Below, piece by piece: positions 1-64,000 of a DNA stretch of 64,000 nucleotides. A program made the translations under genes and the position numbers. The notes below the pieces were generated by a model. The model ran no database searches. It was not told the origin of the DNA and was given only the letters and a program-made list of their open reading frames with translations. Where the stretch lies: positions 83,053-147,052 of the forward strand of contig CAMMVF010000002.1 of assembly GCA_946500295.1 (NCBI GenBank). Reading direction: 5' to 3'. Numbering within the stretch: position 1 is the stretch's first letter; each line of letters starts with the position of its first letter. This DNA is from an uncultured Clostridia bacterium. Lineage in GTDB: Bacteria > Bacillota > Clostridia > Oscillospirales > Acutalibacteraceae.

Positions 1-1142
1 AACGTGTCCTCCTGCGCTGTCAGCTCTACATAGCCAAACCGACACAGCCGCTCACCCAGACCGGATGTGCCGGGCAAGATTCCAGCCATGGGATACACCG
101 TACCGTCCTTGTCGTAAATCGCCTGTTGTAAATACAAAAAGCCGCCGCATTCTGCGAAAATTGGAAGCTTCATTATTGATGCCTTCCTCAGGCTTTCAAG
201 AAATGAGCTATTCCCACTGAGTTTTTTAAGATACAGCTCAGGATAGCCGCCGCCCAGATAGAGCCCGTCCAAGTCGTTGGGAAGCTCTTTGTCCTCAAGC
301 GGTGAAAACGGTACTATCTCCGCCCCGCAATATTTCAGCATATCCAGGTTTTCCGCATAATAAAAACAAAACGCTTTATCCTGAGCCACACCCAAGCGGA
401 ATTTTTTTTCACCAGACTGCGGCGGTTGAGTATAGTACAGCGGGGATGTTTGAGACGCAAGCTTCAAAATCCCCTCTAAATCCAGAGTTTGTTCTGCTGT
501 TTCACAAAGAAGTTTTATTTTTTCATCGAGCTTTTCGACCTCTCCCGCCGTCATCAGCCCCAAATGGCGGCTTTCCAAATGCACCTGCGGCAAATCAGGC
601 AGATATCCATATACGGGAACGCCGGTTTCACGCTCGATAATTTCACGATAATAGGAATACATCCCGCTTTTAATTTGGTTAAGCAAAATCCCACGAATCT
701 GATTGGGAGTTCTAAAGCTCAGGTAGCCCTTGCAAAGCGCCGCCACAGAGCACCCCATCCCCTGTGGGGATACCAAAAGCAAAACAGGGGTTTGCAAGCT
801 CTGCGATACCGTATATGCGCTGGCTTCACTGGTTTGCCCTATTCCATCGTAAAAACCCATAGCGCCCTCTATCAACGCCAGATCCGCATCCGCCGCCGTA
901 CTTGCGACAATCTGCTGCATCTGAGAGGAGGGGGAAAAATACGGATCGGTATGATATGTACTGCGCCGAGTGATATGACAGTGGAACATGGGATCAATAT
1001 AATCCGGTCCGCTTTTATAGCTTTGCACTTTAAGCCCCCGCTGTTTAAAAGCAGCGAGCAGAGCCGCCGTCATGGTTGTTTTTCCACAGTTACTGCTGAC
1101 AGCGCTTAGCATAACCCTCGGCGTTTTACAACAAAGTTTCAT
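1..1142 (-). CDS. cbiA: Cobyrinate a,c-diamide synthase (partial, runs off the left edge)
   Basis: Reverse-strand translation MKLCCKTPRVMLSAVSSNCGKTTMTAALLAAFKQRGLKVQSYKSGPDYIDPMFH... and LYLGGGYPELY...FAECGGFLYL are CbiA/CobB motifs; not in the ORF track because it is open at the window edge. Confidence 0.9.
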   Translation of the reverse strand, partial: MKLCCKTPRVMLSAVSSNCGKTTMTAALLAAFKQRGLKVQSYKSGPDYIDPMFHCHITRRSTYHTDPYFSPSSQMQQIVASTAADADLALIEGAMGFYDGIGQTSEASAYTVSQSLQTPVLLLVSPQGMGCSVAALCKGYLSFRTPNQIRGILLNQIKSGMYSYYREIIERETGVPVYGYLPDLPQVHLESRHLGLMTAGEVEKLDEKIKLLCETAEQTLDLEGILKLASQTSPLYYTQPPQSGEKKFRLGVAQDKAFCFYYAENLDMLKYCGAEIVPFSPLEDKELPNDLDGLYLGGGYPELYLKKLSGNSSFLESLRKASIMKLPIFAECGGFLYLQQAIYDKDGTVYPMAGILPGTSGLGERLCRFGYVELTAQEDT

Positions 1143-1187
1143 AATGCACCCCAAAAAAACAGTACCCGAATTGTAGAATTTATAGTA

Positions 1188-1220
1188 TGAAAAAAATCGC
1201 TTTCTTTACAAAAGCGATTT
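1188..1220 (-). terminator. Intrinsic terminator between cobalamin riboswitch and cbiA
   Basis: Minus strand AAATCGCTTT-tgtaaag-AAAGCGATTT followed by a T-run. Confidence 0.75.
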
Positions 1221-1324
1221 CAAACACATACCAATAGGCGGACTTTGCTTTCTAAAACAAAATCCATACGTCTGCCCATCGCTCGTAAGCAGACGAAACC
1301 TTACGCAAACGCCTGCAAAAGCTT

Positions 1325-1475
1325 CCGCAGACGAGCGTACTTATTTCGTAATCCGACTTCACAGCTTCTTTCAAAATGAAATAGCTGCATCACGGTAGCG
1401 TGACTGTACGGGATTTGCACCCGTTTCCCTTAATTTTCAAAAACTGCACCAATACAGGTGCATATACTTTTCTTT
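1325..1475 (-). promoter_or_regulatory. Cobalamin riboswitch
   Basis: Minus strand GGGAAACGGGTGCAAATCCCGTACAGTCACGCTACCGTGATGCAGC...GTGAAGTCGGATTAC matches the conserved cobalamin riboswitch core; lies upstream of cbiA. Confidence 0.85.
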
Positions 1476-1670
1476 ACAGCAGCAATATAACCAGGTTGCC
1501 GATTTGAATAAAGACTACTGTTGTTATTGTTTATTATAGCATCTCCTACCATTGCGAACAAGAGACAATTCCAAAACAAATAATCAGACAAATTTTGCGA
1601 ATCAGACAAATTTACCGAAACACCACAGCGGTTAATTGTCTATGTTACCCCCAATAATCAAACAGGGCAA

Positions 1671-1745
1671 CAATATAACCAAGTCGCCGATGTCCCCCGC
1701 CTTTGTAGGCGTAATCAAACGAGCTTGTCACGCAGGCGAAGATTT
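1671..1745 (-). repeat. Dispersed palindromic repeat family 1, copy B (short form)
   Basis: TATAACCAAGTCGCCGATGTCCCCCGCCTTTGTAGGCGTAATCAAACGAGCTTGTCACGC shared with copies at 12.1, 31.6 and 34.4 kb. Confidence 0.8.
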
Positions 1746-1912
1746 AAAAGTAAGTATGGCTTCTTCATACGGGTTTGGATTAAACTCGCCTATTTTTCGT
1801 TGCTAAAGCTTTTTCCCTGTAGAATCGGGTTAAGATTTGACTACAAATGTAATGCTATCTACTAAGACGAAATCCGGTTGAAGAAGCATGTGCAAATAAG
1901 CAAATACAATAG

Positions 1913-2614
1913 TTACTCAACCTTCATCATTCGGTATCCGACGCCTATATGAGTTTGGATATACTGCGGAGAATCGGGCTCGGACTCAATTTTCTTTCTC
2001 AATGTTGCCATAAACACTCGCAGTGAAGCCACATAATTTTCCCAGCTGCTGCCCCATATCTTTTGCGTTATATAGGTATGAGTCAGCACCTTTCCCACAT
2101 TCTTCGCCATAAGGCAAAGCAGCTTATATTCAATCGGCGTTAGATGAAGCTCGTTTTCTCCGAGATAGGCGCAGCCTGCGGCAAAATCAAGCCTGAGCCT
2201 GCCGTTGGTGAATACAGAGTCATTTGCTGCTAAGCCTGCTTGCATAACACCAAGGCGGCGCTGAGTCACACGAAGCCTTGCAAGCAGTTCTTCTACTGAG
2301 AAGGGCTTGGTTAAATAATCATCCGCACCGGAGTCAAGCGCCTCAATTTTATCGTTATCCTCGCTTCTTGCGCTGATGACGATAATCGGCATATTCGACC
2401 AGGTGCGGATACGCTTGATAGCCTCCACACCATCAATATCCGGCAGACCTAAATCAAGCAGTACTATATCAGGGTTATGAGAGGAAGCCTCCATAATGGC
2501 GCTTTCTCCTGTGGAAGCAGTTATATATTTGTAATCGTGTGCTTTCAAAGTAGTGGTAATAAGATTACGAATGGGAGCGTCATCTTCCACAACAAGAATA
2601 AGAACTTTATTCAT
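1913..2614 (-). CDS. kdpE: Response regulator, OmpR/KdpE family
   Basis: Receiver (VEDDAPIRN, LLDLGLPDIDG) plus winged-helix output domain; overlaps the kdpD-like gene. Confidence 0.85.
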   Translation of the reverse strand: MNKVLILVVEDDAPIRNLITTTLKAHDYKYITASTGESAIMEASSHNPDIVLLDLGLPDIDGVEAIKRIRTWSNMPIIVISARSEDNDKIEALDSGADDYLTKPFSVEELLARLRVTQRRLGVMQAGLAANDSVFTNGRLRLDFAAGCAYLGENELHLTPIEYKLLCLMAKNVGKVLTHTYITQKIWGSSWENYVASLRVFMATLRKKIESEPDSPQYIQTHIGVGYRMMKVE

Positions 2615-4601
2615 TGATGTTCACCTCGCCTGATGGTAAAGTAAAAGCAAAAACAGCACCGTGAGGTGTGTTATCAGTCAGTGTAATTTCACCGCCGTGA
2701 GCATTTATAATTGATTTGCACAGCGACAATCCCAGCCCGAGACTGCGGCGACTGTCGGCAATTTTGTTTTCCCCGGTAAAAAACATTTCAAACACATGGG
2801 GTTTTATGTGGTCGGGGATGCCTGCGCCGTTATCGGCAATACTAACCAAGACGTTATCATCTTTTTTCTCTGCTGTTATTCTGATTTCCGAGCCGGGAGG
2901 AGTATATTTTATAGCATTATCCACTATGTTAATAACAACCTGAATAATCAGTTTTGCATCCATACGGGCAAGCAAAAGCTCGTCCTTGTACTCAACAGAT
3001 ATTACATGTTCACTACTCTTGCGGTTGATATGTCGCATGGCTTCCTCGATAACCTCATCCATAAGCTGAACAGACATATTAAAGTTCATTCTGCCTTCTT
3101 CAATACGAGTAACTGACAGCAGATTTTCCACAAGACTGATAAGCCACTGCGAATCATCGAAAATATCGGTAAACACCTGCATCCGTGTTTCATCATCCAG
3201 CTTATCATAGTTTGAAATAAGATTGCTCGCATTCCCGGAAATAGAGGTCAGCGGTGTACGCAAATCGTGTGAGATAGCACGGAGCAGATTTGCGCGAAGC
3301 TGTTCGTTCTTAGCAAGGACTGCGGCAAGCTCCTTTTCCTTTGCGTTGCGAATGTTTTCTATCGCCAACGCACATTCCCCAAGGATAGACAGCAACACGC
3401 TGTTTTCAAATGAATCAAGCGGTTTGCCGTTAATATGTATGCCCACAACACCGTAAACCTTGTTGTTCAAGCGTATAGCAAGGTACAGAAATTTTGCTTT
3501 ATTCAAAATGTCTGTAGTAGCGCCTGCTCGCTTTTTATTTTTCAGCACCCATTCGGCGGCAGTTTTCTCTTTTACCGAGGAAAAAATATCATTTTCCGCC
3601 TCAGGCGTTACAGTAAATATATAGCCCTTGGAGAGCTTTCCGTTCACCTCAGGGTATGCGATAATATCACGATCAAGCAGCTTCATAAGCTGACTTGCCG
3701 TGATATTGATAATGTCATTATCATCCTGCGCCTTTTGGAGCAGTTGGTTTGTATCAAACAGCACCTTAGTACGGAAAGCAGCCTGAGCCGACAGCTTTGC
3801 ATGGTCCTTAAGCTTTGAGGCAAGCGTGCCGGTTATAATTGACGCTGCAAACATTATGACAAAGGTCACTGGATAGCCGGAATCATAAGCGTGAAAGGTA
3901 AGCCTCGGCTCTGTAAGGAAAAAGTTAAACAGTGAAACGCTTAAAAAAGAGCTTATAAAGCTGCAGGCATATCCCCTTGTGAAAAGCGAAGTCAGTAAAA
4001 CTCCGAGGATATATACAGTAATAATATTTGACTCAGTAAAGCCAAGCTCCAAAAACACGGTTCCGATTATCGTTACAACCGTAAGAATGGCGATTGTTAT
4101 CAGCAAATCCTTAGGATACGGTATGAAGTGCTTTCCGAAAAAATTTTTCTTTGCTTTGTATTTAATATCCGCCGTAGAATCGGGAATGATGTGGATATCC
4201 AAATTAGGAACCATCTCCGAGAGCTTTTCGGTAAGCGGCGGCTTGCTCCAAAAGTGGCGGCGCTTTATGTTATTTCTGCCGATTACAATTTTAGTTACAC
4301 CCGAAATCCGGGCAAACTCCGCAATCTGATAAGAAACATCCTCTCCGTACACTGTGACAATGTCTGCTCCCAGCTGCTGTGCAAGTAGGATATGATTTTG
4401 GAGTCGACTTTTATCGTTATAGCTCATTTTATCCGAGTCGGAAGTTTGCACATACAGCGCCGTAAAGCTGCCGCCGAAGGCCGCCGCCATCTTCGCAGCG
4501 GTACGCACGATTTTAGCATTGGAGGGCGAAGGCGAAAGACATACAAGGGTGTGTTCGCAACCTTCCTCACAGAATTGTTGCTCCTTATCTATCTTCATCA
4601 C
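2607..4601 (-). CDS. kdpD: KdpD-like sensor histidine kinase lacking the N-terminal KdpD domain
   Basis: Usp-like domain, four-TM DUF4118-like region, GAF-like region, HisKA (AISHDLRTPLTSISG) and HATPase; 664 aa, begins directly at the Usp domain. Confidence 0.8.
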   Translation of the reverse strand: MMKIDKEQQFCEEGCEHTLVCLSPSPSNAKIVRTAAKMAAAFGGSFTALYVQTSDSDKMSYNDKSRLQNHILLAQQLGADIVTVYGEDVSYQIAEFARISGVTKIVIGRNNIKRRHFWSKPPLTEKLSEMVPNLDIHIIPDSTADIKYKAKKNFFGKHFIPYPKDLLITIAILTVVTIIGTVFLELGFTESNIITVYILGVLLTSLFTRGYACSFISSFLSVSLFNFFLTEPRLTFHAYDSGYPVTFVIMFAASIITGTLASKLKDHAKLSAQAAFRTKVLFDTNQLLQKAQDDNDIINITASQLMKLLDRDIIAYPEVNGKLSKGYIFTVTPEAENDIFSSVKEKTAAEWVLKNKKRAGATTDILNKAKFLYLAIRLNNKVYGVVGIHINGKPLDSFENSVLLSILGECALAIENIRNAKEKELAAVLAKNEQLRANLLRAISHDLRTPLTSISGNASNLISNYDKLDDETRMQVFTDIFDDSQWLISLVENLLSVTRIEEGRMNFNMSVQLMDEVIEEAMRHINRKSSEHVISVEYKDELLLARMDAKLIIQVVINIVDNAIKYTPPGSEIRITAEKKDDNVLVSIADNGAGIPDHIKPHVFEMFFTGENKIADSRRSLGLGLSLCKSIINAHGGEITLTDNTPHGAVFAFTLPSGEVNINE

Positions 4602-4649
4602 CGCCTTTTTATTTTAGTAATTTATTATACAATAGATCCATGAAAAAAT

Positions 4650-4940
4650 CTACTGCTTTAAAGCGGTCTGATGCTCAATATTTTTTGACAATTCCAAGTC
4701 AGCACTGTCGTAAAGCATAATCCTAGCTCTCTCATGCTTGGAGCGATAACGCAAAACCTCCTCAACAACCTCTTCATCGGACAGCTCTTCCGTGAGCATA
4801 ACACAGGAGGGCTCTCGTTTTTCGCTCTCTTTCTGGATAGACTTGCGATTTTCTTCAAGAAATTTATCAAGCTTTTTCATTAAAAAGAATCCGCAAACAA
4901 ATACGCCTAAAATTACAATTATTAGTATAGCCTCTTTCAT
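4650..4940 (-). CDS. Small single-TM hypothetical protein in the trk operon
   Basis: 96 aa with N-terminal TM helix then a charged tail, colinear with trk/kdp genes. Confidence 0.6.
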   Translation of the reverse strand: MKEAILIIVILGVFVCGFFLMKKLDKFLEENRKSIQKESEKREPSCVMLTEELSDEEVVEEVLRYRSKHERARIMLYDSADLELSKNIEHQTALKQ

Positions 4941-4977
4941 TTATGCTCACCACCTGAAACGTTCTTGTATGCGGCGG

Positions 4978-5625
4978 TTATATGTGGAAGCACTTTTGAA
5001 CTGCCTTGTATTCGCCCAGCACAAGCATAGTCTTATCCTCTGTCAAAACGGTATCGGGAGTTACCGAGACATCCATCTTTCCGTTTTGCTTTACCGCCAT
5101 AATGTTGATATTATATTTTTTTCTGATATCAATCTGCCCTACGCTCATACCTATCCAGGACTTGGGTACGGACACCTCAAAGATAGCGTGAGTTTGGTCA
5201 AGCTCAATATAATCAAGAATATGGTCGGCGCTGTAACGTATTGCAGCCCATTTTGCTACCTGCTTCTCGGGATACACCACCTCATCTGCGCCATTGCGAA
5301 GCAAAAACTTCGCCTGACCGTCACGTTCGGCGCGAGAAACTACAAATTTTGCTCCGAGCTCCTTTAAAAGGCAGGTAGTTTCAAGCGAGCTTTGAAAATC
5401 ATCGCCTATTGCCACGATACAAACATCGTAATTATTTATACCCAGGGAGCTTAAAAACTCCTCGTTGCTACTGTCTCCGATCTGGGCGTTGGTGACAAAG
5501 GGCAGAATATCATTTACCCTTTCCTCGTTATGGTCAACAGCCATCACCTGATGGCCAAGCTGGTTAAGCTGCATAGCGATATGCTTGCCAAATCTTCCCA
5601 GTCCTATCAGTAAAATAGATTTCAT
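4978..5625 (-). CDS. trkA: TrkA/KtrA-type K+ uptake regulatory subunit
   Basis: N-terminal Rossmann IGLGRFGKHIAMQL and C-terminal RCK_C-like region. Confidence 0.9.
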   Translation of the reverse strand: MKSILLIGLGRFGKHIAMQLNQLGHQVMAVDHNEERVNDILPFVTNAQIGDSSNEEFLSSLGINNYDVCIVAIGDDFQSSLETTCLLKELGAKFVVSRAERDGQAKFLLRNGADEVVYPEKQVAKWAAIRYSADHILDYIELDQTHAIFEVSVPKSWIGMSVGQIDIRKKYNINIMAVKQNGKMDVSVTPDTVLTEDKTMLVLGEYKAVQKCFHI

Positions 5626-5671
5626 AAGTCTGTTCTCCTCTTATAATATTTTTTAGATACATAGGTGTACT

Positions 5672-7039
5672 TTAACCTACTGTTATTCTTTCCTGCGGCA
5701 GCTTTGAAAGGTTTTTATTCATTCCGGACAGCGCTGCATAGATAAGCGTTAAACCACCTACCCTGCCAAGGAACATAAGGGCTATCAGTATGCCCTGAGA
5801 TAGTACGCCAAGCTCCGGTGTGATTCCGAGCGTAAGACCGACAGTACCCACAGCAGAGGCAGTTTCATACAGGCAGTCGCCAAGCGGCAAGCCCTCCGCT
5901 ATACTGATAACCACAGCGCCGCCAAAGAACAAGGCGACATACATCATTAGGATGGTAGCTGCGTTTTTGACAACGCCGGTTTCGATTCTTCTGCCAAAAA
6001 ACTGAGCGTCGTCCCTTCGGCGGAATGTGGCGAATGCATTTGCAATCAGCACCGCAAGGGTCGTGGTTTTCATACCGCCTGCAGTGGAGCCGGGAGAGCC
6101 GCCAATAAGCATTAATACAATCATAATCGCCTGACTCGCTCCGGTCATCGCCGCAAGATTTACTGTATTAAAACCCGCAGTCCTCGGTGTGACAGATTGG
6201 AATAACGAACTAAGTATTCTTTCTCCAATGGGTAGGTTGGCAAAATCGCAGAAGAAAAAGAACAGCGCCGGAATGACGATAAGCAGCGCAGTTGTAACGA
6301 TAATCACCTTGCTCTGCATACGATAACGCCTGATATGGTGTCTGTTGGTGCAGATATCCTCCCAGGTGAGAAAGCCTATACCGCCCACTATGATTAAAAG
6401 CATTATTGTAATATTGATGACCGGATTGCCAACATAGGCTGTCAAAGACGGGTAGAGCGACTCGGCGCTGCCGAGGATATCAAAGCCCGCGTTGCAAAAG
6501 GCCGAAATGGAGTGAAATACCGCCATCCATATCCCGTTTATACCAAAATCCTTACAAAACACCGGCATCATAACAAGGGCTCCTATCAGCTCGATAAGGA
6601 AGGTCGCCTTAATGATAAAGCCGGTCAATCTAACTATGCCGCCCACCTTAGGCGCAGAGATTGCCTCCTGCATTGTGCTGCGCTGCATTAATGATATTTT
6701 CCTGCCGGACAGCAATGCGAAGGACGCCGCCACCGTTACGACCCCCAGACCGCCGATCTGAATAAGTGTAATAATAACAGCCTGACCAAACACAGACCAG
6801 TATGTACCTGTGTCCTGTACAATCAGCCCGGTAACACACACAGCAGAGGTAGAGGTAAATAGGGCTTCATTAAAGGGTGTTACCACTCCGCTTTTAGAGG
6901 ACACGGGCAGCATTAAAAGCAATGCGCCAAAGAGTATTACCCCCGCAAAGCCCAAAATAATTATCTGAAATGAGCTAATTCGCCTTATTTTATGTGTTGA
7001 TTCTGTCATAACGCTTCTCCTTTGCGCTCTCGTTTGCAT
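5672..7039 (-). CDS. trkH: TrkH/KtrB-type K+ transporter
   Basis: FTSTSAVCVTGL, GGSPGSTAGGMKTTT and multi-TM pattern typical of TrkH/KtrB. Confidence 0.9.
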   Translation of the reverse strand: MQTRAQRRSVMTESTHKIRRISSFQIIILGFAGVILFGALLLMLPVSSKSGVVTPFNEALFTSTSAVCVTGLIVQDTGTYWSVFGQAVIITLIQIGGLGVVTVAASFALLSGRKISLMQRSTMQEAISAPKVGGIVRLTGFIIKATFLIELIGALVMMPVFCKDFGINGIWMAVFHSISAFCNAGFDILGSAESLYPSLTAYVGNPVINITIMLLIIVGGIGFLTWEDICTNRHHIRRYRMQSKVIIVTTALLIVIPALFFFFCDFANLPIGERILSSLFQSVTPRTAGFNTVNLAAMTGASQAIMIVLMLIGGSPGSTAGGMKTTTLAVLIANAFATFRRRDDAQFFGRRIETGVVKNAATILMMYVALFFGGAVVISIAEGLPLGDCLYETASAVGTVGLTLGITPELGVLSQGILIALMFLGRVGGLTLIYAALSGMNKNLSKLPQERITVG

Positions 7040-7150
7040 TATTTATTTTATTACATTCAGTTTTAAGACGGTATAATGGTATTGCCGCTCGTATTAAGAT
7101 TGTGTAAAGATTCGCTATTTGCAAAGCGGTATGAGTTCCAAACAAAAATC

Positions 7151-7181
7151 ACCGCAGAGGCTTTTATCCGCCCTCTGCGGT
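7151..7181 (-). terminator. Terminator downstream of V-ATPase operon
   Basis: Inverted repeat ACCGCAGAGG...CCTCTGCGGT following the atpD stop. Confidence 0.7.
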
Positions 7182-7236
7182 AATTTTACATTATTCTATA
7201 TAATTGTGTATAGGCAATAGATTTCAGCATCGGCTG

Positions 7237-7872
7237 TTAAGCCCCCTTGTTTGACTTTTGCTTCTTAATTACCTTGAGTCGGGAGAACTCCTCCCTCTCC
7301 TTCTCCTCCAAGGCGTCTGTAATATACTTAACAGCAGCTGTGAAGCGGGGAATCATAATGTTCTTGAGCGCATTGGCTCTCTTCTGAGTTTTCTTAATTG
7401 AGTCCGCCAGACGATATACGCTGTTTTCAACCTCTGCCAGCTCAGTGGTCAAAACCTTTACCTCGTTGAATTTGATATAAGCATCGTCCAGGGGTGAATT
7501 TGTACGGAAAAGACCATAGTGCAGCTCAGGAGTCATGTCGCCCTGCATCGAAACTATAGGTATCTCAACGCCCATGACGCTCCTGTACGAAAGCTTCAGC
7601 CTGCGCTCGATTGGTATAGTCTGCGATATCTCATCGCAAAATCCTGAGAGTATATTTGCCCTTTGCAGTGCAAAATATGCCGCGCTGTAGGCGTTGTCAA
7701 TTTTTCCCTGAATCTCGTTAGCTCTATCAATCAGGGTCATCATCTCTCTGATTAGAATATTGCGTTTCTTGTCGAGCAGCTCATAGCCCATCTTTGCAAG
7801 CGCAAGGGTCTTTTTTGTGCTCATTAAATTTCCTTTTGTCGCTGTTATCTGCGAAGCCACAATATTCACCAC
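7237..7872 (-). CDS. atpD: V-type ATP synthase subunit D
   Basis: Coiled-coil subunit D pattern (LALAKMGYELLDKKRNILIREMM); operon position. Confidence 0.9.
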   Translation of the reverse strand: MVNIVASQITATKGNLMSTKKTLALAKMGYELLDKKRNILIREMMTLIDRANEIQGKIDNAYSAAYFALQRANILSGFCDEISQTIPIERRLKLSYRSVMGVEIPIVSMQGDMTPELHYGLFRTNSPLDDAYIKFNEVKVLTTELAEVENSVYRLADSIKKTQKRANALKNIMIPRFTAAVKYITDALEEKEREEFSRLKVIKKQKSNKGA

Positions 7873-7887
7873 CTTATAAAATCATAA

Positions 7888-9288
7888 TTAATTAGCCGAG
7901 AAGTCTTCAGGAGAAGTCTCCTTGTAGTACTTATCAAGCACCTCGTCGTCCACACGGTCAAGCTCTGCTCTCGGCAAAGTGCCCAAAAGCTTCCATCCGA
8001 GGTCGAGGCTTTCATCTATACTTCTGTTAGTTGTAAAGCCTTGATTTACAAAATACTGCTCGAAAAGCTTACCGAAGGTCATGTACTTTTTGTCAGTAGG
8101 CGAAAGCTCCTCCTCGCCGATAACCGAAGCGAGCGAACGAGCATCGTTTACCTTTGCTACCGAGGCAAAAAGCTGGTTTTGCAGCGCCGGGTGGTCGGCA
8201 CGGGTGTATCCCTCGCCGATGCCGTCCTTCATCAAACGTGAAAGAGACGGTAATACCGACACAGGCGGATACAGTCCCTGCCCCTGCAAAGTACGATCCA
8301 AAACAATTTGTCCTTCGGTAATATAACCGGTAAGGTCGGGAATCGGGTGGGTAATATCGTCATTCGGCATGGTCAAAATAGGTATCTGAGTAACCGAGCC
8401 GCTCGAGCCCTTTACCATTCCGGCTCTCTCATAAAGGGAAGCCAGGTCTGAGTAGAGATAGCCCGGATAGCCCTTTCTGCCCGGGATTTCACCCTTAGAT
8501 GAACTGAACTCACGCAGAGCCTCTGCATACGATGTTATATCGGTCATAATAACAAGCACGTGCATATTCAGCGTAAACGCCAGATACTCGGCGGCTGTCA
8601 GCGCGCAGCGAGGAGTTAGGGTTCTCTCGATAATCGGGTCGTTCGAGAGATTCAGAAACATTACAACCCTCTGCAATACACCGCTCTCCTCAAACGAGCG
8701 GCGGAAGTAGTCGGCTACGTCGTTTTTAACGCCCATTGCTGCAAAAACAACGCAGAAGCCCTGTCCTGCCTCGTCGGCGATTTTAGCCTGACGAACTATC
8801 TGAACAGCCAGCTCATTGTGGTTCATACCTGAGCCAGAGAAAATCGGGAGCTTCTGCCCTCTGATAAGCGTCATCAGGGTATCTATTGTAGAAATACCCG
8901 TGTTTATATAGTTTTTCGGATAGACACGGGAAACTGGATTGATCGGCGTACCGTTGATATCAGCCTTTGTATCGGGAAAAATCTCCCCCAACCCGTCTAT
9001 CGGTCTGCCAACTCCATCAAACACCCTGCCTATTATCTCCGGCGAAAGGGCAAGCTCCATCGGGTGGCCGGTGAGTCTGGTTCTTGTGTTGTCAAGCGAA
9101 AGTCCTTTCGTACCCTCAAACACCTGAACTACTATTCTTTCACCGTCCATCTGTACTATTCTGCCCTGTCTTTTTGTGCCGTTATCAAGGCGTATCTCGA
9201 CAATTTCATCAAAGGAGGCGCCCTTAACGCCGTCGATAACTATAAGAGAGCCGTTAATTTCCTTAACACCTACATAATCTATAATCAT
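7888..9288 (-). CDS. atpB: V-type ATP synthase subunit B
   Basis: [31 protein letters not shown]-type motif, [22 protein letters not shown]. Confidence 0.95.
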
Positions 9289-9311
9289 TATCTTACCTTC
9301 TTTCTCTCTTA

Positions 9312-11099
9312 TCAGCCTTCGGCAACCGCTCCGAGCTTATCTTTAATCTCGGTTCTGTATTCTTCAAACATCTCGAGCTTGTTGTTCGGGATATCATACT
9401 TCATCTTTGTAAGCTTATCGAAAAGACCGGTCTCGAGGATTCTCGAAATAGGTATTCCGGCGTTTACGAGGTGTTTAGCTCTCTTGTACAGATACAGGAT
9501 TGTCTTCATCATCTGCTTTTGCTTCTCAAGCGGTACATAGGTATCTTCCTTGTGGAATGCGTTTTGTTGGAGGAAACCTACTCTGATAACACGGCAGATT
9601 TCGATTACCAGCTTCTGGTCGTCGGGAAGAATGTCCGATCCGACGAGCTTGACAATTTCCATCAGCGAGCTTTCCTCCTGAAGCAAGGCGCTGATTCTGT
9701 TGCGGTATTTTATGAAATCCGCACCTACATTCTCAGCAAACCACGGATCCAAATCGGTGAAGTATTCGCTGTAGCTTGTCAGCCAGTTGATAGCCGGGTA
9801 ATGTCTCGAATAAGCCAAATCCTTATCAAGAGCCCAGAAGCAACGGATAAATCTCTTGGTATTTTGTGTGACAGGCTCACTCATATCACCGCCCTGAGGT
9901 GATACCGCTCCTATCATGGTTACAGAACCCTTCTCTCCACACAGTGTGTCGGCAATACAAGCTCTCTCATAGAACTCGGAAAGCCTTGAGGGGAGGTATG
10001 CCGGGAAGCCCTCCTCGGCGGGCATCTCCTCAAGACGACCGCTGATTTCACGCAGAGCCTCAGCCCAACGTGAGGTGGAGTCCGCCATTATGGCGCAGTT
10101 ATAGCCCATATCTCTGTAGTACTCCGCAAGTGTAACTCCGGTGTATATCGAAGCCTCACGGGCAGCAACAGGCATATTGGATGTGTTTGCAATAAGTACT
10201 GTCCTGTCAGTCATGGGACGGTTTGACTTAGGGTCAATCAGCTCGGAAAACTCCTGCAAAACCTGGCTCATCTCGTTTCCACGCTCACCGCATCCAACGT
10301 AGATGATTATGTCTGCGTCGCACCACTTTGCAAGCTGGTGCTGGGTCATTGTCTTTCCTGTTCCGAAACCTCCCGGTATGGCGGCTGTACCGCCCTTGGC
10401 TATCGGGAATAGAGTGTCAATTACTCTCTGACCTGTTACCAGCGGTACCTTGGCGGAAAGCCTGTGCTTTACCGGGCGTGGAGTTCTTATAGGCCATTTC
10501 TGGCACAGAGTAAGCTCCGTCTCCTTGCCGGAGCTGTCTTTGACCACTGCCACTGTATCGTTGAGGGTGTACTCGCCGTCCGGCATTACCTTTATAACCT
10601 CGCACTCTCCCATAAGAGGAGGCACAAGCAGTCTGTGCTCTATAATCGGTGTCTCCGGCAAAGTTGCATATATCATACCGCCGCTAAGCTTATCGCCAAC
10701 CTTTATCTTGAGCGTTACGTTCCACTTTTTCTCAGTGTCAAGCGGAGAAACTGCAGAACCTCTCGAGATAAACGCACCCGATCTCTTTTCAATCTCCGAC
10801 AGCGGTCTCTCAATTCCATCGAAAATATTGTCTATTATTCCGGGTCCCAAAGTAACATTCATAGGAGCGCCGGTGCCGACAATCGGATCACCGGGACGCA
10901 GTCCCGACGTCTCTTCATAAACCTGTACGGTAGTTAATTTATCTGTAATTCCTATAATTTCACCGACAAGCCTTTGCTGCCCGACATAGACCATTTCCAT
11001 CATGGAAAAGCCCTTGGCGTTTTTCACGGTAACGACCGGGCCGTTGATGCCGTAAATTACGTTTTGATTTTCCATCAAATACATCCTCCAGTACATCAA
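9312..11099 (-). CDS. atpA: V-type ATP synthase subunit A (catalytic)
   Basis: P-loop [50 protein letters not shown]. Confidence 0.95.
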
Positions 11100-11120
11100 A
11101 ATTTTTTGGTTCAGCTTTAA

Positions 11121-11720
11121 CTAAACCTTAAGCTTGGAGTTTTGCAAAAACCACTCTCTCTGGTTTTCAAGCTTAGTATCGAGGGTAAAATCAACAACAA
11201 TGCCTATTCTCTCACACTGTGCTTTAAGCCCGCCGATGTAAATACTTGATACAGCCTCTACGCTGCAATTGTTATTAAAGCATTTTTCTATCTCGTCCTT
11301 AAGCGGCATATCCTCCTGCTTAATGCAGACTACTACCTGCTCACCTGCAAAATACCGAGCCGCCTCGGCTGCGTTTTTGAGAAGGGAAGTTTTATACTGC
11401 TCAGTCAGGGTATAGTTTTTCAGCTTTTGCTGAGCCTTGTCGAAAACCTCATCGACCATCTCGCTGCGTCTTCTGTAAAGCTGCTGCTTTCCCTCGTCCT
11501 CTTTTCTGGCTAGCTCTCCCGCTATGCCGGTACGCATGGACGCCATTTCTTTCTGAATCAGGGCGTGAGCGTCTTTTATGCCCTCGTCCTCAGCTTTTTT
11601 TAATTCCTCGGCCTTAAACTTTTCAACCTCGGAACGAATTGTATGCTTCTGCTCGTCAGCATATTTCTGAATAGCATTTAAAAAGTTACCTGTCTTTGTA
11701 TCAGCCGACATAGCAACCAT
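11121..11720 (-). CDS. atpE: V-type ATP synthase subunit E
   Basis: Long charged N-terminal helix plus subunit E C-terminal region; operon position. Confidence 0.8.
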   Translation of the reverse strand: MVAMSADTKTGNFLNAIQKYADEQKHTIRSEVEKFKAEELKKAEDEGIKDAHALIQKEMASMRTGIAGELARKEDEGKQQLYRRRSEMVDEVFDKAQQKLKNYTLTEQYKTSLLKNAAEAARYFAGEQVVVCIKQEDMPLKDEIEKCFNNNCSVEAVSSIYIGGLKAQCERIGIVVDFTLDTKLENQREWFLQNSKLKV

Positions 11721-11755
11721 TCCTCTCCGAATAGTTTATTATTGGTGGCTCGGAA

Positions 11756-12064
11756 TCAGATTTTGACCCCGATAGCCTCCTGTACATATCTTGTGATAGA
11801 GTCCTTCGTCCTGCCGTTGCCGTGGCGGTCGGGTATCTCCACAATCAGCGGACGCTGCCTGTGCAGCTTGAGGTCATAGACCAATTCGGGACACAGAGAG
11901 ACAAGTCGTTCAGTCATCAAAATAACGGCCACATCCTCCATCTCCATAGCCTCCGTCAGCGCCTTTCTAACCTCGTCGTCCTTGTGGATAACCACCCCGT
12001 CTATACCGGCAAGACGCATACCAATTTGAGTATCTACATTATCACTAATTAAATAAAAACGCAT
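11756..12064 (-). CDS. atpF: V-type ATP synthase subunit F
   Basis: IGMRLAGIDGVVIHKDDEV...MTERL pattern; operon position. Confidence 0.85.
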   Translation of the reverse strand: MRFYLISDNVDTQIGMRLAGIDGVVIHKDDEVRKALTEAMEMEDVAVILMTERLVSLCPELVYDLKLHRQRPLIVEIPDRHGNGRTKDSITRYVQEAIGVKI

Positions 12065-12120
12065 TTTATCACCAAAGCTTTCATCTTTGATTTAAGTGCA
12101 TACTCTGCAATTGAAATTGG

Positions 12121-12280
12121 AGCAAAGCGTGACAAGCTCGTTTGATCACGCCGGCGACGATTGCAACCGTCGCCGGGGGCTTTGCTCCTCAGTGTTTCGG
12201 TGGGGAGATTAAACCTCACCGAAGCACTGAATGGAACCCGCCGCCGACAGTGGCGGGGGACATCGCCTACTTGGTTATAC
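12121..12280. repeat. Dispersed palindromic repeat family 1, copy C (long form)
   Basis: GAGCAAAGCGTGACAAGCTCGTTTGATCACG... shared with copy F; CAGTGTTTCGGTG/CACCGAAGCACTG hairpin and ATTAAACCTCACCGAA core shared with copies E and G; ends ...CTTGGTTATA. Confidence 0.85.
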
Positions 12281-12709
12281 AAAGAGGATAATAATTGAAA
12301 TAAGCACGCCGTATATTGCAATACCTTCTGCCAATGCAACGAAGATAAGCGATTTACCGAAGGCCTTGGGATCCTCTGACGTAGCGCCGATAGCTGCCGG
12401 AGCTGCACCGCATACTGCAATACCGCCGCCTATACCGGAAAGTCCTGTAACAAGACCTGCTGCTATGTACTGCAAGCCGACTGAGTTGTCAGCGACCGCC
12501 TGAGCGGCTGTAGCTTCGTCGCCTGCAGCTGAAGCTACAAGCGGACAGGCTACACAGAAGATAACCATAGCTGCAAATGAAATAAGCTGTCTTACTACTG
12601 CGCTCTTTCTGCTGCGGCCTCTTTTGGCTACGCCGCGGTAGGAAAGATACATGGAAATAATGATGAAAAGTACGGGAAGAGTTAAAAGTATGAGTGTAAA
12701 TACTGACAT
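12275..12709 (-). CDS. atpK: V-type ATP synthase subunit K (c-ring), N-terminally extended
   Basis: C-terminal hairpin IAAGLVTGLSGIGGGIAV...SEDPKAFGKSLIFVALAEGIAIYG; stop codon lies in repeat copy C. Confidence 0.9.
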   Translation of the reverse strand: MSVFTLILLTLPVLFIIISMYLSYRGVAKRGRSRKSAVVRQLISFAAMVIFCVACPLVASAAGDEATAAQAVADNSVGLQYIAAGLVTGLSGIGGGIAVCGAAPAAIGATSEDPKAFGKSLIFVALAEGIAIYGVLISIIILFV

Positions 12710-12772
12710 GATAATTGCCTCCTAAATGTTTTTATTTAACCCCGCAATGCGGAGGTTTTGACTTTTTTCAGC

Positions 12773-14701
12773 TTATCTGGTGGTAAGCCTTACGGGCTTG
12801 AAAGCCCTGCCGTCGCCGATATAGAACCGGCTGAACATCTCGTAGTATTCGAGCCTTAAAACCTGAATGGTAACAAGGGTCGCCTCCAAAACAGTTACAA
12901 AGGCGTTTCCGAATATTACCATTATAATATATCCTACTGAGCCTTCTGACCCAACCATTCCCGCCAGCGTAAAGAACACCAGCATCATTCCTGCGTGTAC
13001 CAGTGCAAAGGTACCGACGCGAAGATAGGACATTGTGTTGGTAAAGTAGCTGAGCAATGCCTCGAAAAGCTCAAAAAAGCTTTGAACCAAAAACTCGCCC
13101 CACTTCTCAGGCTTCCAGTTTTTCTCTCTGTTGACCAGCTTTGAAAGCGGCTCCCCGAGGTAAATCAAGATGAGCGGAAGAACAATAAGCCCGATCACAT
13201 AGTAGATATTCATAATCTGGATGCCGAACAGCATACACAGAAAGCCTGTAATCAGTGAAGTGTAGAAAATAAGCCCGCACAGCCCGCTGGGGTTGAACAG
13301 CGCCCTGCCTATATCTCCCCGCTTTATCGAGGAAACGATATTTAAAAGCATGGCAAAGAAAACTAAAAACACTCCGATTCCGGCAGAGAGCAAAACAAGG
13401 GTCGTCGCACTTTCGAGCACCGGAAGCGGCTTGCCGCTCATTCCGAGTGCGTGGTATATCGGGTCTAGGGCTTCCTCAAATCCGAACACCGAGCCGTAGA
13501 TAAAGCCGAATATAGTAGCGGATATTCCACAGGGAACCAGGATTTTTCCGATGTCCATCCGTTTATACCGCCACATCAAAAGGCCGGCTATAATCAGCAC
13601 CACGCCCTGCCCCACGTCACCGAACATTATTCCGAACAAAATTGTAAAGGTAAGGGAAACAAAGAAGGTCGGATCCGGTTCGTTATAGCCCGGCAGACCG
13701 TACATATCCACGAAAAACTCATAGGGCTTTGAAAAAAAGTTATTTTTAAGCTTGATGGGCGGCGAGTGCTTCAGCTCCTCTTTACCGTCTGTCAGTGAAC
13801 ACTCCACGCTCTCGAGCGATTCGAGCTCCGATTTCAGTTTATCTGCATTTTCACTGGGAACCCAACCGACAAGAATGAAGCTTTTGTGGTAAATCATGGC
13901 GTTTTTCTTGATGCTTGAGAAAAGCTCCAGCTCAGAAAGCTCGCTGTAGCTGGTGTTGATGTCGAGCTTCTTTTTTCGACAGTACAGATCAAGCTCCGCG
14001 GAAATCTCCTGCTCCTGCTTGGTGTACTCCTCCAACTGCTTGGTTAAAATCTTCAACGAGTTTTCCGGCGTTCCGTGAAAGCCGGCTGTGTCGCAATGCT
14101 CAAAATACAGTCCGGAAAATATTCTGTCTATATCCTCGCATCTGTCTATCGGAGTGACATATACTCCCCAGTAATGCGACTCATCCTCGGTACAGATGAA
14201 GAAGTAAACGTAGGGGTCGTCCTTGTAGTTATCGAGCTTTTTCAAGCTCTCCTTGGGTAAGCGTCCGAAATTTGCCTTTATAAATTCACAGCTGAGGATT
14301 CTGTCAAAATCCATGCCGATTCCAATGAAATGTGAAGTTTCTTCAATGCCTCGCCTGCATTGATCAATCTTTTGGTTAATATCGGTTTTTTTAGCTATGA
14401 GCTTTGAAAGCTCCGCATCCAAAGCCTTAGCTCTGCTTATGACCTGCTTTTCATTTCCGTTTACTGCTATATCCAGCAGCTGCGGCTTGATTCCGGCCAT
14501 TTTCAGGGTCTCGGTAAAATCCGAAAGGGGCTCTGTGTAGGGGTTTTTGTCGGTAACAGGAACAAACCCCCTGGTGTCGGAGTAGAAATTCGTGGGGTCG
14601 TCGGGTTGAAACACTCCCGAGTCGCCGCAGATATTGATCACCTTATCAAGCTCCGACTTCAAACCGATAATACCAATTGATTTAATTGGAGAAACAGCCA
14701 T
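12773..14701 (-). CDS. atpI: V-type ATP synthase subunit I
   Basis: Cytoplasmic coiled-coil N half and membrane C half (FGIMFGDVGQG, TMSYLRVGTFALVHAGM). Confidence 0.92.
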   Translation of the reverse strand: MAVSPIKSIGIIGLKSELDKVINICGDSGVFQPDDPTNFYSDTRGFVPVTDKNPYTEPLSDFTETLKMAGIKPQLLDIAVNGNEKQVISRAKALDAELSKLIAKKTDINQKIDQCRRGIEETSHFIGIGMDFDRILSCEFIKANFGRLPKESLKKLDNYKDDPYVYFFICTEDESHYWGVYVTPIDRCEDIDRIFSGLYFEHCDTAGFHGTPENSLKILTKQLEEYTKQEQEISAELDLYCRKKKLDINTSYSELSELELFSSIKKNAMIYHKSFILVGWVPSENADKLKSELESLESVECSLTDGKEELKHSPPIKLKNNFFSKPYEFFVDMYGLPGYNEPDPTFFVSLTFTILFGIMFGDVGQGVVLIIAGLLMWRYKRMDIGKILVPCGISATIFGFIYGSVFGFEEALDPIYHALGMSGKPLPVLESATTLVLLSAGIGVFLVFFAMLLNIVSSIKRGDIGRALFNPSGLCGLIFYTSLITGFLCMLFGIQIMNIYYVIGLIVLPLILIYLGEPLSKLVNREKNWKPEKWGEFLVQSFFELFEALLSYFTNTMSYLRVGTFALVHAGMMLVFFTLAGMVGSEGSVGYIIMVIFGNAFVTVLEATLVTIQVLRLEYYEMFSRFYIGDGRAFKPVRLTTR

Positions 14702-14718
14702 CAGGGTACCTCCTTAAA

Positions 14719-15759
14719 TTATTGATATATCAACAGTTTTTTGATTACATCAGGGTCTACCTTATATCGTACCCCCTCGATGATATTTATAATATTTCTA
14801 AGCTCGGCTTGCTCAAGAAAATAATAACTCATCATAACAACGGTTGGCACCGTCGAAAACCTTATGAGCCTTCTTGACTGGTTATACCTGCCTCTGGAAG
14901 CTATCTCGCCGGCATAGTTATACTCCATTTTTGCTATCCTCTTGCCGACGCTGGACTGAGAGGCTACAGCGAACAGCTCCTTTGAGGAGGTCGCCTCACA
15001 CATCTCGTCAAGCACCGCTTCACGCACTGAGCCGTGGCTAAACAGCTGCTCTCTGATAGCTTGGGGTTTGAAATGGAAATACTTTTGAAGTCTTAAAACC
15101 CTGACAAAATTCATAAGGTCTATGTGTGTCGAAAACATCTCAGTAAGCTGCTTTTTTTCCTTGCCTCGGGTATGGTCAATTATATCAAACAAATGGTCGT
15201 ACATATCCGAATACATTACGTTTTCAATTTTGGGAACGTCAATGTTTTTGCCCGGGGCGGGCTTGTAGGGGCTTAAGAGCTTTTTGTATCTCGAGTTCTC
15301 AAGCGCCGCCAAGAACTCGTCGTAGTTTTTCGCCTTTGAAAGCGCCGTCAGGTCGATTTTTGTATGCGCCTCAAGATAAGACGGCAAATCAAACACGTAT
15401 CTTTCGGTGTTACCGGAATCCAGCAGCATCAAAAAATGTGACAGCTGCTCAACCTCCGCCTTTATTATCAGAAACTGGGAAAAAGCTTCGCCCGTAGCAA
15501 TCTCGTAATGCGAAAGCGATTCAAACTCTCTGAGAAGCTGCTGCTTGAGCACAGTCTCAAGCTGACCGCGGTGGACGTCTCTCTCGCTCATGTTGTTGAG
15601 CACCGACGAATACTTGGTGTGAGACTTGAGATAGGACATGACATCTCCGACTGTGGCACAGTTCAAAAGGCTTGAATAATCTTTTTCTTTAAGCCGCCTG
15701 CCGTACATCGACCTTGCCTTTGCTATAACGGCGTTGGCAGCGTATTTTGAAAATATCAT
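14719..15759 (-). CDS. atpC: V-type ATP synthase subunit C
   Basis: AC39-like sequence; operon position. Confidence 0.88.
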   Translation of the reverse strand: MIFSKYAANAVIAKARSMYGRRLKEKDYSSLLNCATVGDVMSYLKSHTKYSSVLNNMSERDVHRGQLETVLKQQLLREFESLSHYEIATGEAFSQFLIIKAEVEQLSHFLMLLDSGNTERYVFDLPSYLEAHTKIDLTALSKAKNYDEFLAALENSRYKKLLSPYKPAPGKNIDVPKIENVMYSDMYDHLFDIIDHTRGKEKKQLTEMFSTHIDLMNFVRVLRLQKYFHFKPQAIREQLFSHGSVREAVLDEMCEATSSKELFAVASQSSVGKRIAKMEYNYAGEIASRGRYNQSRRLIRFSTVPTVVMMSYYFLEQAELRNIINIIEGVRYKVDPDVIKKLLIYQ

Positions 15760-15794
15760 AGCTTTGCTCCTTTCTCGAAATTTTCAGTTCGTCA

Positions 15795-16106
15795 TCAGGA
15801 GCTTATTACTCTATCAACGATATCATCAACCCATTTGTCGCAGTTTTCACTGTAAAGCTGTTCCAAATGTTCCAAAGTCTCCTTTTGCTTTTGCTGAACC
15901 TCCTTGAGCTTTTGCTCAGCAATTTTGCGTTCGGTCTCTTCGTTTTTGACAATTCGCTTTCTCGCTTTTTCTATATAGTTGTTGTAAACGTCCTCTTTGG
16001 CCTTGGCTATATCCTGCTCAGAGGTCGCCTTCTCTTTATTGGCCTCCTCTGTCAGCTCTCTTGCCTTTTCGTCCATCTCGACAATCTTTGCGAGCATATC
16101 CTCCAT
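15795..16106 (-). CDS. V-type ATP synthase subunit G/H-like peripheral stalk protein
   Basis: Charged coiled coil, first gene of the operon; start set at MEDMLAKI rather than the ORF-track start 16160. Confidence 0.7.
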   Translation of the reverse strand: MEDMLAKIVEMDEKARELTEEANKEKATSEQDIAKAKEDVYNNYIEKARKRIVKNEETERKIAEQKLKEVQQKQKETLEHLEQLYSENCDKWVDDIVDRVISS

Positions 16107-16382
16107 TATGAAACACCTCCGCACGGAAAATAATAAATGCGAGGAACACAGTCCTCGCATTTCGCCGTTGAAATGAGCATAACATTAGCAAGAACTACAC
16201 ATCGTTATACTTTAATATATCAAATGTGCTCGTGTTCTGCGTTGTCGATATTATAGCACTCGTAAATTGAAATTTCAATACAAAAAAAGCCCTAAACTTG
16301 AAAAAAGCAAATTTTCTTATTAAAAGTATATATTTTATTGCTTTGTTACTCCAATTTTGTGAGCAAATCAATAACGGGCGGG

Positions 16383-17741
16383 TTAGTTCTTCAGACTTTG
16401 CAGCGGAGCAGGAATTCTGCCGCCGCGGTTTATAAACTTGGCAGGTGAGGCTGTGTTAAGCTCCATGACAGGGCCTCCGCCCAAAAGTCCACCAAACTCA
16501 AGCCACTCGCCCGCTTTCTTGCCTATAGCTGGAATGAGCCTTACAGCGGTTGTTTTGGAATTGACCATACCTATTGCCGCCTCGTCTGCTATGATAGCAG
16601 ATAAAACCTCGGGGGTAGTGTCGCCCGGAACATTTATCATATCAAGTCCTACCGAGCAAACAGCCGTCATAGCCTCGAGCTTTGTAAGCGTAAGACAACC
16701 GCTCTTAGCGGCGGCTATCATGCCGGCGTCCTCTGTAACAGGGATAAATGCTCCCGAAAGCCCTCCGACATGGGACGACGCCATCACTCCGCCCTTTTTA
16801 ACAGCGTCATTAAGCAGAGCCAGCGCAGCCGTTGTGCCGTGTGCTCCGCACTGCTCAAGTCCCATCTCCTCAAGAATATGCGCAACGCTGTCGCCTACGG
16901 CAGGTGTCGGTGCGAGCGAGAGATCCACTATTCCGAAGGGCACGCACAGCCTTTTGGAGGCCTCCTGAGCGACAAGCTGACCCGTCCTCGTGATTTTAAA
17001 CGCAGTTTTCTTTATCAGGTTGGCAACCTCGGTGATATCGCAGTCTCCGCATTTTGATAACACGGCTCTGACAACTCCGGGGCCTGAAACGCCGACGTTT
17101 ATCTCACAATCCGGTTCACCAGGACCGTGAAAAGCGCCCGCCATAAAGGGGTTGTCCTCAGGGGCATTGCAAAATACCACTAGCTTTGCAGCGCCTATAC
17201 ACTCTCGGTCGCTTGTAAGCTCGGCGGTTTCCTTGATTATCTTGCCCATTTTTTTTACGGCGTCCATATTTATTCCCGCCTTGGTCGAGCCGATATTCAC
17301 GGACGAACAAACGTGCTCGGTCTCGTTAAGCGCACGAGGGATACTTTCAATCAACGCATAATCTCCGCCTGCAAAGCCCTTTTGAACCAACGCCGAATAA
17401 CCGCCGATGAAATTCACCCCTACGCTTTGAGCCGCTCTCTCGAGAGCATGGGCAAATTTAACCGGGTCGCTGGTGGGGCAGGCTGCTGCGAGCATGGCTA
17501 TTGGAGTGACGGATATTCTTTTGTTAATAATCGGAATTCCGTACTCCCTGGAGATGTCCTCTCCGGTTTTTACCAAGTCTTTGGCATAACGGCAGATTTT
17601 GTCGTACACCTTGTCACAAGCTCTGTCAATATTTTCGTCTATACATTCGAGCAGCGAAATACCCATTGTAATTGTTCTTACATCGAGGTTTTCGTTGTCA
17701 ATCATGTTTATCGTTTCAAGTATATCATGTGTATTTATCAT
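16383..17741 (-). CDS. PFL family protein (UPF0210/DUF711)
   Basis: [14 protein letters not shown]...[11 protein letters not shown]; paired with an ACT-domain gene as in other Firmicutes. Confidence 0.9.
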
Positions 17742-17772
17742 TAAAGCTATGCCTCCAAATTAATCTTCAACC

Positions 17773-18042
17773 TCAAATTCTGTGCATTGAGTTAAATATG
17801 TCCTCGTGCATGATGTGAATTTTTAAACCCATCTCATCTCCGAGTTTTTCAAGGCTTGCTCTGAGGTCGTCGAAGGGAACGCTGGACTTGTCTATATCGA
17901 CCAGCATTATCATAGCAAACATATCCTGCAATACAGACTGAGTAACCTCCTGAATATTTACACCGAATGAGGCGCACTGAGCGGAAACCTTGGCAAGTAT
18001 TCCGACTGTGTCCTTACCGATAACTGTTATAAAAGCACGCAT
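17773..18042 (-). CDS. ACT domain protein (UPF0237)
   Basis: MRAFITVIGKDTVGILAKVSAQCASFGVNIQEVTQSVLQDMFAM. Confidence 0.92.
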   Translation of the reverse strand: MRAFITVIGKDTVGILAKVSAQCASFGVNIQEVTQSVLQDMFAMIMLVDIDKSSVPFDDLRASLEKLGDEMGLKIHIMHEDIFNSMHRI

Positions 18043-18300
18043 TATTTTTCCCCCTAAGGTTGTTTTGTATTATTATCTATTATCTTATTTTTCGCTCGGA
18101 CTGTCAATAGCGCAGGCAGGATTTTCTGTCGAAAGTAAAGCTAAAGAAAATCACAGCTTGACAAAGTCAAGGAGAGCAGTTAATCTTAAAATTAGAGAAA
18201 TTTAACCAATCAACATCGCAAAAGTACTGCGGGCACACGCTCGTACTACCCTACGCTATTTTTTTATAATACATGTAAATTTAAACTTCGGAGGTAACAC

Positions 18301-19125
18301 ATGAAACCGTATTTTGACAGCCACTGCCACAGCTCAAATTCCTTTGACGCTGAAAACACAGTAGAGGAAATGCTCGCTCGGGCTGACAAGCTGGGGCTTG
18401 AATATCTTACGATTACAGATCATTTTGAAGCTCCATGTTACTACAATCAAAACGAGGAGATGGGCGACATACCGATGCTCATCAGAAATTCAATAAAGGA
18501 CATTAAATCTCAGCAGCAGGCGCAAACCGGCACAAAGCTGCTTTGCGGAATCGAGCTGGGCGAACCGCTGCAGGATATAAAAGCCACCGAAGAGGTTTTA
18601 GGACTTACTGATTACGACTTTGTATTGTGCTCTTTGCACAACTTAAAGTGCATGAAGGACTTTTTCTGGCTCGACTACAGCGCCGATAAAATACCCGAAC
18701 TGCTCAAGGCATATTTTCTTGAGCTTTTGGAGTGCATACAGTGGGGAAATTTCAACTCTCTGGCTCACATCACCTATCCTCTTCGCTATATCTGTGACAA
18801 AGCAAATATAGCGGTAGATTTAAATGAGTACAAAGGGCAGATTGACGAGGTTTTGTCTTTGCTTGCAGAAAAGGACTTGGCTCTTGAGTTTAACACCTGC
18901 CGTAACGACGCCCTTGGTTTAAGCGCCATGCATAGTTGTCGAGATATACCCTTTTTAAAAAGATTTCGCGAGCTTGGCGGAAGATTTATCACCCTCGGCT
19001 CGGATGCACACAAGACAGCTGACCTCGCAAAGGGCATAACCGGCGCTGTAGAAATACTTAAAGATCTCGGCTACAAAGAAGCTGCTGTATATATAAAAAG
19101 GCAGCCCTGCCCCATAGCTTTATGA
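18301..19125 (+). CDS. hisJ: PHP-domain histidinol-phosphatase family protein
   Basis: FDSHCHSSNSFDAENTVEEMLARADKLGLEYLTITDH; GSDAH motif. Confidence 0.85.
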   Translation: MKPYFDSHCHSSNSFDAENTVEEMLARADKLGLEYLTITDHFEAPCYYNQNEEMGDIPMLIRNSIKDIKSQQQAQTGTKLLCGIELGEPLQDIKATEEVLGLTDYDFVLCSLHNLKCMKDFFWLDYSADKIPELLKAYFLELLECIQWGNFNSLAHITYPLRYICDKANIAVDLNEYKGQIDEVLSLLAEKDLALEFNTCRNDALGLSAMHSCRDIPFLKRFRELGGRFITLGSDAHKTADLAKGITGAVEILKDLGYKEAAVYIKRQPCPIAL

Positions 19126-19138
19126 GGAGGGCGAGATT

Positions 19139-19561
19139 ATGATAATAATTTCGGTGGATTTAGGACTTGCCAGAACCGGGCTGGCATATTGCGACAAGGG
19201 CGAACTGCTCGCCTCACCGCTTTGCGTTATAGAAGAGCGTGAGCTTGACGTGCTGGCAGAAAAAATCGCACAAAAAGTAAATGAAGTGAGGGCGGAGCTT
19301 ATTGTAGTAGGACTGCCCAAGAACATGGACGGCAGCGAGGGCGAATCAGCCGTAAGAGCCAGAGAGTTTGCCGATAAACTGCATCAGCTTACTGGACTTG
19401 AGTGCGTAATGCAGGATGAAAGAGGCACAACAGTAACGGCGACGGGCTACCTCAACAACACAAATACCAGGGGAAAAAAGCGCAAAAAGATAATAGACAG
19501 CGTAGCGGCCACTATAATACTCGAGGACTATATGCGCAAAAGACGTCTCAGCTCCATGTAG
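19139..19561 (+). CDS. ruvX: RuvX/YqgF family putative Holliday junction resolvase
   Basis: VDLGLARTGLAYCD; VVGLPKNMDGSEGESAVRAREFADKL; DERGTTVTA. Confidence 0.9.
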   Translation: MIIISVDLGLARTGLAYCDKGELLASPLCVIEERELDVLAEKIAQKVNEVRAELIVVGLPKNMDGSEGESAVRAREFADKLHQLTGLECVMQDERGTTVTATGYLNNTNTRGKKRKKIIDSVAATIILEDYMRKRRLSSM

Positions 19562-19653
19562 AGCACCGCTTTTACTGTCTATCATTACATGCTAATATTT
19601 TAAGACACCTTATATTTAAATGGGTGCGTGGACTTTTGGATAAAATAAAATGA

Positions 19654-19684
19654 ATGGGGGCGATGTGGATATCGACCCCCAAAT
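19654..19684. terminator. Stem-loop between convergent ruvX and asnB
   Basis: TGGGGGCGATgtggatATCGACCCCCA in a convergent intergenic region. Confidence 0.5.
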
Positions 19685-19769
19685 TTTGTATAGTGCTTTA
19701 ACATTTTCAAAATAGCGCCGTGCTTTGAACGGTACAAATATAACCGCTCGCCGTACCGCAAACAGGAGA

Positions 19770-21614
19770 TTAATAATTCAATTCCACATTATACTCCTTT
19801 ATCCAGTAATCAAGCTGTACTATATATGCCAAAATTTGCGGAGTACGCATGAGCTGTCCGTACCACGGGGAGCTTATGTCATTGGGGTGCTCAATAATAC
19901 TTTCAACGCCTTCCTTGTCTAAGATAGCGGCAAGGGGGCTTTTTTTGTCACTGAGCACGGCTTTTGCACCAGAGCTTACAAGCTCCATGTAGCGAGGATT
20001 GAAGGTCTTGGGGTAGGGGCTTTTCTTGCGCCAGACTATATCGTCGGGGAGAATCCCGTCAAACGCCGTCCTGAGTATTCCCTTTTCCCTGCCGTCGAGC
20101 GCCTTGAGCTTCCACGGCATATTATAGGCGTACTCCACTATCCTGTGGTCGCAAAACGGCACTCTCACCTCAAGTCCCGAGTACATCGAGGCTCTGTCCT
20201 TACGCTCAAGCAGGCACTGCATAAACCAGTAGTAGTTGAGCATGAACATCTCCCTCATCCTTTTTTCGAGCGGGGTATCGGTCGTGAGGGCGTCGGTACG
20301 GCTTATAGTATCGAGATAACGCTGATGAGAATACTCCTCACCACGAGGCAGAACTCCCTTTTTCAGTATGCTTCGGCGAATGTCGGTGCTGCGGCTCCAT
20401 GGGAAGCACTGCTCGAACAAGATATCTCGGTTATGATACCAGGGGTAGCCGCCGAAAAGCTCGTCGGCGCACTCGCCCGAGAGCGCAACTGTAAAGTCCT
20501 GCTTTACACTTCGGCAAAACAGCAGTAGAGACGAATCCACGTCGGCCATGGGCAGAAGGTCACGAGAATTGACGGAATCAAACAGAGCCTGATAAAGCTC
20601 GTCGTTATTCAATACCACAGAGTGATGACAACTGCCAATGTAATCGCTCATCAGTCCGATATAGTCACTGTCGCTGTTAGGCTGGAAAAGGCTTTTTTCA
20701 AAATAGCGGCTGTTATCCTCATAATCCACCGAATAGGTGTTGAGACGACCCCTGCCGTCGGCTTTAAAGCAATCTGCAGCGGTCTTGCAGATTATGCTTG
20801 AATCCAGCCCTCCCGACAAAAAGCAGCACAGCGGCACGTCTGAGACAAGTTGACGTGTGATAGAATCTGTGAGCAGAGAGCGACATTTGTTTATAGTTTC
20901 CTCCCGTGAGTCGATGTGCGGCGAGGCGGCGAGCTTAAAGTAAAGCTTGCGTCTCAAGCCCTTGTCGCTGTAGCTCAGGCACTCTCCGGGCAAAAGCTCC
21001 CGCACTTCCTTGAATATCCCAAAACCCGGAGTCCTCGCCGGACCTAAAAAGAGAATATCGTAAAGCCCCTGCTCATCGACTACCGGCTTTACATGGGGGT
21101 TTTTAAGTAAGGACTTAATCTCCGAGGCAAACAAAAATCCGCCGTCGTATTCAAAAAAGAAAAAGGGTTTTACTCCTACCCTGTCCCTAGCCGCAAAGAG
21201 GCTGTGGTCAAATTCATCGTAAACAGCAAAGGCGTAAATTCCGTTTAGCTTATCTACACAGTCCTCGCCAAAGCAGATATAGCTGTAGAGCAAAACCTCG
21301 GTGTCGCAGTCGGTTTCAAATCGGCAGCCGAGGGTTTCAAGCTCGGCTTTGAGCTCAGGGACATTATATAGCTCGCCGTTATAGACTATTGTGTATTTAT
21401 GCTCGCCCTGTGTTCGGCTCATCGGCTGCTGTCCGTTATTCGGGTCAATTACAGCAAGGCGGCGATGCATAAGGCTAGCGTGACCATCTTCTGATAAATA
21501 CACGCCCCTGTCATCGGGTCCCCTGCGCTCAAGAGAGTCCGTCATTTCGTTTATGATTATCGACTTTACGCTCAAATCCTCGTATTTATCTATCCAACCT
21601 GCTATTCCGCACAT
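19770..21614 (-). CDS. asnB: Asparagine synthase (glutamine-hydrolysing)
   Basis: N-terminal MCGIAGW, FLSGGLDSSII PP-loop. Confidence 0.95.
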   Translation of the reverse strand: MCGIAGWIDKYEDLSVKSIIINEMTDSLERRGPDDRGVYLSEDGHASLMHRRLAVIDPNNGQQPMSRTQGEHKYTIVYNGELYNVPELKAELETLGCRFETDCDTEVLLYSYICFGEDCVDKLNGIYAFAVYDEFDHSLFAARDRVGVKPFFFFEYDGGFLFASEIKSLLKNPHVKPVVDEQGLYDILFLGPARTPGFGIFKEVRELLPGECLSYSDKGLRRKLYFKLAASPHIDSREETINKCRSLLTDSITRQLVSDVPLCCFLSGGLDSSIICKTAADCFKADGRGRLNTYSVDYEDNSRYFEKSLFQPNSDSDYIGLMSDYIGSCHHSVVLNNDELYQALFDSVNSRDLLPMADVDSSLLLFCRSVKQDFTVALSGECADELFGGYPWYHNRDILFEQCFPWSRSTDIRRSILKKGVLPRGEEYSHQRYLDTISRTDALTTDTPLEKRMREMFMLNYYWFMQCLLERKDRASMYSGLEVRVPFCDHRIVEYAYNMPWKLKALDGREKGILRTAFDGILPDDIVWRKKSPYPKTFNPRYMELVSSGAKAVLSDKKSPLAAILDKEGVESIIEHPNDISSPWYGQLMRTPQILAYIVQLDYWIKEYNVELNY

Positions 21615-21634
21615 AAAATCACCCCATAATCATT

Positions 21635-22708
21635 TTACTTTGCCTCTTCTCTTATTATATGCCCTGAGCGGGGCGGTGTTATTCTCCTGCTCCTTTTCAA
21701 TGATAAAACAAATACCAGGCAGCAGAATATCAGCGCTATGCTGCCGACAATCGTACTCGAAGAAAACTCAACCCCCTGCGGAGTAGATAGGCTTATAGTC
21801 TGAACCTCTCCTTGTATAAACAAGGATAATATATAAGTATAACCTGAGCACAGTGCACCCGTAAGCAGGCGGTGCAAAAAGAAATCAACCTTTGATATAT
21901 TAAGCTTACCCAACAGGGAGAAAATCTGGAAATGCACTGATAACCCGCCAAAGCCCACGGCGAAGGCGACAAACTCAAGCGGCGCACCCGCCCTGACGGC
22001 TTCGCTACAGCCCGCCGTTACCTCAAGCACAACATAAACAAGGCTGTGCGAGATAGAGCTTGGAATACGGATAAGCTCCATCAGGTTCTCAACGGCTGAG
22101 AGCAGTCTGAAATCAGATAAAACGCCCATGAACGCCGAAAACACTACAACCATTGCACACAGTTTTAAAATACTATCGCTGCTTTTGAAGCAGGAGTTTA
22201 TTAAGGTCTCGGAAAATGGCGGTGGTTTTATTGGGTTGTATTTCTTATCCTTTATTTCGGACTTTGAAATTATCCCCTCCAAGACTGCTATGGTCAACTG
22301 AGACAAAACCTGGGCAACATACAGCACTAAGCCCACGACAGCCGAACCGAGCATTTTCTCACCCAGTGCGACAATCACAAAGGCAGGTCCTGCTCCGACT
22401 ACAAATCGAAGCATTCTGCACCCCTGCTCATGATTTATCAGCCCTCTTTCATACAGTCGTGCAGTACAGGCCGCACCGACCGGAAAGCCGCCGACCATAC
22501 TCAAAATAACCGCACCGACAGCCGCTCCCGGAAGCTTTAGCAGTCTTGAGCAGGGCTTTGAAAAGATAAACGATATTCTCTCAAAAAAGCCCAGCTCGCA
22601 CAAAAGCTCCGACAAGACCATGAACGGAAACAATGCAGGAATTAAAACCTGCCCGCAGTATATAAGCCCTTCGAGCGCCTGCTCAGTCATAAGTCTCACC
22701 CCCGCCAC
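21635..22708 (-). CDS. ylbJ: YlbJ-like sporulation integral membrane protein
   Basis: Nucleoside-recognition/Gate-type membrane protein (ALFPFMVLSELL, GGFPVGA); near yqfC/yqfD. Confidence 0.8.
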   Translation of the reverse strand: MAGVRLMTEQALEGLIYCGQVLIPALFPFMVLSELLCELGFFERISFIFSKPCSRLLKLPGAAVGAVILSMVGGFPVGAACTARLYERGLINHEQGCRMLRFVVGAGPAFVIVALGEKMLGSAVVGLVLYVAQVLSQLTIAVLEGIISKSEIKDKKYNPIKPPPFSETLINSCFKSSDSILKLCAMVVVFSAFMGVLSDFRLLSAVENLMELIRIPSSISHSLVYVVLEVTAGCSEAVRAGAPLEFVAFAVGFGGLSVHFQIFSLLGKLNISKVDFFLHRLLTGALCSGYTYILSLFIQGEVQTISLSTPQGVEFSSSTIVGSIALIFCCLVFVLSLKRSRRITPPRSGHIIREEAK

Positions 22709-22772
22709 ATATTTTTATTACGGCAGTTGATTATATGAAAATCGCAGCTAATATTATGCAGGGTGTGAGGTT

Positions 22773-23048
22773 ATGTCCGAAAAACAGGAAGGCGGTTTTA
22801 TTAAAAACAGCCTTTTTAACAAGGTGGGAAAGCTTCTGCCCTCGTCCGTATATATAGAGATGATGGGAAACTCGGAGCTCACCGTTGAGGGATGCAAAGG
22901 TATTTTGGAATATGACAGCAGCATTATCCGTGTGAGCGTAGGGTCGGCCGCCGTCGCTGTAAAGGGCAGGGGACTGAGCATAAAATGTCTCTCGCTCGGC
23001 TGCGTGGTGATTTCAGGGGTAATTTCCGCTATTGAATACGAAACCTGA
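22773..23048 (+). CDS. yqfC: Sporulation protein YqfC
   Basis: YabP/YqfC-like 91 aa protein directly upstream of yqfD. Confidence 0.85.
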   Translation: MSEKQEGGFIKNSLFNKVGKLLPSSVYIEMMGNSELTVEGCKGILEYDSSIIRVSVGSAAVAVKGRGLSIKCLSLGCVVISGVISAIEYET

Positions 23049-23071
23049 GACTGCAAAAGGGGTGTGAGAGC

Positions 23072-24253
23072 TTGGAAATACTCGACATTATCAGGTTTGT
23101 AAGGGGCTATGTAGAGTTTGAAGCCACAGGCAGCTTTCCCGAGAGACTTATAAATATATCGCTTAAAAAAGGTATTCACGTCTATAAAACTCACGGAGAC
23201 AATGGAACCGTCAGGGGCAGGGTTATTTCATCTCAGTATGAAAGCTTAAAAAAGCTCGGAGACAGGTGCGCCGTCGAGATTACTCCCCTGCACTGCCGCG
23301 GCATACCATTTATATACAGCAACAACAAAAATCGCTGGGGACTGTTGCTCGGAGCTGTACTATTTTTTGGACTCTGTGCTTTTTTATCGTCCTTTGTATG
23401 GGTCGTTGAGGTTGACGGCACTCCAAGCGTAAGCGAATATAAAATCAGGCAGGCGCTTGATGCTCAGGGGTTGTACAGCGGAGCATGGAAGGGAAATCTT
23501 GCACCAGACACTATCGAAAGGGAGACGATGAGGGATTTGGGTTCGTTTGGATGGATGTCGGTAAATATTACTGGAACTGTGGCGAAGGTGTCTGTCAGTG
23601 AAAAGTACAATTCCGACGATGTAAAGCCTCAGGAAACACGACCATGCAACATAAAGGCGGTTAAGGACGGACAGATAGTCAGAATGGATATAAGAAGCGG
23701 CGTCGCCGCAGTTAAAGCAGGCGACGCCGTGACAAAGGGGGAACTGCTTGTAAGCGGAGTACTCAGCGTTGAAAACGACGCAGACTACCTCACTCCCTCC
23801 GTAGGCGAGGTATTCGCCAAAACCGAGCACACCAAGACAGTCTCACAGCCGCTAAAATACACACAGAGGCTTCCAAGCGGAAGGGTAGTTGAGAGGAACT
23901 CCCTGAATTTTCTCGGAATAAACCTGCCTTTAAATCTTACCTACATCCCCTCCGGGGATTACTCCACCGAGTGCGAGTACCTGAATCTGATAGCCTGCGG
24001 CAACACAATGCCGATAGGCATATACAATGAATACTGTACTGAATACACAAACAGGGAAATCAAGCTTAGCGAAGAGCAGGCAAAGGAAAGCTGCCTTGCG
24101 CAGCTTGCGCTCTATGAGGTGTTCAACCTCGGAGAGTGCGAGATAACCGACCGAAAGCTGAAGCATGAAATAAAGGACGGCTGTTATATTCTCACCGCCG
24201 CCTACTCCTGTATTGAGGACATCGGCGAGGTAAGCTATATTGGGATTGAGTAA
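23072..24253 (+). CDS. yqfD: Sporulation protein YqfD
   Basis: YqfD N-terminal region, TM segment, ...SFVWVVEVDGTPSVSEYKIRQAL...; TTG start. Confidence 0.88.
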   Translation: MEILDIIRFVRGYVEFEATGSFPERLINISLKKGIHVYKTHGDNGTVRGRVISSQYESLKKLGDRCAVEITPLHCRGIPFIYSNNKNRWGLLLGAVLFFGLCAFLSSFVWVVEVDGTPSVSEYKIRQALDAQGLYSGAWKGNLAPDTIERETMRDLGSFGWMSVNITGTVAKVSVSEKYNSDDVKPQETRPCNIKAVKDGQIVRMDIRSGVAAVKAGDAVTKGELLVSGVLSVENDADYLTPSVGEVFAKTEHTKTVSQPLKYTQRLPSGRVVERNSLNFLGINLPLNLTYIPSGDYSTECEYLNLIACGNTMPIGIYNEYCTEYTNREIKLSEEQAKESCLAQLALYEVFNLGECEITDRKLKHEIKDGCYILTAAYSCIEDIGEVSYIGIE

Positions 24254-24375
24254 GGAGGCGGCATCTGCGGTAAGCCGGTGCCGAAGGCACTTCTGTCCTA
24301 CGTTCGCCTGCACAGCTCTAGTTTACATCTTTGCCAATCTAAACTCTCTGTCCTTCCGTTACTTTTTCCTTGTTA
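24252..24375 (+). repeat. Dispersed repeat family 2, copy 1
   Basis: GGAGGCGGCA...GCCGGTGCCGAAGGCACTTCTGTCCTACGTTCGCCTGCAC...CCAATCTAAACTCTCTGTCCTTCCGTTACTTTT, nearly identical to 24560-24678. Confidence 0.85.
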
Positions 24376-24439
24376 AAAATCCTCTGCATTTTTCTACAGA
24401 GTAATCCTTTTAACTTCTGCTCGTTTCAGCTTGTACGAA

Positions 24440-24560
24440 TTTCGGGGCGGCAAGTGCAGCTATGCCGCAGTGAAATTATGCAGAGCACAGTGAAATTTGC
24501 ACCTTTGGCGCAAGTGAAATATTTGATGAATCAAATGTGAAATTGCGCCAAGGCGCAGTA
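24440..24560 (+). repeat. Mini-hairpin array separated by GTGAAAT units
   Basis: Repeated GTGAAAT spacers between short palindromes (ATTTGatgAATCAAAT, TTGCGCCaaGGCGCA). Confidence 0.65.
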
Positions 24561-24678
24561 AAGGAGGCGGCAAATGCCGGTGCCGTAGGCACTTCTGTCC
24601 TACGTACTCCTGCACTGCTGTCGTTTAAATTTGTACCAATCTAAACTCTCTGTCCTTCCATTACTTTTGCTCGTTATA
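24560..24678 (+). repeat. Dispersed repeat family 2, copy 2
   Basis: Direct repeat of 24252-24375. Confidence 0.85.
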
Positions 24679-24754
24679 AAACTGTGCGAGACCCGGGGAA
24701 CTAACCACAAGTCTCGCACAAGCTGCTTCAAATCCAAGCCGCTTGCGGCTTCCA

Positions 24755-24880
24755 CAACCGTGCCTTTGGCACGATTTCACATTCGCCATCGGCGAATATT
24801 TCACCTGCGGCTTGCCCCAGATTTCACAGCGGCGCAAGCCGCTATATCACCGGCATTGCCCCGGCTGCAATGCCGAATTA
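24755..24880 (-). repeat. Mini-hairpin array in opposite orientation (ATTTCAC spacers)
   Basis: CGTGCCtttGGCACG-ATTTCAC-ATTCGCCatcGGCGAAT-ATTTCAC-...-AGCGGCgcaaGCCGCT-ATATCAC-GGCATTGCcccggctGCAATGCC. Confidence 0.7.
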
Positions 24881-25825
24881 TAGCCCCGTTAAGTCAAAGT
24901 CGGGTATTTCTTCTCTCCCCGAGGAGGACAGCTCCTGAGCGTAGCCGTCAAGTCCCAACTCAATAAGCACGTCTAATACCTTTTGATACTCCCTTTTTGT
25001 TATCTTCCTACCCAAAAGTTCATGCCCGACTGCTTTTGCACAGGGAGTGTACTGCGCCATAAGGCTTACAAGCACTCTTGAGCCGAAGCTTTCGCTTATC
25101 TGCTTTAAAACCCCAATCGAATTTTTCGTTGCCGAGGGCAAAACCAGGTGGCGGATGATAACTCCGGATTTTATCATTCCGTCATCGTCAAAGCTCGGAC
25201 TTCCTACCTGATTTAACATCTCCTCAATAGCCGCGACAGCAGAGGCTTTGTAATTCAAAGCTTTGGAATACCGACAAGCAAGTGAATTATCATTATACTT
25301 AAAGTCCGGGAGGTAAACATCGACCAAGCCGTTTAACAGTCTCAGCCCCTCTGCGCTTTCGTACCCCGAGCAGTTGAATATCACGGGAATCTGAGGTTTG
25401 TGCAGAAGCAGAGCCTGCCTTATCAGCGGTATGTACTGAGTACCGCTGACTAAATTAATATTGTGAACTCCGATTTTTTCAAGTTCTTCAAATTTATTTG
25501 CAAGCTCCAGGGGTGAAATATCCTTCCCGAATCCGCCGTGTGAAATCTTATAATTCTGACAAAAAATGCAGTTCAGCACGCAGTGGCTGAAAAACACAGC
25601 TCCGCTGCCACGCTTGCCGCTGATACACGGCTCTTCTCCAAAGTGGGGAGCGATTCTCGCCACCTTCATGGTCGTGCCGGCTTTGCAAAAACCGTTGCCG
25701 CCGTTTTCGTCTCTTCTAACTCCACAGCGCCTTGAGCAGAGGTTACAGCTCTCTATTATCATAATATCCCTCTTTATACTTTCTGCGCTTGCACATCCAC
25801 ATCTCGCCAAACTATAGCGTTGCAA
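24878..25825 (-). CDS. Radical SAM protein, PflA-like family
   Basis: CVLNCIFCQNY is a CxxxCxxC cluster; LCSRRCGVRR N-terminal Cys motif. Confidence 0.88.
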   Translation of the reverse strand: MQRYSLARCGCASAESIKRDIMIIESCNLCSRRCGVRRDENGGNGFCKAGTTMKVARIAPHFGEEPCISGKRGSGAVFFSHCVLNCIFCQNYKISHGGFGKDISPLELANKFEELEKIGVHNINLVSGTQYIPLIRQALLLHKPQIPVIFNCSGYESAEGLRLLNGLVDVYLPDFKYNDNSLACRYSKALNYKASAVAAIEEMLNQVGSPSFDDDGMIKSGVIIRHLVLPSATKNSIGVLKQISESFGSRVLVSLMAQYTPCAKAVGHELLGRKITKREYQKVLDVLIELGLDGYAQELSSSGREEIPDFDLTGL

Positions 25826-25928
25826 GCAATCTAAAGCTGGTTATAATATAATACAAGCTCTAAAGTTTTGCAAGCTCCTCGGTATTGAAAACTCATGGCT
25901 GATATAGTATAATTATATATAAAATCAC

Positions 25929-27017
25929 ATGAATTTTGGTGATCGTATGAGCAACCCTTTTATAAAAACCTCCGATTCCGGTCACGAGTACATAGACCGC
26001 TCCGCTTCGATAAACAGAATGACAATAAAGGATCTGCCGCTTTACGGCGTGGACAACGAGGTGCAGGGCAAGAGCGTTTCACAAATATTCAGCACCGGCA
26101 TAATAGCGGCTGATATACGTCAAAATTCGGAAAAGCTAAGACTGAACTGCTCTGACTTGAGCGACGGCGAGGTAATATCCGGGATGATGAAAGCCCTTGC
26201 AGACGGAAACGAGGAAGCCCTGCGCCTCTCAGTAAAATACGGCAGGCGGCTGGGGCTTATTCTGTTGAGCTTAAAAACCGGGCTGAAAGCCAACAGAGCT
26301 GCAAGACCCGATTGGAGCGACGAGTGCTGGTATTACTGGGGACGGCTTAAAAACATTATTCTGGTCGGCGGACTCACCAGCGGAATCCTCGGTTCTATTT
26401 TAAAATCGGAAGCTCTTTGGGTTTTTGAACAAGCGGGCATAGAGCCATATAACTTTGTAATGTTCGACAATGCAAGCTACATTGGCGTTATGGGCTGCGC
26501 CTCAGCGTTAAAAGAACGGGACGGCAGCTTTTTGGTGTTTGACTTCGGTCAGACCAGCCTCAAGCGCAGCGTAATAAAAAAGCGCAGCGGGGAAATAATT
26601 GAGACCAGGGCGCTCAAAAGCCTGCCGTCCAAATTCATGTCAACGCAGTTTCAAAGCAAGGACGAGGAAAGGGATACTGCAATGCAGCTTTCTTCCTACC
26701 TCGTAAAGCGCATATTTGATACCGTAAATGAAATACCCGATGATATAAATCCGGAGATTATAATCAGCATTGCAAATTATGTTTGCGACGGTGTTCTCCT
26801 CCACCCCAGCGGCGGCTATTCAAAGCTCAGCCTCATCTGCCCAAATTACGCCGAATACCTCGCAAACGAGCTTTCGGGGCTGCTTAGGCGGACAATAACC
26901 GTAAGTCTGATTCACGACGCTACAGCGGCTGCGCTTTATTTTGCCGACTACACCGACTGCGCCTGCATAACCCTGGGTACTGCCTTCGGCATCGGCTTTC
27001 CCGAAACCAGGATATAA
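25929..27017 (+). CDS. ROK-family-like ASKHA protein with apparently permuted motif order
   Basis: ROK C-terminal-half motifs (ALADGNEEALRLSVKYGRRLGLILLSL...IILVGGLTSG...YIGVMGCASAL) precede N-terminal-half motifs (FLVFDFGQTSLK...LIHDATAAALYF...ITLGTAFGIGF). Confidence 0.75.
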   Translation: MNFGDRMSNPFIKTSDSGHEYIDRSASINRMTIKDLPLYGVDNEVQGKSVSQIFSTGIIAADIRQNSEKLRLNCSDLSDGEVISGMMKALADGNEEALRLSVKYGRRLGLILLSLKTGLKANRAARPDWSDECWYYWGRLKNIILVGGLTSGILGSILKSEALWVFEQAGIEPYNFVMFDNASYIGVMGCASALKERDGSFLVFDFGQTSLKRSVIKKRSGEIIETRALKSLPSKFMSTQFQSKDEERDTAMQLSSYLVKRIFDTVNEIPDDINPEIIISIANYVCDGVLLHPSGGYSKLSLICPNYAEYLANELSGLLRRTITVSLIHDATAAALYFADYTDCACITLGTAFGIGFPETRI

Positions 27018-27032
27018 CCAAGTCGCCGATTT
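27013..27032 (+). repeat. Repeat family 1 terminal fragment (copy D)
   Basis: TATAACCAAGTCGCCGATTT, identical to the family end; contains the stop codon of the preceding CDS. Confidence 0.75.
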
Positions 27033-27122
27033 AAAAAAAGCTTAAAAACAGTTGAAAAACCCGATTAGCAGGAGTAAAATATAGCTTGTAAAATTTAAGT
27101 TTATAGATTGGGGATATCAAAG

Positions 27123-27692
27123 ATGAAAATAATGGTAGAAACCTCCGCCCGCCACCTGCACGTAACGCAGGAAACGCTCGAAACTCTCTTTGGCGAGGGC
27201 GCAACGCTCACAAACAAAAAGGATCTCTCCCAGCCCGGGCAGTTCGCCTGCTTTGAAAAGGTTACAGTAGTCGGTCCGAAGGGCGAGATGACCATGTCGA
27301 TTTTGGGACCCGTCCGCAGCGCCGACCAGGTTGAAGTAGCTCTGACAGACGCACGCAAACTCGGCATAGCCGCCCCTGTAAGAGAGTCGGGAGACATAGA
27401 GGGCACACCGGGGTGCAAGCTTGTAGGACCTAAGGGCGAAAAGGAGATATCTCAGGGTGTGATTGCCGCAAAAAGGCACATTCACTTCGACCCCAAGAGC
27501 GCCGAGGAGTACGGCGTAAAGGACAAGCAGGTAGTCAGCGTGAAGGTCGGAACTCCCGGAGCACGCAGTCTTATTTTTGACGATGTAGTAGTGAGAGTGA
27601 GCGAGAAGTTCGCCCCCGCTATGCACATCGACACCGATGAAAGCAATTCAGCCGGTCTTGCAGGCACGGTTGACGGAGAGATTTTGCTCTGA
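27123..27692 (+). CDS. pduL: Phosphate propanoyltransferase (PduL-like)
   Basis: ETSARHLHVTQ...GPVR...AAKRHIHF; PduL motifs. ORF track start 27108; ATGAAAATAATG at 27123 likely. Confidence 0.9.
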   Translation: MKIMVETSARHLHVTQETLETLFGEGATLTNKKDLSQPGQFACFEKVTVVGPKGEMTMSILGPVRSADQVEVALTDARKLGIAAPVRESGDIEGTPGCKLVGPKGEKEISQGVIAAKRHIHFDPKSAEEYGVKDKQVVSVKVGTPGARSLIFDDVVVRVSEKFAPAMHIDTDESNSAGLAGTVDGEILL

Positions 27693-27711
27693 TTATTCAT
27701 TCAACAGAAAA

Positions 27712-27834
27712 AATTAAACCGTCGCCGGGGAGCTTAGCTCCTCAGTCTTTGAGTGTGGATTAAACCTCACCGAAAGACTGAATGTCACCCCGTCGCCGAC
27801 AGCGGCAAGGTGACATCGGCAACTTGGTTATAAT
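27712..27834. repeat. Repeat family 1, copy E (full three-hairpin form)
   Basis: GTCGCCG...CGGCAAC outer arms enclosing GGAGCttaGCTCC, CAGTCTTT...AAAGACTG and GTCACC...GGTGAC. Confidence 0.85.
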
Positions 27835-27885
27835 AATTTGGGGGCGGGCATAAGCCCACCCCTTAATTTTATGGAGACAGTGATT

Positions 27886-28383
27886 ATGGATTTTTTAGAT
27901 TTAGCCGCAAGCCGCTTTTCCGTAAGGAAATACAGAGCCGATAAGCTTGAGAGGGAAAAGCTCGATAAAATACTCAAGGCCGCTGAGCTTGCCCCCACTG
28001 GCATGAACTTTCAGCCGTTTCATCTGATAGTCGCACAAAGCGACGATGCCTTAAAAAAGATAGCAAAGGCTGCTAATATATACGGTGCTCCCACCGCAAT
28101 CATCGTTTGCGCTGACTGCAATAAGGCATGGAAACGCCCCTGCGACAGCAAGCAGATTACCGACATCGACGCATCCATCGTCACCGACCACATGATGCTT
28201 GAAGCCACCGATTTGGGACTTGGCAGTTTGTGGGTGTGCCTGTTCGACCCGGAGGTTTTGAGAGAGGAGTTTAATATTCCGGAAAACCTGGTACCGGTGA
28301 ATATCCTCGCCCTCGGCTACACCGACTGGACTTTGCGCCCGAAAAAGAGGGTAAATATAGGAGAGCTTTGCGAGTTCGTGTAA
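27886..28383 (+). CDS. Nitroreductase family protein
   Basis: DLAASRFSVRKY...KAAELAPTGMNFQPFHLIVA...ALGYTDWTLRPKKR; start set at MDFLDL. Confidence 0.9.
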   Translation: MDFLDLAASRFSVRKYRADKLEREKLDKILKAAELAPTGMNFQPFHLIVAQSDDALKKIAKAANIYGAPTAIIVCADCNKAWKRPCDSKQITDIDASIVTDHMMLEATDLGLGSLWVCLFDPEVLREEFNIPENLVPVNILALGYTDWTLRPKKRVNIGELCEFV

Positions 28384-28497
28384 GCGTCGGTACTGACGGC
28401 ATATTCTTTCTGCATTGAAATAACCAAGCCATAAATTGACACAGCGAAAAACGTAAACAGCGCAATAGAATATATGAGCAAAAAGCGCCGTTGGCAC

Positions 28498-28683
28498 TTA
28501 GTTTTGCTTGCGGACTATGGCGTATTCATCGTCAAGGCGGTAAAAATTGCAGTCGAAGACCGAGCCCTGTATAAATCTCGCCATCTCGTCCTCGTCAAGA
28601 TTCACCTCGCAGGTGTAGCACTCCGATTCATCGTCATAGACGAAGTGAGCGCAGCTTTCGCAGTTTGACTTCACAGCAAACAC
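28498..28683 (-). CDS. Small Cys-containing protein, DUF6472-like
   Basis: CESCAHFVYDDESECYTCEVNLDEDEMARF 61 aa conserved-style small protein. Confidence 0.7.
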   Translation of the reverse strand: MFAVKSNCESCAHFVYDDESECYTCEVNLDEDEMARFIQGSVFDCNFYRLDDEYAIVRKQN

Positions 28684-28714
28684 TCCTTTTGAAATTATAA
28701 TTTAAAATTTAATT

Positions 28715-28752
28715 AGTGGAAAGCCTGTAAGAAAGGCTTTCCACTTTTTTTT
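28715..28752 (+). terminator. Strong intrinsic terminator
   Basis: AGTGGAAAGCC-tgtaagaaa-GGCTTTCCACT-TTTTTTT. Confidence 0.75.
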
Positions 28753-28774
28753 GCAAAAGGGTACAAACGTCAGA

Positions 28775-28841
28775 GTTGTACAAATTATAAAACAGCAGTG
28801 CAGGCGCACGTAGGACAAAAGCGCCTCCGGCATCGGCTATT
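28775..28841 (-). repeat. Dispersed repeat family 2, copy 3 (inverted)
   Basis: Reverse complement GCCGATGCCGGAGGCGCTTTTGTCCTACGTGCGCCTGCACTGCTGTTTTATAATTTGTAC matches copy 2. Confidence 0.75.
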
Positions 28842-30125
28842 TCACTCAGACGTCTCCGACGTCGCCTTTATCTTATCCCAATACGCCTTAAACGCCTGCT
28901 CGTTTTTGTTATCTCCAAACTCGTAGTAAACCCTGTCCTTTATATTATCCGGCAAATACTGCTGGTAAGTCCAGTGGTCAGGGTAATCGTGGGGATACAG
29001 GTAAAACTGCCCCTTGTTCGGGTTGTCCTCCCCGTCAAAATGCTTGTTTTGCAGCTGTCTGGGGATAGGTCCGTACTTTCCCTGCTTCAGGTCGCTCATA
29101 GCGGCGTTTATAGCGTTATAGGCGCTGTTGCTCTTGGGCGAATTGCAAACAAGGATAACCGCATCTGCAAGCGGAATCCGAGCCTCCGGCAGCCCCACAG
29201 CCTGAGCGATATCCACACAGGATTTGACTATAGGAATAATCTGCGGGTAGGCAAGCCCCACATCCTCACAGGCGCAGACCATCAGCCTGCGGCAGGCCGA
29301 GGGCAGATCCCCCGCCTCCAACAGCCTTGAAAGGTAATGGATTGCGGCGTTGGGGTCGGAGCCTCTCATGGATTTCTGATATGCCGAGACTATGTCGTAG
29401 TGCTCGTCTCCGTCCTTATCGTAGCGGGCGGCGCTCTTTTGAGTCAGCTGCTGCGCCAGTTCCTTTGTGACGATTTTTTTACCATCGTCCGTATCGGCTG
29501 CAAGGGTGCACAGCTCGACTGCATTTAGCGCCTTTCGCACATCTCCGCCGCACGCTGTCGCAATATACGAGACAGTATCGTCTCCGATCTCAATTTTATC
29601 CCCTCCCTCCTTTTCAAGAAAGGCAAAGGCTCTGCGGATTGCCTTTTCTATGGCAGGGGCGGAAACCGTCTTGAACTCAAACACGGTACAGCGGCTCAAA
29701 ATAGCGTTATAGACATAAAAATACGGATTTTCGGTCGTGGATGCTACGAGGGTTATTCTGCCGTCCTCAAGGTACTCGAGCAGGGTCTGCTGCTGCTTTT
29801 TATTAAAATACTGGATCTCATCAAGGTAAAGAAGAACCCCGTTCATTCCGCTGAAAGTCCCAAGCTCGGCGACTATCGCCTTTATATCGGCTGTTGAGGC
29901 TGTAGTACCGTTAAGCTTTCTCAGCGCTTTATTCTGCTGCTTTGCGATTATAGACGCTACAGTACTCTTGCCAACCCCCGAAGGTCCGTAAAATATCATA
30001 TTTGGAATCTCTCCGCTGTCTATTATCCTGCGCAGAGCCTTTCCCTTGCCGAGCAAATGCTCCTGCCCGACCACCTCATCAAGCGACTGCGGCCTTATTC
30101 TGTCCGCCAGCGGGCTTGTGCTCAT
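28842..30125 (-). CDS. rarA: Replication-associated recombination protein A (AAA ATPase)
   Basis: PLADRIRPQSLDEVVGQEHLLG...FYGPSGVGKSTVA. Confidence 0.95.
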   Translation of the reverse strand: MSTSPLADRIRPQSLDEVVGQEHLLGKGKALRRIIDSGEIPNMIFYGPSGVGKSTVASIIAKQQNKALRKLNGTTASTADIKAIVAELGTFSGMNGVLLYLDEIQYFNKKQQQTLLEYLEDGRITLVASTTENPYFYVYNAILSRCTVFEFKTVSAPAIEKAIRRAFAFLEKEGGDKIEIGDDTVSYIATACGGDVRKALNAVELCTLAADTDDGKKIVTKELAQQLTQKSAARYDKDGDEHYDIVSAYQKSMRGSDPNAAIHYLSRLLEAGDLPSACRRLMVCACEDVGLAYPQIIPIVKSCVDIAQAVGLPEARIPLADAVILVCNSPKSNSAYNAINAAMSDLKQGKYGPIPRQLQNKHFDGEDNPNKGQFYLYPHDYPDHWTYQQYLPDNIKDRVYYEFGDNKNEQAFKAYWDKIKATSETSE

Positions 30126-30160
30126 AAGCTCACCTCGTTTTTCTCACTTAATAAAAACAA

Positions 30161-30272
30161 GGGGAGCTGTTCTCCGCCGAAGCGGAGAACCACTGAGCTG
30201 CTGAAGGCTTCAGAATAAAAATCACTTAACCTTCGGCAGCGCAGTCGCTCAGCCGGGGCTGAGCAGCTCCCC
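30161..30272. repeat. Multi-branched palindromic element between rarA and glyA
   Basis: Outer GGGGAGCTG/CAGCTCCCC with hairpins GTTCTCCGC-cgaa-GCGGAGAAC, CTGCTGAAGG...CCTTCGGCAG, GCTCAGCC-gg-GGCTGAGC. Confidence 0.8.
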
Positions 30273-30291
30273 CGTAACTATCCGCACTCTC

Positions 30292-31545
30292 TTACTCGTA
30301 GAGAGGATATTTAGCGCAAAGCTCGGTAACACCAGCTCTGACCTTATCTGCATTTCCTTCAAAGTCATCCGTCACCATAGTTATAAACTCGGCTATCTTG
30401 TCCATATCTTCCTCTTTGAAGCCTCTGGTGGTGACAGCGGCCGTACCCATTCTCACGCCGGAGGTGATAAATGGGCTTCTCGGTTCGTTCGGAACTGTGT
30501 TTTTATTTGCGGTGATATACACCTCGTCCAAGCGATGCTCAAGCTCCTTGCCCGTAAGCTCGGTATCCTTCAAATCGAGCAGAAGCACATGGTTATCCGT
30601 GCCGCCTGAGACAAGCTTGTGTCCTCTGGAAACAAGCCCCTCAGCAAGAGCCTTGCAGTTTTTCACAATCTGCTCGCCGTAAAGCTTAAATTCGGGTTTG
30701 AGCGCTTCTCCGAAGCAAACCGCCTTAGCCGCAATTATATGCATCAGCGGGCCGCCCTGCGTGCCGGGGAATACAGCCTTGTCTATCGCCTTGGCAAACT
30801 CCTCCTTACAGAGAATAAGTCCTCCCCTCGGTCCTCTGAGGGTCTTGTGGGTTGTGGTAGTGACAAAGTGGGCGTGCGGCACCGGGTTGGGGTGAACTCC
30901 CGCAGCTACCAAACCGGCAATATGGGCCATATCTACCATCAAATAGGCTCCGCAGGCATCAGCTATCTCACGAAATTTTGCAAAATCTATAATTCTTGGG
31001 TATGCGCTCGCTCCGCAGACTATCATCTTGGGCTTGCACTCCATAGCCTGCTGCATGACCTTGTCATAGTCTATTCTGTGTGTTTCGGGGTCAACACCGT
31101 AGGCTACAAAGTTGAAGTATTTTCCACTCATATTTACAGGCGAGCCGTGTGTGAGGTGACCGCCCTCGCTCAGGTTCATACCCATAACCGTATCACCCGG
31201 CTCAAGCATAGCAAAATAAACAGCCATATTAGCCTGGGCGCCCGAGTGCGGCTGAACATTGGCATGCTCTGCACCGAAAAGCTCGCAGGCTCTCTTGCGT
31301 GCAATCTCCTCAACTACATCGACGCACTGACAGCCACCGTAGTAACGCTTGCCGGGATAGCCCTCTGCGTACTTATTTGTCAGCACGCTGCCCATAGCGG
31401 CCATAACCGCCGGAGAGACAATGTTCTCCGAAGCGATAAGCTCGATATTTCTTCTCTGTCTTTTCAGCTCCTCGTTCATTGCCGCGGATACGTCCGGGTC
31501 ATATTTACCGACAAAGCCTATTGTATCCATGATGTCATTGTACAT
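30292..31545 (-). CDS. glyA: Serine hydroxymethyltransferase
   Basis: [31 protein letters not shown]; start could be 10-13 codons internal. Confidence 0.96.
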
Positions 31546-31621
31546 TGGTTTTACTCCTTTTCGTTTTATTCCATTTTACTATTATAGGGTAAACGACGAT
31601 TTTTTGCAATTAATTTTAAAT

Positions 31622-31712
31622 CGAGCAAAGCATGACAAACTCGTTTGATCACGCCTGCGACGATTGCAACCGCCGCCTACAGAGGCGGGGAACATCGGCG
31701 ACTTGCTTATAA
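31622..31712. repeat. Repeat family 1, copy F
   Basis: GAGCAAAGCATGACAAACTCGTTTGATCACGCCTGCGACGATTGCAACCGCCGCC...ACATCGGCGACTTGCTTATA. Confidence 0.85.
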
Positions 31713-31714
31713 GC

Positions 31715-32824
31715 TTAATCCTCGCCCTCATTACTGTACTCCTTTTGGAGAATAAAGTCTATATTCGCCCTCTCGTATCGGTTGAGCACGCTCTCGTCAA
31801 AATCTTCGGGAGCAATGATTCCGTTATACCAGGTACAGCGGTCAAAATACTCCTGAATTTCCTCTGTATCGAACAGCCTGCCGTGACGGGCGTAAATCTC
31901 ATTTCTGGCAAGCTCCAGCTCAAATCCGTCTATCCCCTCCAAATCAGGATAATCCAGATAACGCTCGCTGCTGTCGGGGATAATGTAGGTACTGATTTCA
32001 TCGTCATTTGAGCTGTCGCTCGGCTCTGTCTCGGCCGAGGTTTCAGGCTCAGTTTGCGCCTGCGTCGACGGCTGAGTTACTATCTGAGGCTCAGATACCG
32101 TATAATCAGATCCGGTGGAGATATACAACATCACTGTCGTTCCCCTGTGTATGCTGCCACCAGCCTCGGGGCTCTGAGAAATTACATAGCCCTGCTCAAC
32201 CAAATTGCTGGGCTGTTCGGATATCCTCACCTCAAGTCCCAACTGCTCAAGCTGCGACTCGGCGTCTTCCTGTGTCAAGCCGATAAGATAAGGCACCTCC
32301 ACCGGTATGCTGTCCACCGTTGTGGGCGCTGTCGGCTCAATTACAGAGCTGGTTTGAGTAGGGATCGACTCTCCGTCAGAGCAGCTTCCGCCGAACACCA
32401 CCGCCGCAAAAATTATCATTGCAGTTATCAGAATCGCACCTATTACGATTATTGCTATAAAGAGATTTTTATGATTTTTTGTCTTCTCGTTTCCGTTTTC
32501 GTCTATATCCATCGGGGCGTAGGGAGCTTCGTAAGTTGATTCTACCCTGTCGAAAACTCTCGTCTCCGAGTTTGAATTTTGTCCCGGCACCTCCGAGTAT
32601 CCGTCGGAATAATCCTCTATTGCGTTGTCCTTAGGGTTACTTACGTCCCCATTTTCTATTGTATTGTTGTCCTCGTCAATTTCATTTTCCGGCGAGCTGT
32701 TGTAAGGCTCACGATCACTATTCACAGTCTCCAAATCAACACCACAATATGGGCAAAACCTTGCTCCATCGCTTACTGTTTTTCCGCAGCTAAAACATTT
32801 CATTACATCACTGCCTTTCGTCAT
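31715..32824 (-). CDS. Zinc-ribbon / TM / PASTA / YARHG multi-domain membrane protein
   Basis: MKCFSCGKTVSDGARFCPYCG; single TM; PYLIGLTQEDAESQLEQLGLEV PASTA; ARNEIYARHGRLF YARHG. Confidence 0.8.
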   Translation of the reverse strand: MTKGSDVMKCFSCGKTVSDGARFCPYCGVDLETVNSDREPYNSSPENEIDEDNNTIENGDVSNPKDNAIEDYSDGYSEVPGQNSNSETRVFDRVESTYEAPYAPMDIDENGNEKTKNHKNLFIAIIVIGAILITAMIIFAAVVFGGSCSDGESIPTQTSSVIEPTAPTTVDSIPVEVPYLIGLTQEDAESQLEQLGLEVRISEQPSNLVEQGYVISQSPEAGGSIHRGTTVMLYISTGSDYTVSEPQIVTQPSTQAQTEPETSAETEPSDSSNDDEISTYIIPDSSERYLDYPDLEGIDGFELELARNEIYARHGRLFDTEEIQEYFDRCTWYNGIIAPEDFDESVLNRYERANIDFILQKEYSNEGED

Positions 32825-32952
32825 AGATTATACTAAAGCTACGCCTCCTCGACCAAAGCTAAATATAATCCTCTCGACAAAATTATACAACCTTTCACGA
32901 AATATTACAACCAAAAGACTGAATTTGTAAAAAACACGGTTGCAAAAATTAA

Positions 32953-33003
32953 GCCGCCGTGCAGCCAATCAAAGGCTTAACGTGGCGGTTAAAGTACGGC
33001 GGC
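32953..33003 (-). terminator. Branched terminator-like structure downstream of apgM
   Basis: Minus strand GCCGCCGT...ACGGCGGC outer stem enclosing TTAAC..GTTAA and GCC..GGC, then TTAATTTTT. Confidence 0.6.
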
Positions 33004-33030
33004 AAAGTAAAATACAAAGTAAAATATATA

Positions 33031-34251
33031 TTATTTCCCCAAAAATCTGTTCATGAGAGTACAGCCCTTTTCAATATATACGCCGGTGGATTTTGCGCTC
33101 TCCTCGTCGAATACGGTAACTCCGCTTTCTCTCTCGTCAAAGCTGCGGTAAATGAGATACGGCACAGGGTCGGAGCAGTGGGTGCGAATTGCCAGCGGCG
33201 TCGGGTGGTCGGGCAGCACCATAACTGCGTAATCTCCATACTTTTTCAGCTCGGATATGAGCGGGGTGAGGATTTTCTCATCAATCAGCTCTATCGCCCT
33301 TATCTTATTTTCGGTCTCGCCCCTGTGTCCGCACTCGTCCGGTGCTTCTACATGAATATAGGCAAAATCGCAACCGTTTTTCAAACAGTCAAGAGCCGCT
33401 TGGAGCTTGCCTTCAAAATTTGTATCTATATAACCCGTAGCCCCTTGAACCTCAGGGGTCTCCATCCCGGCGCAGATTCCTATACCCTTTAAAAGGTCAA
33501 CTGCGGAAATAACCGCACCCTTAAGTCCGAATTTACTCTCAAAGCTGTCAAGAAGAGGCTTTTGTCCCTCGCCCCACAGCCAAATAGAATTTGCCGGGCG
33601 GCGCCCCGCCTTAATTCTCTTTATATTCACCGGGTGATCCTTCAAAAGCTCATAGCTGCGCTTTTGAAGCTCATACAGCTTGGGCGTACCCTCTCCCTTT
33701 GGAATATAGTCGGTAATCCTTCTGCCCGTTATGTCGTGCGGAGGTGTAAGCTCTCCGGGGTGAGGTATGCCCTTATCCCAAACGAGGCAATGACGGTAGC
33801 TAACGCCCGAGTAAAAGGTAAATTCCTCGTTTCCAAGCTTTGACTGTATAAATTCAATCAGCTCGCGAGCCTCTTCGGTGGAGATATCATCAGCACAGTA
33901 ATCCACCATTGTTTTGTCCTCATAATTCTCCTCATCGCTCAGTGTGACAAGGTTACAGCGCAGTGTAACATCGCTTTCCTTGAGATCTATTCCAATGCTT
34001 GCCGCCTCGAGCGGTGAGCGCCCCGTATAGTATACGGCGGGGTCATAGCCCATGACTGAAAGGTTGGCCACGTCACTGCCGGGCTTTAAACCCTCGGCTA
34101 CAGTTTTGACAAGCCCCACCTCCGACTTGGGAGCAAGAGCGTTCATCATATCTTTCTTTGCCACAGACATAGGAGTTTTACCGCCAAGACTCTCAACCGG
34201 GTAATCCGCCATGCCATCGCAAAGCACTACTACATACTTCAAAGCTATCAC
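33031..34251 (-). CDS. apgM: Cofactor-independent phosphoglycerate mutase (ApgM type)
   Basis: VVLCDGMADYPVESLGGKTPM...YTGRSPLEAASIGI; DECGHRG. Confidence 0.9.
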   Translation of the reverse strand: MIALKYVVVLCDGMADYPVESLGGKTPMSVAKKDMMNALAPKSEVGLVKTVAEGLKPGSDVANLSVMGYDPAVYYTGRSPLEAASIGIDLKESDVTLRCNLVTLSDEENYEDKTMVDYCADDISTEEARELIEFIQSKLGNEEFTFYSGVSYRHCLVWDKGIPHPGELTPPHDITGRRITDYIPKGEGTPKLYELQKRSYELLKDHPVNIKRIKAGRRPANSIWLWGEGQKPLLDSFESKFGLKGAVISAVDLLKGIGICAGMETPEVQGATGYIDTNFEGKLQAALDCLKNGCDFAYIHVEAPDECGHRGETENKIRAIELIDEKILTPLISELKKYGDYAVMVLPDHPTPLAIRTHCSDPVPYLIYRSFDERESGVTVFDEESAKSTGVYIEKGCTLMNRFLGK

Positions 34252-34387
34252 CTTTTCAAAATTACTTTTACCGTATAATTATATAGCCAAAGCGAATTTT
34301 AATCAAGCAAAAAGGCGGAAATAAAGAAAAGAGTTGAGCACTGACTACTCAAAACATCTGAAGCTGCCACATATCAAATTAATTTAA

Positions 34388-34496
34388 ATCGTCGCCGGGG
34401 AGCTTCGCTCCTCAGGGTTGGGGGATTAAACCTCACCGAAAGGCCGAATGTCCCCGCCGCCTACTCAGGCGGAGAACATCGGCGACTTGCTTATAT
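34388..34496. repeat. Repeat family 1, copy G
   Basis: ATCGTCGCCGGGGAGCttcGCTCC...GGATTAAACCTCACCGAA...CCGCCtactcaGGCGG...ACATCGGCGACTTGCTTATA. Confidence 0.85.
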
Positions 34497-34550
34497 AAAA
34501 AAGCTGCCGCAAATCTTGACCATTTGCGACAACCCAAAATTGTATATTTA

Positions 34551-35477
34551 TCAGTCTTTCTTAATTTCCCCTGTCACATCAGTGAGGAGCTTTTTCATCT
34601 TCAAAGCCTCGTCCCTTGCTGCGGCGGCAAAGTCGCCTTCGGCACAGCCCGACTTTTGCCATGCGCACATAATTCCTCTTGACGAGTTCACTATTGCGCC
34701 GAGCCCGTTTTTATCAAATGCACCTGCGATATCGTCCGCCGTACCGCCCTGAGCGCCATACCCGGGCACCAGGAAGAAGGTGTGGGGCAACTCCAGGCGA
34801 AGCTCAGTGAGCTGCTCCGGATAGGTAGCGCCGACCACAGCTCCTACTCCAGAATATCCGTATCTGCCGGGAAGTTCTTCTCCCCATCTCTCGCACAGCT
34901 TACCCATGTGAAGGTAAATTGTCTCGCCGCCCTCGAGCTCGAGGTTTTGCAGCTCGCCAGAGCTGGGGTTGGAGGTTTTAACGAGGACAAACATACCCTT
35001 ATCCTCCGCCTTGGCAACCTCAATCACCGGTGCAATTCCGTCAGTTCCGAGATAGCCGTTTACCGTCAGCGCGTCAGCGCCGAAGGCAGTGACGCGCTCG
35101 CCCTCTATCTCGGTTTTGCCGAGATGAGCAGCGGCATAAGCCTGCATTGTTGTGCCTATGTCGTTGCGCTTTGCATCGGTTATGACGAACATTCCCTTCT
35201 CCTTTGCATAGGAGATTGTCCTCTCAAGCGCCCTGACGCCCTGCCAGCCGTACATCTCGTAATAAGCCGCCTGCGGCTTTACCGCCGGTACAATATCGCA
35301 TAGAGAATCTATAAGTCCTTTGTTAAACTGCCACAGCGCCTCAGCCGCACCCTCGAGGGTTTTGCCGTACTGCTCGAAGGCTGCGCTCTTTATATATTCG
35401 GGAATGTAGCCGAGCTTTGGGTCAAGCCCTGCCACAGTAGGATTTTGCTTTTCAACTATTTTTTCAATAAGTCTATC
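34551..35477 (-). CDS. pyrF: Orotidine 5'-phosphate decarboxylase (type 2)
   Basis: VAGLDPKLGYIPEYI...ITDAKRNDIGTT; start set at MSFDRLIEKI. Confidence 0.92.
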   Translation of the reverse strand, partial: DRLIEKIVEKQNPTVAGLDPKLGYIPEYIKSAAFEQYGKTLEGAAEALWQFNKGLIDSLCDIVPAVKPQAAYYEMYGWQGVRALERTISYAKEKGMFVITDAKRNDIGTTMQAYAAAHLGKTEIEGERVTAFGADALTVNGYLGTDGIAPVIEVAKAEDKGMFVLVKTSNPSSGELQNLELEGGETIYLHMGKLCERWGEELPGRYGYSGVGAVVGATYPEQLTELRLELPHTFFLVPGYGAQGGTADDIAGAFDKNGLGAIVNSSRGIMCAWQKSGCAEGDFAAAARDEALKMKKLLTDVTGEIKKD

Positions 35478-35525
35478 AAATGACATTTCTATTCTCCTCA
35501 CATTATATATTTATCAACAACTAAT

Positions 35526-36785
35526 CTATTTATCGCAGTAAACTATTTTTCCTCCCAGAACAGTGTACTTCACCCTTCCCTTGAGGGTCTTTCCCTTAAA
35601 CGGGCAATTCTTTGATTTTCCATGCAGTTTATTTACATCTACTACCCATTCCTCGTCAGGGTCAAAAATTACAACGTCAGCCGCTGCGCCTTTGCTGAGA
35701 CTGCCCGCGCTTATTCCCAGGATTTTTGCCGGATTTGTACTCATCAGACTTATTATATCGAGCAGATTAAGCTTCCCCGTATGATATAAATACGTCAACG
35801 TCACGGCAAGCGAAGTCTCCATTCCTATCGAACCGTTGGGGGCAGACTCAAAGTCGCTTTTATCCTCTGCGGTGTGCGGAGCGTGGTCGGTGGCTATGGC
35901 GTCTATTATCCCGTGCTGGAGTGCGTAAATTATAGCCTCCACGTCCTCCTCTGTTCTCAGCGGAGGATTCATTCTGTAATCGGCGTCACGCTTCAAAAGC
36001 TCCTTTTCATTCAGAGCAAAGTAGTGCGGAGCTGTCTCGGCGGAAACCTCGACAAAATTCTCCTTTGCCGACTTTATCATGTCAACCGCTTCTTTCGTGC
36101 TGACATGGCAGATATGAATCGGCACTCCGTAAGACGAAGCCAAGGCTATCTCCCTGGCAGTGCCACAGTTTTCGGCAGCTCTGGGGATACCCTTGATTCC
36201 CAGAGCATCGGACACCTCTCCCTCGTTTATCTTTCCGCCGCTTGCGAGATACAAATCCTCGCAATGTGCAACCACCGACATACCGAGGCTTTCAGCCTTT
36301 AACATAGCCTCGGCCATCAAGGCTGTGTCCTCCACCGGTCTGCCGTCGTCAGTCAGAGCAACTGCTCCGGCATCGCCGAGGGCTTCAATATCCGTCAACT
36401 CACGGCTTTTCAAGCCCTTTGTAATACTCGCTGCAACGTACACTCTCGCATCCGCTGATTTTGCCTTGTCAAGGATATACCTCACTGTCTCCTCGTTGTC
36501 AACCGTCGGGGCAGTGTTCGGCATTGCGAGCAGGCTCGTCACGCCGCCCGCTGCGGCCGCCTTGCACCCGGAGATTATATCCTCCTTCTCGGTCTGCCCG
36601 GGATCTCTGAGGTGAACGTGCATATCGACAAGCCCAGGAGCTGCCACCAATCCCGTGCCGTCTATAACCTCAAAGTACTCCCGAGCTTCATCGGAGATCA
36701 CTCCGCCGTCTATATAGATGTCCCCGATCTCGTCTTTGTTGACCGTCGGGTCTATGATGCGTACATTTTTAATAATTAAGCCCAT
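35526..36785 (-). CDS. pyrC: Dihydroorotase
   Basis: GLVDMHVHLRDPGQTEKEDI; ATDHAPHT. Confidence 0.95.
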   Translation of the reverse strand: MGLIIKNVRIIDPTVNKDEIGDIYIDGGVISDEAREYFEVIDGTGLVAAPGLVDMHVHLRDPGQTEKEDIISGCKAAAAGGVTSLLAMPNTAPTVDNEETVRYILDKAKSADARVYVAASITKGLKSRELTDIEALGDAGAVALTDDGRPVEDTALMAEAMLKAESLGMSVVAHCEDLYLASGGKINEGEVSDALGIKGIPRAAENCGTAREIALASSYGVPIHICHVSTKEAVDMIKSAKENFVEVSAETAPHYFALNEKELLKRDADYRMNPPLRTEEDVEAIIYALQHGIIDAIATDHAPHTAEDKSDFESAPNGSIGMETSLAVTLTYLYHTGKLNLLDIISLMSTNPAKILGISAGSLSKGAAADVVIFDPDEEWVVDVNKLHGKSKNCPFKGKTLKGRVKYTVLGGKIVYCDK

Positions 36786-36796
36786 ACTTAGCTCCT

Positions 36797-38167
36797 TTAC
36801 CTGTACTTATCCCAATAGCTGTCACTGTCAAAGTTCTTGACAAACTCACTGTCCTCGCTTGAGCTGTGCCTTGCGGCATATCTCTCCTCACGCTGCGCCC
36901 TGCGCTTAGCCGCAGCCGCACGCTCTTTCTCGGTTTTCTCTGGTCTTGGACTGTGGCTGCGCTTCTCGCTTTCCGAAGCGTGTTTGTGCTCGTGCGCCGG
37001 CTCTTTTTCTGTTTTTGATGACTTTGCAAGCGCCCCTTTGACCTTGCCTTTAAAACCGTTCTCCTCCGGATAATCATCTACAAACGCTTCGTCGTAATCC
37101 TCGTTGTTATTTCTCGAAAGCTCATAAAGGTCTGACTGCTCAGGGTTATCGCTTTGGTCGGCCTGCTTTATTATATCCACCTTGAGGCGAACCGGTCTGT
37201 TTTCAAAATTCTCGTCGCCCGGGGTATTTTTAAGATAGTCAAGCTGAACCTGAGTGGGGATCTCCGACTGATCATCAAACAGGCCGTCGCTTTCTATCTC
37301 ACGGAAGTAGCTCTCTGCGGCGTCCTCGCCTCTTGGGTCCTTTTTTTTGGGCTTGTGATGATGCGTTGTTCTTACGGGTTTTGCCGTCTTTACCCCTGCG
37401 TACTCGTCGCTGTCAGTCTGAGTAAGGTTGTTATCTCTTTTCTGACGGACCTGTTTTTGTTCGCTGTGCCTATCCTTTTGCTCCGATATCACTGCCTCAG
37501 CATAATCGTCAGGCTTTGCCGAGCGCTTGCTCTTGATAGTCTTTATCACCAAGAAAGCAAGTATTGCGGCTACCAACACGGCAATAGCCACACAGACGAC
37601 CGTCCCTATCGCACCGAGCACATTGACCTCGGCTGGCTGGGTTAATATCTCGTCAAAGACTATACTTCTTGCGGCTGTGTTGAAAATTCCGTGGTCGGAA
37701 ATGGTCAACTCCCTGTTGCCGACGCTGAGCTTAAGCTCGTAATTGTAGCCGTTGACAACCGTGGAGCTTGTCAGACAGTTGTCCTCGTTGTTTATACAGT
37801 CAAAAAATATAGCCTGCGAGGTCTCATAGGTCGATATCTTGTCCGCCCCTGCGCTCTGCTGAATTTCCTGCTCTGTCTGCTCGACTTCATCCTTCGTCAA
37901 ATCCTTATATGTAAATAAATCATCAGACTTTTCCGAAGTTAGAGTTATAGTATATGTGTTATTTTCATCAGATGCATTTAGCAGTTGTCCCTCGTCCACC
38001 TCATACACAGTGTACACAGCGTCTCCGGGTATCTCCATGCTTATGCCGGGCTTGTCGATGTGTACGCTCTGACGTTCAACCTCAGCCGATACCGTCAGGC
38101 ACATAACCAATGCCATCATAACAGCCGAAACACAACCGATTAGGGTTTTGATTTTTACTCTGTTCAT
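36797..38167 (-). CDS. Secreted/TM hypothetical protein with long charged cytoplasmic tail
   Basis: Signal peptide, ~150 aa extracellular domain, TM at VLGAIGTVVCVAIAVLVAAILAFLVI, then ~240 aa low-complexity charged tail. Confidence 0.7.
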   Translation of the reverse strand: MNRVKIKTLIGCVSAVMMALVMCLTVSAEVERQSVHIDKPGISMEIPGDAVYTVYEVDEGQLLNASDENNTYTITLTSEKSDDLFTYKDLTKDEVEQTEQEIQQSAGADKISTYETSQAIFFDCINNEDNCLTSSTVVNGYNYELKLSVGNRELTISDHGIFNTAARSIVFDEILTQPAEVNVLGAIGTVVCVAIAVLVAAILAFLVIKTIKSKRSAKPDDYAEAVISEQKDRHSEQKQVRQKRDNNLTQTDSDEYAGVKTAKPVRTTHHHKPKKKDPRGEDAAESYFREIESDGLFDDQSEIPTQVQLDYLKNTPGDENFENRPVRLKVDIIKQADQSDNPEQSDLYELSRNNNEDYDEAFVDDYPEENGFKGKVKGALAKSSKTEKEPAHEHKHASESEKRSHSPRPEKTEKERAAAAKRRAQREERYAARHSSSEDSEFVKNFDSDSYWDKYR

Positions 38168-38322
38168 ATTTCCAATCCTTTACGCTTTATTCGTAAACCT
38201 AGTTTAGTTTCAATTCAATATCGCAAAGCCGCTTTTATGCGTGCGACATACCTTCTTACATTATACAATCAAACTCTGAAAAACACAACCACAAAATAGC
38301 TCCGCTCCGTCTGCAAATTTCC

Positions 38323-38350
38323 AAAAAAATAAGAGACCTTCCGGTCTCTT
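38323..38350 (-). terminator. acpP terminator
   Basis: AAGAGACC-ggaa-GGTCTCTT followed by ATTTTTTT on the minus strand. Confidence 0.85.
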
Positions 38351-38373
38351 AAATCTTAGATTTAATCCTGTAA

Positions 38374-38601
38374 TCAGGAGTTTTTCTCAATAAAATCAAC
38401 AAGGTTGCCTACAGTCTTGATATTCTCGATCTCGCTATCGGGAACCTCAACCTCAAACTCATCCTCGATTGACATGAGAAGATCAACTACATCGAGAGAA
38501 TCAGCACCCAGATCATCCTGAATGGAAGTCTCTGCGGTGATCTCATCCTCTTCTACGTCGAACTGCTCAGAAAGGATACTCTTTACCTTCTCCAGTACCA
38601 T
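38374..38601 (-). CDS. acpP: Acyl carrier protein
   Basis: DDLGADSLDVVDLLMSIEDEF phosphopantetheine site. Confidence 0.97.
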   Translation of the reverse strand: MVLEKVKSILSEQFDVEEDEITAETSIQDDLGADSLDVVDLLMSIEDEFEVEVPDSEIENIKTVGNLVDFIEKNS

Positions 38602-38860
38602 AAATTTTACCTCCTGTTAATTTTTTGGACGCATTGCCTCCGGGTTATAGACAAACCACATAAAAATGTGATAAAATGTAAGCTAAGACAGAGACAAATT
38701 TCGCACTTACATGCAGCGCCGTATTTGCTACAAACACATATTATTAGCAAATCAAGTCTTTGTCAATTACAATTTTGTAATTTTTATATTTTTTATATAA
38801 TTTACACGTGAATCTCTCCATGATTATTTATTTTTACACTTACAGAAAGCAGGTTTTGTT

Positions 38861-39715
38861 ATGAAAAAACAGTATGCAGTCATAGGTCATCCGATCGGTC
38901 ACACGATGTCGCCGTTCATACATAAGAGACTTTTTGAGCTTGAGGGTATAGACGCCGAGTACGGTGTGATGGACATTACCCCCGAGGAACTCACAATGAA
39001 TTACAAAGAACAGCTGTGTAAGCTCGACGGGTATAACGTTACAATCCCCCATAAACAAAACATTATACCCTTACTAAACAGCCTCGACAGCAAAGCGGAG
39101 CTGTATGGCAGCGTAAATACCGTCAATAATTCAAACGGCTGCGCAAAGGGCTACACCACAGACCCCAACGGCTTTTTGAAGGCTTTAGAGCACCACAATA
39201 TGCCCTTGAAATACAATGTCGTCATACTCGGCACCGGCGGAGTTGCAAGGGTAATGGCGTTTGAAGCGGCTATTGCGGGCTGTGCGTTGACCATTGCAGT
39301 AAGAGAAAGTGATTTACATACGGTCGCAGCGCTTGCAGCTGAGCTCAAACAGAAGGTCAGGGGCGTAACCGTAGATACCTGCAAAATAAGCAGGCTCGAC
39401 CACTTTGAAAAAACCACGATAGATTTGCTGATAAACGCCACCCCGGTCGGAATGTATCCGAATGACGATGCTTGTCCCATAGGTGATGATATAATCAAAA
39501 GATGCACAAATGTCTTTGACGCTGTTTACAACCCGCTCGAGACCGCGCTCGTAAAAAAAGCAAAGGCCAACGGTGCAAATGCAGCGGGCGGCATGTCGAT
39601 GCTGGTATGGCAGGCCGTAGTATCTCACGAGATATGGAATGGTACTAGCTTTAATTCTGACGACATAGAGAAGCTCTGTGCCGACAGCGCAGAATACCTT
39701 AAAAAAACATTTTAA
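38861..39715 (+). CDS. aroE: Shikimate dehydrogenase
   Basis: YAVIGHPIGHTMSPFIH; YNVTIPHKQNI; GTGGVAR. Confidence 0.95.
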   Translation: MKKQYAVIGHPIGHTMSPFIHKRLFELEGIDAEYGVMDITPEELTMNYKEQLCKLDGYNVTIPHKQNIIPLLNSLDSKAELYGSVNTVNNSNGCAKGYTTDPNGFLKALEHHNMPLKYNVVILGTGGVARVMAFEAAIAGCALTIAVRESDLHTVAALAAELKQKVRGVTVDTCKISRLDHFEKTTIDLLINATPVGMYPNDDACPIGDDIIKRCTNVFDAVYNPLETALVKKAKANGANAAGGMSMLVWQAVVSHEIWNGTSFNSDDIEKLCADSAEYLKKTF

Positions 39716-39753
39716 ACATTTTGCTTGCAGAAAATTATACGAGGGGTGATAAT

Positions 39754-40281
39754 ATGAAGGAGGGCGCTCCCATAGTGCTGTGCGGCTTCATGGGCTGCGG
39801 CAAAACCACCGTCGGCAAAATCATCTCAAAGCGCACTAACCTTGAATTTATCGACATGGACATTTATATAGAGCAAAAAGAGGGAATGAAAATTAAAGAT
39901 ATCTTCGCCCGACGCGGCGAGGGCTACTTCAGAGATTTGGAACACAAGGCCTGCAAGGAGCTTGCCGCCAGAAAAAACTGCGTGATAAGCTCCGGAGGAG
40001 GGGCGATGACCTTTGAGCGCAACGTCAAGGCTATGGAAAACGACGCCATAATAGTCCTGCTGAGCGTGCCGCTTGATGAGATACGATACCGACTGAGAAA
40101 CGACACCAAGCGCCCCCTGCTTCAGCGACCCGACAAGGACGAGGCGATGAAGGAGCTGTACGAAAAGCGGCTGCCATACTACCATGCCGCCGCACGCTTC
40201 GTAATTCACCCGGGAAAAACCCCTGCGGCAACAGCTGAAAAAATCATCGAGATACTAAAGCTTCCGAAAGTCGAAAAATAA
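39754..40281 (+). CDS. aroK: Shikimate kinase
   Basis: LCGFMGCGKTTVGKIIS; FIDMDIYIE; start set at MKEGAPIV. Confidence 0.93.
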   Translation: MKEGAPIVLCGFMGCGKTTVGKIISKRTNLEFIDMDIYIEQKEGMKIKDIFARRGEGYFRDLEHKACKELAARKNCVISSGGGAMTFERNVKAMENDAIIVLLSVPLDEIRYRLRNDTKRPLLQRPDKDEAMKELYEKRLPYYHAAARFVIHPGKTPAATAEKIIEILKLPKVEK

Positions 40282-40285
40282 TACC

Positions 40286-40312
40286 GCCGCTGTCATTATG
40301 GCAGCGGCTTTT
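40286..40312 (+). terminator. aroK terminator
   Basis: GCCGCTG...CAGCGGCTTTTA. Confidence 0.7.
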
Positions 40313-40453
40313 ACTCAGCATATATACAAATTGCAAAAATTCAATCTTGTATACTTTTCGTATAATTATTCTGCGGCTTTTTTAAGCCAATCGCTTTTCA
40401 CAGCCGAACAAATAAGGTAGAATTAATAAACACAACTATTCCGAGGTGGAAAA

Positions 40454-42859
40454 ATGAATTTTACAAAACAAGAGCTTTTAAAGTACAGACAACGACTTAT
40501 GGAAAACGAAGTCGGCAATATGAACGATATGCAGAAAAAGGCGATCTTCTGCACCGAAGGGCCGTTGCTGATTTTGGCGGGAGCGGGCAGCGGAAAGACA
40601 ACCGTGCTGGTAAACAGGATAGCCATGCTCATAAAATACGGTCAGGCTTACCACAGCGAATTTATTCCCTATGACCTGAGCGAGGATGAGCAGCTTGAGC
40701 TCAAAACCTGCGCCGAGCAGAACACCCCTGCGTCAGACGAGCTCACACGCAGGCTCAGCGTAAGCGCGCCCCAACCGTGGCAGATTCTTGCCATCACCTT
40801 CACAAACAAGGCGGCAGGAGAGCTCAAGGACAGAATCTGCGCAAAAATTCCCAATGGCGGGGATGATATCTGGGCGGCGACCTTTCACTCAACCTGCGCC
40901 AGAATGCTTCGCACCTACGGCGACAGGATAGGCTTTACCCGTAACTTCACGGTCTATGATACAGCGGATCAGCAGAGGCTGATGAAGGAATGTCTCAAAA
41001 CCTTAAATATAGATGAGAAGCTTTTGAGCGCGCGCTCGGTACTCAGCGCAATATCAAGGGCTAAGGACAAGATGATCGATGCAGAGGAGTACACAAAGCA
41101 AGCCGGCAGCGACAGCCGAAAATTAAGCATAGCTCAGGCATATCAGCTGTATGAAAAACGACTGAAATCCTCCGACGCTATGGACTTTGACGATTTGCTT
41201 TTTAACGCCGTCAAGCTGTTTGAGACTGCCACCGAGGTGCTTGAGTATTATCAAAACCGTTTCAAATACATAATGGTGGACGAGTATCAGGACACGAGCA
41301 CAGTGCAGTACAAGTTCGTCAGTATGCTCGCCGAGGGCAGGAGAAATATCTGCGTAGTCGGCGACGACGACCAAAGTATATACAAGTTTAGGGGAGCGAC
41401 CATTGAGAACATACTCAGCTTTGAGGACAGTTATCCCGACGCACAGGTAATCCGTCTCGAACAAAATTACCGCTCCACAGGGGTAATTTTAGATGCCGCA
41501 AACAGCGTGATAAGCAACAACAGCGAGAGAAAGGGCAAAACCCTGTGGACAGCCAAAAAAGGCGGAGAGAAGATTGTACAGTATAAGGCACTCAGCGAAC
41601 GGGACGAGGGCAACTACATAGCCCAGACGATATCGGAGCTTGTCGGTCAAGGGCGAAAGTTTTCCGACTTTGCAGTACTGTACAGAATGAAGGCGCAGTC
41701 GAACTCAATCGAGCAGAGTCTGAGCCGTAACGCCATTCCCTATCGCCTCATAGGCGGTCACCGCTTTTACGATAGAGAGGAAATCAAGGACATAACCTCC
41801 TATTTAAGCTTCGTTAACAATCCTGCCGACGATGTCCGGCTTATGAGAATAATCAACAAGCCCAAAAGAAAAATCGGCGATGCCTCAGTAGCTAAAGCCT
41901 CGGAGCTTGCCGCCGAAACCGGGCAGAGCCTGTATGAAATCATCAGGCACGCAGACGAGTTTTCGGTTCTCAGCCGCGCTGCCGCCAAAATGAAGGATTT
42001 TTGCCGAATGATGGATCCGATTATCGAGATGGCACAGGACGAAGAAGTGAGCATCGAGGATATTTACCACGCTATTTTACGCTCGACTAAGTATCTTGAT
42101 TGGCTCAAAGTTGAAAAAGAGGATCACGAAGAGAGAGCCGAGAATATAGACGAGCTTTTGACCAGTATAAAGAAGTTCGAGGAGGATCACCCGGACGATG
42201 CAAGCCTGAGCGGCTTTTTGGAGGAGATATCGCTGTTCACCGACATAGACAACTACGACGAACAGGGCGATTATGTGGTGCTAATGACCTTGCACGCAGC
42301 CAAGGGGCTTGAATTCCCGATTGTATTCATTCCGGGAATGGAGGATGGAATCTTCCCCGGCGCTATGTCGATAATGGAGCCGGGTGAAATGGAGGAGGAA
42401 AGACGTCTTGCCTACGTCGGAATCACCAGGGCAAAGGAAAGGCTCTACCTCGTAAACGCTAAGGAGAGAATGTTCAGAGGCTCGACTACAAGAAACCTCC
42501 CTTCCCGCTTCATAGACGAGATACCAAACGAGCTTTTAGAATACAGCCAGAGCTCCTATCAAAGCTTTACACCGGGAATCGGCTCATATTCAGGTGAAGT
42601 CTCACGGCAGCGCTACGGAGGCGCACGTTTACCTTTGGGAGGAGGCCTGCCCAAGATAAATATGCCGAAGAAAAACACACCTACGGGCAAGGGACAGAGC
42701 TTCCGCCCCGGCGACAGAATCCGCCACTCGGCCTTCGGCGAGGGCACCGTGACCGCCGCCACACCGATGGGCAACGACACCCTGCTCGAGGTCGCCTTTG
42801 ACTCGGTCGGCACAAAGAAGCTCATGGCAAACTACGCAAAAATATCGAAGGTAAGCTAA
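40454..42859 (+). CDS. pcrA: UvrD/PcrA-type ATP-dependent DNA helicase
   Basis: LAGAGSGKTTVLVNRIA; VVGDDDQSIYKFRGA; GLEFPIVFI. Confidence 0.95.
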   Translation: MNFTKQELLKYRQRLMENEVGNMNDMQKKAIFCTEGPLLILAGAGSGKTTVLVNRIAMLIKYGQAYHSEFIPYDLSEDEQLELKTCAEQNTPASDELTRRLSVSAPQPWQILAITFTNKAAGELKDRICAKIPNGGDDIWAATFHSTCARMLRTYGDRIGFTRNFTVYDTADQQRLMKECLKTLNIDEKLLSARSVLSAISRAKDKMIDAEEYTKQAGSDSRKLSIAQAYQLYEKRLKSSDAMDFDDLLFNAVKLFETATEVLEYYQNRFKYIMVDEYQDTSTVQYKFVSMLAEGRRNICVVGDDDQSIYKFRGATIENILSFEDSYPDAQVIRLEQNYRSTGVILDAANSVISNNSERKGKTLWTAKKGGEKIVQYKALSERDEGNYIAQTISELVGQGRKFSDFAVLYRMKAQSNSIEQSLSRNAIPYRLIGGHRFYDREEIKDITSYLSFVNNPADDVRLMRIINKPKRKIGDASVAKASELAAETGQSLYEIIRHADEFSVLSRAAAKMKDFCRMMDPIIEMAQDEEVSIEDIYHAILRSTKYLDWLKVEKEDHEERAENIDELLTSIKKFEEDHPDDASLSGFLEEISLFTDIDNYDEQGDYVVLMTLHAAKGLEFPIVFIPGMEDGIFPGAMSIMEPGEMEEERRLAYVGITRAKERLYLVNAKERMFRGSTTRNLPSRFIDEIPNELLEYSQSSYQSFTPGIGSYSGEVSRQRYGGARLPLGGGLPKINMPKKNTPTGKGQSFRPGDRIRHSAFGEGTVTAATPMGNDTLLEVAFDSVGTKKLMANYAKISKVS

Positions 42860-42870
42860 AGTTTAATAAA

Positions 42871-42962
42871 TTGCAGTCTCAAACTGCAACCCAAGATAAA
42901 AGGGGTTGGTAAAAGCTAGCGGTTATTCGCCGCAGGCTCACCGACCTCTTTAGCTTTTATTT
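42871..42962 (+). other. Structured intergenic RNA candidate downstream of pcrA
   Basis: TTGCAGT..ACTGCAA hairpin then two overlapping pairings: AAAGGGGTTGGT/ACCGACCTCTTT and AAAAGCTA/TAGCTTTT, followed by TTATTTAATTTT. Confidence 0.45.
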
Positions 42963-43115
42963 AATTTTACAGTGAAACACAGCATATCTCCGGTGCAATT
43001 ATTGTACAATCACTGACCGAAGTTTAAGAAAAAGGCACTCTATATGTGTACTTCCAACAGAATCAAAAGTTAAAATCGCATATTTTGTGAACAATAAATT
43101 AAGCTTTTGCAAATA

Positions 43116-43142
43116 TTAGCACTCTCTCGTTGAAAGTGCTAA
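43116..43142 (+). promoter_or_regulatory. CIRCE element (HrcA operator)
   Basis: TTAGCACTC-TCTCGTTGA-AAGTGCTAA; one mismatch from consensus; 9-9-9 spacing. Confidence 0.95.
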
Positions 43143-43158
43143 TTTATGGTGCTATAAT
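43130..43158 (+). promoter_or_regulatory. hsp20 promoter overlapping CIRCE
   Basis: TTGAAA-N17-TATAAT. Confidence 0.85.
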
Positions 43159-43256
43159 AAAGTTGTTCAAAGGGAAAGGAAGAAAAGAGACCCCCTTAGA
43201 ACAAATGACAAATCACTAACCACAAAGGACAAGAGCAACGAATGGAGGAATGACTT

Positions 43257-43700
43257 ATGTTGCCCAGCATTTTTGGTGAAAATCTGTTTGACGATTTCTT
43301 TGATGACGATTTTGGTATGGTACCCACGTGGCGCAGTCACAATCCGTTGTTTGGAAAACACGCCAAGAATATGATGAAGACCGATGTGCGCGAAACTGAT
43401 AACACTTACGAGCTTGACATCGACCTGCCCGGCTTTAAGAAAGACGAGATCAATGTGGATTTGAAGGACGGTTATCTGACCATCAGCGCATCTAAGGGTC
43501 TGGACAAAGACGAAAAGGACAAGAAGGGCAAATACATTCGCCAAGAGCGTTATGCTGGAGCCTGCAGCCGCAGCTTTTATGTTGGTGATGTAAAGCCTGA
43601 GGATGTGTCTGCTAAGTATGAGGACGGTATTCTGAAGATTTCCATGCCAAAGAAAGCCCAAAAGCAACTACCTAAGAGCTCCAATATTTCCATCGAATAA
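43257..43700 (+). CDS. Hsp20/alpha-crystallin small heat shock protein
   Basis: DVRETDNTYELDIDLPGFKKDEINVDLKDGYLTISA; CIRCE upstream. Confidence 0.95.
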   Translation: MLPSIFGENLFDDFFDDDFGMVPTWRSHNPLFGKHAKNMMKTDVRETDNTYELDIDLPGFKKDEINVDLKDGYLTISASKGLDKDEKDKKGKYIRQERYAGACSRSFYVGDVKPEDVSAKYEDGILKISMPKKAQKQLPKSSNISIE

Positions 43701-43711
43701 AGTACAAAAGC

Positions 43712-43746
43712 GACGTCACCCGCTGATGCGGATGGCGTCCTTTTTT
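43712..43746 (+). terminator. hsp20 terminator
   Basis: GACGTCACCCGC-tgat-GCGGATGGCGTC-CTTTTTT. Confidence 0.8.
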
Positions 43747-43815
43747 ACACACAAAAATATTGCATTGGGGGAATATTATCTTGACCTTCCCAGCCATATC
43801 CGACTTGAATTAAAA

Positions 43816-44325
43816 TCAAACTCCAAAGTACAGCAAGCAGCGCTTTAACGGGCGGCTGCTTGCAATCCTTTTGATTCCAAAAATAAACATAAGAGAAAAT
43901 ACAATCAGGCACAGTTTGTCTCCATTGGTAAAGTAGGCCAGCACCTGGTTTATATCCTCATTTGAGTCAAAACTGCCATTTTGATATAAAATAATGGAGA
44001 TTATAGATAAAGCCAATGACAGCAAGCTGATTACCTTGATCAAAAGCAAAACATACCAAGCCCAAAAATTTTTCGGCTGCCACAGCGATGAGATAAAATA
44101 CGGAAATACATTTCCTCCAATTCCGATGGCAGCTCTGCTGACACTGTCAATATGTGAAATATCGCATATTATATGTTGCGGATAAGATAAAGCAAACTGT
44201 TCAATATCAGCACCAACCATCAGTGCAACAGCGGCATGCCCCAATTCATGAATAAAGGGATAGATAAAAACAGCTGTAAGCAGCCCAACTACCAGCAATC
44301 CGACACCCTTTACAAAATCTGTCAA
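43816..44325 (-). CDS. Membrane zinc metalloprotease, M50-like
   Basis: FIHELGHAAVALM (HExxH) in a ~4-TM 169 aa protein. Confidence 0.7.
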   Translation of the reverse strand: MTDFVKGVGLLVVGLLTAVFIYPFIHELGHAAVALMVGADIEQFALSYPQHIICDISHIDSVSRAAIGIGGNVFPYFISSLWQPKNFWAWYVLLLIKVISLLSLALSIISIILYQNGSFDSNEDINQVLAYFTNGDKLCLIVFSLMFIFGIKRIASSRPLKRCLLYFGV

Positions 44326-44412
44326 TAAACCACCCCCTAACCTAAGTTTTCCACCTTACCCGATATTTAATTCAAGCCTTTTAAAAAGAAAACGCCGCAA
44401 CCACAAATAAAC

Positions 44413-44455
44413 AATCCCCCTGACGTAGTTTTTGTTATTCTACGTCAGGGGGATT
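44413..44455. terminator. Strong bidirectional terminator
   Basis: AATCCCCCTGACGTAG...CTACGTCAGGGGGATT, 16-bp perfect stem. Confidence 0.9.
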
Positions 44456-44483
44456 TTAGTTAAACTTTAACTCAACTATATTT

Positions 44484-45479
44484 TTACTTCGTTGCGTAGC
44501 CGTTGGGGTGGGTGGAGTGCCATTTCCATGCGGTTTCGATTATGGTTGAAAGATCATCGTACTCCGGCTTCCAACCGAGGATTTTCTTCGCCTTGTCACT
44601 GGAAGCAATCAGCACCGCCGGGTCGCCGGCTCTGCGAGCCTCCTCAATCGCCTTTATCTCCTTACCCGTAACCTTTCTTGCAGTTTCGATTACCTCTTTT
44701 ACCGAGAAGCCAACGCCGTTTCCGAGGTTGAAGATATCGCTGTTACCGCCGTCAAGCAAATACTTAACGGCTAATATATGAGCCTGTGCAAGATCCGTGA
44801 CATGTATATAATCGCGAATACAGGTGCCATCGGGCGTGTTGTAATCCGTACCGAATATGCTTATATGATCTCTTGTGCCATTTGCCGCCTGCAAAATTAT
44901 CGGGATAAGATGGGTTTCGGGATTGTGAGCCTCGCCGATTTTTCCGCTTATATGAGCTCCGCAGGCATTGAAGTAGCGCAGAGAAACATACTTCAGCCCG
45001 TGTGCTACCTCAGTCCAGTAGAACATCCTCTCCATAGCCTTTTTGGTTTCACCGTAGCAGTTGGTCGGATTCGTCGGATCGTCCTCGAGAATCGGTGTGT
45101 GTATCGGCTCGCCATAGGTCGCAGCAGTAGAGGAAAATACAATATTCTTAATTTTGTGCTCCACGAGTGACTCAAGCAGAACCTTAGTTCCGCACAGGTT
45201 GTTGTCATAGTATTTCAGCGGCTTTACCATACTCTCGCCGACAAGGGAATTTGCGGCGAAGTGAATAACTGCGTCTATATCCTTTTCCTTATCCAAAACC
45301 TGGTCTATTTCGGCTCTGTTTCTCAAATCTCCCTTATAAAGTTTTGCCTCGGGGTGAACAGCCTCAATATGTCCTGTCTCAAAATTGTCAAATATCACAA
45401 CCTCGTTGCCCTGTTCAATCAAGCTGTAAACGGTGTGCGAGCCGATATATCCGGCTCCTCCAAGCACTAAAATTTTCAT
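44484..45479 (-). CDS. galE: UDP-glucose 4-epimerase
   Basis: LVLGGAGYIGSHTV; YGETKKAMER; SLRYFNACGA. Confidence 0.96.
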   Translation of the reverse strand: MKILVLGGAGYIGSHTVYSLIEQGNEVVIFDNFETGHIEAVHPEAKLYKGDLRNRAEIDQVLDKEKDIDAVIHFAANSLVGESMVKPLKYYDNNLCGTKVLLESLVEHKIKNIVFSSTAATYGEPIHTPILEDDPTNPTNCYGETKKAMERMFYWTEVAHGLKYVSLRYFNACGAHISGKIGEAHNPETHLIPIILQAANGTRDHISIFGTDYNTPDGTCIRDYIHVTDLAQAHILAVKYLLDGGNSDIFNLGNGVGFSVKEVIETARKVTGKEIKAIEEARRAGDPAVLIASSDKAKKILGWKPEYDDLSTIIETAWKWHSTHPNGYATK

Positions 45480-45495
45480 GTTATATCTCCTTTAC

Positions 45496-47355
45496 TCATG
45501 TTTTATTGTCGTCAAGTAGAAGCCACAAAAAGCCATATGGCTTGAGGTTTGTCATCAAGCCTCGAACTTCCTCGCCGGTAAAAAGATTCGTGCCGCTTTT
45601 TAACCCATCAAAGTAAGCGGTCTGCTCCTTGTCGCTGAAATTAAAGTAAGCAATCAATCTTTGCTTCCCGTACTCTCTATAAATGCACAAAACACTGTCG
45701 TTCTCGGTATTCTCTGTGTGGAACTGAGCCTCGGCAGTGAACACCTCGTTTTGAGCCCTGCAAATCTCAAGCTGTCTCAGACTGTTAAACAGCTTTCCCT
45801 GAACGGTTTCTTTGTCATCACGAAGCTTTGCAAGCTCCCAGTTAAATTTACCCCTGTGCAAATAGCGGCTGTCGGCAGCCTTGTCGGGGTCATCGTGGTA
45901 GGTGTAATCGTTCAACTGACCGATTTCATCGCCGCTGTACAAAACGGGGATTCCGCTTTGTGTGAACATATAGGCATGAAGCATAATGTCGCAATCAATC
46001 GCCACTGCAAGCTTTTCCTCGTCTTTTTCATAAATTGCCGCCTCAATTCCGCACAAGCTTGCGGTAGTGCCGCAAAGTCTTGCGTCTCCGAGGCGCGGGT
46101 CGTCGTTGTAAAGCTCGCCTCTGGCATTGCTGCCCTGCCATTTGCCCGTGAAATAATCGTTGAGATAGCGCTTATGGGGAATTTCGGATATGCCGAACTG
46201 GCTTAACCACTCGTAATCAAGCCCCCAACCGATATCATCGTGACAGCGCAGGTAGTTTAAAAATACATAATTTTTCGGCAGCTCGCTGAGCTGATCCATC
46301 TGCCGCCTTAATAGTCTTGTGTCCTTAGTAGCCACAGTGTGCCAGGTACTCGCCATTGTCGTAACATTATAAAGCATGTGACACTCGGGCTTTTCGACTG
46401 TACCAAAATACGGCACCACCCTGGAAGGCTCCATGACCACCTCACCGAGTAAAAGCACCGACGGGCAGACTATCTCGGTTATCATTCTCATCATTCTCAC
46501 CAGAGAATGAACCTTAGGCAGGTTTCTACAGCTTGTTCCAAGCTCCTTCCATATATACGGAACGGCGTCAAGGCGAATAACGTCAATTCCCTTATTCGCA
46601 AGCGCCAGCATATAGCCGACCATATCGTTAAAGACAACATTGTTGCCGTAATTCAAATCCCACTGATAGGGGTAGAAAGTGGTCATGACAATTTTACCAC
46701 AGTCCTCAAGATAAGTAAAGTTGCCCGGAGCCGTGGTCGGGAACACCTGCGGCACTGTTTTTTCAAACTGAGCCGGAATATCCCAGTTATCGAAGAAAAA
46801 GTACCTTTTTCTCGCTTCCTCGTCTCCGTTTCTCGCCGCCTTCGCCCACTCATGATCCTCGCTGGTGTGGTTCATCACGAAGTCAAGACAGCAGCTTATT
46901 CCGTTTTTGTGACATTCCGAGGTAAGAGCCTGAAGGTCCGCCATTGTGCCGAGCTGAGGCTGCACCGAAAGGAAGTCCGACACCGCATAGCCGCCATCGC
47001 TCCTGTCCTTGGGGCTTTTAAGCAGCGGCATCAGGTGGAGGTAATTTACACCGCACTCCTTGAGGTATTCAATCTTCGATTTCACGCCCTTTAAATCACC
47101 GGCAAAGGCGTCAACATAGAGCATCATGCCAACTATATCGTTCGTGCTGTACCAATTTGGATTTTTCTCTCTTTCTCTGTCTATCTTTTTCAGCTCGGCG
47201 CTGCGCTCTTTATAATATCCGTACAGGGAATCGCAAAGCCAGTAGAACCCCTTCATATCATTGTGGTAAACCTCGCAGTAAAGCCACTTCAACTCATCAT
47301 AATGCTTTTCAAACCTCTTTACAAATTCCTTTTCCCATTTTGTCGATATACTCAT
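45496..47355 (-). CDS. GH13 family glycosidase, amylosucrase-like (GH13_4)
   Basis: MMLYVDAFAGDLKG; DFVMNHTSEDHEWA; IDVIRLDAVPYIWKELG; CHDDIGW; no signal peptide. Confidence 0.85.
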   Translation of the reverse strand: MSISTKWEKEFVKRFEKHYDELKWLYCEVYHNDMKGFYWLCDSLYGYYKERSAELKKIDREREKNPNWYSTNDIVGMMLYVDAFAGDLKGVKSKIEYLKECGVNYLHLMPLLKSPKDRSDGGYAVSDFLSVQPQLGTMADLQALTSECHKNGISCCLDFVMNHTSEDHEWAKAARNGDEEARKRYFFFDNWDIPAQFEKTVPQVFPTTAPGNFTYLEDCGKIVMTTFYPYQWDLNYGNNVVFNDMVGYMLALANKGIDVIRLDAVPYIWKELGTSCRNLPKVHSLVRMMRMITEIVCPSVLLLGEVVMEPSRVVPYFGTVEKPECHMLYNVTTMASTWHTVATKDTRLLRRQMDQLSELPKNYVFLNYLRCHDDIGWGLDYEWLSQFGISEIPHKRYLNDYFTGKWQGSNARGELYNDDPRLGDARLCGTTASLCGIEAAIYEKDEEKLAVAIDCDIMLHAYMFTQSGIPVLYSGDEIGQLNDYTYHDDPDKAADSRYLHRGKFNWELAKLRDDKETVQGKLFNSLRQLEICRAQNEVFTAEAQFHTENTENDSVLCIYREYGKQRLIAYFNFSDKEQTAYFDGLKSGTNLFTGEEVRGLMTNLKPYGFLWLLLDDNKT

Positions 47356-47371
47356 CTATCTCACCTCGGTT

Positions 47372-48322
47372 TCATTCCGCACTCAGCTCGTCGAGCGCAG
47401 GCATCGCCGGGATTGCGCCGCTCCTGCTCGTTGTAAGTGCCGCAGCCCGGTTTGCAAATTTTAGCATCCGTCTTATATCCTCCTCCGTAAGCTTGGAGGT
47501 TTCAAATTTATTTTCGGCTGCCATTCTGCTCAAAAAAGCTCCGAAAAATGTATCTCCCGCTCCGTTGGTATCTGCGACCTTGACCTTAACACCGTCAACA
47601 ATTCCACAGCAATCCTTAAAGCGATAATACGCTCCCCTCGCTCCGAGAGTAACTAAAATAAGCTTGATTCCGTAAGTAGCATACAAAACCTTAGCTCCCT
47701 CGTCCGGGTCATCGGCACCGCTCAGCATGGGGAGCTCTTCATCGGAGATTTTGAGTATATCAACTAATCCGAGCGGCTCTTTCATGCCCTTTACAGCCTC
47801 ATCTGCGCCGCTCCACAGGCTTTCACGATAGTTTGGGTCATAGGTAATCGTTGCTCCAAGGTCTTTCGCTCGGCGCACCGACGATATTGTCGCAGTTTTT
47901 GACGGCTCGTCTGTTAGACTAATAGAGCCAAAGTGAAGAACGCGGGTGTTTCTCAGCTGCTCATCGGTTATCTCGTTTTCAGACAGCAGTGTGTCGGCGC
48001 AGTTTTTTCTGTAAAAGGCAAAGCTGCGTTCGCCGCTTTCATTCACCGAAACGATGGCGAGGGTTGTGTTTGCACTTTTGTCAACAATTACGCCCTCTGT
48101 ACCGACCTTATTTTTCTTTAGAGTATCAATCAGCAGTCTGCCGTAGGCGTCGTCTCCGATTTTTCCGATAAACGCCGCTTTTGCGCCCAGTCTTGACGCC
48201 GCCACCGCAACATTGGCAGGCGCTCCGCCCGGGTTTGCGGTATATATCGGTATGCCGGTATCCGAAATTCCGCTCTGGGTCAAATCAATCAAAATCTCAC
48301 CCACGGTTGTAACATCATACAT
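47372..48322 (-). CDS. scrK: PfkB-family fructokinase
   Basis: GGAPANVAVAASRLG; DTNGAGDTFFGAFL. Confidence 0.88.
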   Translation of the reverse strand: MYDVTTVGEILIDLTQSGISDTGIPIYTANPGGAPANVAVAASRLGAKAAFIGKIGDDAYGRLLIDTLKKNKVGTEGVIVDKSANTTLAIVSVNESGERSFAFYRKNCADTLLSENEITDEQLRNTRVLHFGSISLTDEPSKTATISSVRRAKDLGATITYDPNYRESLWSGADEAVKGMKEPLGLVDILKISDEELPMLSGADDPDEGAKVLYATYGIKLILVTLGARGAYYRFKDCCGIVDGVKVKVADTNGAGDTFFGAFLSRMAAENKFETSKLTEEDIRRMLKFANRAAALTTSRSGAIPAMPALDELSAE

Positions 48323-48375
48323 AATATAGCCCCCTATTCAACTTGACATAAAGACATGGCTGTCAGTTTGATAAT

Positions 48376-49878
48376 TCAACTCAGACTGTCAGTGAATTTT
48401 TTAAAGCAAGCTCTTCCCTTATCGTCTCTTTTAAAAACGCCTGCATCACACAGCACCTGCTCAAACACTGCTCCAACCTCACGCTCAAGTATCTCCTGCG
48501 CATTTGAATCGGAAAAATCAGGATGCTTTTGCAGTATTTCTTCCGCCCACTGAGCATGAGCTGCGGTGGCGGGATTTGAATATAAATCGGACTTATCAAG
48601 CATGGCTTTTTTAAGTTCATCAAGCTCCCCAGCCAGTCTTGCCGGCAAAACCGCCAGCCCCATTACCTCAATAAGTCCGATATTCTCTTTTTTAATATGA
48701 TGTAGAGAGGGATTGGGGTGAAATACTCCCAGCGGGCGCTCCTTGGTAGTGAGGTTATTTCTCAGCACTAAATCACACTCATACCGTCCCGAGTTCATTC
48801 TCGCAATCGGCGTTATTGTGTTGTGCGGCACACCCTCGGTTTCGGCATGAATCCCGGCGTCGTTATCGCTGTAACTCCTCCATTTTTCGAGCACATGAGC
48901 GCAGGCTGCGGATAGCTCCTCTCTGTTTTCGCTGTTAAGTCTTATAACCGACATCGGCCATTTCACCACGCCTGCCGAAACATTCGGAAAAGCTGCCATG
49001 TTGAAGCTATACTCTACCTCCGACTGCGCCATTGCGAAGGTGTAGTTTCCGCCCTGGAAATGCTCGTGAGAGAGAATAGAGCCGCCGACAATCGGTAAAT
49101 CGGCGTTTGAGCCGACAAAATAATGCGGGAATTTTTCAATAAAATCAAATAGCTTTTCAAACACCGCCCCATCTATCTTCATCGGGATATGTTTTTCATT
49201 AAATACAATACAGTGCTCATTGTAATAGCCGTAGGGAGAGTATTGGAGCTCCCATTTTCCTCCTGCAATTTCAAGCGGAATCGGGCGGAGGTTCTGCCTT
49301 GCCGGATGATTTTTATTTCCGGCAAAACCTGCGTTTTCGGGGCAGAGCTGACACTTGGGGTATGCAGTTGACTTTTGAGCACGAGCCGCCGCAATGTCAC
49401 GGGGATCTTTTTCCGGCTTTGAACGGTTTATAGTTATGTCGAGAAGTCCGTATAATGAACTGTACTTCCAGCGCAGATCCTTTGCTATTCTCCCTGCACG
49501 GACATAGTTTAGCTTTTGGCTTATGTCGTAGTACCAATTTGTCGCTGACTTGGGTGAGCTTGAATAATGCTCTTTGAATGTACGGATAATTTCCCTCGGA
49601 AACGGAGTGACTATACCCATCAGCTTTGTATCGAAGAGATCACGGGAGGCTGTCGTATCCTGACAAACCCCGTTTTCACAGGCGAAGTCTGTGAGAGTGT
49701 TGAGTATATCGTCAATCTTCTCATTTTTGTCCGTTAAGTTAACCTCTTCCCAATCGTAAACGCCCAGCGCGTCCATGAGCTGATTTCTGATTACCAACTC
49801 GTCACAAGGCTCTATCAGCTTATTTTTTATCGAATAATCTACCAGCCTTTGAATGTCTTCGTAAATCACGTTCTTCAC
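48376..49878 (-). CDS. galT: UDP-glucose--hexose-1-phosphate uridylyltransferase (Firmicutes-type)
   Basis: YGYYNEHCIVFNEKHIPMKI; GGSILSHEHFQGG. Confidence 0.93.
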   Translation of the reverse strand: MKNVIYEDIQRLVDYSIKNKLIEPCDELVIRNQLMDALGVYDWEEVNLTDKNEKIDDILNTLTDFACENGVCQDTTASRDLFDTKLMGIVTPFPREIIRTFKEHYSSSPKSATNWYYDISQKLNYVRAGRIAKDLRWKYSSLYGLLDITINRSKPEKDPRDIAAARAQKSTAYPKCQLCPENAGFAGNKNHPARQNLRPIPLEIAGGKWELQYSPYGYYNEHCIVFNEKHIPMKIDGAVFEKLFDFIEKFPHYFVGSNADLPIVGGSILSHEHFQGGNYTFAMAQSEVEYSFNMAAFPNVSAGVVKWPMSVIRLNSENREELSAACAHVLEKWRSYSDNDAGIHAETEGVPHNTITPIARMNSGRYECDLVLRNNLTTKERPLGVFHPNPSLHHIKKENIGLIEVMGLAVLPARLAGELDELKKAMLDKSDLYSNPATAAHAQWAEEILQKHPDFSDSNAQEILEREVGAVFEQVLCDAGVFKRDDKGRACFKKFTDSLS

Positions 49879-51164
49879 CCCTTTGTAATTTCAATTCCGC
49901 CTACCGGTCTGATTCTGAGAATATAGCAGCTTCCTTCGCCAAAAAGTTCGTTCATTGACCGTGAATATTCTTCAGACTTATCTATCGGAACGAAAGCCTG
50001 AATAGTACCTGCAAATCCACCGCCGTGAACTCTGACTGCTGCCCCGTCCCCCAAAATTCTCTTGCTCATCATTATGGCAAGCGGGATTCCCTGCTCGGAG
50101 GGCTTTTTGCAGGAGTAGAGATTTTGAAGGAGATTCGCTGATGAATCCGCCGAGCTGCGGACAAGTGCGAAAAATTTATCGGTATCGCCCTGCTCCAAAG
50201 CCTCAGCCTCGAGCTTGGCTCTTTCATTTTCGCCGAAAAAGTGAGCCGCCCTCAAAATTTCACGGTCAGTACACTTAGCTCGAAGCTTCGGGATAGATTT
50301 ATAAAACTCGCTTTCGTCCACGTCGCGCAAAACCTCTTTACCGAACTGCTGAGCAACGTGCTTCATCTCAGCGGGAATAGATACATAATCATCGGTCAAA
50401 TCGGCGTGGCTGCCCTTGGTATCGGTTATACAGATACAATACCCTGCCCGCTCAAAGTTAAAGCTGTGTCTTTCGATTATCGGATTTTCCGTATCGTGAA
50501 AATCTATGAATACAAAGCCGCCGACCGAGCTGACCATCTGATCCATAAGTCCGCTGCCCTTGCCGAAATACTCATTCTCCGCATATTGCCCTATTTTCGC
50601 AATTTCAACCGCACCTGCCGCACCGTTATTATAGTGCTTATCTATAACGGTACCTATGAGATTTTCAAAGGCCGCCGACGATGAAAGACCGCTGCCGCTT
50701 AAAACATCTGAGGTTGTGTAGGCATCAAAGCCGCCGATTTCCACACCCATATCCGCAAAGTGCGAGGCAATACCCCTGATTATCGAAGAGGATCTCCCCT
50801 TCTCCTCTGGCTGTACGCTCAAATCCGAAAGCCGAACTATATCCTGCGGATAGCCCTCTGATTTCAGCCTTATGACACCCTCGTCATGGAAAGCCGTCAC
50901 CGAGATAACGTCCAGATTAACTGCGGCTGCGAGAACGCAGCCGTGCTGATGGTCGGTGTGATTTCCTCCGATTTCCGTTCGCCCGGGCGCTGAATAAACA
51001 TATATATCGTCTCTGTTCGGATATAGCTGAGCAAAGCTATTGACAGCCTGCGTATATCGCATTTTCTGTTTTTCAATAACTGTGTCGGAGCTGCCGTAAA
51101 GCTCCTTCAGCACCGCATCAAACTCGCCCTTATTCAGTCTGTCTGTAAAATCCTGTGGTTTCAT
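49875..51164 (-). CDS. galK: Galactokinase
   Basis: APGRTEIGGNHTDHQHG; SGSGLSSSAAFE. Confidence 0.95.
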   Translation of the reverse strand: MKPQDFTDRLNKGEFDAVLKELYGSSDTVIEKQKMRYTQAVNSFAQLYPNRDDIYVYSAPGRTEIGGNHTDHQHGCVLAAAVNLDVISVTAFHDEGVIRLKSEGYPQDIVRLSDLSVQPEEKGRSSSIIRGIASHFADMGVEIGGFDAYTTSDVLSGSGLSSSAAFENLIGTVIDKHYNNGAAGAVEIAKIGQYAENEYFGKGSGLMDQMVSSVGGFVFIDFHDTENPIIERHSFNFERAGYCICITDTKGSHADLTDDYVSIPAEMKHVAQQFGKEVLRDVDESEFYKSIPKLRAKCTDREILRAAHFFGENERAKLEAEALEQGDTDKFFALVRSSADSSANLLQNLYSCKKPSEQGIPLAIMMSKRILGDGAAVRVHGGGFAGTIQAFVPIDKSEEYSRSMNELFGEGSCYILRIRPVGGIEITKG

Positions 51165-51211
51165 ATCTATTCTCCGTTCTGCTCATTGGCTTAACAAAGT
51201 GAGTATTTAAA

Positions 51212-53395
51212 TTACAGCTTTTTGAAATGCAGCTCAACCGGGAAGTAATCTCCCCAGGTCTTTGGCAGCAGCACTCCGCCCTCCATCAGGGCTTTACCGG
51301 TGTAAACCTTGTCGCTGTCGCTTAAGGCATAATTTCCATTCGGGTCTAAGCCGCGCAGCTTTACATTGTATCTCACCATATTCGGCTCGGTGCGGAACAC
51401 CATTCCGTGCACTAAGACCTCATCTTCAGATACAAACGACCACAGGGCGAATTTATCCTTAAGCGGATTGCTCAGTCTGTAGTACTTTCCGTCGTGAATC
51501 AGCAGCCCGTATTCTTTAAATCGTAGAATCTGCTCCCGCACTGCCGCCTTCTCCTCTCCCGTGAGGGTATTGAGGTCGAGCTCATAGCCGAAGCTGCCGC
51601 TCATAGCCGTCACTGCTCTGGTTTCAATCGGAGTAATCCTGCCTGTTTGATGATTCGGAACAGTTGACACATGGGAGCCGACTGCCGATATGGGATAGAA
51701 AAAGGAAGTTCCGTACTGGATTATGGTTCTCTCGTAGGCGTCGGTGTCGTCGCTGCACCAAATTTGGGGACAGTAATGCATAATACCTGCGTCAAATCTG
51801 CCGCCTCCGCCGCAGCAGCCCTCAAACAATATCTCGGGGAAGGCCGAGGTCAGCTTATCGAGCAGCTCGTAAAGCCCCAGCACATAGCGGTGCTGCATTT
51901 CACCCTGCCTTTGAGCCGGCAGAGAGGCGGTGTACCAGTCGCTGATACTGCGGTTCATATCCCATTTTACATATGAAATATCCGCACTGCTCAATATATC
52001 GCTTATCACCCTGTACACATAATCCCTCACATCCTGACGGGTGATATCGAGCACTAGCTGATAGCGACCTCTCATCGGCTTTCTGCCGGGAATTTGAATT
52101 GCCCAATCGGGGTGATTTCTGTAAAGCTCGCTGTTCTCGGATACCATCTCAGGCTCAATCCAAATTCCGAACTTCATCCCATAGGACTTTATTTTATCAA
52201 CCAAATACGCAAGTCCGCCTCGGAGCTTGTTTTCATTCACAAACCAATCTCCAAGCCCAGAGCAGTCGTCGTCCCTCTTGCCGAACCAGCCATCGTCCAT
52301 CACGAACATATCCACACCCAGCTGAGACGCCTGCTTTGCTATATTTATAAGCCTCTCTTCGTTGAAATCAAAATAAGTAGCCTCCCAGTTGTTTATAAGT
52401 ACGGGGCGCTCTATGAGCTTGTACTTGCCCTTGCATACGTTGTTTCTGATAACATTGTGAAAGTTATGCGAGAGCTTTTCCATTCCGCAGCTGCTGAAAG
52501 AAAGGATAACCTCGGGAGTGTAAAACTCATCTCCGCTTTTTAGCTCCCAGTTAAACATCTCTGGATTTATCCCCATAACCATACGCACCTGCTTTAATTG
52601 AGAGCACTCAACCTTGGTTTGGAATGAGCCGCTGTACATCAGCACTGCTCCTATGCATTTTCCGCTGCTCTCGGTACAGTCTCGACTGCACAGCAAGGCG
52701 GAGGGGTTTTGTTGGTGGCTTGAGATTCCCCTGAGGCTTGAGCTTTCCTGAATACCGTGAATCAGCGGCACCCTCTCCGCCACCCTCTCCATTGTGTGGC
52801 GGCCGTGGAAATGCACCCAATCCCAATCGCCGTAGGGTAAATCGAGGCAAAGGCTGAAAGCCTTATTTATCTTTATCGGCGTATCGCCCATATTGCAGAA
52901 AACCGCGCTTCTTGTTATGATATCCTGATTTTCAAGTACGCCGTATTTTAATACTACCTTCACCTCTGAGCTTGTGTCCTTGAGGCAAATTTCGAGTGTT
53001 TCAGCCTCATCTTCATCAGCATAAACCGAGGGCAAGCCCTTAATGGAGTATTTTCCTTTTTTTACGCGATAGCTTTCAAACCGCAAATCGAGCGCTTCGC
53101 TGCCGTTTGAATGAATAACCTCCGCCGCAGGGCATCTGAAATCCCCGACTCCCGCTCCCGAATATTCAAGCGGAAGCGTGTCCAGAGAATAATTTCTGCG
53201 ATTTTCTGCGTCGTAAATATTTCCGGAGAATCCCACATCCGGATAATCAAGAAGATATTCCATGTCGCAGTCCGTATCTGCCCCATACCAAATGTGCTTG
53301 AGCACTCCGAACTCATCGACCTTCATCTGATACATAGTATTTAAGGTTTTAATATAAAACTCTTTTCCCTGACCTGTCACCTTAATTGCCATAAT
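51212..53395 (-). CDS. Alpha-galactosidase, GH36
   Basis: FVMDDGWFGKRDDD; SYVKWDMNR; LFEGCCGGGGRFD. Confidence 0.95.
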   Translation of the reverse strand: MMAIKVTGQGKEFYIKTLNTMYQMKVDEFGVLKHIWYGADTDCDMEYLLDYPDVGFSGNIYDAENRRNYSLDTLPLEYSGAGVGDFRCPAAEVIHSNGSEALDLRFESYRVKKGKYSIKGLPSVYADEDEAETLEICLKDTSSEVKVVLKYGVLENQDIITRSAVFCNMGDTPIKINKAFSLCLDLPYGDWDWVHFHGRHTMERVAERVPLIHGIQESSSLRGISSHQQNPSALLCSRDCTESSGKCIGAVLMYSGSFQTKVECSQLKQVRMVMGINPEMFNWELKSGDEFYTPEVILSFSSCGMEKLSHNFHNVIRNNVCKGKYKLIERPVLINNWEATYFDFNEERLINIAKQASQLGVDMFVMDDGWFGKRDDDCSGLGDWFVNENKLRGGLAYLVDKIKSYGMKFGIWIEPEMVSENSELYRNHPDWAIQIPGRKPMRGRYQLVLDITRQDVRDYVYRVISDILSSADISYVKWDMNRSISDWYTASLPAQRQGEMQHRYVLGLYELLDKLTSAFPEILFEGCCGGGGRFDAGIMHYCPQIWCSDDTDAYERTIIQYGTSFFYPISAVGSHVSTVPNHQTGRITPIETRAVTAMSGSFGYELDLNTLTGEEKAAVREQILRFKEYGLLIHDGKYYRLSNPLKDKFALWSFVSEDEVLVHGMVFRTEPNMVRYNVKLRGLDPNGNYALSDSDKVYTGKALMEGGVLLPKTWGDYFPVELHFKKL

Positions 53396-53419
53396 AATCA
53401 CCGCCTGTAGCTTTAATAT

Positions 53420-53453
53420 AAAGGGAGAAACTTAATATCCGGTTTCTCCCTTT
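53420..53453 (-). terminator. Stem-loop between ABC permease and alpha-galactosidase genes
   Basis: AAAGGGAGAAAC...GTTTCTCCCTTT, 12-bp stem. Confidence 0.7.
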
Positions 53454-53480
53454 ATGCTGTTTGTATATTCTTTTTAATAA

Positions 53481-54329
53481 TCAGCCTTTTACTGCACCGT
53501 TTGCAACGCCGCCGATAATCTGTTTCTGACAAATTACATAGAAGATCAAAATCGGAATCAACGCGAGCAGATACGAGGCGAAGGCCAGGTTGTAGTTAGT
53601 GCCGAACTGTGTTTGGAAATTGAGCTGAGCAAGCGGCAAGGTAGTGTTTTCCGAGCCGGACATAATAACAAGTGGCGTCATTACATCGTTCCAAGTACCC
53701 AGCGCCGTCAGCACCGCTACCGTAGCGTGCATGGGCTTCATCATCGGGAAGATAACCTTCCAATAGGTTTTCCACGATGACGCTCCGTCGATTTCAGCTG
53801 CCTCCTCCATTGCAAGAGGTATGTTTTTCAGGTAGCCGCTGTAAAGCATGACGTTAATAGGCATATAAAATACCAAGTAGAGCAAAATTACACCCACGGG
53901 ATTTGCAAGCCCGATAACCGCTGTTTCCTTGACAAGCGGCATCATCAGAATGGCAAATGGAACGAACATACCGCTGACGATATAGAAGTAAAGAAATCTG
54001 TAGCCCTTTTTTCTTCTCATATTTCTGCCAATAACATAACCTGCTATTGAGTGAATCAATATGGACAAAACTATTGTTACACCGGTAATTACCAAGCTGT
54101 TTGCCAGAGCGCTCCAGAAGTTGGTTACTCTCATCGCCTCTGCAAAATTGTCAAAACTCCAGCTGCTGGGCAGCGACAGTGCTCCGGCAACGTCGTTTGT
54201 CATTTCGGAGGGGTTTTTGAAGGCTATGATTACAGTCATATACAGCGGGAAGAGAACTGTGAGACAGCCCAATATAAGTACAATGGTCAAAAACCAGTTT
54301 GTGTGCTGTTTTTTTCCGAGTCTCCTCAT
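53481..54329 (-). CDS. msmG: Sugar ABC transporter permease (MsmG-like)
   Basis: MalG-type EAAxxDGASSWKTYWKVIFPMMKP. Confidence 0.88.
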   Translation of the reverse strand: MRRLGKKQHTNWFLTIVLILGCLTVLFPLYMTVIIAFKNPSEMTNDVAGALSLPSSWSFDNFAEAMRVTNFWSALANSLVITGVTIVLSILIHSIAGYVIGRNMRRKKGYRFLYFYIVSGMFVPFAILMMPLVKETAVIGLANPVGVILLYLVFYMPINVMLYSGYLKNIPLAMEEAAEIDGASSWKTYWKVIFPMMKPMHATVAVLTALGTWNDVMTPLVIMSGSENTTLPLAQLNFQTQFGTNYNLAFASYLLALIPILIFYVICQKQIIGGVANGAVKG

Positions 54330-55207
54330 AATTGCTCCTCCTTTTTATTTGTCATCCTCATTTGGATAACCGAAATAGTTACAATCAAAATAAAGAACAC
54401 AACTGCATTCGCACTTTGGAAGCCGAACTGTCCACCGTCCATACCGTTTCTGTAAATCAGGTAAGAAATAGACTCCGTGCTCTGTGCAGGTCCGCCCTTG
54501 GTAAGGGACATGATCTGGTCAAATACCATGAGCATATTCTTTGTGCTCAAAACCAAGTTGATGGATATAAACGGCATCAGCATTGGGAGCGTGATTTTGC
54601 GGAAGGTGCACCATGTACCTGCTCCGTCTATTTTGCTAGCCTCATAAACATCTGCGGGAATAGTTTGCAGCCCCGAAATATAGATAATGGTGTTCATAGC
54701 CACAGCCTGCCAAACGCCGACTATGAGTACGCCTATCCACGCCAGGTTTTCATCCGCAAGGATACTGTCTTGAATCCACGGTATGTTAAAGGTTTGACCG
54801 ACAGCGGGAATAATATAGGTAAAAATAAAGCTGAAAATATAACCTACAATCAAACCGCCGAGAATATTCGGAATAAAGTAAATTCCCCTGAGTGTGCTTT
54901 TGAATTTAATCCTGCTGTTGAGCGCAAGCGCCAAAAGCAAGCTGATAACATTGACAAGTATAGTTCCGACTATAGCATATTTGAAGGTGAATAAATACGA
55001 ATTCCATACCCTGGTGTCAGTGAGAAGGTCAAGATAGTTCCTTCCGCCGACAAAATCAAAGCTGCCGTAGCCTCTGTAATTTGTCAAGCTGTAAAATGCA
55101 CCGATTATAAGCGGCAAAGTGTTGAATACAAAAAATAGAATTACTATCGGTATTATCATCATCAGATGAGTTCTATTTTTATTTAGCAAGGATCTCTTGG
55201 GTTTCAT
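54326..55207 (-). CDS. msmF: Sugar ABC transporter permease (MsmF-like)
   Basis: MalF-type EASKIDGAGTWCTFRKITLPMLMP. Confidence 0.88.
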   Translation of the reverse strand: MKPKRSLLNKNRTHLMMIIPIVILFFVFNTLPLIIGAFYSLTNYRGYGSFDFVGGRNYLDLLTDTRVWNSYLFTFKYAIVGTILVNVISLLLALALNSRIKFKSTLRGIYFIPNILGGLIVGYIFSFIFTYIIPAVGQTFNIPWIQDSILADENLAWIGVLIVGVWQAVAMNTIIYISGLQTIPADVYEASKIDGAGTWCTFRKITLPMLMPFISINLVLSTKNMLMVFDQIMSLTKGGPAQSTESISYLIYRNGMDGGQFGFQSANAVVFFILIVTISVIQMRMTNKKEEQL

Positions 55208-56493
55208 GTGTTAACCTCCTCCTCATATTGCCTTACCTTTTCAATCAAGTCACGGTTATATCGAACCCATTCATCATCAAAGCGCTTTAAAAATGTCTCA
55301 GCCGCATCATCGCCGGTATCGAGCAGATAGGTCTGAATCATGGCGTCAACGCTCATCTCACTGGGATAATGGTGATCCTGATAGTCTGCCATTCTGCCCT
55401 GCTCGATATACTCTTTCATGCCGTCGAGCATAGATGGCAGTTCAAAATCCCCCTCTTTACAGGGAATTGCATTCTGGTCGTCAAGATAAATCTGTATGGT
55501 TTCGTCCTCATATAAATAACGAAGCACCTCGTAAACTGCTTCCTTGTTCTCGGTGTTCTTCATTACGCAAAATTGCAAATCCACACCTGAATGGAGCACG
55601 TTGTCCTCTTCACTGTCGCCGCTTGGGAAAACAAAGGAGTCGATGTTCATATCCGGATTTACGGACTTGATTTGAGGTACGGCATAGCTGCCGATAGGAT
55701 ACATTGCTGACTCACCTCTGGCAAACGCCGTACAGGCATCGTTATAGCCGTAGGCGAAGGGGTTCGGCTCGCAGTAATCGAGCAAAGCTTTGATTTTATC
55801 CGCTACCTCCGCATATTCCTCGGAAAATGTAGTCTCGCCGGCGTTCACCTGGGCGCAGGTGTCCGACGGAGCAAGTCCTACAGCCAAAGCGTTCCACGGA
55901 GCAAGGCAGGTCCAAGTGTCTTTGTAGCCGAAATACAGCGGATAAATACCCGTGTCCTGAATAGTCTCGCAAAGCTCGATAAACTCATCCCAGGTAGTCG
56001 GTATCTCCCAGCCGTGTTCCTCGAACATATCCTTGTTGTAGAGGATTCCCGCCGCATTTGCGACATAGGGCAGGGCATATACCCCGTCGACCGGAATGAA
56101 CTCAAGCTCGTCTTCAATATCCATATAAGACTGCTTGATGTCATCAACACCTTCAAAATCAGAAATATCCATGAACATATCGGCATCGAGGAAGTTTGAG
56201 TAGTTAATATCTCCGCCGATTCCGATTATGTCAGGATAATCCTCGCGAATGAAGCGGGTTTTCAGGATAGTCATAGCCTCGTTGGGCGATTGAATCGTGA
56301 GGTGGATGTCGTCGTGAGTTGAGTTGAAGCCCTCTTCAATCTTCTCAAATGCGGCAACCGCCTCGGGTTTGTACTGTACAAGCTCAATTTCAATTTTACC
56401 GCTATCTCCTCCCGAGCCGCATCCGCTCAGTATCACAGAGGACAGCATAGCGATTATCAAAAACAAGCTCAACAGCAGCTTCGTTTTTTTCAT
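55204..56493 (-). CDS. msmE: Sugar ABC transporter substrate-binding lipoprotein (MsmE-like)
   Basis: Lipobox LSSVILSGCGSG; family 1 SBP; adjacent permeases. Confidence 0.9.
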   Translation of the reverse strand: MKKTKLLLSLFLIIAMLSSVILSGCGSGGDSGKIEIELVQYKPEAVAAFEKIEEGFNSTHDDIHLTIQSPNEAMTILKTRFIREDYPDIIGIGGDINYSNFLDADMFMDISDFEGVDDIKQSYMDIEDELEFIPVDGVYALPYVANAAGILYNKDMFEEHGWEIPTTWDEFIELCETIQDTGIYPLYFGYKDTWTCLAPWNALAVGLAPSDTCAQVNAGETTFSEEYAEVADKIKALLDYCEPNPFAYGYNDACTAFARGESAMYPIGSYAVPQIKSVNPDMNIDSFVFPSGDSEEDNVLHSGVDLQFCVMKNTENKEAVYEVLRYLYEDETIQIYLDDQNAIPCKEGDFELPSMLDGMKEYIEQGRMADYQDHHYPSEMSVDAMIQTYLLDTGDDAAETFLKRFDDEWVRYNRDLIEKVRQYEEEVNT

Positions 56494-56574
56494 GGCAATT
56501 CCTCCTAATCGTTTTGAATTTTACCGAATCTTTTGTCTAAATTGTAACAAAATTTTTAACGATGGTAAATATCA

Positions 56575-56640
56575 AGATGCACGAAGTTTTATGTAAAAAA
56601 GCTTATTTTTTGCCAGCTTTACATATTAAATCTTGCATCT
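56575..56640. promoter_or_regulatory. Extended dyad in divergent msmE/AraC intergenic region
   Basis: AGATGCA/TGCATCT and ATGTAAA/TTTACAT nested about one centre (56607.5). Confidence 0.55.
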
Positions 56641-56696
56641 GGGCATATTTTATGGTATTATATAATAAATTATTCTAAAGGAGGATGGCAATTCCT

Positions 56697-57560
56697 ATGA
56701 ACGACTACAATTTCAAGGTCTTTCCGCAGAACAATTATATGGATCTCGGGCTGTACCAGTTTGGCAGAGAACGCTGTTCTCCCGCATATTCCTTTGGACC
56801 GGCAGCGAGAAACCATTATTTATTTCATTTTGTAATCTCCGGCAAGGGAATCCTACACGCCCATGATTCCCAGGGAAAAAACATATGCTATAAAATCAAC
56901 TCAAACGAGGGATTTTTGCTGTTCCCAAGTCAAATATCCCTATATGTCGCCGACAATGAGCAGCCGTGGGAATATGTGTGGATAGAGTTTGACGGTCTTC
57001 AGGTAAAAAGCGCGATTGAGCAATCGGGTCTTTCCGAGAACAACCCCGTGTACCACCCCTCCTCGATCGAAACACGGAATAACCTGCTAAATGAAATGCT
57101 GTATATAGTTAAAAACAAGGACGCCGCCCCGCTGCAGCTTATCGGGCATCTGTACCTGTTTTTGGATTTTCTTAGCCGCCCTGCCGCTCAAACAACTTCC
57201 TCTCAAAGGACCGAACGAAAAAGCAATTCCGGAAGCTTTTATATCAACGAAGCAATCAGATATATAGAGCTCAACTACCAAAATGACATCAGCGTAGAGG
57301 AAATAGCCGCCAACTGCGGTCTCACCAGAAGCTACTTCGGGAAGAAATTCAAGGAAGAGTTCGGCAAAACGCCGCAGGAATTTTTGCTGCAGTTTCGCAT
57401 GGCAAAGGCAATCGAGCTTTTAAAGGAGACTAAAATGCCTATCGGAGAGATAAGCTCCGCCGTGGGATATAACGACCAGCTTCACTTTTCCCGAGCCTTT
57501 AAAAACACCTACGGTATATCCCCGCGCAGATGGAGGGAGGAATACTGCCGTGACGACTGA
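56697..57560 (+). CDS. msmR: AraC-family transcriptional regulator (MsmR/RafR-like)
   Basis: Cupin-like N-terminus, C-terminal double HTH ISVEEIAANCGLTRSYFGKKFKEEFG...; divergent from transporter. Start set at MNDYNFKVF after AAGGAGG. Confidence 0.88.
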   Translation: MNDYNFKVFPQNNYMDLGLYQFGRERCSPAYSFGPAARNHYLFHFVISGKGILHAHDSQGKNICYKINSNEGFLLFPSQISLYVADNEQPWEYVWIEFDGLQVKSAIEQSGLSENNPVYHPSSIETRNNLLNEMLYIVKNKDAAPLQLIGHLYLFLDFLSRPAAQTTSSQRTERKSNSGSFYINEAIRYIELNYQNDISVEEIAANCGLTRSYFGKKFKEEFGKTPQEFLLQFRMAKAIELLKETKMPIGEISSAVGYNDQLHFSRAFKNTYGISPRRWREEYCRDD

Positions 57561-57674
57561 TTATGATAAAACACAAGCTTAGTATAACCGAAACAACACA
57601 GAAATACTCAGCCCCTGTAAAGTAATACAATCAAGACGTTTTGGGGTTAAGTGGATAAAATACAATCCATGGGA

Positions 57675-57703
57675 TTGACAAAGCAAAGATAATCGGATAT
57701 AAT
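57675..57703 (+). promoter_or_regulatory. Consensus promoter for tRNA-Pro
   Basis: TTGACA-N17-TATAAT ~70 bp upstream of tRNA. Confidence 0.85.
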
Positions 57704-57772
57704 ATCATGGTCGTGTTTAAATACACAGTCCTTACCGTGCTATATGAAGCCGTATTTACAAACTTAATAATT

Positions 57773-57849
57773 CGAGGTGTAACTCAGTTTGGTAGAGTGC
57801 TTGGTTTGGGACCAAGATGCCGCAGGTTCAAGTCCTGTCACCTCGACCA
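57773..57849 (+). tRNA. tRNA-Pro (anticodon UGG), CCA encoded
   Basis: CGAGGTG...CTTGGTTTGGGACCAAG...GGTTCAAGTCCTGTCACCTCGACCA full cloverleaf. Confidence 0.96.
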
Positions 57850-57850
57850 C

Positions 57851-57882
57851 GAAAAAAGCGTTGCCTAGGCAACGCTTTTTTC
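57851..57882. terminator. Perfectly palindromic terminator after tRNA-Pro
   Basis: GAAAAAAGCGTTGCCT/AGGCAACGCTTTTTTC, 32-nt perfect palindrome. Confidence 0.9.
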
Positions 57883-58082
57883 AATAATATCCCGCCACAA
57901 GAACGGGCGATATACCTCCAGTATGATATTCTCCTAAAGGTGAAACAGAAATATAAAATGATGCCGACAGTCGCCTCCTCGTTATGTTTCGACAACGCTT
58001 TTGTAATTTCCACCGCAGGTAACATTGACTTTTAAACGCTTTTGCCGGATAATTACTAGGGATAAAAATGGAGGAAAATATG

Positions 58083-59060
58083 AATTACAAAAAAATAGTT
58101 TTAAGCGTTATATCTGTCGCCGTTGTCGCAATGATGATTGGTACATCAGAGCTTTTGCAGCAAAGGGAGATTATTTTTCCCGAGGCTACTTCGGTCTTGG
58201 TGGGGCTTTTTCTCTCGCCAAAGCGCAGCTGGCAGGTGAGCAAGACGAGAATATTTGTTTTAATCGGCATTTGCTCAGCACTCGGGCTGATGATTTCGGT
58301 ATTTCTGCCCCTGCCCTTGTGGATTAAGCTATCAATCGCATTTACAATCTGCCAATTCATACTGCTATTTTCCAGGACAAGCTTTGCGCCGCTGATTTCT
58401 GCCGCCGTGCTTCCCGTTATGCTCTGCACGGAAAGCCTAGTTTGTCTGTTTGCTGCAGTCGGGTTGACCGGTATAATTCTGCTGATATACATTCTGCTTG
58501 AAAAGCTGCACATCACGGAAAAGGAAGAATTTATTCCGCTGCCGCCGCCGTCAAAAAGTGACTATTCAGCTTTACTGGTGCGCTGTGTGGCGGCGACAGC
58601 TTGCATTTGCCTGGCTGTAAATGTAAACTTTTTATTTGCGGTTGCGCCGCCTATATTGGTTGCGTTTACGGAGTTTACACGCAAAGAATCAATGGCGAGG
58701 CAAAAACCAATAAAGGCAGTCGGACTGATTTTCATATGCGCACTGGCAGGAGCTTTGTGCAGATATATTTTAACTGTTCGGCTGAATCTCAGCCTCACGC
58801 TCGCAGCCGTTGCAGCGGCGATTATAATGGTTGTTATATTGCACACCTTTAAAATGTATCTGCCGCCTGCGGGAGCGCTCACAATTCTTGCGATGCTTGT
58901 ACCGACAGAGAATCTTATGATATATCCGCTTGAGGTTTTGATTGGAACAGGAATTTTTATGGCACTGGCTATACTTATCAACAAAAAGCGTAATAAAAAC
59001 GAAAATCATAATTATCAAACAAACATCCCAAACTGCGCCGAAAAGCCTGCGGTGCACTAA
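58083..59060 (+). CDS. Multi-TM membrane protein, HPP/FUSC-like
   Basis: About 8-9 predicted TM segments; MYLPPAGALTILAMLVP resembles HPP-family motif. Confidence 0.5.
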   Translation, partial: NYKKIVLSVISVAVVAMMIGTSELLQQREIIFPEATSVLVGLFLSPKRSWQVSKTRIFVLIGICSALGLMISVFLPLPLWIKLSIAFTICQFILLFSRTSFAPLISAAVLPVMLCTESLVCLFAAVGLTGIILLIYILLEKLHITEKEEFIPLPPPSKSDYSALLVRCVAATACICLAVNVNFLFAVAPPILVAFTEFTRKESMARQKPIKAVGLIFICALAGALCRYILTVRLNLSLTLAAVAAAIIMVVILHTFKMYLPPAGALTILAMLVPTENLMIYPLEVLIGTGIFMALAILINKKRNKNENHNYQTNIPNCAEKPAVH

Positions 59061-59067
59061 AATATAA

Positions 59068-59100
59068 CACCGCCGACAAGCTTACTGCTCGTCGGCGGTG
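59068..59100 (+). terminator. Terminator-like hairpin
   Basis: CACCGCCGAC...GTCGGCGGTG. Confidence 0.7.
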
Positions 59101-59128
59101 ATTTGTTTATGTTTGTTTATATTATTTT

Positions 59129-59938
59129 TCATTTCTTTTTTGCCGCAACAATAAAGTGCGGGCTCATTCCCATTAAGGTGTCCTCGTGCTCGGTTTGATG
59201 GATTATATCAAGAAGGCGCTTTCGGCTGTTTTCATCCTGCCATTTTTCATCCAGCTTCGGCGTAAACCAGATACAGCCCTCAACAGCATGGCTGTTTAAG
59301 GGTGTAAATCCGCATTTTGATACCTCGTCTCTCAAGCCGTCAATAGTATGAAAGTATGCGCCGGCTATTATGAACGGATATTCCTTCGGGCGATGATGCT
59401 CTCCTGTTGAAAGCTCGGTTTTGAGCATATTAAAATATACATCGTCATCAATAAAATCACAGCCGTTTCCATAAACGGACAAAGCCCAGGTGGTTGAACT
59501 GAATTTTGAAATTCCTGCGGCTATTAGCAGTCCACCCTTTTTAAGCACACGGTTTGCCTCGTTCAAGGCTTTAAGGCGCTGTGATTCATTCTGCAAATGG
59601 TACAAAGGTCCCATAAGCAAAACCATATCGGCGCTTTCATCCGGCTTTTCAATTTTTCTTGCATCTCCTACCGCTGCTACGTAAGGGTTCTGTGCACTCA
59701 TATGCTCCTTAGCGTATTCGACAGCCGTAGGTGCAAGCTCTATTAAAGTAACATTATGACCTTGCTTGGCAAGCCACTGAGAATACATACCAACTCCCCC
59801 GCCGATATCATAAATCGTCATGTTTTTTCCGAGATATTGAAGGATTATCTCCTTTGAGCGATAAAATTCGACCACGCCCAGCCCTCTTTCAAGACGGCTT
59901 ATTTCTGCGCCGTTATTCAAATTTACTTTTTCTATCAT
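59129..59938 (-). CDS. Class I SAM-dependent methyltransferase
   Basis: IYDIGGGVGMYSQWLAKQGHNVTLIELAP. Confidence 0.9.
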   Translation of the reverse strand: MIEKVNLNNGAEISRLERGLGVVEFYRSKEIILQYLGKNMTIYDIGGGVGMYSQWLAKQGHNVTLIELAPTAVEYAKEHMSAQNPYVAAVGDARKIEKPDESADMVLLMGPLYHLQNESQRLKALNEANRVLKKGGLLIAAGISKFSSTTWALSVYGNGCDFIDDDVYFNMLKTELSTGEHHRPKEYPFIIAGAYFHTIDGLRDEVSKCGFTPLNSHAVEGCIWFTPKLDEKWQDENSRKRLLDIIHQTEHEDTLMGMSPHFIVAAKKK

Positions 59939-60005
59939 AATGTTTCTCCTACTTGAAATCCCAATTTTTCTTTATATACACTATCCCGATAAATTTGAAT
60001 TTGTC

Positions 60006-60698
60006 TTATTCAACAATCAAATCAATTAAAAGCTGTATATGTATTTTCATGGTGTCTAAGCATGGAATAGGACTTACTTCGTCATTAAGTAAAAGAGGCA
60101 ATTCTGTACAGCCTAATATTACAGCTTCAATACTATCTTCCTGCTGCATACGTTTTATTATTTTTTGAAAGCCCTGCAATGTTTCTTCTTTTATGACACC
60201 AAATTCTAATTCGGAAGATATTTTTAGATTTATATATTCCATTTCTTCCGCAGTCGGTGTAATGATTTCAATATTGCTGTTGTAAAATGGCTTCTTAAAA
60301 AAATCTTCTGTCATAGTAAAAATCGTTCCAAGCAACCCCAGCTTATGCTTATTTAAGCGAATTGCTTCATTGCATGTAGCTTCAACAATACTAACTAATG
60401 GAACCGTTGATATATTTTGCAATCTGTCAAATATAATATGTGGCGTATTTGCCGATAACGCTATAAAGTCAGCTCCGCTTGCTGTAAGATTTTTAATCGC
60501 CTGCATTAGATAGTTTGTTAATTCGTCATATTTTTGCTCGCTGCACAACCCCAAAATATCAAATGCATTTACACTCTCAATAGTTATATTCGGAAAGAAT
60601 TTCTCTCCAACTCTGTTTTGTACCCCATAAACAATATCATGGTAATAAGGAATTGTTGACTCCACTCCCATTCCACCTACTAAACCTAATTTTTTCAT
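60006..60698 (-). CDS. Aspartate/glutamate racemase family protein
   Basis: KKLGLVGGMGVESTIPYYH; GCTELPLLL; first-site motif is SANTPH. Confidence 0.85.
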   Translation of the reverse strand: MKKLGLVGGMGVESTIPYYHDIVYGVQNRVGEKFFPNITIESVNAFDILGLCSEQKYDELTNYLMQAIKNLTASGADFIALSANTPHIIFDRLQNISTVPLVSIVEATCNEAIRLNKHKLGLLGTIFTMTEDFFKKPFYNSNIEIITPTAEEMEYINLKISSELEFGVIKEETLQGFQKIIKRMQQEDSIEAVILGCTELPLLLNDEVSPIPCLDTMKIHIQLLIDLIVE

Positions 60699-60776
60699 AT
60701 CATCACCTCAAGTTCCGATTTGTCATTTTGATAATCAGTTGTGCGTTTTAGCTTCAAGCCCTTTAATAACCGTTAC

Positions 60777-60920
60777 CTATAAATCCTTTGCTTCAATTAA
60801 ACTTTCCTGTTTGCACTTCGGACAGTAAAGGGGAAAGTTTTTAAGTTCTGTATCTTCCCGCATCTGCAATCTTGTTTTATTCCCGCAGACAGGGCAGTGT
60901 ACCCATTCTGTTTTCTCCAT
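60777..60920 (-). pseudogene. Cysteine-rich KTR domain protein, copy 1, amber-truncated
   Basis: MEKTEWVHCPVCGNKTRLQMREDTELKNFPLYCPKCKQESLIEAKDL* where copy 2 reads CAG (Q); homology resumes after TAG. Confidence 0.75.
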
Positions 60921-60962
60921 AGAAATCCTCCATTACGCTATGCCTTGTTTTATTTTGCTTTT

Positions 60963-61898
60963 TTAGCTTCCCAAAGTTTCGATTTTTTCCTCTATTTGTC
61001 CTTTAATAAAATCAATTTGGTCAAACACTGTTGGCTTAAAATAACTGGAAACCGCTACTACCAATTTCTTTTGGGGATTGATGTAAATAACATTTCCACT
61101 ATTGCCGATAGCCGCATAACTTCCCTCATTTTCATCAATAATCCACCACAAATAACCATATTTCATATCACGAAATTTTTTACCGCAGCGCAGCCTAACT
61201 ATGGTACTTTCTTCAAGCCATTTTTCAGAAATAATGCGCTTGTTATGAAAAGCACCCTTTTTCAGACAGAGCAAGCCAATCTTTGACATTTCATCAGCAG
61301 ACAAACAAAGTCCATATCCAGCAGCCGCAACTCCCTTCTCGTCTGAAAACCATATTTTCCCTTTGGGTGTCTTTCCTATTGTGAAAGCCTTGTGCGCTTC
61401 GGCATCGGGAGCAACATATATTTTCCGTGGCGCAATCGTCAACGGCTCAAATAGATATTTATTTGCAAACTCTACCGTTGTCATTTTGCTTACCGTTGCA
61501 ATGATACCTGTGAGAATATGGATACCCAAGGTAGAGTATTGAAATTCTCCTGTTATGCCACTCCTGCCGCCCAAAAAATCCAAAGCGGCAATGCTCCAAT
61601 CTTCCTGTACGCATATTTTTGACCAAGGCTCTGATTTATACTTATAGGGTGCGGTCATTGTCAGAAGATTTTTCAAAGTAACTTTTTGAATTGTCTTTTC
61701 TCCTCGTTTAATTTTGTAATTAGGAAAATAATCTAACACATAATCGTCTATACTGCCAATCAATCCTTGTTCAATAGCAATGCCAACTAATAGAGAAACA
61801 ATGCTTTTTGTAACAGACATCGTATGTACGGTATCATCAGCTTTGTAGTCATTCCATGTATCGTTAATAATTGTCTTGCCGTTTTGAACTGCTGTCAC
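60963..61898 (-). pseudogene. Beta-lactamase-family serine hydrolase with in-frame amber at codon 20 of the longer reading frame
   Basis: SVTKSI catalytic SxxK; upstream GGAG-TAAAA-ATG at 61958 opens MINLSEFHSYVADNQSNIC then TAG (61901-61899). Confidence 0.7.
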
Positions 61899-62019
61899 CT
61901 AACAGATATTTGACTGGTTATCTGCAACATAACTGTGAAATTCTGATAAATTTATCATTTTTACTCCTTATCTGGTCTTTTATAAAGCTTTGTTTTCCCT
62001 CCAAAGTGTAGTTACAAGT

Positions 62020-62208
62020 TCATCGGCTCTGCGTCTGTGCGTCTGGCTCTTTAATGACAGTTACCTGTAAATTCATTGCGTTAATCAAACTTTCCTGTCT
62101 GCACTTCGGGCAGTAAAGTGGAAAGTTTTTAAGTTCCGTATCTTCCCGTATCTGCAACCTCGTTTTATTTCCGCAAACAGGACAGCGTATCCATTCTGTT
62201 TTCTCCAT
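62020..62208 (-). CDS. Cysteine-rich KTR domain protein, copy 2
   Basis: MEKTEWIRCPVCGNKTRLQIREDTELKNFPLYCPKCRQESLINAMNLQVTVIKEPDAQTQSR. Confidence 0.85.
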   Translation of the reverse strand: MEKTEWIRCPVCGNKTRLQIREDTELKNFPLYCPKCRQESLINAMNLQVTVIKEPDAQTQSR

Positions 62209-62260
62209 AGAAATCTCCTATCTACTCATTTTCTCCACATCTTATACATCAATTCTGTAT

Positions 62261-63193
62261 CTACTCCACTATGAACTCCGATACTGCTTTCTTTATTGCC
62301 TTTGAATGTCCAGACAGCAAATGACCACCTGTTTCAAATGAAAAAAATGTACAATTGGGAAACCTCTTAACTGCTTTTTCTGTATCTGTATAGCTTGCCA
62401 ATTTATCGTCTTTGGCGTGAAAAACCAATGTCGGCACTTGTAACTCTTCAATACGATAATCATCATAATTTCTCGCCATATCAAGATTTGTTACAGAAGC
62501 ATCCAATACCACACCATTTTTTCTATCACCAACGGGAAGCATACTGTAAATCGTAGACGGTTCCATACCCATAATCGGGTCAAATAATGGGCTAATAAGA
62601 AACATTGTAAAGTCATTGCATAAAAACGCAGGCGGTCCTGCATATTCAGAATATTTTTCTGGTTTTTCTGTAAATGGCATTGCAGAACAGTATAAAATCA
62701 GTCCTTTTGTTCGTTCTGGATAATCCAAAGCGAAGCGAATAGCAACACTTCCGCCTGCTGATGTTGCCAGCAGATACACTTTATCAATTCCTAGTTTATC
62801 CAACAATTCCACATATGCTGTTGCTTGCTCGGCAGGTGTTCCGTTTCCTAAAATGTCACTTCCTAAGTATCCAAATCTTGATGGGGCAATAATTCTATAA
62901 TCAGAGCTAAAATCTTTACAGGTGTCATAGGCTTGGTCGAAGCCGCCAAAAATACCATGAACAGATAAAATTGCTTCACCCTCCCCTTTATCAACATAGC
63001 TCATGTTTCCATAACTCAAGGCAAGCGTTTTTGCTCCATAAGTAGACAGCCTTTCTCTGCCGGCTTTTACCGCAGCATTGCACCGTATTCCTTGAATAAT
63101 CAAATATGCTGCCAGAAAAAGCAGAATGCCTCCTACAATGTATGCCCACATATGTTTATACCAAACCTTTCTTACAGATTTTTTCATTCTCAT
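62261..63193 (-). CDS. Alpha/beta hydrolase
   Basis: ILSVHGIFGGFDQ; LLATSAGGSVAIRFAL nucleophile elbow; N-terminal TM. Confidence 0.88.
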   Translation of the reverse strand: MRMKKSVRKVWYKHMWAYIVGGILLFLAAYLIIQGIRCNAAVKAGRERLSTYGAKTLALSYGNMSYVDKGEGEAILSVHGIFGGFDQAYDTCKDFSSDYRIIAPSRFGYLGSDILGNGTPAEQATAYVELLDKLGIDKVYLLATSAGGSVAIRFALDYPERTKGLILYCSAMPFTEKPEKYSEYAGPPAFLCNDFTMFLISPLFDPIMGMEPSTIYSMLPVGDRKNGVVLDASVTNLDMARNYDDYRIEELQVPTLVFHAKDDKLASYTDTEKAVKRFPNCTFFSFETGGHLLSGHSKAIKKAVSEFIVE

Positions 63194-63804
63194 TTTCCAC
63201 TTCCTTTATAGGTATCGCAAAATTCCCTCACCATTAAAGTGAGTTCTTGTTTTGCTTCTTCTACTTTGTCAGGGTGCATATCGTATTTTTGCAGCAAATA
63301 AAAAATAGGAGTATAAAAGCGTAATGCGATAACATGAGGATTATCCCCTTTGATGACTTTTGCGTCTATAAGGTCAGAAAATATCTTTTCTTCATGTTCA
63401 ATTACACCCTTAATAAACAAATCTTCGAATAACTTGTTTATTTCTGGATTGTGATAGCGTTCTATTATCAGCATTTTACGAAATTTTGCAGCTACATCGT
63501 CTTGTAGATAGAATAGGAATAGGGCAGTTGCCACATCTACAAGTTTCTCTGTTGAAACGGTCTGATAAGAAAAATCTGCTCCATTTGTTTCTGGTAATCT
63601 CATAGCATTGCGAATTTTTTCCATCCGCTGTGAAAACACTTCAACACAAGAGTTGAAAATATCTTGTTTGCTTTTATAATGCTTATATAATGATGGTGCT
63701 TTTATTCCTACAGCTTCTGCAATTTCCCCGACATAAACGGCACTATATCCTTTTTCAGAAAATAGTGACAGTGCTTCAGCTAATATCTTTTGCTTTGTAT
63801 TCAT
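63190..63804 (-). CDS. TetR/AcrR family regulator
   Basis: N-terminal HTH ILAEALSLFSEKGYSAVYVGEIAEAVGIKAPSLYKHYKSKQDIF. Confidence 0.93.
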   Translation of the reverse strand: MNTKQKILAEALSLFSEKGYSAVYVGEIAEAVGIKAPSLYKHYKSKQDIFNSCVEVFSQRMEKIRNAMRLPETNGADFSYQTVSTEKLVDVATALFLFYLQDDVAAKFRKMLIIERYHNPEINKLFEDLFIKGVIEHEEKIFSDLIDAKVIKGDNPHVIALRFYTPIFYLLQKYDMHPDKVEEAKQELTLMVREFCDTYKGSGK

Positions 63805-63824
63805 TCATGCCATCCTCCTTTTTT

Positions 63825-63842
63825 GGCTAATCCGAATTAGCC
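63825..63842. promoter_or_regulatory. TetR operator O2 (downstream of -10)
   Basis: GGCTAATCCGAATTAGCC near-palindrome. Confidence 0.75.
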
Positions 63843-63848
63843 ATTCTT

Positions 63849-63877
63849 ATTATAGGCTAATTTGGATTAGCTGTCAA
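63849..63877 (-). promoter_or_regulatory. tetR-hydrolase promoter with operator O1 in the spacer
   Basis: Minus strand TTGACA-GCTAATCCAAATTAGCC-TATAAT; the 17-bp spacer is the operator. Confidence 0.85.
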
Positions 63878-63970
63878 GTGGGTGGGACAGCGTTCACAAA
63901 AAAGTTGCAAATAGCTTTGTCACTTCCTCTGCATAGAGATTACATCTCCTACAATAATAAATAAGGTTAA

Positions 63971-63997
63971 AGGCACGGTAGCCAGCCGTGTCTTTTT
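63971..63997 (+). terminator. Intrinsic terminator at right edge
   Basis: AGGCACGG-tagccag-CCGTGTCTTTTT. Confidence 0.7.
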
Positions 63998-64000
63998 CCA

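Follow-up and report, generated by a model that had tools for sequence, protein, structure and literature searches.

Within the window, the 64,000-nucleotide stretch of DNA from an uncultured Clostridia bacterium analysed here, positions 25929-27017 of the forward strand form a single open frame, which carries every motif listed in a preliminary description of the locus. That description placed the start at the in-frame ATG at 25929, but the ATG downstream at 25947 is the likelier start because the homologues begin MxNPF, and residues are numbered from it below. A promoter-like site with strong, near-consensus -35 and -10 elements lies directly upstream (Table 1). The gene is situated between a radical SAM gene (24878-25825, - strand) and pduL, an arrangement restricted to close relatives, and pduL is preceded by a separate promoter-like site (27052-27080). 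A sporulation-type pair, YabP-YqfD (22773-24253, + strand), is also found upstream.

Table 1. Features of the putative permuted kinase gene (window coordinates; residues counted from ATG 25947)
Feature	Position	Strand	Remarks
Sigma-70-type promoter-like site, TTGAAA-17-TATAAT, 11/12	25885..25913	+	Consensus match alone
Permuted ROK-like kinase CDS	25947..27017	+	356 aa; probable start ATG 25947; homologues begin MxNPF
N-terminal half, residues 1-190, corresponding to the ROK C-terminal lobe	25947..26516	+	Fold and profile
S-[ILV]-N-R, residues 21-24, at the place of E-x-G-H in ROK kinases	26007..26018	+	Rotated profile alignment
Family-specific insert NR.AR.DW...CW.YW, residues 116-131, before the adenosine strand	26292..26339	+	Gap in ROK alignments
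Adenosine-type motif LVGGLTSGILG, residues 138-149	26358..26393	+	Aligned to ROK hGGG
C-terminal half, residues 191-356, corresponding to the ROK N-terminal lobe plus phosphate-2 hairpin	26517..27014	+	hhalign
Phosphate-1 motif DFGQTSLK	26541..26564	+	D199, G201 and K206 invariant (40/40)
HDATA, residues 323-327	26913..26927	+	Invariant D324 at the catalytic Asp position of ROK NDANAA
Phosphate-2 motif LGTAFGIGF, residues 343-351	26973..26999	+	Followed by 5 residues up to the new C-terminal end

The N-terminal half comprises the strand that follows phosphate-2, the position of the ExGH motif and zinc loop, helices, the adenosine motif and a GAA-type helix. A search of 200 genomes of the same family group gave full-length homologues in 10 genomes besides that of the window. 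In a species-representative collection, homologues lie on 39 contigs, of which three have a partial or broken copy. The members from this collection belong almost without exception to Ruminococcus/Oscillospiraceae-type gut and rumen genomes, with Clostridium bornimense in addition. Members at a greater distance (26-34% identity) come from a second family of the order and from other parts of the class. Beyond the window's own genome, none turned up among 399 genomes sampled across the phylum, nor in the viral contigs and plasmids searched. In Clostridium sp. SIG253 (L051:5001-5634) the gene is split over two frames, through decay of this copy or through a fault in the assembly.

The family was aligned in 40 rows with 26-58% identity. 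The order GGL, DFGQT, HD[GAS]TA, GTxxGxGF is kept in all 40; since these rows derive from many independent assemblies, the permuted order is not due to chance or assembly error. Residues N23 (within S-[ILV]-N-R), P31, W128, G141, G142, L143, G149, D199, G201, K206, S274-A276, Y291, K293, L294, Y301, H323, D324, A327, G344, G350 and F351 are invariant. The phosphate-1, phosphate-2 and adenosine motifs of the ASKHA fold are thus all present (D199, G344, G350, G141 and G142, 40/40 each), and within the 16-residue insert R120, W123 and W128 are invariant or nearly so.

In its native order the window protein has no sequence match in Pfam, NCBIfam or the PDB (phmmer/hmmsearch), and the PDB also lacks a match to a profile built from the first 11 members. 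The Pfam ROK score was no higher for rotated single sequences, and even after rotation the PF00480 cut-off (22.9 bits) is not reached, the best E value being 0.02-0.05, in one member. Alignment-level profiles were therefore required. A profile from 3 ROK sequences proved too thin, and a fuller ROK set was gathered from related genomes. The comparisons covered this set, a mixed set of Glk and ROK-like proteins assembled from PF02685 glucokinase hits, FGGY, and BadF (6 reference rows).

Against the pure ROK set (hhalign), the C-terminal half aligns with the N-terminal half of ROK (template 6-147, E = 1.2e-6) with a score of 49.9, compared with 14.6 ± 2.6 (maximum 23.7) for column-shuffled ROK profiles. 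The N-terminal half aligns best with the C-terminal half of ROK (template 184-316, P = 0.025), finishing with GCA on GAA, with a score of 22.0 against 14.4 ± 2.1 in the shuffles (maximum 20.8 of 150). With the mixed Glk/ROK-like set, the N-terminal half scores 34.7 (E = 3e-4, onto 234-329; null 14.2 ± 2.7, maximum 25.2 of 100) and the C-terminal half 57.7 (E = 7.7e-8, onto 20-159). When the halves are swapped, a single end-to-end alignment of 282 columns is obtained with a score of 74.8 (E = 1.5e-9), whereas rotation with a shuffled N-terminal half yields 57.9 ± 0.35 (maximum 58.5 in 60 trials). The swap back to canonical order is thus worth about 17 score units that do not come from chance. 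By the separate halves and the rotated profiles, with their shuffle controls, both lobes are remote homologues of the ROK/glucokinase lobes.

The AlphaFold2 model (37 sequences; pLDDT 93.3, pTM 0.89) likewise has its strands and helices in permuted rather than canonical order. The predicted elements are strands 6-8 and 14-16, helices 44-133, strand 136-140, helix 146-163, strand 169-172 and helix 176-186; then strands 193-200, 204-213 and 216-227, helix 238-262, strand 267-275 and helix 301-313; and finally strand 318-323, helix 324-330 and strands 338-343 and 347-350. The order of these elements and the pTM fit a two-lobed ASKHA architecture in the predicted model. Read from residue 193, the modelled chain forms an RNase-H-like lobe (bbb-a-b-a-b-a) and then two strands that open a second lobe, the remainder of which is residues 1-190. 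Therefore, the new ends are predicted to fall just past the phosphate-2 hairpin, in the turn between it and the ExGH/zinc region.

In a full-length Foldseek search the top 50 matches are all of ASKHA type, eukaryotic hexokinases first, with TM (query length) of 0.33 or less; such low values (about 0.3) are expected, because a sequential method aligns just one block of a permuted chain. The N-terminal half folded alone (pLDDT 91.5) retrieves ROK kinases, ROK repressors and related sugar kinases from the PDB at ranks 1-14. The best is a putative sugar kinase, 3r8e (TM 0.58, rmsd 3.7, 191 columns), and the others include Mlc-type and Lmo0178 ROK repressors, ManNAc/GlcNAc kinases, MurK and E. coli glucokinase. 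The E values are weak (0.04-0.5, best 0.038) and only the ranking is striking; for the modelled half, it leaves no candidate fold other than the ROK type. The permuted motif order, the circular permutation and the ROK-type nature of the N-terminal half, as put forward in the preliminary description, are thereby borne out by alignment, profile and predicted structure, and it is very likely that the gene encodes a permutation of a ROK/glucokinase-type chain.

Membership in the ROK family, which was also proposed, holds for the homology of both lobes and fails by formal measures. With ROK sugar kinases (PF00480; 3R8E, the Mlc homologue 1Z05 and the GNE ManNAc kinase 2YHW) the family has both lobes in common, as well as the succession of elements inside either half, including the phosphate-1 DxGxT, a catalytic Asp before phosphate-2, the hGG(G/L) adenosine motif and the final GxxGxA helix. 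In contrast, the canonical linear order (phosphate-1, ND, GTG, GGG, GAA) is replaced by the permuted one in all 40 rows, HD stands for ND, a 16-residue NR..R.DW..W.YW insert is present, and scores stay below the PF00480 cut-off. The ROK signature, ExGH and the CxCGxxGC zinc motif, the last already reported missing in the preliminary description, each occur in 0 of 40 rows; the local ROK set has them in 15, 21 and 17 of 23 sequences, respectively. Because of the score, order, signature, ExGH and zinc motif, the name 'circularly permuted ROK-like protein' is used here.

The Glk (PF02685)/ROK-like set provides the best rotated profile match, yet with 15% identity over the aligned columns, and these glucokinases have the canonical chain order, unlike the permuted family. 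Glk, too, is not known to carry the zinc motif. Eukaryotic hexokinases, the best full-length sequential fold matches, have in common the catalytic Asp before phosphate-2, but they are at least 440 residues long against about 350 for the permuted family, show no sequence match to it and are not permuted.

Taken together, the gene probably encodes a circularly permuted sugar kinase of the ROK/glucokinase (ASKHA) type with an altered substrate pocket. The ends of a canonical chain would have been joined and the chain re-opened in the turn between the phosphate-2 hairpin (GTxxGxGF) and the strand leading toward the ExGH/zinc region, most likely once, via tandem duplication and loss. A rotated-profile search of 199 genomes of the order detected only the permuted family, in two pieces, and one weak partial match (E = 0.004, 42 positions); no un-permuted cousin was found there, and no ancestor identified. 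The protein would refold as a usual two-lobed ATP-binding kinase, in which one lobe, the C-terminal half, carries phosphate-1 D199 as well as D324 as the catalytic base, while the two chain ends together form the other lobe, with phosphate-2 and the adenosine motif. Mg-ATP may be held between the lobes by the D199/phosphate-1 loop, the GTxxGxGF turn and the GGL adenosine motif.

In ROK kinases the Asp of NDANAA activates the sugar hydroxyl, and E-x-G-H contacts the sugar. D324 may act as the corresponding base, and the phosphate would most likely be passed to a sugar or sugar-like hydroxyl. An active kinase is likely, and a sugar is the somewhat favoured acceptor. The pocket would differ from that of glucose or GlcNAc ROK kinases, with HD for ND, S-x-N-R for E-x-G-H and the zinc loop gone. 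Since ExGH is changed to S-x-N-R, the zinc loop lost and a conserved insert placed before the adenosine strand, the acceptor is likely recognised differently. The unusual substrate suggested earlier from the lack of the zinc motif appears plausible, because ExGH is replaced as well.

The loss of the ROK substrate residues (ExGH) also makes a non-catalytic or differently acting protein possible. A permuted ROK-like fold serving as a sugar-sensing or regulatory pseudokinase, as in ROK repressors, would accommodate the replacement of ExGH, the zinc loop and NDANAA together, the canonical ROK glucokinase-like gene already present in the genome, and the differing gene contexts among loci. However, the 40 members keep D199, D324 and the phosphate-2 glycines with few exceptions or none, and no DNA-binding domain is attached, so that a pseudokinase is the less likely reading. 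Even less probable is a reading in which the permuted chain belongs to the hexokinase, BadF/BcrA or FGGY branch of the ASKHA superfamily. The full-length Foldseek ranking of hexokinases could be taken in its favour, as could a short N-terminal match to BadF (BcrAD/BadF; 6 reference rows; 47 columns, P = 0.0014; no match for the C-terminal half) and the resemblance of HD-T-A to the HDTAS motif carried by some FGGY kinases. These 47 columns, however, compare with 282 columns at 1.5e-9 for ROK/Glk, the fold search of the N-terminal half ranks ROK first, and the FGGY profile matches neither half (P = 0.15-0.28), on which account an FGGY origin, prompted by HDTA, was rejected.

The neighbouring pduL phosphotransacylase raises the question of an acyl or other kinase acting as its partner. 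For the window and five close relatives, the adjacency noted in the preliminary description is real; it is restricted to this genus-level clade, and pduL has a promoter-like site of its own. The adjacency therefore looks incidental, and a partnership is very improbable. The least probable alternative, a non-permuted ASKHA protein with an unrelated domain fused before a ROK-like N-terminal lobe, could appeal to the pure ROK set, against which only the C-terminal half scores clearly, but the fold search and ROK/Glk profile both identify the N-terminal half as the ROK C-terminal lobe, shuffles do not reproduce the rotation gain, and the C-terminus ends right after phosphate-2, leaving no second lobe without the N-terminal half.

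For the permuted kinase-like gene, neighbourhoods vary by clade, and the clade of the window has no alpha-glucan neighbour. In one clade, glgB, and glgC where the contig is long enough, lie downstream on the same strand; in another, the gene is directly upstream of a pullulanase-type GH13 on the same strand (type I with CBM26 and dockerin in the tested copies). Each context corresponds to a single clade on the tree, and they therefore count as two events, not eighteen. At L027 the gene follows two sugar-type ABC permeases. The window's genome has one canonical ROK gene and many GH13 hits, which indicates a starch-using organism that also has an ordinary glucokinase candidate. The neighbours in other clades suggest use of glucose or malto-oligosaccharide, and a role in alpha-glucan metabolism is possible, though rather doubtful.

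Several other genes recur near the kinase gene. A protein of 240-400 aa is encoded immediately 3' of it at 14 loci, usually before glgB (L018:6640-7368, L025:6183-7352, L033 and 11 others); the one copy tested matches nothing in Pfam or NCBIfam. An ABC-2 type transporter (ATPase and two permeases, one tested being PF06182) is directly 5' at about 10 loci (upstream flank of L018, L023, L036, L041, L042, L045 and L047). A radical SAM gene is nearby at 14 loci, including L023, L030, L036, L038, L041, L042, L045, L047 and L048. In C. bornimense the radical SAM gene is a true AmmeMemoRadiSam gene adjoining an AMMECR1-MEMO fusion; a general linkage of this kind was not adopted, as the window copy has no NCBIfam hit, the tested rumen copy is below the TIGR04337 cut-off, and local synteny fits. 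In the most distant class-level member (L058:846-1511), the kinase gene overlaps a putative SAM-dependent methyltransferase gene by 8 bases (by eye), suggesting a two-gene operon.

The ASKHA fold, found in actin, Hsp70 and sugar kinases, is old, and its chain order is, to our knowledge, taken as invariable in profile libraries. The family has been left unannotated because linear profiles see just half of it. The open-access literature searched yielded no description of a ROK kinase, hexokinase or other ASKHA kinase with a permuted chain. Circular permutation is mentioned merely as a general rule for the kinase fold groups in PMC1079889, and is not mentioned in a 2025 review of glucose kinases (PMC12696579).

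It is conceivable, if somewhat doubtful in its entirety, that a ROK/hexokinase-type ASKHA kinase has here for the first time been found circularly permuted in nature, with the rearranged order fixed throughout a protein family spread in Clostridia, and that a new substrate pocket gives it a sugar specificity so far undescribed and a part in alpha-glucan use by starch-degrading gut relatives of Ruminococcus. A natural break at the phosphate-2 hairpin region within one lobe would test the dependence of domain closure on chain connectivity, and with the substrate identified, about 40 hypothetical genes of rumen and gut bacteria could be named.
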